In this document: positions 1-47,941 of the stretch, piece after piece | How positions within the stretch are numbered: the first letter of the stretch is position 1 | Layout: each line of letters begins with the position of its first letter | From: Gammaproteobacteria bacterium | GTDB taxonomy: Bacteria; Pseudomonadota; Gammaproteobacteria; Thiohalospirales; Thiohalospiraceae | Length of the DNA stretch: 47,941 nt | Direction of reading: 5' to 3' | Assembly: GCA_024277595.1 (NCBI GenBank) | Contig: JAJRUV010000094.1 | Coordinates: 1 to 47,941, forward strand | Program-made: the position numbers and the translations under genes | Notes under the pieces: model-generated | Seen by the model: only the letters and a program-made list of their open reading frames with translations | The model's database searches: none | Told to the model about the DNA's origin: nothing

Positions 1-21
1 ATCTATAGTTCAAGCTACTGG

Positions 22-46
22 ATTCCGGCTAAAATCATGCCGGAAT
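22..46. repeat. Small perfect inverted repeat (8-bp arms)
   Basis: ATTCCGGC at 22-29 pairs with GCCGGAAT at 39-46 around a 9-nt loop. The stretch looks like the short dyad repeats scattered between genes in many gammaproteobacteria. Apart from this and the mobile repeat at 107-258, nothing gene-like was seen in bases 1-320. Confidence 0.5.
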
Positions 47-106
47 GGCGCGATTTTTAGTTGTGTGTCCGTTTTTAGATGAAATATTGCTTAACCCGAG
101 TTCAGG

Positions 107-258
107 TTAACTATTCAGTTCACCCCTGAAGTTCGTCAGTTTAAGGCGAAAAATGTGAGTGTACATGGGTAAATGATCATTTTTTAACGCAGAACTGACG
201 GATTCCAGGGGTAATCTGAACAGTTACATACTCATTTTCAACTATGCTGAATAGTTAC
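107..258. repeat. MITE-like repeat, copy 1
   Basis: This 152-bp element is an imperfect palindrome. The core (107-227) has arms of about 32 nt that begin (t/g)taactattcag and contain CCCCTG, around a centre with the palindrome AAATGATCATTT. A 31-bp extension (228-258) repeats the tip once more and ends in gaatagttac. Copies 2 and 3 lie at 10671-10825 and 12657-12808. Here the extension is on the right; in the other two it is on the left. Bases 216-258 match the reverse complement of 10671-10713 with one mismatch. No 8-bp target duplication is visible around this copy. Confidence 0.85.
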
Positions 259-320
259 AAAAATGGGAGCCCCTCTGTTTTTATCTTTCTCACCCTTCGA
301 TGGCTATGTGGCGAATAGCG

Positions 321-557
321 CTATTGTCGACTGAAATGATCCAGCAAGGCAGCTTCATCCAGAAAATAGTGGCAAATCTCCTTCTCACCCGCCATCAGTA
401 CAGGAACCAATTCGTCGAAACGATGCTCAAGCTGAGCATCGCTGTCAACATCAATCAGTTCCAGCTCAAACCCGTAACGTTCCTGATACGGCAACAGCGC
501 CTTGTGCATATCCTCGCACAGGTGGCAGTAGCTGCGGGTATAAAGCGTGAGGTTCAC
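321..557 (-). CDS. Glutaredoxin-like thiol-disulfide protein (DUF836 type)
   Basis: The product is a 78-residue single-domain protein. It opens with a beta strand followed by the redox motif C11-H-L-C14, the place of the active-site pair in glutaredoxins. A later V-P-V-L segment fits the cis-proline loop of the thioredoxin fold. It has no signal peptide, so it is probably cytosolic. It starts 3 nt after the mucD stop and is likely the last gene of the rpoE-mucD operon. Small CxxC proteins of this family are often encoded beside mucD in gammaproteobacteria. The substrate is unknown. Confidence 0.8.
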   Translation of the reverse strand: MNLTLYTRSYCHLCEDMHKALLPYQERYGFELELIDVDSDAQLEHRFDELVPVLMAGEKEICHYFLDEAALLDHFSRQ

Positions 558-560
558 CGG

Positions 561-2000
561 CTATTTTTTCTCCTCCTTATCGCCCAGCGTAATGGCCAGG
601 AATAGCGGACTGCCCCGACGCTGCACAAGCAGCGGAATTGCCTTGTTTTTCGGCAATTTTTTGAGGATTTCCTTGAGTTGCGCTGTGCCTTTTACCTTGA
701 CATTGTTGATCATCAGAATGACATCTCCGGCGCGCAGCCCAGCCTCTTTTGCCGGTCCATCCTGAACCTTCTTGATCAGTACACCGCCCTGCTTCTCCAG
801 CTTCATCTCCTTGCGTTGCTGGTTGCTCAGATTGGCGATGGCTGCTTTCAGCCGGTTGTTTATCCGGGATGCTGGTTCTCCTGTGGAGGACAGTTTTAAC
901 TCCTCCTCACCTGGAAGCTCTTCGATTTTCACTTTTCTGGTTAGTGTTTTGCCACTGCGAACAATTTTTACTTCCGCAGTTGTTCCAGGTTGTACCCGGC
1001 CCACCAGCGGTGGCAGATCGGATGAGGAATAGACTTTTTTACCGTTAAACCCGATGACCACATCACCGACTTCAAGACCGGCATTTGCTGCCGGGCTGTC
1101 AGGCAGCACCCGCGATATGAGAGCGCCCATCGGCTTATCCATACCAAAGGATTCCGCCAGATCACGTGTCACATTTTGGATCAGCACACCCAACCAGCCT
1201 CGAGAGACCGTTCCCTTCGTTTTGAGTTGTTCGACAATATCCATCGCCATATCGACAGGGATGGCAAACGAGAGTCCCATGAATCCGCCGGTCCGGCTGT
1301 AGATCTGGGAGTTTATTCCGACTACTTCACCATCGAGGTTGAACAGCGGCCCACCCGAGTTGCCGGGGTTGATTGCTACATCGGTCTGGATGAAGGGCAC
1401 ATAATTTCCACTGGGCAAACTGCGGCCAATAGCACTTACCACCCCCACTGATACTGACTGCTCGAAGCCAAATGGTGAACCAATCGCCAGCACCCATTCG
1501 CCCACCTCGAGTTCGCTGGAGCGACCTATTTTTGCTATTGGCAGATCATTGGCCTCAACCTTCAGCAGAGCAATGTCACTGCGCTTGTCGTGCCCGATCA
1601 GCTTCGCCTTCAGTTCACGCCGGTCATTGAGGCGGACAATAATTTCTTCGGCATGATCAACCACGTGATCGTTGGTCAGAATATAACCGTCCGCAGAAAT
1701 AATGAATCCGGAACCGAGGGACTGGCTTTTAAACTCCCGTCCCTCACCGTCCTCATCAAAAAAATGCCGGAACAGATCACCAAAAGGCCCTTCTTCCGGA
1801 ATCTCCATTCCTGGTGGCAGGGCAGGGTGCGCCCGTTTGATTTTCTGTGTGGTACTGATATTTACCACTGTCGGACCATTCTCCTCCACCAGCTGGGTGA
1901 AATCCGGCAGGCTGGCCGCCATGACAGGAAACTGAAACAGGAAAAGTGATAAGACAACAGCAGAAAGCAAATATTTAAAACCAACCCTAACGTTTTTCAT
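561..2000 (-). CDS. mucD: Periplasmic serine endoprotease DegP/MucD
   Basis: This 479-residue HtrA-family protease and chaperone degrades misfolded envelope proteins. Residues 1-29 form a signal peptide ending V-M-A-A. The trypsin-like domain holds the triad His112 (TNDHVVDH), Asp142 (KRSDIALL) and Ser215 (NPGNSGGPLF). Two PDZ domains follow, at about 265-360 and 385-475. The length matches MucD/DegQ proteins. It lies 35 nt after rseC in the rpoE operon, the Pseudomonas algU-mucABCD arrangement, so the protease is made with the sigma factor that senses envelope damage. Confidence 0.95.
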   Translation of the reverse strand: MKNVRVGFKYLLSAVVLSLFLFQFPVMAASLPDFTQLVEENGPTVVNISTTQKIKRAHPALPPGMEIPEEGPFGDLFRHFFDEDGEGREFKSQSLGSGFIISADGYILTNDHVVDHAEEIIVRLNDRRELKAKLIGHDKRSDIALLKVEANDLPIAKIGRSSELEVGEWVLAIGSPFGFEQSVSVGVVSAIGRSLPSGNYVPFIQTDVAINPGNSGGPLFNLDGEVVGINSQIYSRTGGFMGLSFAIPVDMAMDIVEQLKTKGTVSRGWLGVLIQNVTRDLAESFGMDKPMGALISRVLPDSPAANAGLEVGDVVIGFNGKKVYSSSDLPPLVGRVQPGTTAEVKIVRSGKTLTRKVKIEELPGEEELKLSSTGEPASRINNRLKAAIANLSNQQRKEMKLEKQGGVLIKKVQDGPAKEAGLRAGDVILMINNVKVKGTAQLKEILKKLPKNKAIPLLVQRRGSPLFLAITLGDKEEKK

Positions 2001-2035
2001 GGCGTTTATTTATTACCTGTATTTTCAGTTTAAAA

Positions 2036-2527
2036 TCAGATTCTGGTTATGGGGATAGCCCGGTCAGGAACAGAATCATATCCCGTTTTGCGCAATATAA
2101 TCGGCTGATAGCGCGTGTCCTGTTTAATCCTGCGGGAGAAAGCGGATACCCAGCCAAAACCCACCGCAAGTCCCAGCAATGCCATGAGGATACTGCTGCC
2201 CTCGGCAGGCAGTCCGTACCACGGAGCCACTACCGCAGAACCCAAAATGGCAAACAGTATCATTGCCACCAGGGGCACGATGTAAACGGCAACAGAGCCT
2301 TCCACCAGCGCACTCTCTCTAATTCCGATAGCGACTTCATCTCCCGACCGGCTCGCTATGGGATCGATAACTTTCAGGGTGGTATTTCTGTCACCCAGCA
2401 TTTTTTCCAATACTGAAACACCACACCCTTTATTCAGTGAGCAATCACCACAGGCTGCTTTCCGCCGGGTCTGCACCCAGGCGATCCCTTCAGCGGTTCG
2501 GGTAACGATAGCTGTTTCTTCAATCAC
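2036..2527 (-). CDS. rseC: RseC/MucC family membrane protein
   Basis: This 163-residue inner-membrane protein modulates SigmaE/AlgU activity; in enterics it is also tied to SoxR reduction. The N-terminal cytoplasmic part has a cysteine cluster, C-x2-C-x5-C (CGDCSLNKGC), typical of the family. Two membrane segments follow, and the C-terminus ends near the conserved QPIIL. I chose the GTG at 2525-2527 (V-I-E-E-T-A) because it aligns with the usual RseC start and overlaps the rseB stop by 8 nt. The frame stays open upstream to 2638, but that part lies within rseB. Confidence 0.88.
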   Translation of the reverse strand: MIEETAIVTRTAEGIAWVQTRRKAACGDCSLNKGCGVSVLEKMLGDRNTTLKVIDPIASRSGDEVAIGIRESALVEGSVAVYIVPLVAMILFAILGSAVVAPWYGLPAEGSSILMALLGLAVGFGWVSAFSRRIKQDTRYQPIILRKTGYDSVPDRAIPITRI

Positions 2528-3545
2528 TATCTGTTCCGGTGCGTTGCTGGATGGAGGTGGCAACTTGCTGAACGGTTGCTGGCGGCACTTCGCCCAAGGC
2601 GATAATCTGAAAACGACCGTGGGTGGTGCCAAAGGCATTGACTACACCGAGGCTGGAAGCCCCACGCAGCGGCTCCTGTTTTGGCTTGAGCGGTTCGATA
2701 AAAACTGAAATGGAAGAAAGACCGTCGGAATAGACAAACTGCTCCATATAACTCTGGCTGTCTGCTGTCGACGAATAACGGCGATGTGTACTCAGCTCAA
2801 ACCCATAAGGCAATTCAGTTGAATGCCACGAGTTGGTCGTCTGCATCCTGTCTTTTTCTTCCCGGCTATTTTTGAAAAAAACAAATTTATTTCCTTTGAT
2901 TTCCGGCTCAAGCGATGCAGATGGCACGGAGTCGAGAAAACGCAGCGAGGTAAACATGAACTGTTCAGACAAATTCTGCTGTTTGTTCAGCAGCACCGTT
3001 TTTAACAACAACCCGGTTTCGATGTCCAGCCACAACCGGTATCCATAACGGAGTTTGTCTTTCGGCTTGATGACAAGACGCTGTGCATTCCGGCCGGCAA
3101 CACGATCCTGGCCGTTGAGTAAAATATCATAGCAGGTGGCCAGTTTATCGATACGCTCGGGGGAGATTGGCGGGAAACCGGGCCGGGAATGAACCCGCTG
3201 TCGCTCCATCACCGGGGAGCTGTTTTTGGGGATGATATAGGTTATCTTGCCGTTGTTCCGTAGTACTTCCCGCTGTACTCCGTTGAGCAGAACCATTCGC
3301 TCACGTTCCCTGCCTTTTTCCGCGCTGTGAATAATCCGGACAGTTTGTATCTGATTCCCCTGCAGGTAGATATAGACACCATCGTAACTATAGTTGCGTG
3401 CCGCACTGGCCATCTTGTCCAGCCATGCTTTTGCCTCTGCCTCAATCGGCTTTTCGGCGGCTGTGGCAGCACATGCATATAACAGAGAGAGACAAATCAG
3501 TATGGCAACCCGTACTCTCCGGGAACTATATCCAGCCTGTTTCAT
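2520..3545 (-). CDS. rseB: Sigma-E regulatory protein RseB/MucB
   Basis: This periplasmic protein of 341 residues binds the periplasmic part of the anti-sigma factor RseA and shields it from proteolysis until envelope stress or mislocalised lipoproteins appear. An N-terminal signal peptide spans about 1-29 (hydrophobic LICLSLLYACAATA). The rest fits the two-domain MucB/RseB fold (LolA-like N-domain and a smaller C-domain). Its start overlaps the rseA stop by 4 nt (ATGA), so the two are translationally coupled. Confidence 0.92.
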   Translation of the reverse strand: MKQAGYSSRRVRVAILICLSLLYACAATAAEKPIEAEAKAWLDKMASAARNYSYDGVYIYLQGNQIQTVRIIHSAEKGRERERMVLLNGVQREVLRNNGKITYIIPKNSSPVMERQRVHSRPGFPPISPERIDKLATCYDILLNGQDRVAGRNAQRLVIKPKDKLRYGYRLWLDIETGLLLKTVLLNKQQNLSEQFMFTSLRFLDSVPSASLEPEIKGNKFVFFKNSREEKDRMQTTNSWHSTELPYGFELSTHRRYSSTADSQSYMEQFVYSDGLSSISVFIEPLKPKQEPLRGASSLGVVNAFGTTHGRFQIIALGEVPPATVQQVATSIQQRTGTDSD

Positions 3546-4210
3546 TCACCATTCGCACGCTGAACGGAGCTGGCACTACTCCCTACTACCTGGGTATAAG
3601 GCAGGATGCCAGTGGTAACAGCATATTCGCTATGATTGATTAAATAACTTTCAAATCGAGGATCAAATGCCCGCGGCGAGACAGCTGCTGGATGAGGGTG
3701 GTCAGTCTCGGCAACTAACACAGGCCGGGAAGATACGGCCATCGGTTGTTGTGGTTGAATCTGGACAGCAGGCTGCTTTATATCAGCAACCAGGGTGGTT
3801 GGTGCGGAAGGAAGTGCCGTAGTTTGTTGCTGAACCTGTTGGCCCGCATCAACGCCGCTTTGCTCCTCTTGCAGTGAAATTACCATAACCACCGCTACTG
3901 AAGCCGCCACCGCCATACCGCCGACCTGTTTGAGTGCAGGTGCTATTTTTTCCGGAATCCGCATTCGCTGCGGTGCCAACACGGTTGGTTCGCTTTCCAG
4001 AGCCAGTTGTATGCGGTGTGCCAGTTCGGGCTCAATAGCATCCGGCAGGTTGTTGCGCAGTGCGTCGCTAATCAGATTATAGCGCAGCCAACGTTCAGCA
4101 GATTCCGGGTTTTTGGTCAGCTCGGCTATGACGATTTTCAGCTCTGCGTTGCGAATTTCATCATCGACCAATGCAGAAATCTGCTCTTGTATTCTGTCTG
4201 TCATTTTCAT
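3542..4210 (-). CDS. rseA: Anti-sigma-E factor RseA/MucA
   Basis: This 222-residue single-pass membrane protein holds RpoE inactive. The N-terminal cytoplasmic domain (1-90) has the family pattern: ISALVDDEI near residue 11, then RWLRYNLISDALR. One membrane segment lies at about 97-115 (VGGMAVAASVAVVMVISL), followed by a Gln/Pro/Val-rich periplasmic tail where RseB would bind and regulated proteolysis would begin. It sits 25 nt after rpoE and overlaps rseB by 4 nt. Confidence 0.92.
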   Translation of the reverse strand: MKMTDRIQEQISALVDDEIRNAELKIVIAELTKNPESAERWLRYNLISDALRNNLPDAIEPELAHRIQLALESEPTVLAPQRMRIPEKIAPALKQVGGMAVAASVAVVMVISLQEEQSGVDAGQQVQQQTTALPSAPTTLVADIKQPAVQIQPQQPMAVSSRPVLVAETDHPHPAAVSPRAFDPRFESYLINHSEYAVTTGILPYTQVVGSSASSVQRANGE

Positions 4211-4235
4211 CCACCCGTTATTACGGAAACCATGA

Positions 4236-4817
4236 TTACCCCATACTAAGTAATGGCTTTAATTTGCTGTCAATTGCTTCCCGTGCACGAAAAATGCGTG
4301 AACGTACGGTTCCAATCGGGCAATCCATTGCCTCTGCGATCTCCTCATAGCTCAACCCATCCAGTTCCCGCAAGGTGATGGCGGTGCGCAAATCATCGGG
4401 TAGTTCTTCAATGGTCTGGAAGATCACCCGTCCAATCTCATCTCTCAGAACCAAGCGTTCTGGCGTGGCATTGTCATGCAGTTTCGGAATGGTTTCGATA
4501 CGTTGTCCCTCATCTGCATCAATATCTATGCTCTGTGGACGCCGTCCCTTCGCAACCAGATGGTTTTTTGCAGTATTGATGGCGATTCGGTAAAGCCATG
4601 TGTAAAACGCACTATCACCTCTAAATTTCGGCAGTGCCCGATAGGCCTTGATAAACGCTTCCTGCGAGACATCCATCACCTCTGAGGGATCCTGGATATA
4701 GCGTGAAATCAGCTTTGCCAGCTTGTGCTGATATTTGCGAACGAGGATATCAAAGGCACTTTTATCCCCTTTCTGAACACGCGCAACCAGAACCGAATCA
4801 CTGTTCTCATCACCCAT
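4236..4817 (-). CDS. rpoE: RNA polymerase sigma factor RpoE (AlgU)
   Basis: This is a 193-residue group 4 (ECF) sigma factor for the envelope-stress regulon. Region 2 spans about 10-90, with the -10-reading block DVSQEAFIKAYRAL...FRGDSAFYTWLYRIAINTAKN. Region 4 is at 130-185, with the helix-turn-helix LSYEEIAEAMDCPIGTVRSRIFRARE. It is the first gene of the minus-strand operon rpoE-rseA-rseB-rseC-mucD-grx. A SigmaE-like promoter lies upstream at 4861-4887, so it probably activates its own operon. A hairpin covers its ribosome-binding region (4820-4843). Confidence 0.96.
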   Translation of the reverse strand: MGDENSDSVLVARVQKGDKSAFDILVRKYQHKLAKLISRYIQDPSEVMDVSQEAFIKAYRALPKFRGDSAFYTWLYRIAINTAKNHLVAKGRRPQSIDIDADEGQRIETIPKLHDNATPERLVLRDEIGRVIFQTIEELPDDLRTAITLRELDGLSYEEIAEAMDCPIGTVRSRIFRAREAIDSKLKPLLSMG

Positions 4818-4819
4818 TC

Positions 4820-4843
4820 AGACCTGCCTTCTCACGCAGGTCT
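4820..4843 (-). promoter_or_regulatory. Hairpin over the rpoE ribosome-binding site
   Basis: In the rpoE leader AGACCTGC pairs perfectly with GCAGGTCT around an 8-nt loop. On the minus strand the 3' arm contains the AGG that lies 5 nt before the ATG, and the loop holds GAGAAG. The stem therefore occludes the likely Shine-Dalgarno sequence. A competing pairing with an upstream GCAGG (within atgcaggagag) is possible. The structure is seen in the sequence; its role in control of translation is inferred. Confidence 0.5.
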
Positions 4844-4860
4844 CTCCTGCATCTGTTCGA

Positions 4861-4887
4861 TATGACATTGCGGTTAAGTTATAGTTC
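4861..4887 (-). promoter_or_regulatory. SigmaE/AlgU-type promoter of rpoE
   Basis: On the minus strand GAACTA (4887-4882) is followed after exactly 16 nt by TCATA (4865-4861). This fits the ECF SigmaE/AlgU pattern GAACTT-N16/17-TCnnA. The inferred start, near 4854, gives a leader of about 35-40 nt that contains the hairpin at 4820-4843. Confidence 0.65.
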
Positions 4888-4892
4888 GCCAT

Positions 4893-4912
4893 AGTGTGAA
4901 GATTTTCACACT
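4893..4912. promoter_or_regulatory. Perfect dyad between rpoE and nadB
   Basis: AGTGTGAA (4893-4900) and TTCACACT (4905-4912) form a perfect 8-bp inverted repeat with a 4-nt spacer. It lies upstream of the rpoE -35 element and about 20 nt before the nadB start, so it could be an operator for either gene. The spacing suits a dimeric regulator, but no regulator is identified. Confidence 0.4.
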
Positions 4913-4933
4913 GGTTATTATTGATTATTTGTT

Positions 4934-6568
4934 ATGGCCACTGCAAACCAAAATCACTTTCAACATGACTGTGACATCCTTGTCATCGGCAGTGGTGCTG
5001 CCGGTCTGAGTCTCGCTCTGCGCCTGGCAGGGCAAGCCAGTATCGCGGTGCTTTCCAAGGGGGCACTGCAGGAGGGTTGTACTCTCTGGGCCCAGGGCGG
5101 TATTGCCGCCGTGCTTGATAAAAGCGGGGACTCCGTCGAATCCCATGTCCAGGATACCCTGAATGCCGGTGCCGGACTCTGCAACGGAAAGGCGGTTCAA
5201 TTCACCATCGAGCATGGGCGGGAAAGTATCCAGTGGCTTATTGACCAGGGAGTACCCTTTACCCGCGAAACCTCTCCCGACGGGGAGCCGCAATACCATC
5301 TGACCCGGGAGGGCGGCCACAGCCAGCGCCGCATTTTTCATTCCGCAGACACCACAGGTCATGCCATTGAGACCACGCTGGAACAAAAGGTTCAGCAACA
5401 CCCGGATATCGCCCTGTTCGAACATCACATAGCGGTGGATCTCATTACCGGCACCAAACTTGGCCAACGGGAGCAGCAGGTGCTTGGCGCCTATGTGCTG
5501 GATCGGAACAACGATCGGGTGATGCTGTTCCGTTCCCGCATCGTGGTGCTGGCTACCGGGGGAGCAAGCAAGGTTTATCTCTATACCACCAACCCTGATC
5601 TCTCGACCGGTGATGGTTTGGCGATAGCCTGGCGGGCCGGCTGCCGGATCGCCAACATGGAGTTCAACCAGTTTCACCCCACCTGCCTCTATCATCCGAA
5701 AGCCAAATCCTTTCTGATCAGCGAGGCGGTCCGTGGTGAGGGTGGTCGTCTTTTGCTGCCGGATGGCACACCGTTTATGGAGCGGTTCGATCCCCGCGCA
5801 GAACTGGCTCCCCGCGACATTGTTGCCCGCGCTATCGATCACGAGATGAAACGCCACGGGCTGGAGCATGTACTGCTGGATATCAGCCACAAACCCGCCA
5901 GTTTCATCAAGCAGCACTTTCCCTACATCTACCGGCGCTGCCTGGAGTTTGGCTTCGATATCACCCGTGAACCGATTCCCGTAGTACCGGCTGCCCACTA
6001 CACTTGCGGCGGCATCGTCACCGATCTGCGCGCACGAACTGATATCCCCGGACTGTATGCAGCCGGTGAGGTTGCCTTCACCGGGCTGCATGGCGCCAAC
6101 CGCATGGCCAGCAACTCGTTGCTGGAATGCCTGGTGTTTGCCGCCGCAGCCGCCAGGGATATCCTCCGTCAGCTGGATCATACTCCCCAGCCGGGTGATC
6201 TTCCGCTGTGGGATGAAAGCCGGGTCACCGACTCTGACGAAGAGATCGTTGTTACTCACAACTGGGATGAGTTGCGCCGCTTCATGTGGGACTATGTCGG
6301 TATCGTGCGCAGCAATAAACGACTGGAGCGCGCCATGCACCGGGTGGAGCTGTTGAGCAAGGAGATTCGTGAATACTATGGCAACTTCCGTATCAACAGC
6401 GATTTGCTGGAGTTGCGCAATCTGGTGGTGGTGGCCGAACTCATTGTGCGCTGCGCCAGAGAGCGCAAGGAGAGTCGGGGACTGCACTACAATCTGGACT
6501 ATCCCGAGACGGACGAGAGCCGCCCGCCGCACGATACTATTCTGGTTCCATCACCCCCTCCAGCCTGA
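4934..6568 (+). CDS. nadB: L-aspartate oxidase NadB
   Basis: This 544-residue FAD enzyme oxidises L-aspartate to iminoaspartate, the first step of de novo NAD synthesis. The N-terminal dinucleotide-binding motif GSGAAGL is at 19-25, preceded by DILVI. The family blocks [20 protein letters not shown] and HYTCGGI are present, as is the C-terminal helical domain. The length is normal. The ATG at 4934 has only a weak ribosome-binding site. It is divergent from rpoE, as in many gammaproteobacteria, and its 3' end overlaps the convergent ygfX by 32 nt. Confidence 0.96.
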
Positions 6569-7004
6569 GTCGCACCCGCAGACGGCGGAAGCTGTTCCGA
6601 TCCAGTGAATCCGGCAGGATGACAACGGCGTAGCGCCCCGGTGGAACGAGAGAGGCAAGATTGAGCACCACTCCAAGGGGGGAGACGAAACTGTCGGGCA
6701 GCAGGTGTGCCGGCAGCTCGTCACCATTGCCAAATACTACCACCCACTCGCCCAGCTCATCCCATACCAACCGGGTGACAGCGCGATGGCTGGCCAACAG
6801 TGCCCGGCGGGAAGCCGTGCGATAGAGCGAGAATAGAACCGCACCAACGAGCACCATGTGCATCGGCCAGGGTAGCGGGACAATCAGTACACACCCGGCA
6901 GCGCCACCATGAACAGCCAGCAGCAGTGCGGCAAGGATCCGCGAAGGACGCAGCTCAAGATGCAGTGGAACGGATTTTTGCGACAAGCCGACTGATCTCC
7001 TCAT
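6537..7004 (-). CDS. ygfX: YgfX/CptA family membrane protein
   Basis: This 155-residue protein has the YgfX pattern: a short basic N-terminus with L-x-L-x-PSR, two close membrane segments at about 23-62, and a soluble domain with [11 protein letters not shown]. coli YgfX partners YgfY/SdhE and has been described as a membrane toxin affecting cell shape; that role is not settled for the wider family. The ATG start overlaps sdhE by 50 nt; an internal TTG would shorten the overlap. It ends inside the convergent nadB. Confidence 0.8.
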
Positions 7005-7194
7005 CGGCAGGAACGGACTGCCCGAAAAAATAGGCCATCAACTGCTGGTCAGGATACTCCAGCAGGTGCTCCAGGGCGGTGCATTCCGTTGCTGTCAACA
7101 CTCCGATCTGTCGGTCGAGAAACTCACCCAGCAGCAAATCAAGCTCCAGTATTCCCCGTCGGCAGCGCCAGCGGAGACGTGATTTGGTACTCAA
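6955..7194 (-). CDS. sdhE: FAD assembly factor SdhE
   Basis: This small helical protein (79 residues) promotes covalent flavin attachment to succinate dehydrogenase. The N-terminal block RWRCRRGILELD contains the RGxxE motif needed for flavinylation, followed by a helical bundle with LLEYPDQQLMAYFFG. The start is a TTG (7194-7192) that overlaps the fetB stop; no in-frame ATG precedes the conserved block. The sdhE-ygfX pair beside nadB is a common gammaproteobacterial layout. Confidence 0.88.
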   Translation of the reverse strand: MSTKSRLRWRCRRGILELDLLLGEFLDRQIGVLTATECTALEHLLEYPDQQLMAYFFGQSVPADEEISRLVAKIRSTAS

Positions 7195-7982
7195 CTCAAC
7201 CGTTCCAGACAGAGCCGATGCCGTTTATCGAACAGCCGCCGTGCACCCAGGGATACCGAAACCAGAGTGCCGAATCCGGTACCGGCGGCAATCAGGAACA
7301 TGATCAGAATCTGATAATTGACGGCAACAACGGGGGGTGTTCCCGCCAGGATCTGGCCGGTCATCATCCCCGGCAAACTGACAATACCCGCTGCCGCCAT
7401 GGCATTGATGATGGGCACCAGACCCACTCGCATTGCCTCCCTGCGGATATCTGCGATAACCTCACTCCAGCTGCCACCCAACAGCAGACGCTGCTCAATC
7501 ACATCGCGCTGCTCCCAGGCATTGCGGGTAAGTTGATCCAGCCCCAGACTGATACCGTTCATGGTGTTGCCCAACAACATTCCCAGCAGCGGAATGGCGT
7601 ACTGGGGCAGATACCAGGGCTGATTGTTGATAACAACGGTAAGAGCCAGGATGGTCACGCTGAATGACGATACGAACATCGACAGCGTACCGAGACCGAA
7701 CCCCCACCAGCCGCGGAAACGGCGCTTCTGCCGCACCATTACCTCACGTCCTGCCATCAACAGCATGACCAGGGAAGCAAGTCCCAGCCAGGCCAGATGA
7801 GCATTCGCAAACAGGGACTTGAGTACCAGCCCCACCAGCAGCAGTTGTACTGTGGTGCGCAACGCAGCAATCATTAGCTGTCGCCCCACACCGAGGCGCA
7901 GTGCCCAGCTGAGTGCCGCCAGTGCGATGACCAGAATGGAGGCCAAGAACAGATCCAGCGGTGTCAGCGGGATGATGTTCAT
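7191..7982 (-). CDS. fetB: FetB-type ABC transporter permease
   Basis: This 263-residue inner-membrane permease of the UPF0014/FetB family has about seven hydrophobic segments. The family signatures LRTTVQLLLVG, LGMLLGNTMNGISLGLD and GIVSLPGMMTGQILAG are visible. In E. coli FetAB exports iron and aids oxidative-stress resistance; the substrate here is inferred by homology. The ATG at 7980-7982 overlaps the fetA stop by 4 nt (ATGA) and was preferred over the upstream in-frame ATG at 8003, which lies inside fetA. Confidence 0.9.
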   Translation of the reverse strand: MNIIPLTPLDLFLASILVIALAALSWALRLGVGRQLMIAALRTTVQLLLVGLVLKSLFANAHLAWLGLASLVMLLMAGREVMVRQKRRFRGWWGFGLGTLSMFVSSFSVTILALTVVINNQPWYLPQYAIPLLGMLLGNTMNGISLGLDQLTRNAWEQRDVIEQRLLLGGSWSEVIADIRREAMRVGLVPIINAMAAAGIVSLPGMMTGQILAGTPPVVAVNYQILIMFLIAAGTGFGTLVSVSLGARRLFDKRHRLCLERLS

Positions 7983-8683
7983 CGTCCCCGCTCCAGCAGA
8001 CAACCATCGTGCAACTCAAGATCCCGGGTGGCGACACGCCGAGTCTGCTCCGGATCATGACTTACCCAGAGTACTGCGGCATCATGTTGTACACGATATT
8101 TTTCCAACAGCGTTTCCATCCGCCGCACATTGTCAGGATCGAGACTGGCGGTAGGTTCATCGAGCAACAGCGCCCGGGGGCGGTTGGCCAGCAGGCGCAA
8201 CAGCGCCAGACGCTGGCGCTCTCCGGTTGAACAGTGCCTTACCTCCCACTCCAGCACCTGCTCAGTAAACCCCAGCTGCTCCAGCCAATCCGGTTCCAGT
8301 GCTCCCATATGCTCTCCCACCCGTTCATACCACCATCTGCTCTCCGCCGGCAGCAGCCCGACCCGCCGGCGCCATTCCGGTGCCGCATAAGAGTCACATG
8401 GTCGCTCATCCAGCCAGATGGTTCCCTGGTGGGGATCCAGGTCGGCTATTGCTCGCAACAAGAGTGTTTTACCCGAACCGGAGGGCCCCGACAGGGAGAC
8501 GCACCGGGCAGATTCCACCACCAGATCCACCGGCCCGACGTGACGGGTAACCAACCTCTCAACACATAACCGGTTCAGAGTGGTTCCCCTGGCTGAGTCT
8601 TCTTCATCCGGGTATTGTATCCGGCAGCCTCTCCGGCTGCAGCATACGCGCAAAAAAACGGGCACCGAAATGCCCGTTTTCAT
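7979..8683 (-). CDS. fetA: FetA-type ABC transporter ATPase (start uncertain)
   Basis: This is the ATP-binding partner of FetB. Walker A is GPSGSGKT, the signature CSTGERQRLALLR, Walker B ALLLDEPTASLD, and the H-loop histidine is in WVSHD. The 3' end is secure. The only in-frame ATG (8683) lies upstream of, and across, the amtB terminator, so the true start is probably nearer 8600. A better-looking ATG at 8607-8605 (M-K-K-T-Q-P-G) is out of frame by one base with the ABC domain (first codons L-N-R-L-C-V-E-R-L at 8578). Either a rare start codon is used or one base is missing near 8587-8590. Confidence 0.82.
   Translation of the reverse strand: MKTGISVPVFLRVCCSRRGCRIQYPDEEDSARGTTLNRLCVERLVTRHVGPVDLVVESARCVSLSGPSGSGKTLLLRAIADLDPHQGTIWLDERPCDSYAAPEWRRRVGLLPAESRWWYERVGEHMGALEPDWLEQLGFTEQVLEWEVRHCSTGERQRLALLRLLANRPRALLLDEPTASLDPDNVRRMETLLEKYRVQHDAAVLWVSHDPEQTRRVATRDLELHDGCLLERGR
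8652..8680 (-). terminator. Intrinsic terminator of glnK-amtB
   Basis: Read on the minus strand, AAAACGGGCA pairs perfectly with TGCCCGTTTT (10 bp) around TTTCGG, then a run of seven T. It lies 32 nt after the amtB stop. It also limits where the next minus-strand gene, fetA, can begin. Confidence 0.9.
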
Positions 8684-8711
8684 GTTTGTTGCCGGTCAGG
8701 CCACAAAAAAC

Positions 8712-9983
8712 TTACTTGTTGGTGAACTCGGGATAAGCCTCCAGGCCACACTCACCCACATCGACACCTTCATACTCCTCTTCCGCACTGACCCGGATCC
8801 CCCAGATCATTTTAATAACGAACCAGGTCGCGTAACTGGCGGTAAACGTCCAGGCAGCAATGGTAACCAGACCGGTAATCTGGGCCAGGAAGGTGGCATC
8901 ACCGTTTGACAGCGGTACGGCCAGCAGCCCCCACATACCCACAATACCATGGACAGAAATGGCGCCGACCGGATCGTCAACCTTCAGCTTGTCCATGGTG
9001 ATGATTGCAAACACTACCAGTACGCCACCGATGCCGCCCACCAGGGTTGCCCATAAAGGGGAAGGAGCCAGTGGCTCGGCGGTAATGGCCACCAGACCGG
9101 CGAGAGCACCGTTCAGGGCCATGGTGAGGTCCGCCTTGCCGAACAGCAGCTGGGCGGTAATCAGCGCAGCTATCACACCACCTGCGGCTGCTGCATTGGT
9201 GTTGACGAATACTGCGGCCACAGCATTGGCCTCAGCCACGTTGGAGATAATCAGCTCGGAGCCCCCATTGAAACCGAACCAACCCAGCCAGAGGATAAAG
9301 GTACCCAGGGTCGCCAGCGGCATATTGGCGCCGGGTATCGCGTTCACCTGACCACTGGGACCATACTTGCCTTTACGGGCGCCCAGCAGGAGTACCCCGG
9401 CAAGTGCGGCAGAGGCGCCACAAAGATGTACCACACCCGAACCGGCGAAGTCGTTGAAACCCAGACCATCCAGAAAACCACCGCCCCATTTCCAGTAACC
9501 CTGTAGCGGGTAGATGAAGCCGGTCATTACTACCGCGAAGGCCAGGAAACTCCACAGCTTCATCCGCTCGGCCACGGCGCCGGAGACAATCGACATGGCA
9601 GTCGCCACAAACACCACCTGGAAGAAGAAGTCCGACATGCCGGAGTAGTAGCTGCCGTCATACCAGGTACCCAAATCCTGCGCCAGTACCTCGGCAGGAT
9701 CATTGTCACCACCGAACATAAACGAGAAATCAAGCGTCGGGAAAATCCCGTTGCCATCCGATGGATACATGATGCCGTAGCCCATCAGCATATACATAAT
9801 GCAGGCAATGGCGAACAGGGCAATATTCTTGGTCAGAATTTCGGCGGTATTTTTGGCGCGAACCAGACCGGCCTCCAGCATGGAAAAACCAGCCGCCATC
9901 CACATAACCAATGCGCCTGACATCAGAAAATAAAATGTGTCCAGCGCATAACTCAGATCTTTAATACTATTTGCTACATCCAC
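8712..9983 (-). CDS. amtB: Ammonium transporter AmtB
   Basis: This 423-residue protein of the Amt/MEP/Rh family conducts ammonium/ammonia across the inner membrane. About eleven hydrophobic segments are visible. The family blocks GSGVVHLCGASAALAG (with the pore histidine), LGTFILWLGWFGFNGGS and VHGIVGMWG (second pore histidine) are intact. The N-terminus lacks a long cleavable leader. It is encoded 27 nt after glnK, so the PII protein that plugs the channel in nitrogen excess is made from the same transcript. Confidence 0.95.
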   Translation of the reverse strand: MDVANSIKDLSYALDTFYFLMSGALVMWMAAGFSMLEAGLVRAKNTAEILTKNIALFAIACIMYMLMGYGIMYPSDGNGIFPTLDFSFMFGGDNDPAEVLAQDLGTWYDGSYYSGMSDFFFQVVFVATAMSIVSGAVAERMKLWSFLAFAVVMTGFIYPLQGYWKWGGGFLDGLGFNDFAGSGVVHLCGASAALAGVLLLGARKGKYGPSGQVNAIPGANMPLATLGTFILWLGWFGFNGGSELIISNVAEANAVAAVFVNTNAAAAGGVIAALITAQLLFGKADLTMALNGALAGLVAITAEPLAPSPLWATLVGGIGGVLVVFAIITMDKLKVDDPVGAISVHGIVGMWGLLAVPLSNGDATFLAQITGLVTIAAWTFTASYATWFVIKMIWGIRVSAEEEYEGVDVGECGLEAYPEFTNK

Positions 9984-10010
9984 TTGGCTACCCTCCGCTG
10001 AGATGTTTTA

Positions 10011-10379
<369 letters not shown>

Positions 10380-10440
10380 TTATCCGGGTCGGATCCTGTC
10401 TTGAATGATGTCGCTTTATTGGACTTGACGAATGGAGGAG

Positions 10441-10456
10441 GGCACGGGCTGTGCCA
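10441..10456 (-). promoter_or_regulatory. Sigma-54 promoter of glnK-amtB
   Basis: On the minus strand TGGCAC-N5-GTGCC gives the sigma-54 spacing GG-N10-GC (-24/-12), with one departure from TTGC at -12. It sits about 90 nt before the glnK ATG, with an NtrC-like site some 70-80 bp further upstream. The inference is NtrC-activated expression under nitrogen limitation. Confidence 0.75.
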
Positions 10457-10522
10457 AATAGTAATATATTTTTTGTGATCAGCGCGTTAATTCGAAAAAT
10501 TATTAATCCGGCAGTCGCTTGC

Positions 10523-10537
10523 GCACTGCATTGGTGC
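10523..10537. promoter_or_regulatory. NtrC-like enhancer site
   Basis: GCAC-N7-GTGC (10523-10537) matches the dyad form of known NtrC sites. A half-match, GCACCAACATG, follows at 10554-10564. Both lie upstream of the sigma-54 promoter at a distance normal for enhancer binding. Confidence 0.6.
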
Positions 10538-10670
10538 AATGATGGAGGGGCGTGCACCAACATGATCTGCAAGGGGAAACGGCTGGGCGTAAATCCTGAC
10601 TCCTGGCCTAATGTAGCGTCCTAAACCGATTCAATCGCTGCTTCAAATTGAAAAATATGCTTCCCTGATT

Positions 10671-10825
10671 GTAACTATTCAGTATAGTTGAAAATGAGTA
10701 TGTAACTGTTCAGATTGCCCCTGAAATTTGTCAGTTCAAGGCGAAAAATGTGAGTTTACACGACGGGTAAATGATCATTTTTTAACGCAGAAATGGCAAA
10801 TTTCAGGGGTGAGCTGAATAGTTAC
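10671..10825. repeat. MITE-like repeat, copy 2
   Basis: This 155-bp copy has a 31-bp extension with its own tip at 10671-10701 and a core at 10702-10825. The tips read gtaactattcag (outer left), gtaactgttcag (inner left) and gtaactattcag (right, inverted). The centre is in the same orientation as in copy 1, but the arm sequences and the extension are on opposite sides. No 8-bp flanking duplication is visible (ccctgatt / ccccggtt). It separates the glnK control region from the 3' side of dciA. Confidence 0.85.
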
Positions 10826-10973
10826 CCCCGGTTTTTGTATGTATCGGTGAGAACGCCACCTATGCCAGAAAGACTGCTAAGGATGGCTGCACTTTATGGG
10901 TAATCAGGTATATCTTTATGCTCTGCGAGGAGCGCTATTGCCGGTTAACAACCGGACTTTGGTGCTGTTGCAA
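10826..10973. other. Intergenic, no gene seen
   Basis: This gap lies between copy 2 of the repeat and the end of dciA. It contains only a short hairpin CCGGTT-aac-AACCGG (10941-10955), without a T tract, that could help end the dciA transcript. Confidence 0.4.
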
Positions 10974-11423
10974 CTATTTCCTGCTAGCGTGTCGAGCCAG
11001 GCGTTGCAGAGCGGCCGACAACCGAGGTGAACGGGCTGTAGCAGCCGCTTGATGAAGAAGGTTTGCGTTTTCTTGTGATAGTTTGCATCGGGGCTTGATA
11101 TCGGGTGCTGTCTGCCTGAAAGCACCAGGTTGAACTATAATGCGGAGGTGGTGGATGCTCGGTGTTCCGGCGTGGTTCTGCAGAACTTTTATTAGCTCGG
11201 GAGCAAAATAGCGCAAACGAGTGGCCCAGGCAGATGAATTTACATAGACACATAGGGTATAATCACGGATATTGCCTGGTTGGCAGTGCTCGGCAAGAGA
11301 TTCAGGGAGAAACCCCCTGATCGCCAAGGCAATGTAGTGTAGTTGTTGTGTGCGCCGCATCAATCGGGATAGTGCGGGGGGAGTGGCCTGGGAAAGGCTG
11401 CGAAAGGTTGTTGGTGAACGCAT
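10974..11423 (-). CDS. dciA: DciA-like protein (DUF721)
   Basis: This 149-residue protein fits the DUF721/DciA family, which helps load the replicative helicase DnaB in bacteria lacking DnaC. A helical N-terminus is followed by the compact domain pattern LCVYVNSSAWATRLRYFAPELIKVL, a degenerate KH-like fold. The tail is Ala/Arg-rich. It lies divergent from the M23 peptidase gene just upstream of secA, where DUF721 genes are commonly found in gammaproteobacteria. Divergence makes the family call less certain than position alone would suggest. Confidence 0.78.
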   Translation of the reverse strand: MRSPTTFRSLSQATPPALSRLMRRTQQLHYIALAIRGFLPESLAEHCQPGNIRDYTLCVYVNSSAWATRLRYFAPELIKVLQNHAGTPSIHHLRIIVQPGAFRQTAPDIKPRCKLSQENANLLHQAAATARSPRLSAALQRLARHASRK

Positions 11424-11507
11424 TGGGTTTAAAGTCTGGCAACCAGTCTAACGATACATGCTCTTAGTATGAGGCTAAATTATTAACACTCTTCCAGCGA
11501 TAGCGCA

Positions 11508-12437
11508 ATGAAAATGCAAGCACGTTTAAAATATCTCAAGCAGTCTACCTGCGCTCTTCCCGAAACCCCCAGAATCTGGATCTTGCTTTTTACCGGTTTT
11601 CTGGTTTCTGCTGCGTTGGCAACTTTTACAGGATATCACTTGGGCCTCTTGGGTGCAGCGCAGGAATCAAACCAGATGGCCAGGGAGTGGCAGATTAATC
11701 TTGAACAGCAACAGAATGAACTTTCCAGATTACAGCAGGCTGCGCAGGATAGCGCTAATATGCAGGCGAGGCGGTTGGGTCAGTTGCAGGCACAGGTGAT
11801 TCGTCTGGAGGCGCTGGGTCAGCGGCTGGTTAAAATGGCGCATCTGGACAGTGGTGAGTTTGATTTCGAAAATCGTCCCGCACAAGGTGGTCCCGCAAGC
11901 ACTGACAGCCATAGCGCTACTATTGGCACCCCGGATCTCCTGGCAGCTCTGGATAGGCTGTCACGCAAGCTGGATGATCGCAGCAGTCAGTTGCAGGTGC
12001 TGGAAGGGGTATTGATGAATCGCAGTTTGCAAGCAGAGGTGCGGCCTGAGGGGCGGCCGATTGTGCAAGGCTGGCTCTCTTCCCGCTATGGAATGCGAAC
12101 CGATCCCTTCAGTGGCAAGCGGGCCTTTCATGCTGGAATTGATTTCGCGGGCAAGGAGGGATCGGCTGTAGTGGCAACTGCTGCTGGAGTTGTTACCTGG
12201 GCAGGCAACCGTTCCGGGTATGGGAAGCTGGTCGAGATTAACCATGGAGGCGGGTATGCGACCCGCTATGCTCATAGCCGGACAATACTGGTCAAGGTTG
12301 GCGAGACAGTAAAAAAGGGTCAGATTGTCGGTGAAATGGGTTCTACTGGTCGCTCTACCGGTCCTCATGTTCATTTTGAAGTGCTGCTCAACGGGCGTAC
12401 TGTCAATCCTTCGAAGTATATTCAGGCAGCACGCTGA
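11508..12437 (+). CDS. M23 family metallopeptidase (murein endopeptidase-like)
   Basis: This 309-residue protein is membrane-anchored by one segment at about 24-48 (IWILLFTGFLVSAALATF). A coiled coil follows (55-110, Gln/Leu rich), then a LytM/M23 domain at about 185-305. Zinc ligands are H208 and D212 (FHAGIDFA) and the second His of HVHFEV (H289); H256 and H287 are probable catalytic partners. The active site looks complete, so it may cut peptidoglycan cross-links rather than act as a regulator. Peptidases of this type often sit next to secA. Confidence 0.9.
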   Translation: MKMQARLKYLKQSTCALPETPRIWILLFTGFLVSAALATFTGYHLGLLGAAQESNQMAREWQINLEQQQNELSRLQQAAQDSANMQARRLGQLQAQVIRLEALGQRLVKMAHLDSGEFDFENRPAQGGPASTDSHSATIGTPDLLAALDRLSRKLDDRSSQLQVLEGVLMNRSLQAEVRPEGRPIVQGWLSSRYGMRTDPFSGKRAFHAGIDFAGKEGSAVVATAAGVVTWAGNRSGYGKLVEINHGGGYATRYAHSRTILVKVGETVKKGQIVGEMGSTGRSTGPHVHFEVLLNGRTVNPSKYIQAAR

Positions 12438-12576
12438 AGCAGGGACCTGCGGGCTCAGGCCAAGAGTGAAAATCAAGGGGTTTCGAGATTTTTTATCCCG
12501 TTTTACAACAGCCGGTTTATCCTGATGTCAACGGGCCTCCGGCGAACTGTTTTGACCCGGTTGATAATTGATTGTG

Positions 12577-12617
12577 AACGCCCCGGTATCTGCCAACAGA
12601 CCGGGGCGTTTTCGTTT
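12577..12617 (+). terminator. Intrinsic terminator after the M23 peptidase gene
   Basis: AACGCCCCGGT (12577-12587) pairs perfectly with ACCGGGGCGTT (12600-12610) and is followed by TTCGTTTT. It lies 140 nt after the peptidase stop. No other gene was seen in 12438-12656. Confidence 0.85.
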
Positions 12618-12656
12618 TATGCCAGTAGACAGTATTGCTGTATTATTACCTTTTTT

Positions 12657-12808
12657 GTAACTACTCAGCGAGTAGTCAATATTGCCGGTAACTGCTCAGC
12701 TTACCCCTGAAATTCGTCAGTTCAAGGCGAAAAACGGGAGTTTACATGTGTAAATGACCATTTTTTAACGCAGAAATGGCGGACTTCAGGGGTAAGCTGA
12801 GTAGTTAC
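12657..12808. mobile_element. MITE-like repeat, copy 3, with 8-bp target duplication
   Basis: This 152-bp element is flanked on both sides by an exact 8-bp direct repeat, CCTTTTTT (12649-12656 and 12809-12816). That fixes the mobile unit as core plus 31-bp extension. Tips are gtaactactcag (12657), gtaactgctcag (12688) and the inverted copy ending at 12808. The arms are nearly perfect over about 25 nt. IS66-family elements make 8-bp duplications and start GTAA; the inner tip matches the IS66 end at 47705 at 10 of 13 positions. No protein is encoded. It ends 32 nt before the secA start. Confidence 0.85.
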
Positions 12809-12840
12809 CCTTTTTTAATTAATAAACGATATGGGCATCC

Positions 12841-15546
<2,706 letters not shown>

Positions 15547-15547
15547 T

Positions 15548-16768
15548 ATGGCAGTTGGCTGGAAGGGGTGGCCCGAGATGCATCCGGTCGCCGGGGTGCG
15601 GCTGGGAACCGCCTGTGCAGGGATCAAGGAGGCCGCGCGGCGTGATCTGGTCATCATCGCGTTGGAGCCGGGTTCGGTCTGCACCGCCGTTTTTACCCGT
15701 AACTTGTTCTGTGCCGCGCCGGTCACGGTAGCCCGTGACCATCTGAACCGCACTGTCCCCCGTTATCTGCTGATCAACACCGGTAATGCCAATGCCGGCA
15801 CGGGTATCCGGGGAGAGGCTGATGCATTGGCCTGTTGCCAGAAACTGGCGGAGATTGCGGCCTGTCCCACGGAGGCTGTTTTGCCCTTCTCCACCGGGGT
15901 GATCAGTGAACTGCTGGCCGTGGACAGGATCCAGGCTGCCCTGCCAGCTGCCTGGGCCGCACTTGTTCCGGCAGGATGGGAAGATGCCGCGCACGGTATC
16001 ATGACCACCGACACCGTACCGAAAGGGGCATCTACTACCGTAAAAATCGACGGTGAGACCGTAACCGTTACCGGCATCAGCAAGGGTGCCGGAATGATTC
16101 GCCCGGATATGGCGACCCTGCTTGCCTTCATCGCAACGGATGCGGCGTTGGATCAGAAGCTGTTGCAGCACTGTCTGCAGGCGGCGGTGGACAGAACATT
16201 CAACCGGATTACCGTTGACGGGGACACCTCGACCAATGATGCCTGCGTACTGATCAGTACCGGCGGATCTTCGCTGCCGCCCATTTCAGAGGCCAACGAT
16301 CCCCGTTATCCGCCGTTGGTAGCGGCGGTGTGCGAAGTCTGTGAACAGCTGGCCCAGGCCATCGTGCGGGACGGCGAGGGCGCCAGCAAATTCATCACTA
16401 TCGAGGTGAATGGCGGTCGGGAGGAGCAGGAGTGCCTGAAGATTGCCTATGCGATTGCCCACTCCCCCCTGGTCAAAACCGCTTTTTTTGCCAGTGACCC
16501 CAATTGGGGGCGGATTCTGGCGGCAGTCGGTCGGGCAGGAGTGGATGATCTGGATATCGATGCCTTGACCCTCCACCTGGATGAACTGTGCCTGGTACGC
16601 CGCGGCGGCCGGGCCACAGAGTACCGGGAAGAAGCCGGACAGGCAGTCATGGACAGGGAAGAGATCACCATTCGGGTCGAGCTGAACCGGGGTAGCGCAC
16701 AGACCCGAATCTGGACCTGTGATCTCTCCTATGACTACATCCGCATCAATGCCGAATACCGCACCTGA
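15548..16768 (+). CDS. argJ: Bifunctional glutamate N-acetyltransferase ArgJ
   Basis: This 406-residue arginine-synthesis enzyme moves the acetyl group from N-acetylornithine to glutamate. The autoproteolysis site lies in [12 protein letters not shown], between Ala189 and the nucleophile Thr190, which splits alpha and beta chains. Family blocks [24 protein letters not shown] and DPNWGRIL are present. It starts one base after the secA stop and overlaps the Nudix gene, so secA, argJ and the Nudix-ThiE gene likely share a transcript. Whether it also accepts acetyl-CoA cannot be told from sequence. Confidence 0.95.
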
Positions 16769-17726
16769 GAGCAGCGCTGAGACCACAACCTCCCTTCATG
16801 TCGCCGTTGCGGTCATCGTCAACGACCGGGGTGAAGTGTTGATTGCCAAACGTCCCGAACACCTGCACCAAGGCGGGTTGTGGGAGTTTCCGGGGGGGAA
16901 GCTGGAGCCGGGTGAGGTGGTAACACAGGCATTGAGGCGAGAGCTCGACGAAGAGTTGGGAGTGCGTATAGAAAGCGCCCGGCCACTAATCAGAGTCCAC
17001 CACCAATACCCGGAGTGCCCGGTTCTGCTGGATGTCTGGCGGGTGGACCGCTACCAGGGAGAGGCGCATGGCCGCGAGGGACAACCCATCGCATGGGTAG
17101 AGCCGGAGCAGCTGCCGGACTACCGTTTTCCTGTCGCCAACTTTCCGATTGTTACCGCGGTGCGCCTCCCCGACCGTTATCTCGTCACTCCCGAGCCTTG
17201 TGATGATTTTGAGCTGTTTTTATCCCGTCTGGAGCAGTGTCTGCGCAGCGGTGTGCGGTTGGTTCAACTGCGAGCCAAAAAGCTGAACGTAACCGGCTGC
17301 CGTGAGCTGGTGCGCCGCGTGATTTCTCTGGTGAACTCTTATGGAGCCAGGCTGCTGTTGAACAGCGATCCGGATTTGGCAGGGGTGCCGGGAGCAGACG
17401 GCATCCATCTTACCAGCACTCAACTGCTCTCCCTCGAGCGCAGGCCGCTGCCATTCTGGCAGTGGGTCGCCGCATCCTGTCACAATGAGCGCGAACTGCT
17501 CCATGCGGCGCACATCGGGGTGGATTTTGCCGTGGTTTCCCCCGTTCAGCCCACACTCAGCCATCCGCACGCCGGATGCCTGGGATGGGAGCGGTTGTTT
17601 CAACTTACTGAACGGGTTCCGTTTCCCGTGTATGCCCTCGGCGGTATGCGTGATGAACATCTGCAACCGGCACACTCCCATGGGGCACAGGGCATTGCTG
17701 CAATCCGTGGTATTTGGGGGGAATAG
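16749..17726 (+). CDS. Nudix hydrolase (MutT-like) fused to a ThiE-like domain
   Basis: This is a two-domain protein of 325 residues. The N-terminal MutT-like domain (about 15-140) has the intact Nudix box GKLEPGE-x7-RELDEELGV at 50-72 and would clean oxidised nucleotides such as 8-oxo-dGTP. The C-terminal half (150-325) resembles thiamine-phosphate synthase ([40 protein letters not shown]). Such Nudix-ThiE fusions next to secA and argJ are known in gammaproteobacteria; the role of the second half is unproven. I chose the ATG at 16749 (20-nt overlap with argJ) over the one at 16719. Confidence 0.88.
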
Positions 17727-17781
17727 CCGGAATCTTTATGGTAGACTTGCCGGTTTCTTATAGCAATCAGTCTGTCAGGTC

Positions 17782-18255
17782 ATGACGTTGAACTCCGGTC
17801 GGGAGGATAACAGCCCTGTTTCCATAGTTCATGACGCGGCTGTCCGGCTACTGGCACGGCGCGAGCATTCGGTGGTGGAGTTGCGGCGCAAACTTCGGTT
17901 GAGAGGGTACGACAGGGGCGTTGTGGACCAGGTCCTGGAACAGCTACAGGAAGAGTGTTTGCTCAGTAACAAACGGTTTGTGGAGGCGTATATTCACTCC
18001 CGCTGTGAAAAGGGGTTCGGGCCATTGCGAATTCAGTCGGAACTTCGGGAGCGCGGAATTCCCGCAGAGCTGGCTGCCCGGGGTGTCGAATCCGGGGGAG
18101 TGCATTGTGAAGAGCTGATGGATCGTGTCAGACAGAAGCGGTTTGGCCCGGCCTGCCCCGATGACTATCCGGAGCGAGCGCGGCAGGCGCGCTTCCTCCA
18201 GTACCGGGGGTTTGCCGCAGAGCAGATTCATCGGCTGTTGAAACAGGAAGAGTGA
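17782..18255 (+). CDS. recX: Regulatory protein RecX
   Basis: This 157-residue protein has the RecX pattern of tandem three-helix repeats ([55 protein letters not shown]). RecX binds RecA filaments and limits recombinase activity. In many relatives recX follows recA; here the upstream neighbour is the Nudix-ThiE gene and recA is not in the window. The stop overlaps the alaS start by one base, keeping the usual recX-alaS coupling. Confidence 0.88.
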
Positions 18256-20849
18256 TGAAAAGCGCAGATATTCGTAAGGCATTTCTGGATTTTTTCCGCG
18301 AGAGAGGGCATGAAATTGTGCCCAGCAGCTCGCTGGTGCCTGCCAATGATCCGACCCTGCTGTTTACCAATGCCGGCATGGTGCAGTTCAAGGAAGTGTT
18401 CCTCGGTCTGGAACAGCGCCCTTACCACCGTGCGGCCAGTGTACAGCGCTGCGTGCGAGCCGGCGGCAAACACAATGATCTGGACAATGTCGGCTATACC
18501 GTACGTCATCACACTTTTTTCGAGATGCTGGGCAACTTCGGCTTTGGTGACTACTTCAAACGCGAGGCCATCACCTGCGCATGGGAGTTCCTCACTGGTG
18601 AATTAGGTCTCGCGCCGGAGCGTCTTTGGATCACAGTGTTTGAAGAGGATGAAGAGGCGGCCGCTATCTGGCTCGACGAGATCGGTGTGGATCCGCAGCG
18701 GTTTGCCCGTATCGGCGCCCATGACAATTTCTGGTCGATGGGGGACACCGGCCCTTGCGGTCCATGCAGTGAAATATTCTATGATCACGGCCCCGAAGTG
18801 GCAGGTGGGCCACCGGGTACGCCGGAACAGGATGGTGACCGTTATGTGGAGATCTGGAATCTGGTATTCATGCAATATGACCGGGATGCAGCCGGAAAAC
18901 TGACCCCCCTGCCCAAGCCCTCGGTGGATACCGGCATGGGACTGGAACGTCTGGCAGCGGTTATGCAAGGGGTACATGATAACTACGATATCGACCTGTT
19001 TCAGGCGCTGATTCAGGCGGTTGCCAGACTGACCGGCAATCCCGCACGGCGCGATGATACCTCCCTGAAGGTCATTGCCGATCATATTCGTTCCTGTGCC
19101 TTTCTGGTGGCCGACGGGGTGACGCCTTCGAACGAGGGACGGGGTTATGTGCTGCGGCGCATCATCCGCCGGGCCATTCGTCATGGCAACCGGCTGGGGC
19201 TGAGCGAACCCTTTTTCCACAAGCTGGTGGATCCCCTGATCGAGCAGATGGGCGATGCCTATCCGGAACTGCGGGCGGTGCGGGACCACGTCGCGCGAGT
19301 GTTGAAGCAGGAGGAAGCGCGTTTTGCCGAGACCCTGGATTACGGTTTGCGCCATCTCGAACAGGCGCTCGGGCGGCTCGAAGGGACGGTCATTCCTGGT
19401 GAGACAGTATTCCGCCTCTATGACACCTACGGATTTCCGGTGGATCTGACTGCGGATATCGCCAGGGAGCGGGGACTCACCCTGGATATGGCGGGGTTCG
19501 AGCGGGAGATGGCCGCCCAGCGCAAGCGGGCCCGAGCGGCCAGCCATTTTGGTGACGGCTTCAGCGAGCGGCTGGAGATCGAGAGCCACAGTGAATTTTG
19601 CGGCTATGACCATTTGGAACAACAGGCCCGCGTAACGGCGCTCTATGCCGATGGGCAGCCGGTGGAGCAGTTGCAGGAGGGGCAGGAGGGGATGGTGCTG
19701 CTGGACAGTACGCCATTCTATGCCGAGTCCGGCGGACAGGTCGGAGACCGTGGCGAACTACGGGCGGAGGATCTCCTGTTCGAGGTCTCCGATACTCGCA
19801 AGGAGGGGGAGGCCAACCTGCATCTCGGGGTGGTGAGCAAGGGACGCCTGGCTATTGGTGATTGTATCGTCGCCCGCGTTGATGCCGCCCGCCGACAGGA
19901 TATCGTCTGTCACCACTCTGCTACCCACCTGCTGCACACGGCGCTGCGCAACTTGCTGGGAGAGCATGTGATCCAGAAGGGTTCACTGGTAGCTCCCGAG
20001 CGTCTCCGTTTCGATTTTTCCCATTTCGCATCGCTCGATGCGGAGCAGCTGGCCGCGATAGAGCAGCGGGTAAATGCGGGGATCCGGGCCAACCTGCCGG
20101 TGGAAACCCGCATCATGTCGCCACAGCAGGCCAGTGAGGCGGGAGCCATGGCGCTGTTTGGTGAAAAGTACGGGGAGCAGGTACGGGTGCTGACCATGGG
20201 TTCATTTTCCATTGAGCTGTGTGGTGGCACTCATGTACAGCGTACCGGTGATATCGCCCTGTTCAAGATTGTCTCGGAAAGTGGCGTGGCTGCCGGGGTG
20301 CGGCGTATCGAAGCGGTGGCCGGTCAGCGGGCGCTGGCGTGGTATGAGGCGGGTGAGCAGCAGCTGCGTACAGTTTCTGAATTGCTGAAAGCGGAGCGGG
20401 ACAGTGTAGCGGACAAGGTTGCCCAACTGCTGGAGCGCTCACGCAGTGTCGAGAAAGAGCTGGAGCGGTTGAAAGGGAAACTGGCCAGCAGCCAGGGTGG
20501 TGAACTGACGGCGCGTGCGGTGGATGTGGGCGGTATAAGAGTACTGGCGGCCCGCCTGGATGGCGCGGATGTCAAGACCCTGCGCAGCACGGTGGATCAA
20601 CTGAAAAGCAAACTGGGTAGCGCGGCTATCGTGCTGGCGGCCGTCGATGGAGAGAAAATAATCCTGATAGCGGGTGTCACCAAAGATGTGACCCATCGCA
20701 TCAAGGCTGGTGATCTGGTCAACCAGGTTGCCAGGCAGGTCGGCGGCAAGGGCGGCGGACGGCCGGATATGGCCCAGGCTGGAGGCAACCGTCCTGACGC
20801 TTTACCGGTGGCTCTTGATTCTGTTGCCGATTGGGTCAGACAGCAATGA
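18255..20849 (+). CDS. alaS: Alanyl-tRNA synthetase
   Basis: This class II synthetase of 864 residues charges tRNA-Ala. The N-terminal catalytic core carries motif 2 around [13 protein letters not shown]. The editing domain has HHSATHLLH and the zinc/editing motif CGGTH. The C-terminal DHHA1-type domain ends [15 protein letters not shown]. The ATG at 18255 ([10 protein letters not shown]) matches the family start better than the GTG one codon upstream. It overlaps lysC by 4 nt (ATGA). Confidence 0.97.
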
Positions 20850-22060
20850 CGCTGCTTGTTCAGAAGTATGGCGGCACATCAGTTGGTACTGTTGAACGGA
20901 TCAAAAACGTAGCTGCCAGGATAAAGGGTTGCCGGGAGCAGGGGCAGGATATCGTTGTTGTGTTGTCTGCCATGAGCGGTGAAACCAATCGTCTGCTGAG
21001 ATTGTCCAATGAGATTACCACCCGGCCGATCCCTCGTGAGCTGGATGTGCTTCTTTCCACCGGGGAGCAGGTTACCATTGCACTGCTCTGTATGGCCCTG
21101 CACGAACAGGGGTGTGAGGCGCGTTCTTACACCGGAGCCCAGGTACATATCCGTACCGACAGTGCGTTTAACAAGGCCCGTATTCTGGAAATTGATGAGC
21201 AGAAGGTGCGTAGCGATATCGCACAGGGGCGGGTGGTGGTGGTGGCCGGTTTCCAGGGTGTGGATCAGGGTGGCAACATAACCACGCTTGGGCGAGGGGG
21301 GTCCGACACTACGGCAGTCGCCCTGGCGGCGGCGCTCAAGGCCGAAGAGTGTCAGATTTATACTGATGTCGATGGTGTTTATACCACAGATCCGCGGGTG
21401 GTTCCCCAGGCACGTCGCCTGGAGCGCATCACCTTTGAAGAGATGCTGGAGATGGCCAGTCTGGGATCAAAAGTCCTCCAGATTCGTGCGGTGGAATTTG
21501 CCAGCAAATATGATGTGCCGTTGCGTGTGCTATCTTCTTTTGAGGAGGGTGAGGGGACGCTGATTACCGAAGAGGAACAACAGGATATGGAAAGGGCGGT
21601 TATTTCCGGTATCGCTTTTAATCGTGATGAAGCCAAGCTCACTATTCTGGGTGTACCTGACCAGCCGGGTGTGGCTCACCAGATTGTAGGTCCAATTGGT
21701 AATGCGAATATCGAACTGGATATGATTATCCAGAATGTCGGTGCTGACGGAACAACGGATTTTACTTTTACCGTACACCGCAGTGATTACCAAAAAGCAC
21801 TGGATATTTTACGCAAATTGGCGGATGATTTAGGAGCGCGCGAGGTGGAGGGCGACGACAAGATCGCAAAAATCTCGTTAGTTGGCGTGGGAATGCGTTC
21901 TCATGCAGGTATTGCCAGCACGATGTTCAGGGCTCTAGCGGAAGAAGGTATTAATATTCGCATGATATCGACGTCAGAGATAAAGATCTCTGTGGTGGTT
22001 GACGATAAATATCTTGAACTTGGTGTAAGGGCGTTGCATTCGGCGTTTCAGCTTGAGTAG
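20846..22060 (+). CDS. lysC: Aspartate kinase
   Basis: This 404-residue enzyme phosphorylates aspartate at the head of the lysine/threonine/methionine/DAP branch. The N-terminal kinase motif is KYGGTSVG (7-14), with [12 protein letters not shown] further on. Two ACT domains at about 265-400 ([32 protein letters not shown]) give feedback control. I chose the ATG at 20846, which overlaps the alaS stop as ATGA. The alaS-lysC-csrA order is conserved across gammaproteobacteria. Confidence 0.96.
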
Positions 22061-22147
22061 TGCCGGGTTATAGACCAAGGGGACGTAGGGGGGAGTGTAG
22101 CTGCTATGGGTTGTAATTATTTTGTTAAAAAAAACAATTGCTGTGTC

Positions 22148-22177
22148 TTGCCCCTGTTTTAGTTAGCTAAATACGAT
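22148..22177 (+). promoter_or_regulatory. Candidate sigma-70 promoter of csrA
   Basis: TTGCCC (22148-22153) and TACGAT (22172-22177) are spaced by 18 nt in the 200-nt gap between lysC and csrA. The match is moderate and AT-rich sequence lies upstream. No second candidate was clearly better. Confidence 0.3.
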
Positions 22178-22261
22178 GTAATCACATGTTTCTTGTTTTT
22201 GCTGGGAAGTGATTCTATTTCCAGGCATGTGGTTTGTCATGGAGTGAAGGAGAAGTGCGAA

Positions 22262-22450
22262 ATGTTGATCTTGACCAGACGTGTGGGCGAGACTCTCGTA
22301 ATCGGGGATGACGTGACGGTGACTGTTCTTGGTGTGAAAGGCAACCAGGTGAGGATTGGTATCAATGCTCCAAAAGAGGTTTCTGTGCATCGCGAAGAGA
22401 TTTACGAGCGTATCCAGAAGGAACAGAAGAATATCAGTATTGTGAAGTGA
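22262..22450 (+). CDS. csrA: Carbon storage regulator CsrA (RsmA)
   Basis: This 62-residue RNA-binding dimer blocks or stabilises target mRNAs at GGA motifs. The sequence begins [16 protein letters not shown] and keeps the RNA-contact arginines R6-R7 and the R-E-E-I-Y-x-R-I block. The frame is open further upstream, but the ATG at 22262 is the universal start and follows an AAGGAG ribosome-binding site. The leader has several GGA triplets (tgggaag, atggagtg, aaggag), so self-repression is plausible. No tRNA-Ser gene follows, unlike in enterics. Confidence 0.96.
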
Positions 22451-22634
22451 GTCGTTCAGCCAGTTGGCGAACGAGTGGATAACGCTCAGGTAGTGCAGAG
22501 TCAGCGTATTGCTTGAGCGCTTTTTCCGCTTCCATTGTGCGGGGGAGCAGGGCTTTTTCATTGCTACCCCGAGGTAATCCCCATTGAACAGGCAACCATG
22601 CTGTAGCTTGTGTCGTCAGGTGCTGGCCGGAGCT
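22434..22634 (-). pseudogene. Possible remnant of an unrecognised gene 3' of moaC
   Basis: Between csrA and moaC the minus strand has a protein-like stretch of 66 codons (22634-22434) with no usable start near its beginning. It reads ATAWLPVQWGLPRGSNEKAL, then a charged helical tail, and stops inside csrA. A second protein-like piece (QTAEEATRETQPKAPAST) lies just upstream in another frame, directly after moaC. Together they look like one small gene broken by a frameshift. The family is not recognised; chance openness cannot be excluded. Confidence 0.35.
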
Positions 22635-22680
22635 TTAGGTTGTGTTTCCCGCGTGGCTTCCTCTGCTGTCTGGTTGTCTG

Positions 22681-23163
22681 CTATTCGTCTTTCCGTTGCC
22701 AATAACCTGATTTTCCGCCGGATTTTTCCAGTAACTGCACCCCTTCGATTATCATGCCGCGATCGATCGCCTTGCACATGTCATAAATGGTAAGCAGGGC
22801 AATCTGAACAGCGGCAAGCGCCTCCATTTCCACGCCGGTCTGGCCGCTGGTTTCTACCCTAGCCCGGCAATAGACGGCGCTCTCTTCATTCACCGGCTGG
22901 AAATTCAGCTCGACACGGGTAATATGCAGCGGATGGCACAGGGGAACGAGGTCAGCCGTTTTCTTTGCAGCCATGATACCGGCGATACGGGCAATGCCGA
23001 GTACATCCCCTTTTTTGTGATCCCCAGCCAGGATCAGCTGTAACGTACCGGGCTGCATTAGGATATGGCCCTCGGTGACGGCGATGCGATGAGTGGTCGC
23101 TTTCTCCCCCACGTTGACCATATGGGCTTCACCGGAGTTATTGAAGTGGGTCAGTTTATTCAT
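22681..23163 (-). CDS. moaC: Cyclic pyranopterin monophosphate synthase MoaC
   Basis: This 160-residue enzyme makes cyclic pyranopterin monophosphate in molybdenum cofactor synthesis. The N-terminus [18 protein letters not shown], the [11 protein letters not shown] block and the [24 protein letters not shown] region are the family hallmarks. The ATG at 23163 (M-N-K-L-T-H) matches usual MoaC starts; an in-frame ATG at 23196 would add 11 residues and would overlap the palindrome at 23194-23214. It is divergent from moaD-moaE. Confidence 0.95.
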
Positions 23164-23193
23164 TGGAAAAGGAGCTGTGTCAGTAATGGGTTT

Positions 23194-23214
23194 CATGATA
23201 GTCTGACTATCATG
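23194..23214. promoter_or_regulatory. 21-bp perfect palindrome between moaC and moaD
   Basis: CATGATAGTC-T-GACTATCATG is a perfect inverted repeat with 10-bp arms and a 1-nt centre. It sits in the 79-nt gap between divergent moaC and moaDE, 29 nt before moaD. Its symmetry and place suit an operator for a dimeric regulator acting on both sides. The regulator is not known. Confidence 0.6.
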
Positions 23215-23242
23215 ATTGTGTAAACCTGACAGGTAAGCTTTG

Positions 23243-23488
23243 ATGGCCATTACCGTAAAATTTTTCGCCAGTTTGCGTGAGCGCATGGAGTGCGAGGGAG
23301 TTGCTATTGATGCGCAGTATGCCAGGACGATTGCCGAGGTGTGGCAACAGGTGGCTGGTGGTGAACCGTTGCCGGCGGATCTGCTGATGGCTGTCAACAT
23401 GGAATACGCTGAGCCGGACAGTGTGGTGCAGGATGGTGATGAGGTGGCCTTTTTTCCTCCGGTTACCGGAGGTGGTCATGACCATTGA
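23243..23488 (+). CDS. moaD: Molybdopterin synthase sulfur carrier subunit MoaD
   Basis: This 81-residue ubiquitin-fold protein carries sulfur as a C-terminal thiocarboxylate. The end reads [13 protein letters not shown]: the conserved Gly-Gly is present but about four residues (G-H-D-H) follow it, whereas MoaD normally ends at Gly-Gly. The extension arises where the moaE ribosome-binding site (GGAGGTGG) and start overlap this frame by 11 nt. Either the tail is trimmed or the protein is atypical. I chose the ATG at 23243 over the TTG before it. Confidence 0.92.
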
Positions 23489-23918
23489 GATCCGTGCCGG
23501 AGCATTTGACCCTTGGCGGGAACTGGCGGATTTCCAGCAGCAGATGACCGGGAAGTGCGGCAAATATGGTGCTACTACCGTCTTTGTTGGCACAATGCGT
23601 GATTTTAACGAGGGTGATGAAGTACGGGGTATGTTTCTGGAGCATTATCCGCAGATGACTGAAAAATATCTGGAAAAGATCACTCTGGAGGCCGCGCAAC
23701 GTTGGGAGCTGCTTGATATGCTGATTATCCACCGCGTGGGAGAGATACTTCCAGATGACCCTATTGTTCTGGTTGCGGCATGGACAGTTCATCGTGCCGC
23801 GGCTTTTGAGGCGGCACGTTATTTGATTGAAGAGTTAAAATCACGATCTCCTTTCTGGAAAAAAGAGTGGTTGCCAGAAAGGGAGCGCTGGGTGATAAAA
23901 AATACCCCCGCAGGGTAA
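23478..23918 (+). CDS. moaE: Molybdopterin synthase catalytic subunit MoaE
   Basis: This 146-residue subunit pairs with MoaD to insert sulfur into cyclic pyranopterin monophosphate, giving molybdopterin. The blocks FVGTMRDFNEGD, HRVGEI and SPFWKKEW (active-site lysine region) are present. The ATG at 23478 follows GGAGGTGG and overlaps the moaD frame by 11 nt. An upstream in-frame ATG at 23421 lies within moaD and was rejected. Confidence 0.95.
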   Translation: MTIEIRAGAFDPWRELADFQQQMTGKCGKYGATTVFVGTMRDFNEGDEVRGMFLEHYPQMTEKYLEKITLEAAQRWELLDMLIIHRVGEILPDDPIVLVAAWTVHRAAAFEAARYLIEELKSRSPFWKKEWLPERERWVIKNTPAG

Positions 23919-24097
23919 TGTTGCCATCCCGCGGGCTATTGGGAACACGTCCTTGCAAAGTGACAGCAATATGCTGCGCCTGATTGGTCTATCAATAATT
24001 GGTTAATAACTAATTGTACGTTCAAGTTTTTACTGTATGAAGTTGCAGCGATGTAGTACTATAAATATAATTGATATTTGTCATTTTTTGATCGCCC

Positions 24098-24877
24098 ATG
24101 TCAACAGAAAACGAGAATACCGTCGTACCGCTATCAAAGCGCAAGATCGCCTGTAAGGATTGCAGTTTGTTTCAGATCTGTTTGCCTGTGGGAATCAATG
24201 GCGAAGAGTTGGAGCGGCTTGAGCAGATTATTCAGCGTCGTCGTCCGGTCAAGCGGGGGGATCACCTGTATCATGGCGGTGATCCGTTTCGCTCGATCTA
24301 TGCAGTTCGCAGTGGTTCTATCAAAAGTTATGTACCCACCGAGAGCGGAAATGAGCAGGTAACCGGATTTCACCTGCCGGGCGAGCTGCTTGGCCTGGAT
24401 GCCATCAATAACAGGATTCATCCTTGTTCCGCCAAGGCACTGGAAACGACCAGTGTCTGTGAGATTCCTTATGACCAGTTTGAGTTGTTGAGCAATGAGC
24501 TGCCAGTGCTGCACCGGCAGCTGATTATGTTGATGAGCAAGGAGATTTTTGAAGAGGAGACCCATACGCTGTTGCTGGGGAAAAAGAGTGCAGAGGAACG
24601 GCTGGCAGCCTACCTGTTCAGTATCTCCTCTCGCTATCATCGGCGTGGTTTTTCTGCCAGTGAGTTTTATTTGAGTATGTCACGCAATGATATTGGTAAC
24701 TATCTTGGCCTGGCGGTAGAGACGGTGAGCCGAATGTTTACCCGTTTTCAGGAAGATGGACTGCTCAGCGTGGAGCGCAAACATATCATTATTCACGATC
24801 TTGAACGGTTGAAATTGATGGCGGGAGCCGTCCCCGGCAAGTGTGGCGAGCAGTTTTTCTGCTTGGGAAGCTCCTGA
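24098..24877 (+). CDS. fnr: FNR/Anr-type oxygen-responsive regulator
   Basis: This 259-residue regulator of the CRP/FNR family switches genes for low-oxygen growth. The [4Fe-4S] ligands are C19, C22 and C28 (CKDCSLFQIC) plus C110 (IHPC), so it should sense oxygen. The cyclic-nucleotide-like beta barrel follows, then a helix-turn-helix with LGLAVETVSRMFTRFQEDGL, including the E-x2-S-R contacts that read TTGAT half-sites. It stands alone; a 161-bp inverted-repeat element follows. No strong FNR box was found in its own upstream region. Confidence 0.94.
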   Translation: MSTENENTVVPLSKRKIACKDCSLFQICLPVGINGEELERLEQIIQRRRPVKRGDHLYHGGDPFRSIYAVRSGSIKSYVPTESGNEQVTGFHLPGELLGLDAINNRIHPCSAKALETTSVCEIPYDQFELLSNELPVLHRQLIMLMSKEIFEEETHTLLLGKKSAEERLAAYLFSISSRYHRRGFSASEFYLSMSRNDIGNYLGLAVETVSRMFTRFQEDGLLSVERKHIIIHDLERLKLMAGAVPGKCGEQFFCLGSS

Positions 24878-24902
24878 GTTTTTAATGGCGGCGGTGCAGT
24901 GC

Positions 24903-25063
24903 TATACCCAAACCACGTGGAAATGCAGTTTTTTGAGCCCGTCTGAAACCGCAATGCCGCGTTGTAGTTCTTGAAAAGGGCGAGCCATTCTCTGCGAACT
25001 GCGCCTTACCTTGCGGTTTCAGTCAGACTCAACAATCCCGCATTTCCACGTGGTTTGGGTATA
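24903..25063. repeat. 161-bp inverted-repeat element (MITE-like or bidirectional terminator)
   Basis: The ends are perfect 24-bp inverted repeats, beginning TATACCCAAACCACGTGG (24903-24926 and 25040-25063). A second inner pair, GTCTGAAACCGCAA and TTGCGGTTTCAGTCAGAC, lies inside, so the unit would fold as a long interrupted hairpin. TA dinucleotides at both tips would suit a TA-targeting element such as IS630-type, but no transposase is present. It lies between convergent fnr and cysQ and might end both transcripts. Confidence 0.75.
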
Positions 25064-25071
25064 TCTACAAG

Positions 25072-25881
25072 TCAGAGATGCTGTGACCAGTCGTGCCATT
25101 TGGCTCCAAAGACAAAAAAATCGGGGTTAAGAAGAGAATCCTTCATGTTGTAACGTAGTGGTTGCATCCGGGTATCGGTAATATGACCCCCAGCCTGTTC
25201 GACGATACATTGTGCTGCTGCGGTATCCCATTCTGAAGTAGGTCCCAGCCGGGCATAAAGATCAGCTACTCCTTCCGCTACCAGGCATGACTTGAGTGAG
25301 CTGCCTACAGATATCACTTGGTGAGCACCTATATTGTCCAGCAATCGCTGCTGGCGTGAGCTACAATGGGCGCGGCTGACAGCAATGACTGGAATGCCCC
25401 TTTTTTTCCGTGCCCGGATCTGTTCTGGTTTTGCTCCGAATTTTTGTTTATATGCGCCACTGTTCCGGCTGGCCCAGTAGCTGATCCCGCATACCGGGGT
25501 ATAAATTACGCCGAGTACAGAGCGGTGTTTTTCGATCAAGGCGATGTTGACGGTGAACTCACCGTTGCGTTTGATAAATTCACGGGTGCCATCCAGCGGA
25601 TCCACCAGCCAGTAGCAGTGCCAGCGGGCACGTTCGCCGAAGGGGATGTCGGCGGACTCTTCAGACAGTACCGGCAGCTCCGGGGTCAGTGCTTTCAGTC
25701 CGTCGATGATGGTGTGGTGGGCGGCAAAATCCGCCTCGGTTACCGGTGATTCATCTTTTTTGCGGGTAATACTGAAATCACCCAGATAAATATCGAGTAT
25801 GCGCTGCCCGGCTTTTTGGGCAATGGTAATAACCGGTTCCAGCAGATCTGGGCATTGTCTGGAGTATGAATCAGCGGTCAT
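25072..25881 (-). CDS. cysQ: 3'(2'),5'-bisphosphate nucleotidase CysQ
   Basis: This 269-residue phosphatase of the inositol monophosphatase family removes 3'-phosphoadenosine 5'-phosphate left by sulfate assimilation. Metal-binding motifs are DESPVTEAD, the WLVDPLDGTREFI block and the C-terminal SEWDTAAAQCIVEQAGG. The ATG at 25881 (M-T-A-D-S-Y) gives the normal length; an upstream in-frame ATG at 25965 lies inside nudE. It overlaps nudE by 11 nt, a usual nudE-cysQ pairing. Confidence 0.93.
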   Translation of the reverse strand: MTADSYSRQCPDLLEPVITIAQKAGQRILDIYLGDFSITRKKDESPVTEADFAAHHTIIDGLKALTPELPVLSEESADIPFGERARWHCYWLVDPLDGTREFIKRNGEFTVNIALIEKHRSVLGVIYTPVCGISYWASRNSGAYKQKFGAKPEQIRARKKRGIPVIAVSRAHCSSRQQRLLDNIGAHQVISVGSSLKSCLVAEGVADLYARLGPTSEWDTAAAQCIVEQAGGHITDTRMQPLRYNMKDSLLNPDFFVFGAKWHDWSQHL

Positions 25882-26416
25882 TGAGATGTTCGTTAATGAT
25901 AAAAAGGGCAGCCAGGGTGCGCGCCTCGCTGCACTCTCCGCCGCGCCAGAGTTTGTCGATTTCATCTAGAGTCCAGGGTACTACCTCAGGCTCTTCAGGT
26001 TCGTCTCCTTCGAGCCGCTGCGGGTAGAGATCCTGCGCCAGAACAATCTCGGTTGCATGGCCCAGAAAACCTGGAGCCAGGGTCAGGGAGGTGATATGCT
26101 CCAGTTGTTTCGCCCCGTAGCCGACCTCTTCCATCAGCTCACGATTGGCGGCGTCGAGCAGAGGTTCATCCGTCTCGATACGTCCTTTGGGAAACCCCAG
26201 TTCGTAGCGCTCCGTTCCTGCAGCGTATTCACGTACCAACAGCACCGTATTTTTATCAAGCATTGGAACAATCAGCACAGTTCCTTTTGTCGCTCCGCGC
26301 AATCGCTCGTACTGTGTCGTGGCGCCATTGGAAAACTCCAGATCCAGTGCCTCAATATGAAATAGACGCGATTTGGCAACCGTTGTTGTTTTGAGTATCC
26401 GGGGTTTTTTGCGCAC
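25871..26416 (-). CDS. nudE: ADP compounds hydrolase NudE
   Basis: This 181-residue Nudix hydrolase cleaves ADP-ribose, Ap3A and NADH-like compounds in E. coli. The conserved start region AKSRLFHIEALDLEFSNG and the Nudix box GFPKGRIETDE-x6-RELMEEVGYG are intact, followed by LAQDLYPQRLEGDEPE typical of NudE. I chose a GTG at 26416 (V-R-K-K-P-R-I-L) to match the family length; the frame is open to an ATG at 26524, which would add 36 atypical residues. Confidence 0.9.
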   Translation of the reverse strand: MRKKPRILKTTTVAKSRLFHIEALDLEFSNGATTQYERLRGATKGTVLIVPMLDKNTVLLVREYAAGTERYELGFPKGRIETDEPLLDAANRELMEEVGYGAKQLEHITSLTLAPGFLGHATEIVLAQDLYPQRLEGDEPEEPEVVPWTLDEIDKLWRGGECSEARTLAALFIINEHLNDR

Positions 26417-26873
26417 AGCGGATGGTTTCCCAGCTATTCGTTCAGGGATAAATATACTCGTTGCAAACCAAAACCGGTATTCAGGTGCATGGATTGGTGT
26501 GCTTGGCAAGATAGAAATGCACATGCTTCATGTCTTTCATATGTAAAGCAAGCATTTTCAAAGTGGCCAAGCGTGCAAAGTCGCGTATCGGTGGTCATAA
26601 GGTTTTTGGTTTTGGCCTGCGTTGAGTATCTTAACCCAATTCTCTGCCTCTGTCTGAAATGATGGCGGCAGATTACCGGCGGGTTTCAAGTCAATATTCG
26701 TCAATCTTCTGGCAAGCCGATAGTCTTGGGACAATGGTTGCAGCCTGTTTTTCCGCCGAATGCCTGTTCTGGAGGCGGGTTCTATCCTTTTGTTGCTCAG
26801 CACCCTATTTTCTGCTCGGGCACACAAATTGCAAACGACTACAGGACAGAGATAAAACGGATATCGATAAATC
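26417..26873. other. Intergenic region upstream of fliL
   Basis: This 457-nt stretch lies between divergent nudE and fliL. It holds the sigma-54 promoter at 26818-26833. A lone GCCGATAG at 26716-26723 resembles a sigma-28 -10 element but lacks a matching -35. No coding sequence was recognised. Confidence 0.5.
26818..26833 (+). promoter_or_regulatory. Sigma-54 promoter of the fliL operon
   Basis: GGGCAC-N5-TTGCA has the -24/-12 spacing GG-N10-GC, and the -12 element TTGCA is perfect. The predicted start near 26844 gives a leader of about 30 nt before fliL. Class III flagellar operons in Pseudomonas and Vibrio use sigma-54 with a FleQ/FlrC-type activator; none is encoded in this window. Confidence 0.75.
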
Positions 26874-27407
26874 ATGGCTAAAGAGAAAGAAGAGACAGGT
26901 AACGGGGGGGGCTCCGGGGCTTCGATGACAAAGTTGATTATTGTCATCGTGGTGTTGCAGCTGGTTATGTTTGGCGGGTTCGGGGCATTTCTTCATTTTA
27001 GTGGAGCTCTGGGTGGTGGTGGGAGCCATGAGGCTGCTGCTGATAACAGCAATCAAAATGATGAAGAGGCCGAACACGAAGAGGCACCACCTATCTATAT
27101 CGCATTGGAGCCGGCATTTGTAGTGAATTTTACCGCGGAATCGGGTGCTTCCCGGTTTATGCAAGTGACCATTCAGGTGATGACACGGGATCCGGAAATT
27201 GAAATTGCGGTAACCACCCATATGCCCGTAATCCGTAACAGTATCGTGCTGCTGTTAAGCAGCTTGAGTCTGGAAGATGTAGCCGGTATTGAAGGGAAGG
27301 AAAAACAGCGCACCCAGGTTTTGGAAAAAATCCGTGAGATTCTGAAAGAACGAACCGGAAAACCCGGCGTGGAAGAGGTTTATTTCACCAGTTTTGTGAT
27401 TCAGTAG
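26874..27407 (+). CDS. fliL: Flagellar basal body protein FliL
   Basis: This 177-residue single-pass protein lies near the stator ring and supports torque and stator function. A short cytoplasmic N-terminus rich in Gly is followed by a membrane segment at about 19-43 (KLIIVIVVLQLVMFGGFGAF). The periplasmic domain is stomatin-like (YIALEPAFVVNF; PVIRNSIVLLLSSLS; VYFTSFVIQ). A G8 tract in codons 11-13 is in frame. It is the first gene of the fli operon, 24 nt before fliM. Confidence 0.94.
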   Translation: MAKEKEETGNGGGSGASMTKLIIVIVVLQLVMFGGFGAFLHFSGALGGGGSHEAAADNSNQNDEEAEHEEAPPIYIALEPAFVVNFTAESGASRFMQVTIQVMTRDPEIEIAVTTHMPVIRNSIVLLLSSLSLEDVAGIEGKEKQRTQVLEKIREILKERTGKPGVEEVYFTSFVIQ

Positions 27408-27431
27408 AAAACAAGAAGCCAATCCAGAATC

Positions 27432-28415
27432 ATGTCTGCCAGTGAGCTGTTATCACAGGATGAGATCGATGCCCTGTTGCATGGGGCAGGGGATGATGAT
27501 GCTGAGGAGGCACCCGCTCCCACCGGTCCGCAACAGTATGATCTTGCCACCCAGGAACGGATAGTACGTGGGCGCATGCCCACTCTGGAGATGATTAACG
27601 AGCGGTTCTCCAGGTTATTTCGGGTCAGCATGTTCAACATGTTGCGGCGCAGCGCGGAGATCTCGGTGGGTGGCATAAAGACCATCAAGTTTGGAGAGTA
27701 CATCCACAGCTTGTTCGTCCCCACCAGTCTCAACCTGATTCGTATTAACCCGTTAAGGGGGACAGCATTGCTGGTACTGGATCCAAAGTTTGTCTATTCC
27801 GTTGTGGATAATTTCTTTGGGGGAGGGGGGCGTTTTCACGCCAAGATAGAGGGTCGTGAATTCACTCCCACCGAGCAGCGGGTGATCCAGATTGTACTGG
27901 AAGATGCTTTCAAGGATCTGGTAAAAGCGTGGGCACCGGTGTTGGAGATTAATTTTGAATTTCTCAACTCGGAGGTCAATCCCCAGTTTGCCAATATTGT
28001 TAGCCCTTCCGAGATTGTGGTTGTTACTACCTTTCATGTGGAGATGGATGGTGGCAGCGGTGATATCCATGTCACCATGCCCTACTCAATGCTGGAACCG
28101 ATTCGTGACATCCTTGATACCGGTATGCAGAGTGAGCGAACGGAAACCGATGATCGCTGGTTGAATACCATGCGCGACGAGCTGGAGGAGATGGATATCA
28201 CTATCAGTGTTGATTTTGCCGAGGCGGAATTGAGTTTGGGTGAACTTGCAGAACTCAAACCAGGAGACATTATTCCCATTGAGCTGCCGGAACAGGTATT
28301 GGTGAAGGCTGAAGAGATTCCTGTATTCCGTGCTACTTACGGCACGGCAGACAATAAATGGGCTGTCAAGGTGGCTGAGCTGATTGAACGTCCACCACAA
28401 ACAAGTTTTCGCTGA
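27432..28415 (+). CDS. fliM: Flagellar motor switch protein FliM
   Basis: This 327-residue C-ring protein receives phospho-CheY. The N-terminal CheY-docking peptide is LLSQDEIDALLHG (6-18). The CheC-like middle domain contains FFGGGGRF and the C-terminal SpoA domain begins near 255. Length is normal. It links the chemotaxis genes downstream with the switch complex genes around it. Confidence 0.97.
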   Translation: MSASELLSQDEIDALLHGAGDDDAEEAPAPTGPQQYDLATQERIVRGRMPTLEMINERFSRLFRVSMFNMLRRSAEISVGGIKTIKFGEYIHSLFVPTSLNLIRINPLRGTALLVLDPKFVYSVVDNFFGGGGRFHAKIEGREFTPTEQRVIQIVLEDAFKDLVKAWAPVLEINFEFLNSEVNPQFANIVSPSEIVVVTTFHVEMDGGSGDIHVTMPYSMLEPIRDILDTGMQSERTETDDRWLNTMRDELEEMDITISVDFAEAELSLGELAELKPGDIIPIELPEQVLVKAEEIPVFRATYGTADNKWAVKVAELIERPPQTSFR

Positions 28416-28451
28416 TACAAATCACATGCTATACGAGTGGAGGTGTGACCG

Positions 28452-29024
28452 GTGAGTGCACAAGCAGAGGCAGATACAGAAGATCGGGTTGAGGAAGTAG
28501 CTGAGCAGCCGCAACAACAGGATGCAGTTGATGAGCTGATTGATGGTGTTGAACAACCTGAGACAGAGGTGGCTGTGGATACAGCCGCAACCGAATCAGA
28601 GACTCCGGACGAAGAGGATCCCTGGGCAGAGGCACTGGCGGAACAGTTGGATGAGGAGTCTGCCAACGCGAAAAAAACCGAAGCTGATGGCGGAGAGGAA
28701 AATTACTCGCCAGCTCAATTGGATCCCTTGGAAAATGAAGTGGGTTCCAGCAGCGGCCGGGAAGTGAACCTGGATCTTGTCCTGGATATCCCGGTTACCA
28801 TCGCCATGGAGATCGGGCGTACAAAAATCAATGTCCGCAACCTGCTTCAATTGAATCAGGGTTCGGTGGTGGAGCTGGATCGGCTGGCGGGAGAGCCGCT
28901 GGATGTGATGGTGAATGGAACCCTGATTGCCCACGGTGAAGTGGTGGTGGTGAATGAGAAATTCGGGATTCGTCTTACCGATGTGGTCAGCGCCCAGGAA
29001 CGGCTGAAGAACCTGAAAAAATGA
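28452..29024 (+). CDS. fliN: Flagellar motor switch protein FliN
   Basis: This 190-residue protein builds the lower C-ring. The C-terminal SpoA domain (about 105-188: LDIPVTIAMEIGRTKINVRNLL; LIAHGEVVVVNEKFGIRLTDV) is typical. The N-terminal 100 residues are very acidic and long compared with E. coli FliN. They include QDAVDELIDG, similar to the FliM docking peptide, and the DPWAEALAEQ motif common in gammaproteobacterial FliN. The start is GTG at 28452. It overlaps fliO by 4 nt. Confidence 0.95.
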   Translation: MSAQAEADTEDRVEEVAEQPQQQDAVDELIDGVEQPETEVAVDTAATESETPDEEDPWAEALAEQLDEESANAKKTEADGGEENYSPAQLDPLENEVGSSSGREVNLDLVLDIPVTIAMEIGRTKINVRNLLQLNQGSVVELDRLAGEPLDVMVNGTLIAHGEVVVVNEKFGIRLTDVVSAQERLKNLKK

Positions 29025-29455
29025 GAAAAATTTTTCTGTCACTGCTGTTCGGACTCTTTTCGCTGCCGCTGTGGGCGGTATCTGGCGATGCTGAAAAACT
29101 GCAGCGGCTGGAGGCCAGTCCGGCAACTGCGGGAGGCCTGCTGCAGCTGGTCCTGGGTCTGTTGCTGGTGCTGACGGTGATCGTGCTGATTGCCTGGCTG
29201 CTGCGCAGGCTTCCTGGCTGGAACAGCAGTGCTAACGGGGCATTGAAGCTGATCGCTGCGCTGCCGGTCGGGCAGCGAGAACGGGTGGTTGTCGTCCAGG
29301 TGGGTGAGCAGCAGTTGCTGATCGGTGTGTCTGCCGGTCAGGTGGAGATGATGCATGTGCTGGAACAGCCACTGCCGGACAGTCCCACCAGCCAGTTTCA
29401 AGATGGAAAATTCGCCCGGCGCCTGGCTGCGGCGATCAACAAGAGGCAGCCGTAA
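29021..29455 (+). CDS. fliO: Flagellar protein FliO
   Basis: This 144-residue protein assists assembly of the FliP ring in the export gate. An N-terminal signal-like segment (1-20) is followed by a membrane helix at about 40-62 ([23 protein letters not shown]) and a basic cytoplasmic domain ([27 protein letters not shown]). It overlaps fliN by 4 nt and fliP by one base. Confidence 0.92.
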
Positions 29456-30198
29456 TGCTCCGTTTTCTGCTGTTGCTGTCTGGCCTGTTGCTGTCGCTGG
29501 ATCTGGCGGCGGCGCAGGAGGCCTTTCCGGCGCTGACCGTGAGTGGAGCAGAGGGCAAACAGACCTACAGCGTGACCCTGCAGCTGCTGGCGCTGATGAC
29601 GGCGCTGACCTTCTTGCCAGCAGCGTTGATCATGATGACCTCGTTTACCCGCATTATCATTGTCTTTGCCATCCTGCGTCAGGCTCTGGGTCTTCCGACC
29701 ACTCCATCCAACCAGATTCTTGTCTGTCTGGCGCTGTTTCTGACCTTTTTTATCATGACGCCGGTATTTGACCGCATCAACAGCGATGCGCTGCAGCCCT
29801 ATCTGGAAGACAAGATGGAGTTTCAGGATGCGGCAGCGAAGGCGGCAGAGCCGTTGAAAACCTTTATGCTCGGGCAGACCCGCGATACCGATCTGGCGCT
29901 GTTCGTGCGGTTATCGGGACAGCAGGAGGGGTATGAATCTCCGGCGCAGGTGCCGCTGCGGATCCTGCTGCCGGCCTTCGTTACCAGCGAACTTAAAACC
30001 GCATTTCAGATCGGTTTTCTGCTGTTTATTCCATTTGTCATAATTGATCTGGTGGTGGCCAGCGTACTGATGTCTATGGGTATGATGATGTTGTCACCGA
30101 TGATCATCTCCCTGCCGTTCAAGCTGATGCTGTTTGTGCTGGTGGATGGCTGGTCGCTGATCATGAGTACCCTGGCGGCCAGTTTCTATGTCTCCTGA
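29455..30198 (+). CDS. fliP: Flagellar export gate protein FliP
   Basis: This 247-residue core subunit of the export channel has a cleavable signal peptide (about 1-20, ending LAAA). The family blocks [48 protein letters not shown] and [21 protein letters not shown] are visible. It overlaps fliQ by 11 nt. Confidence 0.97.
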
Positions 30199-30457
30199 GC
30201 TGACCATCTCCATATTTCAGCAGGCACTGGAGCTGCTGGTGATCATGGTCTCGGTGCTGCTGCTGCCGGCACTGGGGGTTGGCCTGTTGGTGAGCATGTT
30301 CCAGGCTGCAACCCAGATCAACGAGATGACCCTGAGCTTTATTCCCAAGCTGCTGATTACCCTTGCGGTGCTCGCTTTTGCCGGTCAGTGGCTGGTGCAG
30401 ATGCTGGTGGACTATACCGCACGCCTGTTTGAAAGTATCCCCGGCCTGATTAGCTAG
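30188..30457 (+). CDS. fliQ: Flagellar export gate protein FliQ
   Basis: This 89-residue protein has two membrane helices, at about 15-38 and 53-75, with the FliQ motifs [21 protein letters not shown] and FIPKLL. Four copies pack around the FliP-FliR ring. It sits between fliP (11-nt overlap) and fliR (2-nt gap). Confidence 0.97.
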
Positions 30458-30459
30458 CG

Positions 30460-31236
30460 ATGGTTTTCACTGCCGCGGAAATTACCGCCTGGATCGGTTC
30501 TCTGCTGTGGCCTTTTTTCCGCATCGGTGCAATGGTGATGAGTGCGCCTATCACGGGTGCGCAGACCGTGCCGATGCGGGTGAAGCTGTTCATTACTCTG
30601 GTGCTTACGATGGTTATTACACCGCAGTTGCCACCGGTTCCCCAACTCGATCCGTTCAGCCCGGTGACGCTGCTGCTGATTATCCAGCAGGTGTTGATCG
30701 GTGTGGCAATGGGGACAGCGCTGCAGCTGGTGTTTGCCGCCGTCGTCACCGGTGGCCAGATTGTCGCCTATCAGATGGGATTGGGTTTTGCGTCAATGGT
30801 GGATCCGCAAACCGGGGTGACGGTGCCGGTCGTGTCTCAGCTCTATCTGCTGGCGACATCACTGTTGTATCTGGCCTTTAACGGGCACCTTGTTCTGATC
30901 GAGGTGGTCGCGGAGAGTTTCAACAGCATGCCCATTGCTGCTGACGGGTTGACCCGGGATGGTATCTGGCAACTGGTCTCCTGGGGCAGTGAACTGTTTG
31001 CCGGTGCGGTGCTGATCGCCATTCCCACCGTTGCGTCTATTCTGGTGGTCAATATTGCCTTCGGGGTGATGGCTCGGGCAGCGCCGCAACTGAATATTTT
31101 CGCGGTGGGTTTTCCGGTGACTTTGACCTTGGGTTTTCTGGTGATGATGTTCACCTTTCCCAGCCTGCTGCCACAGACCGAGCACCTGGTTCAGAATGTG
31201 TTTACCCTGATTCGCACCATCACATCGGGAGAGTAG
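30460..31236 (+). CDS. fliR: Flagellar export gate protein FliR
   Basis: This 258-residue inner-membrane protein completes the export channel with FliP and FliQ. Six hydrophobic segments are visible. Family motifs include RIGAMVMSAP near residue 21, GQIVAYQMGLGFASMVDPQTG and an NIFAVGFPVTLTLGF near the end. It is encoded 3 nt before flhB. Confidence 0.96.
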   Translation: MVFTAAEITAWIGSLLWPFFRIGAMVMSAPITGAQTVPMRVKLFITLVLTMVITPQLPPVPQLDPFSPVTLLLIIQQVLIGVAMGTALQLVFAAVVTGGQIVAYQMGLGFASMVDPQTGVTVPVVSQLYLLATSLLYLAFNGHLVLIEVVAESFNSMPIAADGLTRDGIWQLVSWGSELFAGAVLIAIPTVASILVVNIAFGVMARAAPQLNIFAVGFPVTLTLGFLVMMFTFPSLLPQTEHLVQNVFTLIRTITSGE

Positions 31237-31239
31237 CCG

Positions 31240-32358
31240 ATGGCGCAGAATGATGGCCAGGAGCGTACTGAAGAGGCGACCCCGAAACGCCTCCGTGAAT
31301 CCCGGGAGAAAGGACAGGTTGCCCGCTCGCGGGAGCTGAGCAGCATGGCAATGTTGCTGGCCAGCGCTGCGGCGCTGCTGTTTATGGGTGACGGCATCGT
31401 TGCCGGACTGCTGGATATTTTCGAGAAAAATTTCACTATCAGCCGGGAACGCATTTTTGATCCGGCGGCACTTCCCAATCTTTTTTTGCGAGCAATTTTT
31501 GATGCCGTTTTGTTATTGGCCCCGCTGTTTATTTTGTTGACCGTGGTTGCGGTGCTCTCTTCCATCGCCATTAGCGGCTGGAACTTCAGCGGTAAGGCGC
31601 TGGCTTTCAAGTGGGAAAAACTGGATCCCGTTAAAGGCATGGGAAGAATTTTTGCAGTACGTGGCTTGATTGAGCTGCTCAAGGCGCTGGGGAAATTTTT
31701 ACTGATCGGAGCCGTGGCTGTTTTTGTGTTGTGGAGCAAGGCAGATGCCTTCATGCAACTGGGTGATCAGGCGGTGGATAGTGCGCTGGTGCAGATGGCG
31801 AACCTGCTGTTGTGGTCTTTTCTCACCATCAGTCTGACCATGATTTTGATGGCGCTGCTGGATGTGCCGTTCCAGCTATGGGATCACGCCCGGCAATTGA
31901 AAATGTCCCGCCAGGAGATCAAGGACGAACTCAAGCAGACCGAGGGAAATCCCGAAGTACGTGCTCGCATTCGCCAGCTGCAGCGTGAAATGGCGCAGCG
32001 GCGCATGATGTCTGATGTTCCCGATGCGGATGTCATCGTCACTAACCCGACCCATTACGCCGTTGCCCTGCGCTATGACCAGCAGGGAACAGGGGCGCCC
32101 AAAGTGGTGGCGATGGGTGCTGATCTGGTGGCTGCGCAGATCCGCGCCATTGCGTCGGAACACAACATTCCCTTGCTGTCCGCGCCGCCATTGGCACGCG
32201 CTTTGTATCACAATGCTGAGATTGGTCAGGAGATCCCTGCCGGTCTCTACCAGGCGGTGGCGCAGGTGCTGGCCTATGTATTCCACCTGAATAGCGGTGC
32301 GGAGCAGTTCGCGGAGCTGGGCGAACTGCCGATTCCGGAAGATTTGCAGCATGACTGA
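31240..32358 (+). CDS. flhB: Flagellar export switch protein FlhB
   Basis: This 372-residue protein switches export from rod/hook to filament substrates. The N-terminal ERTEEATPKRLRESREKGQV, four membrane segments, and the self-cleaving NPTH motif at 269-272 (VIVTNPTHYAVAL) are all intact, so autocleavage should occur. Length is normal. Confidence 0.97.
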   Translation: MAQNDGQERTEEATPKRLRESREKGQVARSRELSSMAMLLASAAALLFMGDGIVAGLLDIFEKNFTISRERIFDPAALPNLFLRAIFDAVLLLAPLFILLTVVAVLSSIAISGWNFSGKALAFKWEKLDPVKGMGRIFAVRGLIELLKALGKFLLIGAVAVFVLWSKADAFMQLGDQAVDSALVQMANLLLWSFLTISLTMILMALLDVPFQLWDHARQLKMSRQEIKDELKQTEGNPEVRARIRQLQREMAQRRMMSDVPDADVIVTNPTHYAVALRYDQQGTGAPKVVAMGADLVAAQIRAIASEHNIPLLSAPPLARALYHNAEIGQEIPAGLYQAVAQVLAYVFHLNSGAEQFAELGELPIPEDLQHD

Positions 32359-32380
32359 GTCGGGGCGAGAGGAGAATTAA

Positions 32381-34471
32381 ATGGCGGAACAGGTCGGGAT
32401 ATTGACAACACTGCGGCAGATTCCTCGCACAGGACTGGGGGCGCCGCTGCTGGTGATGGCTATGCTGGCCATGCTGGTGATACCGCTGCCACCATTGCTG
32501 CTGGACATCTTTTTCAGCTTCAATATCGCCCTCTCCCTGGTGATTTTGCTGGTGGCTATCTATACTTTGCGGCCGCTGGATTTTGCGGTTTTTCCGGCAG
32601 TGATTCTGGTGGCGACGCTGTTGCGCCTGGGGATGAACGTCGCTTCCACCCGAGTAGTGCTGCTGGAGGGGCATACCGGCACCGATGCGGCCGGGCAGGT
32701 GATCAGTGCCTTCGGTGAGTTTGTTATTGGCGGCAACTATACGGTGGGCATCGTGGTGTTCATTATCCTTGTCATCATCAACTTCGTGGTGGTAACCAAA
32801 GGTGCCGGCCGGATCTCAGAGGTGACAGCGCGCTTTACCCTAGACGCCATGCCTGGCAAACAGATGGCTATTGATGCGGATCTGAATGCTGGACTTATCG
32901 ATCAGGAAGAGGCCAGAACGCGGCGGGCCGAGGTGACCATGGAGGCAGATTTCTACGGCTCCATGGATGGTGCCAGCAAGTTTGTGCGCGGTGATGCGGT
33001 GGCCGGCATTCTGATTACCGTCATCAATATTATCGGTGGTCTGACTATCGGTATGGCCCAGCATGACATGGCATTTTCCGATGCGGGTCACAACTACACG
33101 CTATTGACCATCGGTGATGGGTTAGTGGCCCAGATTCCGTCGCTGCTGCTGTCCGTTGCCGCTGGTATTGTGGTCTCCCGTGTTTCTTCATCCCAGAACA
33201 TGGGTGACCAAATTACCCGGCAACTGTTTGGCAACCCGGTGGCGCTGGCGGTGGCGGCTTCGATTATCGGCATCATGGGTTTAATTCCCGGTATGCCGAA
33301 TCTCGCTTTCCTTACCCTGGCGGCGCTGACCGGAGCAACAGCATGGTGGTCGTATCAGCGTCAGCTCAGCGGGGAGGCCGAGAAGCAGGAGGAGGCAGTC
33401 ACCGAACCCGAAGAGCAGCCTGACAAGCCACGTGAACTGAACTGGGATGATGTGGCTCCGGTGGATATTGTTGGCCTGGAGGTGGGTTACCGCCTGATTC
33501 CGCTGGTGGATAAAAGCCAGGGGGGGCAGTTGATGGAGCGCATCAAGGGGGTGCGCAAGAAGCTGTCCCAGGATTTGGGATTTTTGATCCCGGCGGTGCA
33601 TATTCGTGACAACCTGGATCTGACTCCCCATGCCTATCGCATCACGCTGATGGGGGTGACTCTGGGTGAGGCTGAAATTGAAATCAACAAAGAACTGGCG
33701 ATCAACCCAGGTCAGGTGCATGGTGAGATCAAAGGCATCGCAACCGAAGATCCCTCCTTTGGTCTGCCGGCGGTCTGGATTGAACCGGCACAACGTGATG
33801 AGGCGCAGGCGCTGGGGTACACGGTAGTGGATGTCAATACTGTGGTGGCGACTCACCTCAGTCAGTTGTTGCAGTCCCATGCCCATGAGCTGCTGGGTCA
33901 TGAAGAGGTTCAGCATCTGCTCGACAAGCTTAAGCAGAGTGCGCCCAAGCTGGTGGAGGAACTGGTCCCCAATACGGTTTCTCTGGCGGTGGTACTCAAG
34001 GTGTTGCGTAATCTGCTGGAGGAGGGGGTTCCCATTCGTGATATCCGCACTATCGCCGAAACCTTGGCGCAATATGCGCCAAAAAATCAGGATCCCGGTG
34101 TGCTGACGGGCCTGGTGCGAGTGGCCTTGCGACGTTTGATCTACCAGCACATCAGCGGGGCTGCGGATGAGTTACCGGTTATCACCCTTGACCCGCGATT
34201 GGAACAGATCTTGCAAAAATCACAGCAGGTCTCTGAAGATGAAGGGGTGGCGCTGGAACCCGGGCTGGCCGAGCGGTTGCATACCGGTCTGACAGAAAAG
34301 ACCCAGGAGCGGGAGGCTACGGGAGAACCGGCCGTGCTACTGGTTGCAGCGCCGCTGCGAGCACTGATGGCGCGGTTTGTACGGCATACTATTTCTGGTT
34401 TGCATGTTCTCTCTTACAACGAGATTCCGGATAACAAGCAGGTAAGAGTTGTGGCAACAGTGGGTGGATAA
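32381..34471 (+). CDS. flhA: Flagellar export protein FlhA
   Basis: This 696-residue export gate subunit has eight membrane segments in the first 330 residues, with the FHIPEP-family loop (NFVVVTKGAGRISEVTARFTLDAMPGKQMAIDADL in pieces at about 130-165). A cytoplasmic ring domain (350-690) receives export chaperones. A G7 tract in codons near 382 is in frame. It starts 22 nt after flhB. Confidence 0.97.
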   Translation: MAEQVGILTTLRQIPRTGLGAPLLVMAMLAMLVIPLPPLLLDIFFSFNIALSLVILLVAIYTLRPLDFAVFPAVILVATLLRLGMNVASTRVVLLEGHTGTDAAGQVISAFGEFVIGGNYTVGIVVFIILVIINFVVVTKGAGRISEVTARFTLDAMPGKQMAIDADLNAGLIDQEEARTRRAEVTMEADFYGSMDGASKFVRGDAVAGILITVINIIGGLTIGMAQHDMAFSDAGHNYTLLTIGDGLVAQIPSLLLSVAAGIVVSRVSSSQNMGDQITRQLFGNPVALAVAASIIGIMGLIPGMPNLAFLTLAALTGATAWWSYQRQLSGEAEKQEEAVTEPEEQPDKPRELNWDDVAPVDIVGLEVGYRLIPLVDKSQGGQLMERIKGVRKKLSQDLGFLIPAVHIRDNLDLTPHAYRITLMGVTLGEAEIEINKELAINPGQVHGEIKGIATEDPSFGLPAVWIEPAQRDEAQALGYTVVDVNTVVATHLSQLLQSHAHELLGHEEVQHLLDKLKQSAPKLVEELVPNTVSLAVVLKVLRNLLEEGVPIRDIRTIAETLAQYAPKNQDPGVLTGLVRVALRRLIYQHISGAADELPVITLDPRLEQILQKSQQVSEDEGVALEPGLAERLHTGLTEKTQEREATGEPAVLLVAAPLRALMARFVRHTISGLHVLSYNEIPDNKQVRVVATVGG

Positions 34472-34520
34472 CACCTGTAACCGTCTGTGACCAGAACCTA
34501 AAATAGATGGGGAAAATCCG

Positions 34521-35912
34521 ATGAAGCTGAAAAGATATTTTGCCAAGGAGATGCGCCAGGCCATTCGTATGGTACGTGATGAACTGGGGCCGGATGCCGT
34601 CATACTATCCAGCCAGCGCAAAGATGAGGGGGTCGAAATAGTTGCTGCGATAGATTTTGAGCAGAGTCTGGAACAGTTGACGGCCGGCCAACCGGTGACC
34701 GTTGTTGACAGTTCTCCTGTCCTGGAACAGCCGGAACCGAATCTTACCTATACCCCCAATGGGAAAATCAATGTTGATCCTTCTGCGCAGGGAGAGCGGC
34801 GGGATGAATTTGAGCATGTGCTGAACAGTGCCGGAAAAAAAATCGAGCAGCTTTCCGAACCGGAACAATACAGCGAAAAAAGAGTAATAAAAAACGTTGT
34901 GGCCGGGATTGAAATGGGATCTGATTCAACACCTGAAATTGCTGAAACAACTGTCACGGAACCGCTATCCGATGATCCTGTTTTTGATGAGATGCGCTCG
35001 GAGATGCGCTATCTGCGTGGCATTCTGGAGGACCAGTTGTCCGGCCTGGCGTGGGGCGAGATGGGCCGTGGTTGTCCGCAGAGGGTTGATCTGTTGCGCC
35101 GATTGATGGCCCTGGGTCTGAGTGCGGAACATTGTCAGTCAGTAGCCAACCAGATTAGTGATTACACCGACACAGACCAGGCATGGCGCCAGGCGCTTGC
35201 TCTGATAACAACTGAACTCCAGGTAACCGATGATGACATTGTCAGCCAGGGGGGGGTGATTGCGCTGGTAGGTCCGACCGGGGTGGGGAAAACCACTACC
35301 GTTGCCAAGCTGGCCGCCCGGTTTGTGCTGCGTCATGGCTATCAGGAGGTTGCGCTGATCACCACCGACAGTTACCGCATCGCTGCCTATGAGCAGTTGC
35401 GTACCTACGGTCGCATTCTGGGTGTGCCCGTTCGAGTGGTCAAGAATTCCGATGAGTTGAGCGCTGCGCTGGAAATGTTTCAGCACAAACGCCTGGTTCT
35501 GATTGATACCGCCGGGATGGGGCAGCGTGATGTTCGTCTTACCGGACAGTTCAAGACCATTCTTGCCGGGGCGCCGCAAATAAAAAACTATATATTGCTG
35601 GCCGCCAATGTGCAGGGGAGTGGATTGAATGAGGTGGTAAATACCTTCAAACACCTGAAACCGGACGGCTGTATTTTGACCAAGCTGGATGAGTGTGTCT
35701 CCCTGGGCGGAGTGTTGTCCGTAGTTGTCAAGCAACAATTACCAGTAGCCTATCTAAGTGATGGACAGCGCGTACCGGAAGACATTCAACCAGCGCGCGC
35801 CGAGAGGCTGGTTGAACGGGGTGCAGAACTGTTGCAAGAGAGTGATGAATCCATTGATGACAATACCATGGTGCTGACTATGGGAGGAATGAGTGCAAAT
35901 GCTGGCATCTGA
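34521..35912 (+). CDS. flhF: Flagellar placement GTPase FlhF
   Basis: This 463-residue SRP-type GTPase marks the pole where the flagellum is built. The N-terminal B domain (MKLKRYFAKEMRQAIRMVR) is followed by a variable acidic linker and an NG domain. The P-loop is GPTGVGKT at 251-258; LIDTAGMGQRD and TKLDE complete the site. A G8 tract just before the P-loop is in frame. Its presence with fleN predicts polar flagellation. The end overlaps fleN by 20 nt. Confidence 0.96.
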   Translation: MKLKRYFAKEMRQAIRMVRDELGPDAVILSSQRKDEGVEIVAAIDFEQSLEQLTAGQPVTVVDSSPVLEQPEPNLTYTPNGKINVDPSAQGERRDEFEHVLNSAGKKIEQLSEPEQYSEKRVIKNVVAGIEMGSDSTPEIAETTVTEPLSDDPVFDEMRSEMRYLRGILEDQLSGLAWGEMGRGCPQRVDLLRRLMALGLSAEHCQSVANQISDYTDTDQAWRQALALITTELQVTDDDIVSQGGVIALVGPTGVGKTTTVAKLAARFVLRHGYQEVALITTDSYRIAAYEQLRTYGRILGVPVRVVKNSDELSAALEMFQHKRLVLIDTAGMGQRDVRLTGQFKTILAGAPQIKNYILLAANVQGSGLNEVVNTFKHLKPDGCILTKLDECVSLGGVLSVVVKQQLPVAYLSDGQRVPEDIQPARAERLVERGAELLQESDESIDDNTMVLTMGGMSANAGI

Positions 35913-36807
35913 ACTTTCCTGCAAGCAACCGGGTGTTCCGCTCTCTGACCAGGCATCCGGTTTGCGTAATCTGACCCAGACGCGCTCGGTACAGGTGATT
36001 GCTGTAACCGGCGGTAAGGGAGGGGTTGGCAAGACCAACGTTTCTGTCAACCTCGCCTTGGCCATGACTGGGCAGGGTAAGCGAGTGATGATTATGGATG
36101 CCGATCTCGGTCTCGCCAATGTGGACGTCATGCTCGGGATCTGTTCCCGCTACAACCTTTCCCATGTGCTGTCGGGAGAACGGAGACTGGAGGAGGTTGT
36201 TGTCACCGGACCCAATGGCTTGAAGATTGTTCCTGCATCTTCCGGAGTCAAAGGCATGGCAGAACTCCCGGCGGTGCAGCATGCCATGCTGGTTCGCGCT
36301 TTCAGTGAGCTGAGCCACAATCTGGATGTTATGCTGGTGGATACTGCCGCCGGAATTTCCGACAGCGTGATCAGTTTTACCACTGCATCCCAGGAAGTGG
36401 TTGTGGTGATTTGCGATGAACCGGCATCGATGACGGATGCCTATGCGCTGATCAAGTTATTGTACCGGGAGCATGATATCCGCCGATTTCGAATTCTGGT
36501 CAACATGGTGCAAAGCAAACAGGAGGGACGCCGCCTGTATGAAAATCTTGCCCGGGTAACGGACCGTTATCTGCTCGTGGAGCTGGATTATATGGGCTCC
36601 ATTCCCTACGATAAATTGTTGCGCAAAGCAGTGCGGCAACAAAGCGCCGTGGTCGACAGATATCCTGATAGCAGTGCATCGCAACAGTTTAAAGTTCTGG
36701 CCCGGCAGGCCGATAAATGGCCTGTAGCCGAGAGCAAAGGGAACGTGGAATTTTTTATTGAAAGGTTGATTCAGCACAGCCGCACAGCAATGGGAGCAAC
36801 AATATGA
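35893..36807 (+). CDS. fleN: Flagellar number regulator FleN (FlhG)
   Basis: This 304-residue MinD/ParA-type ATPase limits flagellar number, partly by restraining FlhF and the sigma-54 activator. It has the deviant Walker A GGKGGVGKT near residue 40, followed by DADLGLANVDVMLG and VDTAAGISDSV. I chose GTG at 35893 because GGGAGG lies 5 nt upstream; an ATG two codons later is possible. It overlaps fliA (ATGA). Confidence 0.95.
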   Translation: MQMLASELSCKQPGVPLSDQASGLRNLTQTRSVQVIAVTGGKGGVGKTNVSVNLALAMTGQGKRVMIMDADLGLANVDVMLGICSRYNLSHVLSGERRLEEVVVTGPNGLKIVPASSGVKGMAELPAVQHAMLVRAFSELSHNLDVMLVDTAAGISDSVISFTTASQEVVVVICDEPASMTDAYALIKLLYREHDIRRFRILVNMVQSKQEGRRLYENLARVTDRYLLVELDYMGSIPYDKLLRKAVRQQSAVVDRYPDSSASQQFKVLARQADKWPVAESKGNVEFFIERLIQHSRTAMGATI

Positions 36808-37526
36808 TGGGGGGGTACAGTGCGGTAACTCTGGCGTCATGCCGGGATGATTTGCTGGAACAACATGCTGATTTGGTTAAGCGGATCGCCTACCATCTTG
36901 CTAACAGGTTGCCACCCAGCGTACAGGTAGATGATCTGGTCCAGGCGGGAATGATTGGTCTGCTAGATGCCGCGAGAAACTATGATCAGGGGCGTAATGC
37001 CAGCTTCAAGACCTATGCAAGCATTCGTATCCGTGGCGCTATGCTCGATGAGATTCGCAAAAACGACTGGATTCCACGCTCGGTTCACTCCAAGGCAAAA
37101 CTGCTGGCAGAAGCGATTCGATCAGTTGAAAACCGGAAAGGGCGTGATGCGCGTGCTCAGGAAATAGCGGACGAACTGAATATCAGTCTGAATAAATACC
37201 ATGAGTTGTTGAAGTCTGCAAACGGACAAAAAGTATTGAGCCTGGACGAAACGGTATCGGAAGATGGAGACGGAAGTCTGCTGGATTCTCTAACAGATGA
37301 AGCCCCTGAACCGATGGAGAACATGCAGGAACAGGATGTGAAAAATGTGCTGGCTAAAGCGGTTTCCGGTTTGCCGGAGAGAGAACGAATGGTGATGTCG
37401 CTGTACTACAATGAAGAGTTGAATTTAAGGGAAATAGGACGGGTTATGGGTGTCAGTGAGTCACGTATTAGCCAGATTCATAGTCAGGCTATAGTTCGTT
37501 TGCAGTCGAGAATCACACGTTCTTAG
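36804..37526 (+). CDS. fliA: Flagellar sigma factor FliA (sigma-28)
   Basis: This 240-residue sigma factor transcribes late flagellar and chemotaxis genes. Region 2 (HADLVKRIAYHLANRLPPSVQVDDLVQAGMIGLLDA), the SFKTYASIRIRGAMLDEIRKNDW block and region 4 (LNLREIGRVMGVSESRISQIHSQA) are intact. Two ATGs (36804 and 36807) are followed by a G7 tract encoding Gly-Gly-Tyr. It overlaps the fleN stop. Confidence 0.97.
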   Translation: MMGGYSAVTLASCRDDLLEQHADLVKRIAYHLANRLPPSVQVDDLVQAGMIGLLDAARNYDQGRNASFKTYASIRIRGAMLDEIRKNDWIPRSVHSKAKLLAEAIRSVENRKGRDARAQEIADELNISLNKYHELLKSANGQKVLSLDETVSEDGDGSLLDSLTDEAPEPMENMQEQDVKNVLAKAVSGLPERERMVMSLYYNEELNLREIGRVMGVSESRISQIHSQAIVRLQSRITRS

Positions 37527-37595
37527 CACGATATATTTCGTAACCGGGATAATAATGGGCGAGTTTATTATATTTTGGTGGGATGGGAGGTTGTT

Positions 37596-37979
37596 TTGGA
37601 TAAAAACATGAAAATTCTCATTGTGGATGATTTCTCCACAATGCGGCGCATTATCAAGAATCTGCTGCGTGATTTGGGGTTGAACAATACCAGCGAGGCG
37701 GATGATGGAAATACGGCACTTCCGATGTTGCAGAATGGCAGTTTTGATTTCCTGGTAACAGATTGGAATATGCCGGGTATGACCGGTATCGATCTATTGA
37801 AGGCGGTGCGGGCGGATGAAAATCTTTCCAATATGCCGGTGCTTCTGGTGACTGCAGAGCAGAAACGGGAACAGATTATTGAAGCGGCCCAGGCAGGCGT
37901 AAATGGTTACATAATAAAACCGTTCACAGCCCAGACTCTGAAAGAAAAGCTGGACAAGATATTTGAGCGTGTCGGCTAA
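37596..37979 (+). CDS. cheY: Chemotaxis response regulator CheY
   Basis: This 127-residue single receiver domain is phosphorylated by CheA and binds FliM. Acidic pocket residues are D11-D12, the phosphoacceptor D56 (VTDWNMPG), T/S in LLVTAEQ, and the lysine of YIIKPF. I chose the TTG at 37596 (reading M-D-K-N-M-K-I-L) because GGGAGG lies 5 nt upstream and Vibrio homologues share [12 protein letters not shown]; the ATG at 37608 has no ribosome-binding site at suitable distance. Confidence 0.95.
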
Positions 37980-37999
37980 ATAACAAAATAGGAAAAACA

Positions 38000-38746
38000 A
38001 TGTCCTGTGAAAACATCCTAAGCGAAGATAGTCTGTCACTGGCGAAAAGTCTGGTTAAAAATATACAACAGAAAAATCAAGAGAAGGCCGACCAGATTCT
38101 TAATCAGTTGACACAAAAAGATGATAGCATTTTGCTGCAAGAAATAGGAAAACTTACCCGGGATTTACATACGGCATTAAATGGTTTCAGTATTGACTCC
38201 CGGATTTCCGGTGTGGCGGAGCAAGATTTTTCCGATGCGAGAGAACGTCTTCATTATGTCATATCGCTAACCGACCAGGCTGCAAATACGACGCTTAATT
38301 CTGTGGAGGAGGCCGTCCCTCTTTGTGATCAGATGCACAGCCGTGTGACGGAGATAAAGGCCAGTTGGGAGAAATTCCTGAGCCGGGATATGTGCGCAGA
38401 AGAGTTTCGCAAATTCAGTCGGCAGCTGGAATCCTATCTGCAGGGTTGGGAAGGCGATGTAGTTAGTGTCAAACAACGGTTGAACGAGATCTTGTTAGCG
38501 CAGGATTTTCAGGATCTTACTGGGCAGGTGCTCCATCGTGTTATTGAGCTGGTGGAGAATCTGGAGGCCAGTCTGGTTGGATTAATCAAGGTGGCTGGTA
38601 AAAAAGGAAATACTGCCCTTCAACAAAAAGGTGAAAATATACCAGATATCGAAGCGGCCGGACCAAAAGTTCCCGGTGTCGATAAGTGGAAAACAGTTTC
38701 AGGTCAGGATGAAGTTGATGATCTGTTATCAAGTCTCGGGTTTTAG
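38000..38746 (+). CDS. cheZ: CheY-P phosphatase CheZ
   Basis: This 248-residue helical dimer speeds CheY-P hydrolysis. The active segment AQDFQDLTGQV supplies the catalytic Gln and contact Asp. The extreme C-terminus GQDEVDDLLSSLGF is the CheY-tethering peptide. It sits 20 nt after cheY, as in Pseudomonas and Vibrio. Confidence 0.95.
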   Translation: MSCENILSEDSLSLAKSLVKNIQQKNQEKADQILNQLTQKDDSILLQEIGKLTRDLHTALNGFSIDSRISGVAEQDFSDARERLHYVISLTDQAANTTLNSVEEAVPLCDQMHSRVTEIKASWEKFLSRDMCAEEFRKFSRQLESYLQGWEGDVVSVKQRLNEILLAQDFQDLTGQVLHRVIELVENLEASLVGLIKVAGKKGNTALQQKGENIPDIEAAGPKVPGVDKWKTVSGQDEVDDLLSSLGF

Positions 38747-38914
38747 AGTGGCGTAACTGTCTGCCTTGTTCCTGATTGATGGCGGCGTCGATAATGCTTG
38801 CCAATCCCGTATTCCCGGTGCATTTTTTCTGGTCATCGAACAGATAAGGCGTAGCCTGAACTGAGCAGCTACAGACGATTTTTGAGCAAACCGAATGTTA
38901 CAAGGTGGTAAGTA

Positions 38915-40966
38915 ATGTCATTTGATGCAGACGAAGATATCTTGCAGGACTTTCTGGTTGAGGCTGGAGAGATTTTGGAACAATTGGGTGAGCAGCTGGT
39001 TGAGCTGGAACAGAAACCGGATGATGATGGTCTGCTCAATGCGGTGTTCCGTGGTTTTCATACCATCAAGGGAGGAGCCGGGTTTCTTAATCTTATCCCG
39101 TTGGTTGAGGTATGCCATCGCGCCGAGGACGTATTCAACATTCTCCGCAGCGGGGAGCGTAAGGTTGATTCCGGATTGATGGATGTTATTCTGCCGGTAG
39201 TGGATGTGTTGAACGAGATGTTTGACAGCGTGCGATCTGGTGTTGAACCTGATTCCGCCAGCCCCGAACTGTTACAGGCCCTGGAGCGTTTAATTGGAGA
39301 TGAGTCTCCGGATGGGCATCAGAGTGCCGAACAGCCTGTTGTAGAGAAAACCGAACCGGTTGCCGATAGCGTTGAACAGGAGTTCGATGCCATGCTCGAA
39401 GCACTGGATAAACCTGCTGAAGCGGGCAAAGCGGCAGATGACGAGATTACCCAGGAAGAGTTTGATGCCCTGCTGGATCAGTTGCATGGCGAAGGTGGCG
39501 CCCCTGGTAAAGAAACGGAACCGGCTTCTTCCTCAAACAAGGAAAAACCTGCTGGTGACGACATTACCGAGGAGGAGTTTGATTCCCTGCTGGATCAGCT
39601 GCACGGCAAAGGTGGTGCTCCCGGTATTCCAGCCGCTCCCCAGTCTGAACAAACCAAACCGGCAGCCCAGAACCCTGTCGTGGAAAAACCTGATGATTCG
39701 GTATCAGAAACCTCTTCTCCAACGGAAATAAAACCCAAAAAACCGGCCCCCAAGATGAAGCAGGATGTTGCTCCGGTTGAGGCTACAGTGCGGGTGGATA
39801 CCCGGCGCCTGGACGGAATTATGAACATGGTGGGCGAACTGGTATTGGTGCGTAACCGGCTGGTGAACCTGGAAAGTGAACTGGACAATGAAAATGTAGC
39901 CAAGGCGGTCGGTAATCTGGACGTGGTGACCGCTGATCTGCAAGCCGCTGTGATGAAGACGCGCATGCAGCCAATCAAAAAAGTTTTTGGCCGTTTTCCG
40001 CGAGTGGTGCGTGATCTGGCCCGGAATATGAAAAAAGAGATCAACCTTCAGCTGCAGGGAGAGGACACTGATCTGGACAAAAATCTGGTAGAGGCATTGG
40101 CGGATCCGCTGGTGCATCTGGTGCGAAACTCGGTTGATCATGGAATTGAGTCACCTGAAGAGCGTGAGAAAAAGGGGAAACCACGTGCCGGTACGGTAGT
40201 TCTTTCTGCCGAGCAGGAAGGGGATCTTATCCTGCTGACCATCGAGGACGATGGTGCCGGGATGGATCCGGCCAAACTGCGCGCCAAGGCAATTGAAAAA
40301 GGTGTCTTGGATGAATCTACCGCGGCACGGATGGATGATCGAGAGAGCTTCAACCTGATCTTCATGCCCGGATTTTCAACCAAAACCGAGATCTCGGATG
40401 TATCCGGTCGGGGTGTGGGCATGGACGTGGTCAAGACCAGTATCAGCCAGTTGAACGGCAGTATCGAGATAACTTCTGCTGTTGGTGAGGGTACCCGTCT
40501 GACCATCAAGGTGCCACTGACCCTGGCCATCATTCCCACACTGATGGTGGTGTTGGGGCAACAGGTGTTTGCTCTGCCGCTGGTCAATGTCAGTGAGATT
40601 TTTGATCTGGATCTGAGTAGCACCAACATGGTGGATGGACAGCGCGTAGTAATGGTGCGTGATACCGCATTGCCACTGTTTTATCTCAACAACTGGCTGA
40701 TTGATGACCGAACGGCCGCTACCGATGAGGAACCGGTTTCCGCCCATGTGGTGGTGGTACATGCCGGTACGCAGAAGGTCGGGTTTGTTGTCGATCAGTT
40801 GATTGGTCAGGAGGAGGTGGTGATCAAACCTCTGGGGGCGCTGTTGCACGATGTTGCCGGCCTGGCCGGAGCGACCATTACCGGCGATGGCAAGATCTCA
40901 TTGATTCTGGATGTCCCGGGGCTGTTGCGCAGACATGCCAAAACCGGGCAGCGGCGGGTGGCATGA
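38915..40966 (+). CDS. cheA: Chemotaxis histidine kinase CheA
   Basis: This 683-residue kinase reads chemoreceptors and phosphorylates CheY and CheB. P1 has the phosphoacceptor His49 (FHTIKGGAGFLN). P3 dimerisation, the P4 ATPase (N box LVRNSVDHGIE, DDGAGMD, GRGVGMDV) and the P5 CheW-like domain follow. Residues 130-285 are a Pro/Glu/Lys-rich linker with no clear P2 domain. The linker carries repeats: EQEFDAMLEAL (154-164), TQEEFDALLDQLHG (179-192) and TEEEFDSLLDQLHG (218-231). These resemble the FliM and CheZ peptides that bind CheY. Confidence 0.96.
   Translation: MSFDADEDILQDFLVEAGEILEQLGEQLVELEQKPDDDGLLNAVFRGFHTIKGGAGFLNLIPLVEVCHRAEDVFNILRSGERKVDSGLMDVILPVVDVLNEMFDSVRSGVEPDSASPELLQALERLIGDESPDGHQSAEQPVVEKTEPVADSVEQEFDAMLEALDKPAEAGKAADDEITQEEFDALLDQLHGEGGAPGKETEPASSSNKEKPAGDDITEEEFDSLLDQLHGKGGAPGIPAAPQSEQTKPAAQNPVVEKPDDSVSETSSPTEIKPKKPAPKMKQDVAPVEATVRVDTRRLDGIMNMVGELVLVRNRLVNLESELDNENVAKAVGNLDVVTADLQAAVMKTRMQPIKKVFGRFPRVVRDLARNMKKEINLQLQGEDTDLDKNLVEALADPLVHLVRNSVDHGIESPEEREKKGKPRAGTVVLSAEQEGDLILLTIEDDGAGMDPAKLRAKAIEKGVLDESTAARMDDRESFNLIFMPGFSTKTEISDVSGRGVGMDVVKTSISQLNGSIEITSAVGEGTRLTIKVPLTLAIIPTLMVVLGQQVFALPLVNVSEIFDLDLSSTNMVDGQRVVMVRDTALPLFYLNNWLIDDRTAATDEEPVSAHVVVVHAGTQKVGFVVDQLIGQEEVVIKPLGALLHDVAGLAGATITGDGKISLILDVPGLLRRHAKTGQRRVA
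39374..39607 (+). repeat. Repeated CheY-docking-like motif inside cheA
   Basis: Three copies of (E/T)(Q/E)EEFD(A/S)(L/M)L(D/E)xL occur in the linker of CheA; the last two are followed by HG(E/K)GGAPG. The last two are 71% or more identical over about 20 residues, so a recent duplication is likely. Compare SQDEIDALLHG in FliM and QDEVDDLLSSL in CheZ of the same window. Confidence 0.7.
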
Positions 40967-40985
40967 TGCCAGAAAGGAGTGCTGG

Positions 40986-42059
40986 ATGGCTATCCGTGTA
41001 CTGGTAGTTGAGGATTCAGGATTTTTCCGCCGCCGTATTATTGCGATGCTGGAGAGTGACTCCTGCCTTGAGGTCGTGGGGGAGGCTTCAAATGGATTGG
41101 AGGCGGTGGTACAGGCAGGACGACTCGAACCCGATGTTATTACCATGGATATCGAGATGCCGATCATGGACGGGATTACCGCTGTGCGCAAGATCATGGC
41201 ATCCCGCCCTACCTCCATTCTGATGTTTTCCATGCTTACCACAGAAGGTGCCAGGGCGACCCTGGAGGCTCTGGAAGCGGGGGCAGTGGATTTTATACCC
41301 AAGCGGTTTGCCGAAGTGACCAGCCATCCGGAGGAGCTTTCCCGACAACTCTGCTCGCGGGTTGCTGCATTGGGTAAAAACAGCAATCCTTCTACCCGAT
41401 CCGCCAGCCGTTCAGCTGTGGCGGTGAATCCGGCTCTGGCGTCTACGATTCCCATATCGGCCAGGGCGCCAATCAGTAAACGGCGGCAACAGTACCAACT
41501 GATCGTCATTGCTGCGTCCACCGGAGGTCCGGCCGCGTTACCTCTGGTGTTGAATAAACTGCCTGTTACGCTTCCGGTGCCGTTGTTAATTGTTCAGCAC
41601 ATGCCGGCTAACTTTACTCCCGCCTTTGCCCTCAGGCTCGATCAACAGTGCGCCATCAACATCAAACATGCCGAGGATGGCGATCTACTGCAGCCAGGCA
41701 GGGCGTTGTTGGCGCCAGGTGGCAAGCAGATGACAGTAGAAGGGCGCGGACATGAGAAAGTGGTGCGTATTCAGGACGGCGATTCTGCGCTGAACTATAA
41801 ACCCAGTGCTGACATTATGTTCAGCTCGGTGGCGCAGCTGTATCGCGGTCAGGTACTGTCGATAATCCTGACCGGCATGGGTGCTGATGGACGGGAGGGT
41901 GCTCGCCTGTTGAAGCAGGGTGGTGCAACCGTGTGGGCACAAAACAAGGAGAGTTCAGTTATTTACGGTATGCCGGGTGCAGTGGCAAAAGCAAATCTGA
42001 CTGACGAGATCCTTGATCTGGAATCCATCGGACCAAGTCTGGCTCAAGTATTTCACTAA
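40986..42059 (+). CDS. cheB: Chemoreceptor methylesterase CheB
   Basis: This 357-residue protein removes methyl groups from receptors and deamidates them. The N-terminal receiver domain has acceptor Asp55 (ITMDIEMPIMDG). The C-terminal esterase has the triad Ser178 (IAASTGGP), His205 (IVQHMP) and Asp301 (GMGADGREG). I chose the ATG at 40986 after AGAAAGGAG; an in-frame start at 40911 lies inside cheA. No cheR is adjacent. Confidence 0.95.
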   Translation: MAIRVLVVEDSGFFRRRIIAMLESDSCLEVVGEASNGLEAVVQAGRLEPDVITMDIEMPIMDGITAVRKIMASRPTSILMFSMLTTEGARATLEALEAGAVDFIPKRFAEVTSHPEELSRQLCSRVAALGKNSNPSTRSASRSAVAVNPALASTIPISARAPISKRRQQYQLIVIAASTGGPAALPLVLNKLPVTLPVPLLIVQHMPANFTPAFALRLDQQCAINIKHAEDGDLLQPGRALLAPGGKQMTVEGRGHEKVVRIQDGDSALNYKPSADIMFSSVAQLYRGQVLSIILTGMGADGREGARLLKQGGATVWAQNKESSVIYGMPGAVAKANLTDEILDLESIGPSLAQVFH

Positions 42060-42065
42060 TCCAGA

Positions 42066-42807
42066 ATGGACGCACTAAGTATCATTGGCATCCTGTTGGC
42101 GCTGGGGGCGATTCTCGTCGGTCAGTCGCTGGAGGGTGGTCATGTATACAGTTTGCTCAATGGTCCCGCCGCCCTGATTGTTCTGGGTGGCAGCGTTGGT
42201 GCAACCATGTTGCAAACACCTCTGACGGTATTCTTCCAGGCGATGCGTTCCATTCGTTGGGTTTTCAAACCTCCTGTAGTCAATCCGGAACAGACAATAA
42301 AAAAAATTTCCATCTGGAGTGGCATCTCACGCAGTGATGGGCTGCTTGGGCTTGAGCGTATTGCAGAGGCGGAGCAGGATCCGTTTGCCCGTAAGGGTTT
42401 GCGCCTGTTGGTGGATGGCGGTGAACCGGAAGTGATCCGTTCGATACTGGAAACAGATATGGATGGCAGAGAGCATTATGAGCTGCAGGCAGCAAAGGTG
42501 TTTGAAGCTATGGGGGGGGTATGCCCCGACAATCGGCATTCTTGGTGCCGTTATGGGCTTGATTCATGTGATGGAGAATCTCTCTGAGCCTGAAAAACTG
42601 GGCTCTGGAATAGCGGTGGCATTTGTTGCGACTATCTATGGCGTTGGGCTGGCCAATCTCTTGCTGCTCCCCGCGGCGAACAAGCTGAAAAGTATTTCCC
42701 ACACTCATACTCGCTTGCGCGAAATGATTACGGAAGGGATTGTATCTATTGCCCAGGGTGAAAATCCGCGCAATATAGAAACGAGACTGCAGAGTTATAT
42801 GCCATGA
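42066..42807 (+). pseudogene. motC: Flagellar stator protein MotC (PomA/MotA type), frameshifted
   Basis: This stator subunit conducts ions with MotD and drives rotation. The first frame (from ATG 42066) gives two N-terminal membrane segments and the cytoplasmic loop, up to FEAMGG. The rest, YAPTIGILGAVMGLIHVMENL and the last two membrane segments, continues in the +1 frame to 42807. The break is a run of eight G (42512-42519); seven G would restore one frame of 246 codons. The unaltered reading ends at 42587 as a truncated protein. It may be a sequencing error, a real mutation or a slippage switch. Confidence 0.85.
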
Positions 42808-42879
42808 GAGCGAGAACAGTAAAACGAGTTTCATCGAGCCTGAATACGTTTAGCCAGATCCTGTCCGGAATGGTGCATT

Positions 42880-43668
42880 ATGCCTCGTAAAAAACGCCAG
42901 GAGGAGCATGAAAACCACGATCGTTGGTTGGTTTCCTATGCGGATTTCATTACCTTGCTGTTTGCTTTTTTTGTGGTTATGTACTCTGTATCCCAGGTCA
43001 ACGAGGGGAAATATCAGGTGTTATCCGGATCTCTTGAAGCGGCGTTCAGAGCGGAACCCAGAAGCATGATGCCAATTCAGGTGGGAGAGTCCGGAACTGC
43101 GGTGGAAAGGGAGGCCATTGCCGTATTGAAATCCGGTGGTGAGTCAGTGATCGAAACTATGGACAAACAGATTGAGAAGCAGATACAGCCGCTGATTGAG
43201 CAGGGGCTTGTTACCTTGCGACAGACCGATGAATGGCTGGAAATAGAGATCAATAATCGTATTCTTTTCCCCAGCGGAAGCACAAAACTGGTACCTGATG
43301 CCAAAGTTCTTCTCTCCCTTCTTGGTGAAGTTCTGGGGAAATTTTCTACCTCTGTGCAGGTTGAGGGTTATACCGATAATGTTCCTATAAACACCTCGTT
43401 TTTTCCGTCCAACTGGGAGCTGTCCGCTGCGCGAGCCGCCAGCGTGGCGCATCTGTTATCGCGGAATGGAGTTTCCCCCGAGCTACTGGCTGCCATCGGT
43501 TATGGTGAGAACCGTCCGCTTGCCAGCAACGATAGTGCGGAGGGGCGGTCTCAAAACAGGCGCGTAGTATTAAAGATTTTCAAAACCGGCCGAAGTAATA
43601 ACCGGGAGAATAACAGTTCCGCACCGGCCAATTATTTCGGGCTGTCTGCGGCAGGAGCAGTGCAATGA
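42880..43668 (+). CDS. motD: Flagellar stator protein MotD (MotB type)
   Basis: This 262-residue partner of MotC is anchored to peptidoglycan. The single membrane segment WLVSYADFITLLFAFFVVMYS holds the ion-binding Asp22. The C-terminal OmpA-like domain (about 125-240) has VEGYTDNVPI and NWELSAARAASVAHLL. Its intact state beside broken motC favours either a recent lesion or an artefact in motC. The tail (245-262) is not conserved. Confidence 0.94.
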   Translation: MPRKKRQEEHENHDRWLVSYADFITLLFAFFVVMYSVSQVNEGKYQVLSGSLEAAFRAEPRSMMPIQVGESGTAVEREAIAVLKSGGESVIETMDKQIEKQIQPLIEQGLVTLRQTDEWLEIEINNRILFPSGSTKLVPDAKVLLSLLGEVLGKFSTSVQVEGYTDNVPINTSFFPSNWELSAARAASVAHLLSRNGVSPELLAAIGYGENRPLASNDSAEGRSQNRRVVLKIFKTGRSNNRENNSSAPANYFGLSAAGAVQ

Positions 43669-44468
43669 AAATATGGGCCGTTGCCAACCAAAAAGGCGGG
43701 GTGGGGAAAACCACCACTGCAGTTACACTTGGCGGACTGCTGGCCGGAAAGGGGCATAAAACCTTGTTGGTGGATATGGATCCGCACGGTTCGCTTAGCG
43801 CGTATTTCGGTTTTGATCCCGATGATATGAGTGACTCTATTTACAACTTTTTTCAGGCGGTATCCAATAACAGCAAAATTGACCCGGATCCGGTGGTTCG
43901 TGACACACGTGTTACCAATCTTCATCTAATGCCCGCATCCATGGCTCTGGCAACGCTTGACCGCCAGTTGGCGATACGCAAGGGAACCGGGCTGGTAATG
44001 ATTAAGGCACTGCGCGAAGTCAAGGAAAAATTTGAGTATGTACTGATTGACTGTCCCCCGGTACTGGGGATATTGATGATAAATGCGCTGGCAGCCTGCG
44101 AAAGGCTTCTGATCCCGGTGCAGACAGAGTTTCTGGCGCAAAAAGGTTTGGAACGCATGATGAAAACATTGAGCATGGTGCAGAGCTCCGGGCAGGAAGC
44201 GCTGCCGTGCCTCATTATTCCGACCATGTATGATCGCCGTACGCGTGCTTCAAATGATAGCTGGACTGCCCTGCGAGAGAATTATCCACAGGATATCTGG
44301 ACATCCACCATTCCGGTCGATACCGGTTTCCGAGACGCCAGTAAAACCGGCCTGCCGCTGCCTATGCTGCGTCCCAGGGCAAGAGGAGCTATTGCTTATG
44401 AAAAACTGCTTCAGGATTTGCTGGAACCGGAAAAAACAGTTGTTGAACTACAGGCCCGTGCATCATGA
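43665..44468 (+). CDS. ParA-like ATPase of the chemotaxis cluster (ParC type)
   Basis: This 267-residue MinD/ParA-family ATPase has the deviant Walker A KGGVGKTTT (10-18), VDMDPHG and DCPP. In Vibrio and Pseudomonas the homologue at this locus places chemotaxis arrays at the cell pole with the CheW-like ParP. It overlaps motD and the next gene by 4 nt each, so the group is one translational unit. The function is assigned by context and family, not by any unique residue. Confidence 0.88.
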   Translation: MKIWAVANQKGGVGKTTTAVTLGGLLAGKGHKTLLVDMDPHGSLSAYFGFDPDDMSDSIYNFFQAVSNNSKIDPDPVVRDTRVTNLHLMPASMALATLDRQLAIRKGTGLVMIKALREVKEKFEYVLIDCPPVLGILMINALAACERLLIPVQTEFLAQKGLERMMKTLSMVQSSGQEALPCLIIPTMYDRRTRASNDSWTALRENYPQDIWTSTIPVDTGFRDASKTGLPLPMLRPRARGAIAYEKLLQDLLEPEKTVVELQARAS

Positions 44469-45136
44469 CTGGTGATAGCAAACAACAGGATTTGGCAGCT
44501 GAAAATCAGGCGCTGGATCTCTATCTTGACTCCCTGTACGACGATACCGGACGACAGGATGAACCTGATCCTTCTCCAGTAGTATCTCTGATTCCGGGTG
44601 GCGCAGGTGCTGCCCCGGCGGTAGCATCAGCAGCGGATGATATGATCCCCGGCCCGGAGCGAGATAAAGTTACTCCTTTCGTCCGGAAAAAAAACCAATC
44701 TCAACTGAATTTAATGAGGGTGTTGCTGTTTAATCTCTGTGGTCTGAAAATGGCTATACTCATGGACGATCTGGATGATGTTGTGGAGTGGCCAGAGCAG
44801 CTTGTTTCCGCGCCGGAAAGTATGCCCCTGTATATTGGGTTGCTGCAGGAAAACGGACAGTGCATTCCGGTAATTGATCTGGCTCGCTTGATTTTGCCGG
44901 CGCGTCTGCGGGATCAGAAGAGTTCATTGGCTTGCCAGCGAATACTGCTTATTGGCAACCGGTGCTGGGGGCTCGCCTGCAATGGCGTATCCGAGGTGGT
45001 TTCAGTTGAATCATCTGCGGTGAACTGGCGTACAGAACGTACTTCCCGAAAATGGCTGGCCGGTACCATTGGCAGCTACGGTAGTGCGTTGCTCGATGCG
45101 GGGGCATTGGAAGGTCTGCTGAAGCAGGATGGTTAA
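44465..45136 (+). CDS. CheW-domain protein, ParP-like
   Basis: This 223-residue protein has a long low-complexity N-terminus (1-85) and a divergent CheW-like domain (about 90-220: LLFNLCGLKMAILMDDLDDVVEWPE). In Vibrio, ParP ties polar ParC to CheA through such a domain. It directly follows the ParA-like gene, with a 4-nt overlap, and comes 107 nt before cheW. Confidence 0.85.
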   Translation: MTGDSKQQDLAAENQALDLYLDSLYDDTGRQDEPDPSPVVSLIPGGAGAAPAVASAADDMIPGPERDKVTPFVRKKNQSQLNLMRVLLFNLCGLKMAILMDDLDDVVEWPEQLVSAPESMPLYIGLLQENGQCIPVIDLARLILPARLRDQKSSLACQRILLIGNRCWGLACNGVSEVVSVESSAVNWRTERTSRKWLAGTIGSYGSALLDAGALEGLLKQDG

Positions 45137-45243
45137 GTGATGTAATGCTGATGGTTTTTTCAGTATAAATTAAGCCAGTCCATAGCTTGTTAATGTGTGG
45201 TGTGGTGGATGTGTTTATGTAAATTGAAACGGGATTCATAACT

Positions 45244-45720
45244 ATGGAATATTCAGTAGAAGATGACTCGCTTGATGAAGTCAATGATCCGCTTACCCAG
45301 TGGGTAACTTTTTTTCTGGAAAATGAAAAATATGGCGTTCCCGTTGAACAGGTGATGGAAGTATTGCGGTTTACCGAAATCACACCCGTGCCAGGAGCGC
45401 CCGAGGCGGTAATGGGAATTATTAATCTGCGTGGCAATGTTGTGACGGTACTTGATACACGTAAAAAATTCGTTCTTTCCACAAGAGTCCCGGATGATTC
45501 CACCCGAATCGTTGTCACGACTATAAACGAGCATGTCATCGGTATTCTGGTAGACAATGTTTCCGATGTAATGTGGTTGCGCGCTTCGGAAATGGAGATC
45601 ACACCGAGTACCACCGGGGAGGACAACGCCAAGTTTATCCAGGGTGTCGCCAGCCGTGACGGTGATTTGCTGATTTTGGTCGATCTGCTCAAGTTGTTTG
45701 CGGAAAACGAATGGAAGTAG
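45244..45720 (+). CDS. cheW: Chemotaxis coupling protein CheW
   Basis: This 158-residue scaffold links receptors to CheA. The conserved core reads VTFFLENEKYGVPVEQVMEVLRF and GIINLRGNVVTVLD, with GILVDNVSDVMWL later. Length is normal. A hairpin CTCCAAA...TTTGGAG (45749-45769) lies 28 nt after the stop but lacks a T tract, so it is at best a weak terminator. Confidence 0.95.
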   Translation: MEYSVEDDSLDEVNDPLTQWVTFFLENEKYGVPVEQVMEVLRFTEITPVPGAPEAVMGIINLRGNVVTVLDTRKKFVLSTRVPDDSTRIVVTTINEHVIGILVDNVSDVMWLRASEMEITPSTTGEDNAKFIQGVASRDGDLLILVDLLKLFAENEWK

Positions 45721-45782
45721 TATTTTGACGGCATTATAGTGAGCATAACTCCAAACTAAGATTTTGGAGCAGGGTATTGATA

Positions 45783-45978
45783 ATGAGCAAGCTGGGTACT
45801 GTTCTGCCGGTTTCACCTCCTTTTCCCGTTCGGTCACTTGATGATGCTGATTCAAAGTGGCAGTAGGAGGAAGAAAAAAGAAAAAGAGCAATCGGATTCT
45901 GAAGATGTTGACCAGAAATCATCAATCGACCGCGGCAGCCATGAAGACAATGCCGGTCATATCGATGAATATGTATAG
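45783..45978 (+). pseudogene. Small che-cluster gene broken by a +1 frameshift
   Basis: From the ATG at 45783 the frame reads MSKLGTVLPVSPPFPVRSLD and ends at TAG 45864-45866. If one base near 45864 were absent, the next frame continues RRKKKEKEQSDSEDVDQKSS to the end HIDEYV at 45976. The joined protein would be 64 residues: a proline-rich start, a charged middle and an acidic end. Short hypothetical genes occur at this place, between cheW and DUF2802, in related clusters. The protein-like continuity supports one gene with a lesion; function unknown. Confidence 0.5.
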
Positions 45979-46000
45979 GACAAGTGTCCGGAGGTAGCGA

Positions 46001-46402
46001 ATGGAAATTATTGCAGCAGTTGCGCTGGTGCTAATCCTGGCGGCAATCGGGTCAGCTGGTTATGTCTATTATCAACATAAAAAGCGGATGTTAGCAGTTG
46101 AGATGGGCCAGCATATTTTACAAACCGATATACGTGCATTGGTGACTGCCGCAGTCGGCGTGGGTGAGCGCGTCAGGGAACTGGAGTTGCGTCTGCGCAG
46201 TGTTACTGAAAGACAGGAGCAGCAGGAGCTGAATGAGCCAGCCAGCCAATCTTATCAGCAGGCAAGAAAGCTTGCTCGGCGCGGCGCTGATATGGGTGAG
46301 CTTGTCGATGTTTACGGACTTACCCAAGGCGAGGCTGAGTTGATCTCGATTCTGAACCGTATGGAAACTGAACAAGCCGCGCCGGATGGTGTATTGAACT
46401 GA
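46001..46402 (+). CDS. DUF2802 domain protein
   Basis: This 133-residue protein has one N-terminal membrane segment (3-24, IAAVALVLILAAIGSAGYVYYQ), a coiled coil (50-85, RVRELELRLRSVTERQEQQEL) and a compact C-terminal domain (QARKLARRGADMGELVDVYGLTQGEAELISIL). It resembles the DUF2802 proteins that close Pseudomonas-type fli-che clusters. Role unknown; a good ribosome-binding site, GGAGG, precedes the ATG. Confidence 0.85.
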   Translation: MEIIAAVALVLILAAIGSAGYVYYQHKKRMLAVEMGQHILQTDIRALVTAAVGVGERVRELELRLRSVTERQEQQELNEPASQSYQQARKLARRGADMGELVDVYGLTQGEAELISILNRMETEQAAPDGVLN

Positions 46403-46891
46403 TGTATCTGGGGGCGACTGGTTCTTCTTCACACCAGAATATCCGGATAACAGTATTGCCCTGGTTGGGACTTGAACTGCCAGTAATTTCTGAAAAATCG
46501 AGACATCTTGCCCACTGACTCCCCCGGTGTTGCTGTTTGCGATGGAGCAACAAGATGGTTTTGTTGGCGGGCATTTTCAATAACCGAGGTTGTTGATTTT
46601 CTCAGCCAGATAAACAAATATGCTTCCCCTCGCCAATAGCCCCGAATTATACAGTTTATTAGAAATCACCTGTTGAGTGGAAAACCTGGATTAAGGTGTC
46701 TGTTTCAATTGGAGTATTTCAGAACCGGCTCCCAAGCATATGAGAAAAAGGTAAAAATATCGCAAAGAAATACGCTGCAATCTAATTTTTTGCGCAAAAA
46801 AGGACGATAATGTAGTCAGTGGTATTTTTTAAAATAAAAGCTGTCAAAATAATAATCCCTGGAAGCGAACAACAGGGGGAGGAGCGTAACC
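46403..46891. other. Intergenic region, no gene recognised
   Basis: This 489-nt gap between the DUF2802 gene and the cytochrome gene becomes AT-rich toward the cytochrome. It holds the palindrome at 46786-46801. Short open frames on the minus strand show no family resemblance. The promoter of the cytochrome gene is probably in the last 100 nt but was not pinned down. Confidence 0.4.
46786..46801. promoter_or_regulatory. 16-bp palindrome upstream of the cytochrome gene
   Basis: TTTTTTGCGCAAAAAA is perfectly self-complementary and lies 91 nt before the cytochrome ATG. It may be an operator or part of a bent AT-rich promoter region. No regulator is suggested. Confidence 0.3.
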
Positions 46892-47584
46892 ATGAAAAAT
46901 CACCTAAAATTGTTATCTTCGGGGCTGGGGGTAGTGGTTCTTGTTGGGATGCTGTTTCCCGCAAGCACTGTATATGCCAGTATTGTTGCAACTAAACATA
47001 ATCTTTGAATTACCGGTACGGGAGCGGTGAAATCTACCGATGAAACAGAAGTTTGTATATTTTGTCACACGCCTCACCAGGCAATAAAAAATGATAATAT
47101 TCCGTTGTGGAATCATGATTTGTCGGCAACGGCCGGTTATGGGGTTTATACCAGTCCCACCTTTGATGGTGCCTTGAGTGCTGCAGACTTGGGGGGAACA
47201 AATGCAGCTACCGCTGCAATAAGCAATTTATGTCTATCCTGTCATGATGGCACTATCGCCATTAACTCCCTGAATAATCCCTCCAATGCAACAGGCGGCA
47301 ATCCAACCATGACCGGTACGGGTGCCGGGGGAGTGATGCCGGCAGGTACCTCCAATATAGGTGCGGATTTGACTGACGATCATCCGGTTAATTTTCGCTA
47401 TGACGCGGCGTTATTTGCTGCAGATAACTCCCTGCATGATCCTTCCGGGTTAACAGGGGTAAGATTGTTTAACGGGTTTATACAGTGCGCATCCTGTCAT
47501 GATCCCCATGAGAGCACCAATTCAACGTTCTTGCGCGTAGACAATACAGGTAGTGCTTTATGCCTCAAGTGCCATAACAAATAA
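46892..47584 (+). pseudogene. Tetrahaem c-type cytochrome, interrupted by in-frame TGA
   Basis: A good ribosome-binding site (GGGGGAGGAGCG) leads into an ATG at 46892 and a clear signal peptide (about 1-30, ending TVYA). Codon 39 is TGA (47006-47008), after SIVATKHNL. The same frame then continues for 191 codons, ITGTGAVKSTDETEVCIFCH onward, with four CxxCH haem sites: CIFCH, CLSCH, CASCH and CLKCH. Relatives often read HNLS here, so a TCA-to-TGA change is likely. A GTG at 47027 could start a leaderless version that would not be exported. It resembles paired-CxxCH cytochromes used in periplasmic electron transfer. Confidence 0.8.
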
Positions 47585-47590
47585 GGGGGT

Positions 47591-47621
47591 AAGTATCCCC
47601 CGGCTCTGCCGGGGGATACTT
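47591..47621. terminator. Perfect 14-bp hairpin after the cytochrome gene
   Basis: AAGTATCCCCCGGC pairs without mismatch with GCCGGGGGATACTT around TCT. It lies 6 nt after the cytochrome stop. No T tract follows, so it may stabilise the mRNA end or be a mobile palindromic repeat rather than a true intrinsic terminator. Confidence 0.55.
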
Positions 47622-47704
47622 GCTCTGCTTGAGCGGATAAAACCTGTTTTTACTGGCGATGTCACAGGCATTATTGAGCCGATAGGCTATGGAGAGTTTC
47701 AACA

Positions 47705-47941
47705 GTAAGCGCTCAACGAAGCACAGGGTTGTTCAACAGCTCTTGAGCTGATCCTGGTTGATATTGCCTGGCAACAATGCTTCGATGGCCTCAACCGTTT
47801 CCGCTTTTGGTAATTCAGTGAACAGATAACGCAGATAAGCATACGGTTCCAGTCCGTTGGCCTTGGTGGTCTCAATCAGTGAGTACAGATTAGCACTGGC
47901 TTTCATACCCTTGATCGATGCACTGAACCGCCAGTTTTTCC
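47705..47941 (-). mobile_element. IS66-family element, right-hand part (continues beyond window)
   Basis: The end GTAAGCGCTCAACGAAGC at 47705 has the GTAAGCG start usual for IS66-family terminal repeats. It lies 28 nt past the transposase stop. The 8 bases outside (TTTCAACA, 47697-47704) should be repeated at the far end if this insertion is intact. The tip shares 10 of 13 positions with the inner tip of the small repeat at 12688. Confidence 0.8.
47733..47941 (-). CDS. IS66 family transposase, C-terminal part
   Basis: Sixty-eight codons and a stop are visible, read on the minus strand from the window edge. The sequence KNWRFSASIKGMKASANLYS followed by LIETTKANGLEPYAYLRYLF and EAIEALLPGN is the conserved C-terminus of IS66 TnpC-type transposases. 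The gene is cut by the window edge, so intactness cannot be judged. Confidence 0.9.
   Translation of the reverse strand, partial: KNWRFSASIKGMKASANLYSLIETTKANGLEPYAYLRYLFTELPKAETVEAIEALLPGNINQDQLKSC

What the first reader, a model, noticed from the sequence alone, without database searches (positions are those of the whole stretch)
12649..12816. Miniature mobile element with exact 8-bp target duplication and IS66-like tips
Copy 3 of the 152-bp repeat is bounded by CCTTTTTT on both sides. An 8-bp duplication and a GTAA tip are IS66-family traits, and an IS66 end lies in this window at 47705 with 10 of 13 tip positions in common. This points to a non-autonomous element moved by an IS66-type transposase. 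Such small derivatives are little described for IS66.
Basis: partly seen in the sequence, partly recalled or inferred. Interest (0 to 1): 0.65.

Follow-up and report, generated by a model that had tools for sequence, protein, structure and literature searches.

The report
Miniature transposon family moved by IS66-type transposase
A 152-base, gene-less mobile element, present in about a hundred copies in this bacterium and also in distant relatives, carries the ends and the 8-base target duplications of a single-gene branch (ISBst12) of the IS66 transposons, and its self-complementary core has been kept by evolution even while its sequence changed.

Summary
Window 12657-12808 is a 152-bp element flanked by CCTTTTTT on both sides, and it belongs to a real miniature-transposon (MITE) family. 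Of 91 copies tested in three genomes, 47 have exact 8-bp duplications and 65 have at most one mismatch, against 2-3 by chance; no other length is enriched. Related species have an empty site upstream of secA. The tips match at 12-13 of 13 the single-gene ISBst12 group of IS66. A motif-free search of 80 such loci found 26 elements with exact 8-bp duplications, all with this tip or a one- or two-base variant. The MITE shares only 13-20 bp with them, so it is no simple deletion derivative. Three features are unusual: a third, inner tip copy at a fixed 31-bp offset; a core hairpin with compensatory changes and one-strand G-U pairs in spreading lineages but not in individual copies; and presence in 10 gammaproteobacterial families in the sample. 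Movement by an ISBst12-type transposase is inferred; the hairpin's role is unproven.

The parts
12657..12808 (+). 152-bp miniature element (MITE), subfamily A
12649..12656 (.). target-site duplication, left copy CCTTTTTT
   Evidence: single copy of the equivalent site in sister species
12809..12816 (.). target-site duplication, right copy CCTTTTTT
12657..12668 (+). outer left tip GTAACTACTCAG (cleaved end)
   Evidence: identical to ISBst12-type IS tips
12688..12699 (+). inner tip copy GTAACTGCTCAG, fixed 31-bp offset, G at position 7
   Evidence: G7 in 34/36, 25/25, 17/17 copies; conservation 0.95 vs 0.62 for the spacer; absent from IS ends
12797..12808 (-). right tip (GTAACTACTCAG on the - strand)
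12688..12808 (+). 121-bp quasi-palindromic core forming a long hairpin (whole element -75.4 kcal/mol, z = -13)
   Evidence: compensatory changes
10671..10825 (+). another copy (155 bp), eroded duplication CCCTGATT/CCCCGGTT
107..258 (-). another copy, subfamily B; tip interrupted by another repeat
1..106 (.). end of a second repeat family (TTAACCYGARYTCRGGTTAA ends) inserted in the tip of the copy at 107-258
47705..47941 (-). end of a classic IS66 element (tip GTAAGCGCTCAAC, TnpC C-terminus); not the matching partner

Best explanation
The feature is one copy of an abundant MITE family whose tips are recognised by single-gene IS66 transposases of the ISBst12 group. Such a transposase, supplied in trans by an intact element now scarce in or lost from this genome, binds the outer tips GTAACTAYTCAG, joins the element to a new site and leaves 8-bp duplications. 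Shown: the element, its boundaries, the 8-bp duplications, the empty site, and tip identity with ISBst12-type elements that make the same duplications. Inferred: that this transposase moves it. Also inferred, with lower confidence: the inner tip (same motif, fixed spacing) is an extra transposase-binding site, and folding of one strand of the core helps propagation, because pairing is kept in spreading lineages but not in individual resident copies.
For: 8-bp duplications in 47/91 copies exact and 65/91 within one mismatch, with no other length enriched. A motif-free search for inverted repeats plus an 8-bp duplication around ISBst12-type genes returned 26 elements with exact duplications (about 17 different ones; nine are copies in one Paraglaciecola genome), all with GTAACTAYTCAG or a one- or two-base variant. 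The same tip with duplication ATTTTCAT occurs in Geobacillus, and ISDge4 of Deinococcus, seen to transpose, has TIR GTAACTGCTCAGCA and an 8-bp repeat (PMC12898284). Tip position 8 changes in concert (T or C) at all three MITE tips and at both IS ends in 42 of 45. The classic IS66 tip matches only 9/13. The genus has ISBst12-type remnants with matching tips, and the own genome has a relic of that protein. Empty secA-upstream site in sister species. Insertions avoid genes: 15/79 inside an ORF of at least 200 aa against about 80% of random positions. Hairpin: 14 pairs with double-sided changes, 0/500 shuffles as high. G-T:A-C 70:6 in family representatives against 27:31 in private changes.
Against: No intact ISBst12-type element was found in the own genome, and none in MITE-rich relatives such as G020, G001 and G007; repeats collapse in these assemblies, so absence is weak evidence. 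The MITE shares only 13-20 bp with any such IS, so descent from one is not shown. Transposition was not observed. The pair counts are not phylogenetically independent: the G-U excess rests on about six positions of the outer stem.
Confidence: 0.85

Rival explanations
1. A MITE moved by the classic three-gene IS66 element present in the same genome (end at 47705).
For: Same family and 8-bp duplication length; GTAA start and several shared tip positions; the only IS66 with near-complete transposase parts in the own genome.
Against: Tip GTAAGCGCTCAAC differs at positions 5, 6, 7 and 12 from the MITE tip, while ISBst12-type elements match at 12-13 of 13. Several MITE-rich relatives have no IS66 transposase hit of any kind.
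Confidence: 0.06
2. A hairpin repeat maintained because its RNA helps the host (mRNA processing or stability, like Neisseria Correia/NEMIS elements), with mobility incidental.
For: Very stable hairpin, compensatory changes, strand-biased G-U pairs, intergenic location; the window copy lies just upstream of secA.
Against: Private changes in individual copies show no G-T over A-C preference (27:31), and orientation relative to neighbouring genes is random. Selection is thus seen on spreading lineages, not on resident copies.
Confidence: 0.15
3. Arm similarity reflects templated correction of a palindrome during replication rather than selection on folding.
For: Palindromes can be homogenised by strand switching; double-sided changes could arise in one step.
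Against: It does not predict long-held one-strand G-T pairs (six positions with frequent G-T, none with frequent A-C, in the outer 36 pairs).
Confidence: 0.25

Closest known systems
ISBst12 group of the IS66 family (ISBst12, ISDge4 and the 1.55-1.76-kb single-gene elements found here)
   Same: Tip GTAACTAYTCAG(C), 8-bp duplication, both ends changing together at tip position 8
   Different: Those encode a 450-480-aa transposase; the MITE has no gene, shares only 13-20 bp with them, and has an inner tip and a palindromic core they lack
Classic IS66 elements (TnpA/TnpB/TnpC, e.g. the end at 47705)
   Same: GTAA start, same family, 8-bp duplication (family trait; ISPpa5a and ISPpa7 in PMC3281130)
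   Different: Tip GTAAGCGCTCAAC, 9/13 match; several genes
Correia/NEMIS elements of Neisseria (PMC2649163)
   Same: About 150 bp (size from general knowledge), many copies, inverted repeats and a conserved core
   Different: Different tips and transposase link (general knowledge); no RNase III or IHF evidence here
MITEPsy1/MITEPsy2 (P. syringae, PMC3189936), MITECca01 (Cardinium, IS982; PMC9769881), MITEPye1 (Paracoccus, IS1182; PMC11578231)
   Same: Bacterial MITEs assigned to an IS by tip identity and target duplication
   Different: Other IS families; MITEPsy1 duplicates 4 nt; MITECca01 is restricted to one strain and keeps parental sequence next to its left repeat

Membership tests
MITE (non-autonomous miniature inverted-repeat transposable element) | Short, no transposase gene, terminal inverted repeats | tested here: met
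   152 bp, inverted 12-13-bp tips
MITE (non-autonomous miniature inverted-repeat transposable element) | Target-site duplication of constant length in many copies | tested here: met
   8 bp only; 47/91 exact, 65/91 within one mismatch
MITE (non-autonomous miniature inverted-repeat transposable element) | Empty sites in relatives | tested here: met
   secA-upstream site without element in G001 and G003-G007; G004 and G005 align closely around the site
IS66 family, ISBst12 group (as its non-autonomous relative) | Tip sequence shared with autonomous members | tested here: met
   12-13 of 13 positions
IS66 family, ISBst12 group (as its non-autonomous relative) | Same 8-bp target duplication as autonomous members | tested here: met
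   26 IS copies exact, Geobacillus, ISDge4
IS66 family, ISBst12 group (as its non-autonomous relative) | Internal deletion derivative sharing subterminal sequence with an autonomous parent (common but not required for a MITE) | tested here: not met
   No match of 30 bp or more to 86 IS loci; only 13-20 bp, mostly at the ends
IS66 family, ISBst12 group (as its non-autonomous relative) | Mobilised in trans by an ISBst12-type transposase | not testable with these tools
   needs a mobilisation assay
Classic IS66 (TnpABC) derivative | Tip shared with the classic IS66 in the same genome | tested here: not met
   9/13
Correia/NEMIS-like functional RNA repeat | Transcribed and bound or cut by RNase III | not testable with these tools
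   no expression data

The most novel reading that the evidence does not exclude
A new architecture of bacterial MITE: three transposase tips in one element (two in direct repeat 31 bp apart) plus a one-strand hairpin core required for propagation, not derived from its helper IS, and carried as a conserved unit across many gammaproteobacterial families. This would make it an independent parasite of ISBst12-type transposases rather than a broken IS, and would imply that ISBst12 transposition (or its control) senses a folded single strand or RNA.
Probability: 0.25. Interest if true: 0.75.

Novelty: new variant of a known kind. Interest (0 to 1): 0.52.

Why it matters
IS66 transposition is poorly understood, and no MITE linked to it was found in the literature held here. 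This family gives roughly 100-200 natural substrates per genome with exact boundaries, so tip recognition, target choice and the inner tip can be tested directly. Its conserved folded core, spread over many bacterial families without an obvious parental IS, raises the question of what a MITE needs beyond its tips. It also helps to explain contig breaks and repeat-rich intergenic regions in these genomes.

Tried and rejected
Classic IS66 at 47705 as partner: rejected by tip comparison. Autonomous element inside the fetched DNA: a scan for tip pairs with exact 8-bp duplications up to 8 kb gave only MITEs, short forms (62, 69, 109 and 121 bp), MITEs carrying other repeats (199 bp) and two repeat-filled elements of 955 and 1008 bp with no recognisable transposase. 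Known RNA family: only sub-threshold miRNA hairpin models, i.e. chance. Host-gene orientation bias: none. Plasmid, phage and IMG/VR occurrence: none found with the queries used. A first intergenic test was miscoded and redone. A naive symmetric pairing over the whole core gave no strand bias because the register shifts near the apex; the test was then restricted to the outer 36 pairs, a choice made.

Full report
Observation. The stretch 12649-12816 reads CCTTTTTT, a 152-bp element starting GTAACTACTCAG and ending CTGAGTAGTTAC, then CCTTTTTT. Two more copies lie at 107-258 (-) and 10671-10825 (+). The genome G000 (2.5 Mb in 196 contigs) holds at least 41 distinct scored copies and 276 exact matches to GTAACTRYTCAG against none for the reversed pattern. 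With about three tips per copy this is roughly one hundred copies. Sister species G003 has 611 tip matches, roughly two hundred copies.

Target duplications. I extracted 91 copies with both flanks from G000, G003 and G020 (a different family of the same class). At a length of 8, 47 pairs of flanks are identical and 65 differ at no more than one position. Shuffled pairs give 0.4-0.7 exact and about 0.8-1.0 within one mismatch per genome, and lengths 4-7 and 9-12 are not enriched. Some copies without a duplication are explained by a second repeat inserted at their right tip: past that repeat, L070 shows the exact duplication AAAAATTC and L066 nearly the expected one. Six sister species have no element at the secA-upstream site; G005 and G004 align closely with the joined flanks of the window copy (GTATTATTA-CCCTTTATTTC-AATTGACAAACGA in G005) and show one copy of the target. 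This settles insertion at 12657 with duplication.

Which transposase. The classic IS66 in this genome (end at 47705; TnpB_IS66, zf-IS66, DDE_Tnp_IS66 and DDE_Tnp_IS66_C) has tip GTAAGCGCTCAAC, 9 of 13 with the MITE tip. In sister species G003 and G002, IS66 gene remnants with tips GTAACTATTCAGC and GCTGAATAGTTAC were found. Intact relatives are single-gene elements of about 1.7 kb coding for a DUF6444 + DDE_Tnp_IS66 protein. A scan of named genomes gave 80 loci. A search around each gene for any 12-bp inverted pair with an 8-bp duplication, without assuming a motif, returned 27 candidates: 26 with an exact duplication, all with GTAACTAYTCAG tips or a one- or two-base variant of it, and one weaker match (L138) that is probably false. 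Nine of the 26 are copies of one element in Paraglaciecola and two are copies in one Bathymodiolus symbiont, so there are about 17 different elements. Geobacillus L060 gives GTAACTATTCAGCC with duplication ATTTTCAT. ISDge4 of Deinococcus geothermalis, filed in the ISBst12 group because it has one ORF, was seen to transpose, with TIRs GTGACTACTCAGCA and GTAACTGCTCAGCA and an 8-bp repeat (PMC12898284). Tip position 8 is T at both ends in 31 and C at both ends in 11 of 45 such elements. The MITE has the same two states in concert at its tips, subfamily A with C and B with T. Movement by an ISBst12-type transposase is therefore the best reading; it is inferred, not shown.

Anatomy. Each element has an outer left tip, a 19-bp variable spacer, an inner tip copy exactly 31 bp from the left end, and a 121-bp quasi-palindrome from the inner tip to the right tip. 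The inner tip is as conserved as the outer ones (0.95 against 0.96 and 0.94; spacer 0.62). It has its own signature: G at position 7 in 76 of 78 copies, and A at position 13 in 69 of 78, where the outer tips mostly have A and C or T. It does not occur near the ends of the autonomous elements. Rare 121-bp elements bounded by the inner tip also have exact duplications (L102, L221), so it can act as an end. BLAST finds only 13-20 bp in common with the autonomous elements, mostly at the tips, so the MITE is not a simple deletion derivative of any of them.

Hairpin. The element folds at -75.4 kcal/mol, z = -13.0. Across 18 and 16 representatives, 14 pairs have double-sided changes and no shuffle of 500 reaches the observed values; sliding the partner by one column halves the cells paired. 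In the outer 36 pairs, whose register is fixed by the end-to-end palindrome, family representatives hold 70 G-T cells and 6 A-C cells, with six positions where G-T is frequent and none where A-C is. Private changes in single copies of G000 and G003 are 27 G-T and 31 A-C. The counts share ancestry, so the nominal Fisher p (4e-9) overstates the case; a sign test on the six positions gives about 0.016. Taken at face value, folding of one strand (RNA or single-stranded DNA) is kept in lineages that spread but not in resident copies. Neighbouring-gene orientation is random. I therefore favour a role in propagation over a host role, at low confidence; palindrome homogenisation is the main rival for the double-sided changes.

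Distribution. Seven sister species of the genus carry it. In a sample of 369 genomes of the class, 25 match at E <= 1e-5: 19 by long matches, in 10 families (own included), and six only by a 39-bp piece of the apex. The 152-bp three-tip form with exact duplications occurs in several of these (L219, L220, L225, L226, L227). Named metagenome genomes of Thiomicrorhabdus, Enterobacterales and Methyloprofundus carry diverged relatives together with an ISBst12-type gene. It was not found in phage or plasmid records or in IMG/VR with the queries used. Insertions avoid genes: 15 of 79 fall in an ORF of at least 200 aa, against about 80% of random positions.

Literature. Full-text searches for IS66 with MITE, MITEs or miniature found papers on other IS families only. 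The library holds open-licence papers only, and ISfinder could not be queried, so a description elsewhere remains possible.

Verdict. Observation confirmed. Interpretation partly right: IS66 family yes, but the ISBst12 single-gene branch, not the element at the window end. It is a new MITE family with an unusual three-tip design, filed as a new variant of a known kind.

Noticed in passing
window 1-110; L066 3124-3322; L070 4269-4467: A second repeat family of about 199 bp with ends TTAACCYGARYTCRGGTTAA is found several times inserted at the same place, the right tip (AGTTAC) of the MITE; it looks like a second MITE with a target preference for the first.
   Followed up: partly
L053 1024-2699 (G003): The ISBst12-type transposase relic is broken off in front of a Y1 (REP-associated type) transposase gene (PF01797), next to short CACACATGGG-like repeats.
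   Followed up: no
L044 1480-1540 and 39-bp hits in G032, G179, G286, G346, G202, G044: The hairpin apex (AAAATG..GAGTTTACANNNNGTAAATGA..CATTTT) recurs in a different palindromic repeat of other gammaproteobacteria (seen in L044) that lacks the GTAACTAYTCAG tips; possibly a shared module.
   Followed up: partly
L111 1355-1553 and 2508-2706; L120 7994-8948; L102 5827-6834 (G020): Some MITE copies carry inserted pieces of other repeats (e.g. a 47-bp piece with CTACATCCATGTAGG), and two reach about 1 kb with exact 8-bp duplications, i.e. the tips can carry cargo without a transposase.
   Followed up: partly
window 46893-47584: A multihaem-cytochrome-like gene (CxxCH motifs) has an in-frame TGA shortly after its signal peptide; pseudogene or sequence error.
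   Followed up: no
window 39428-39626: Two 82-nt direct repeats 117 nt apart inside a long ORF (38915-40966), 83% identical; a repeated acidic segment of one protein.
   Followed up: no
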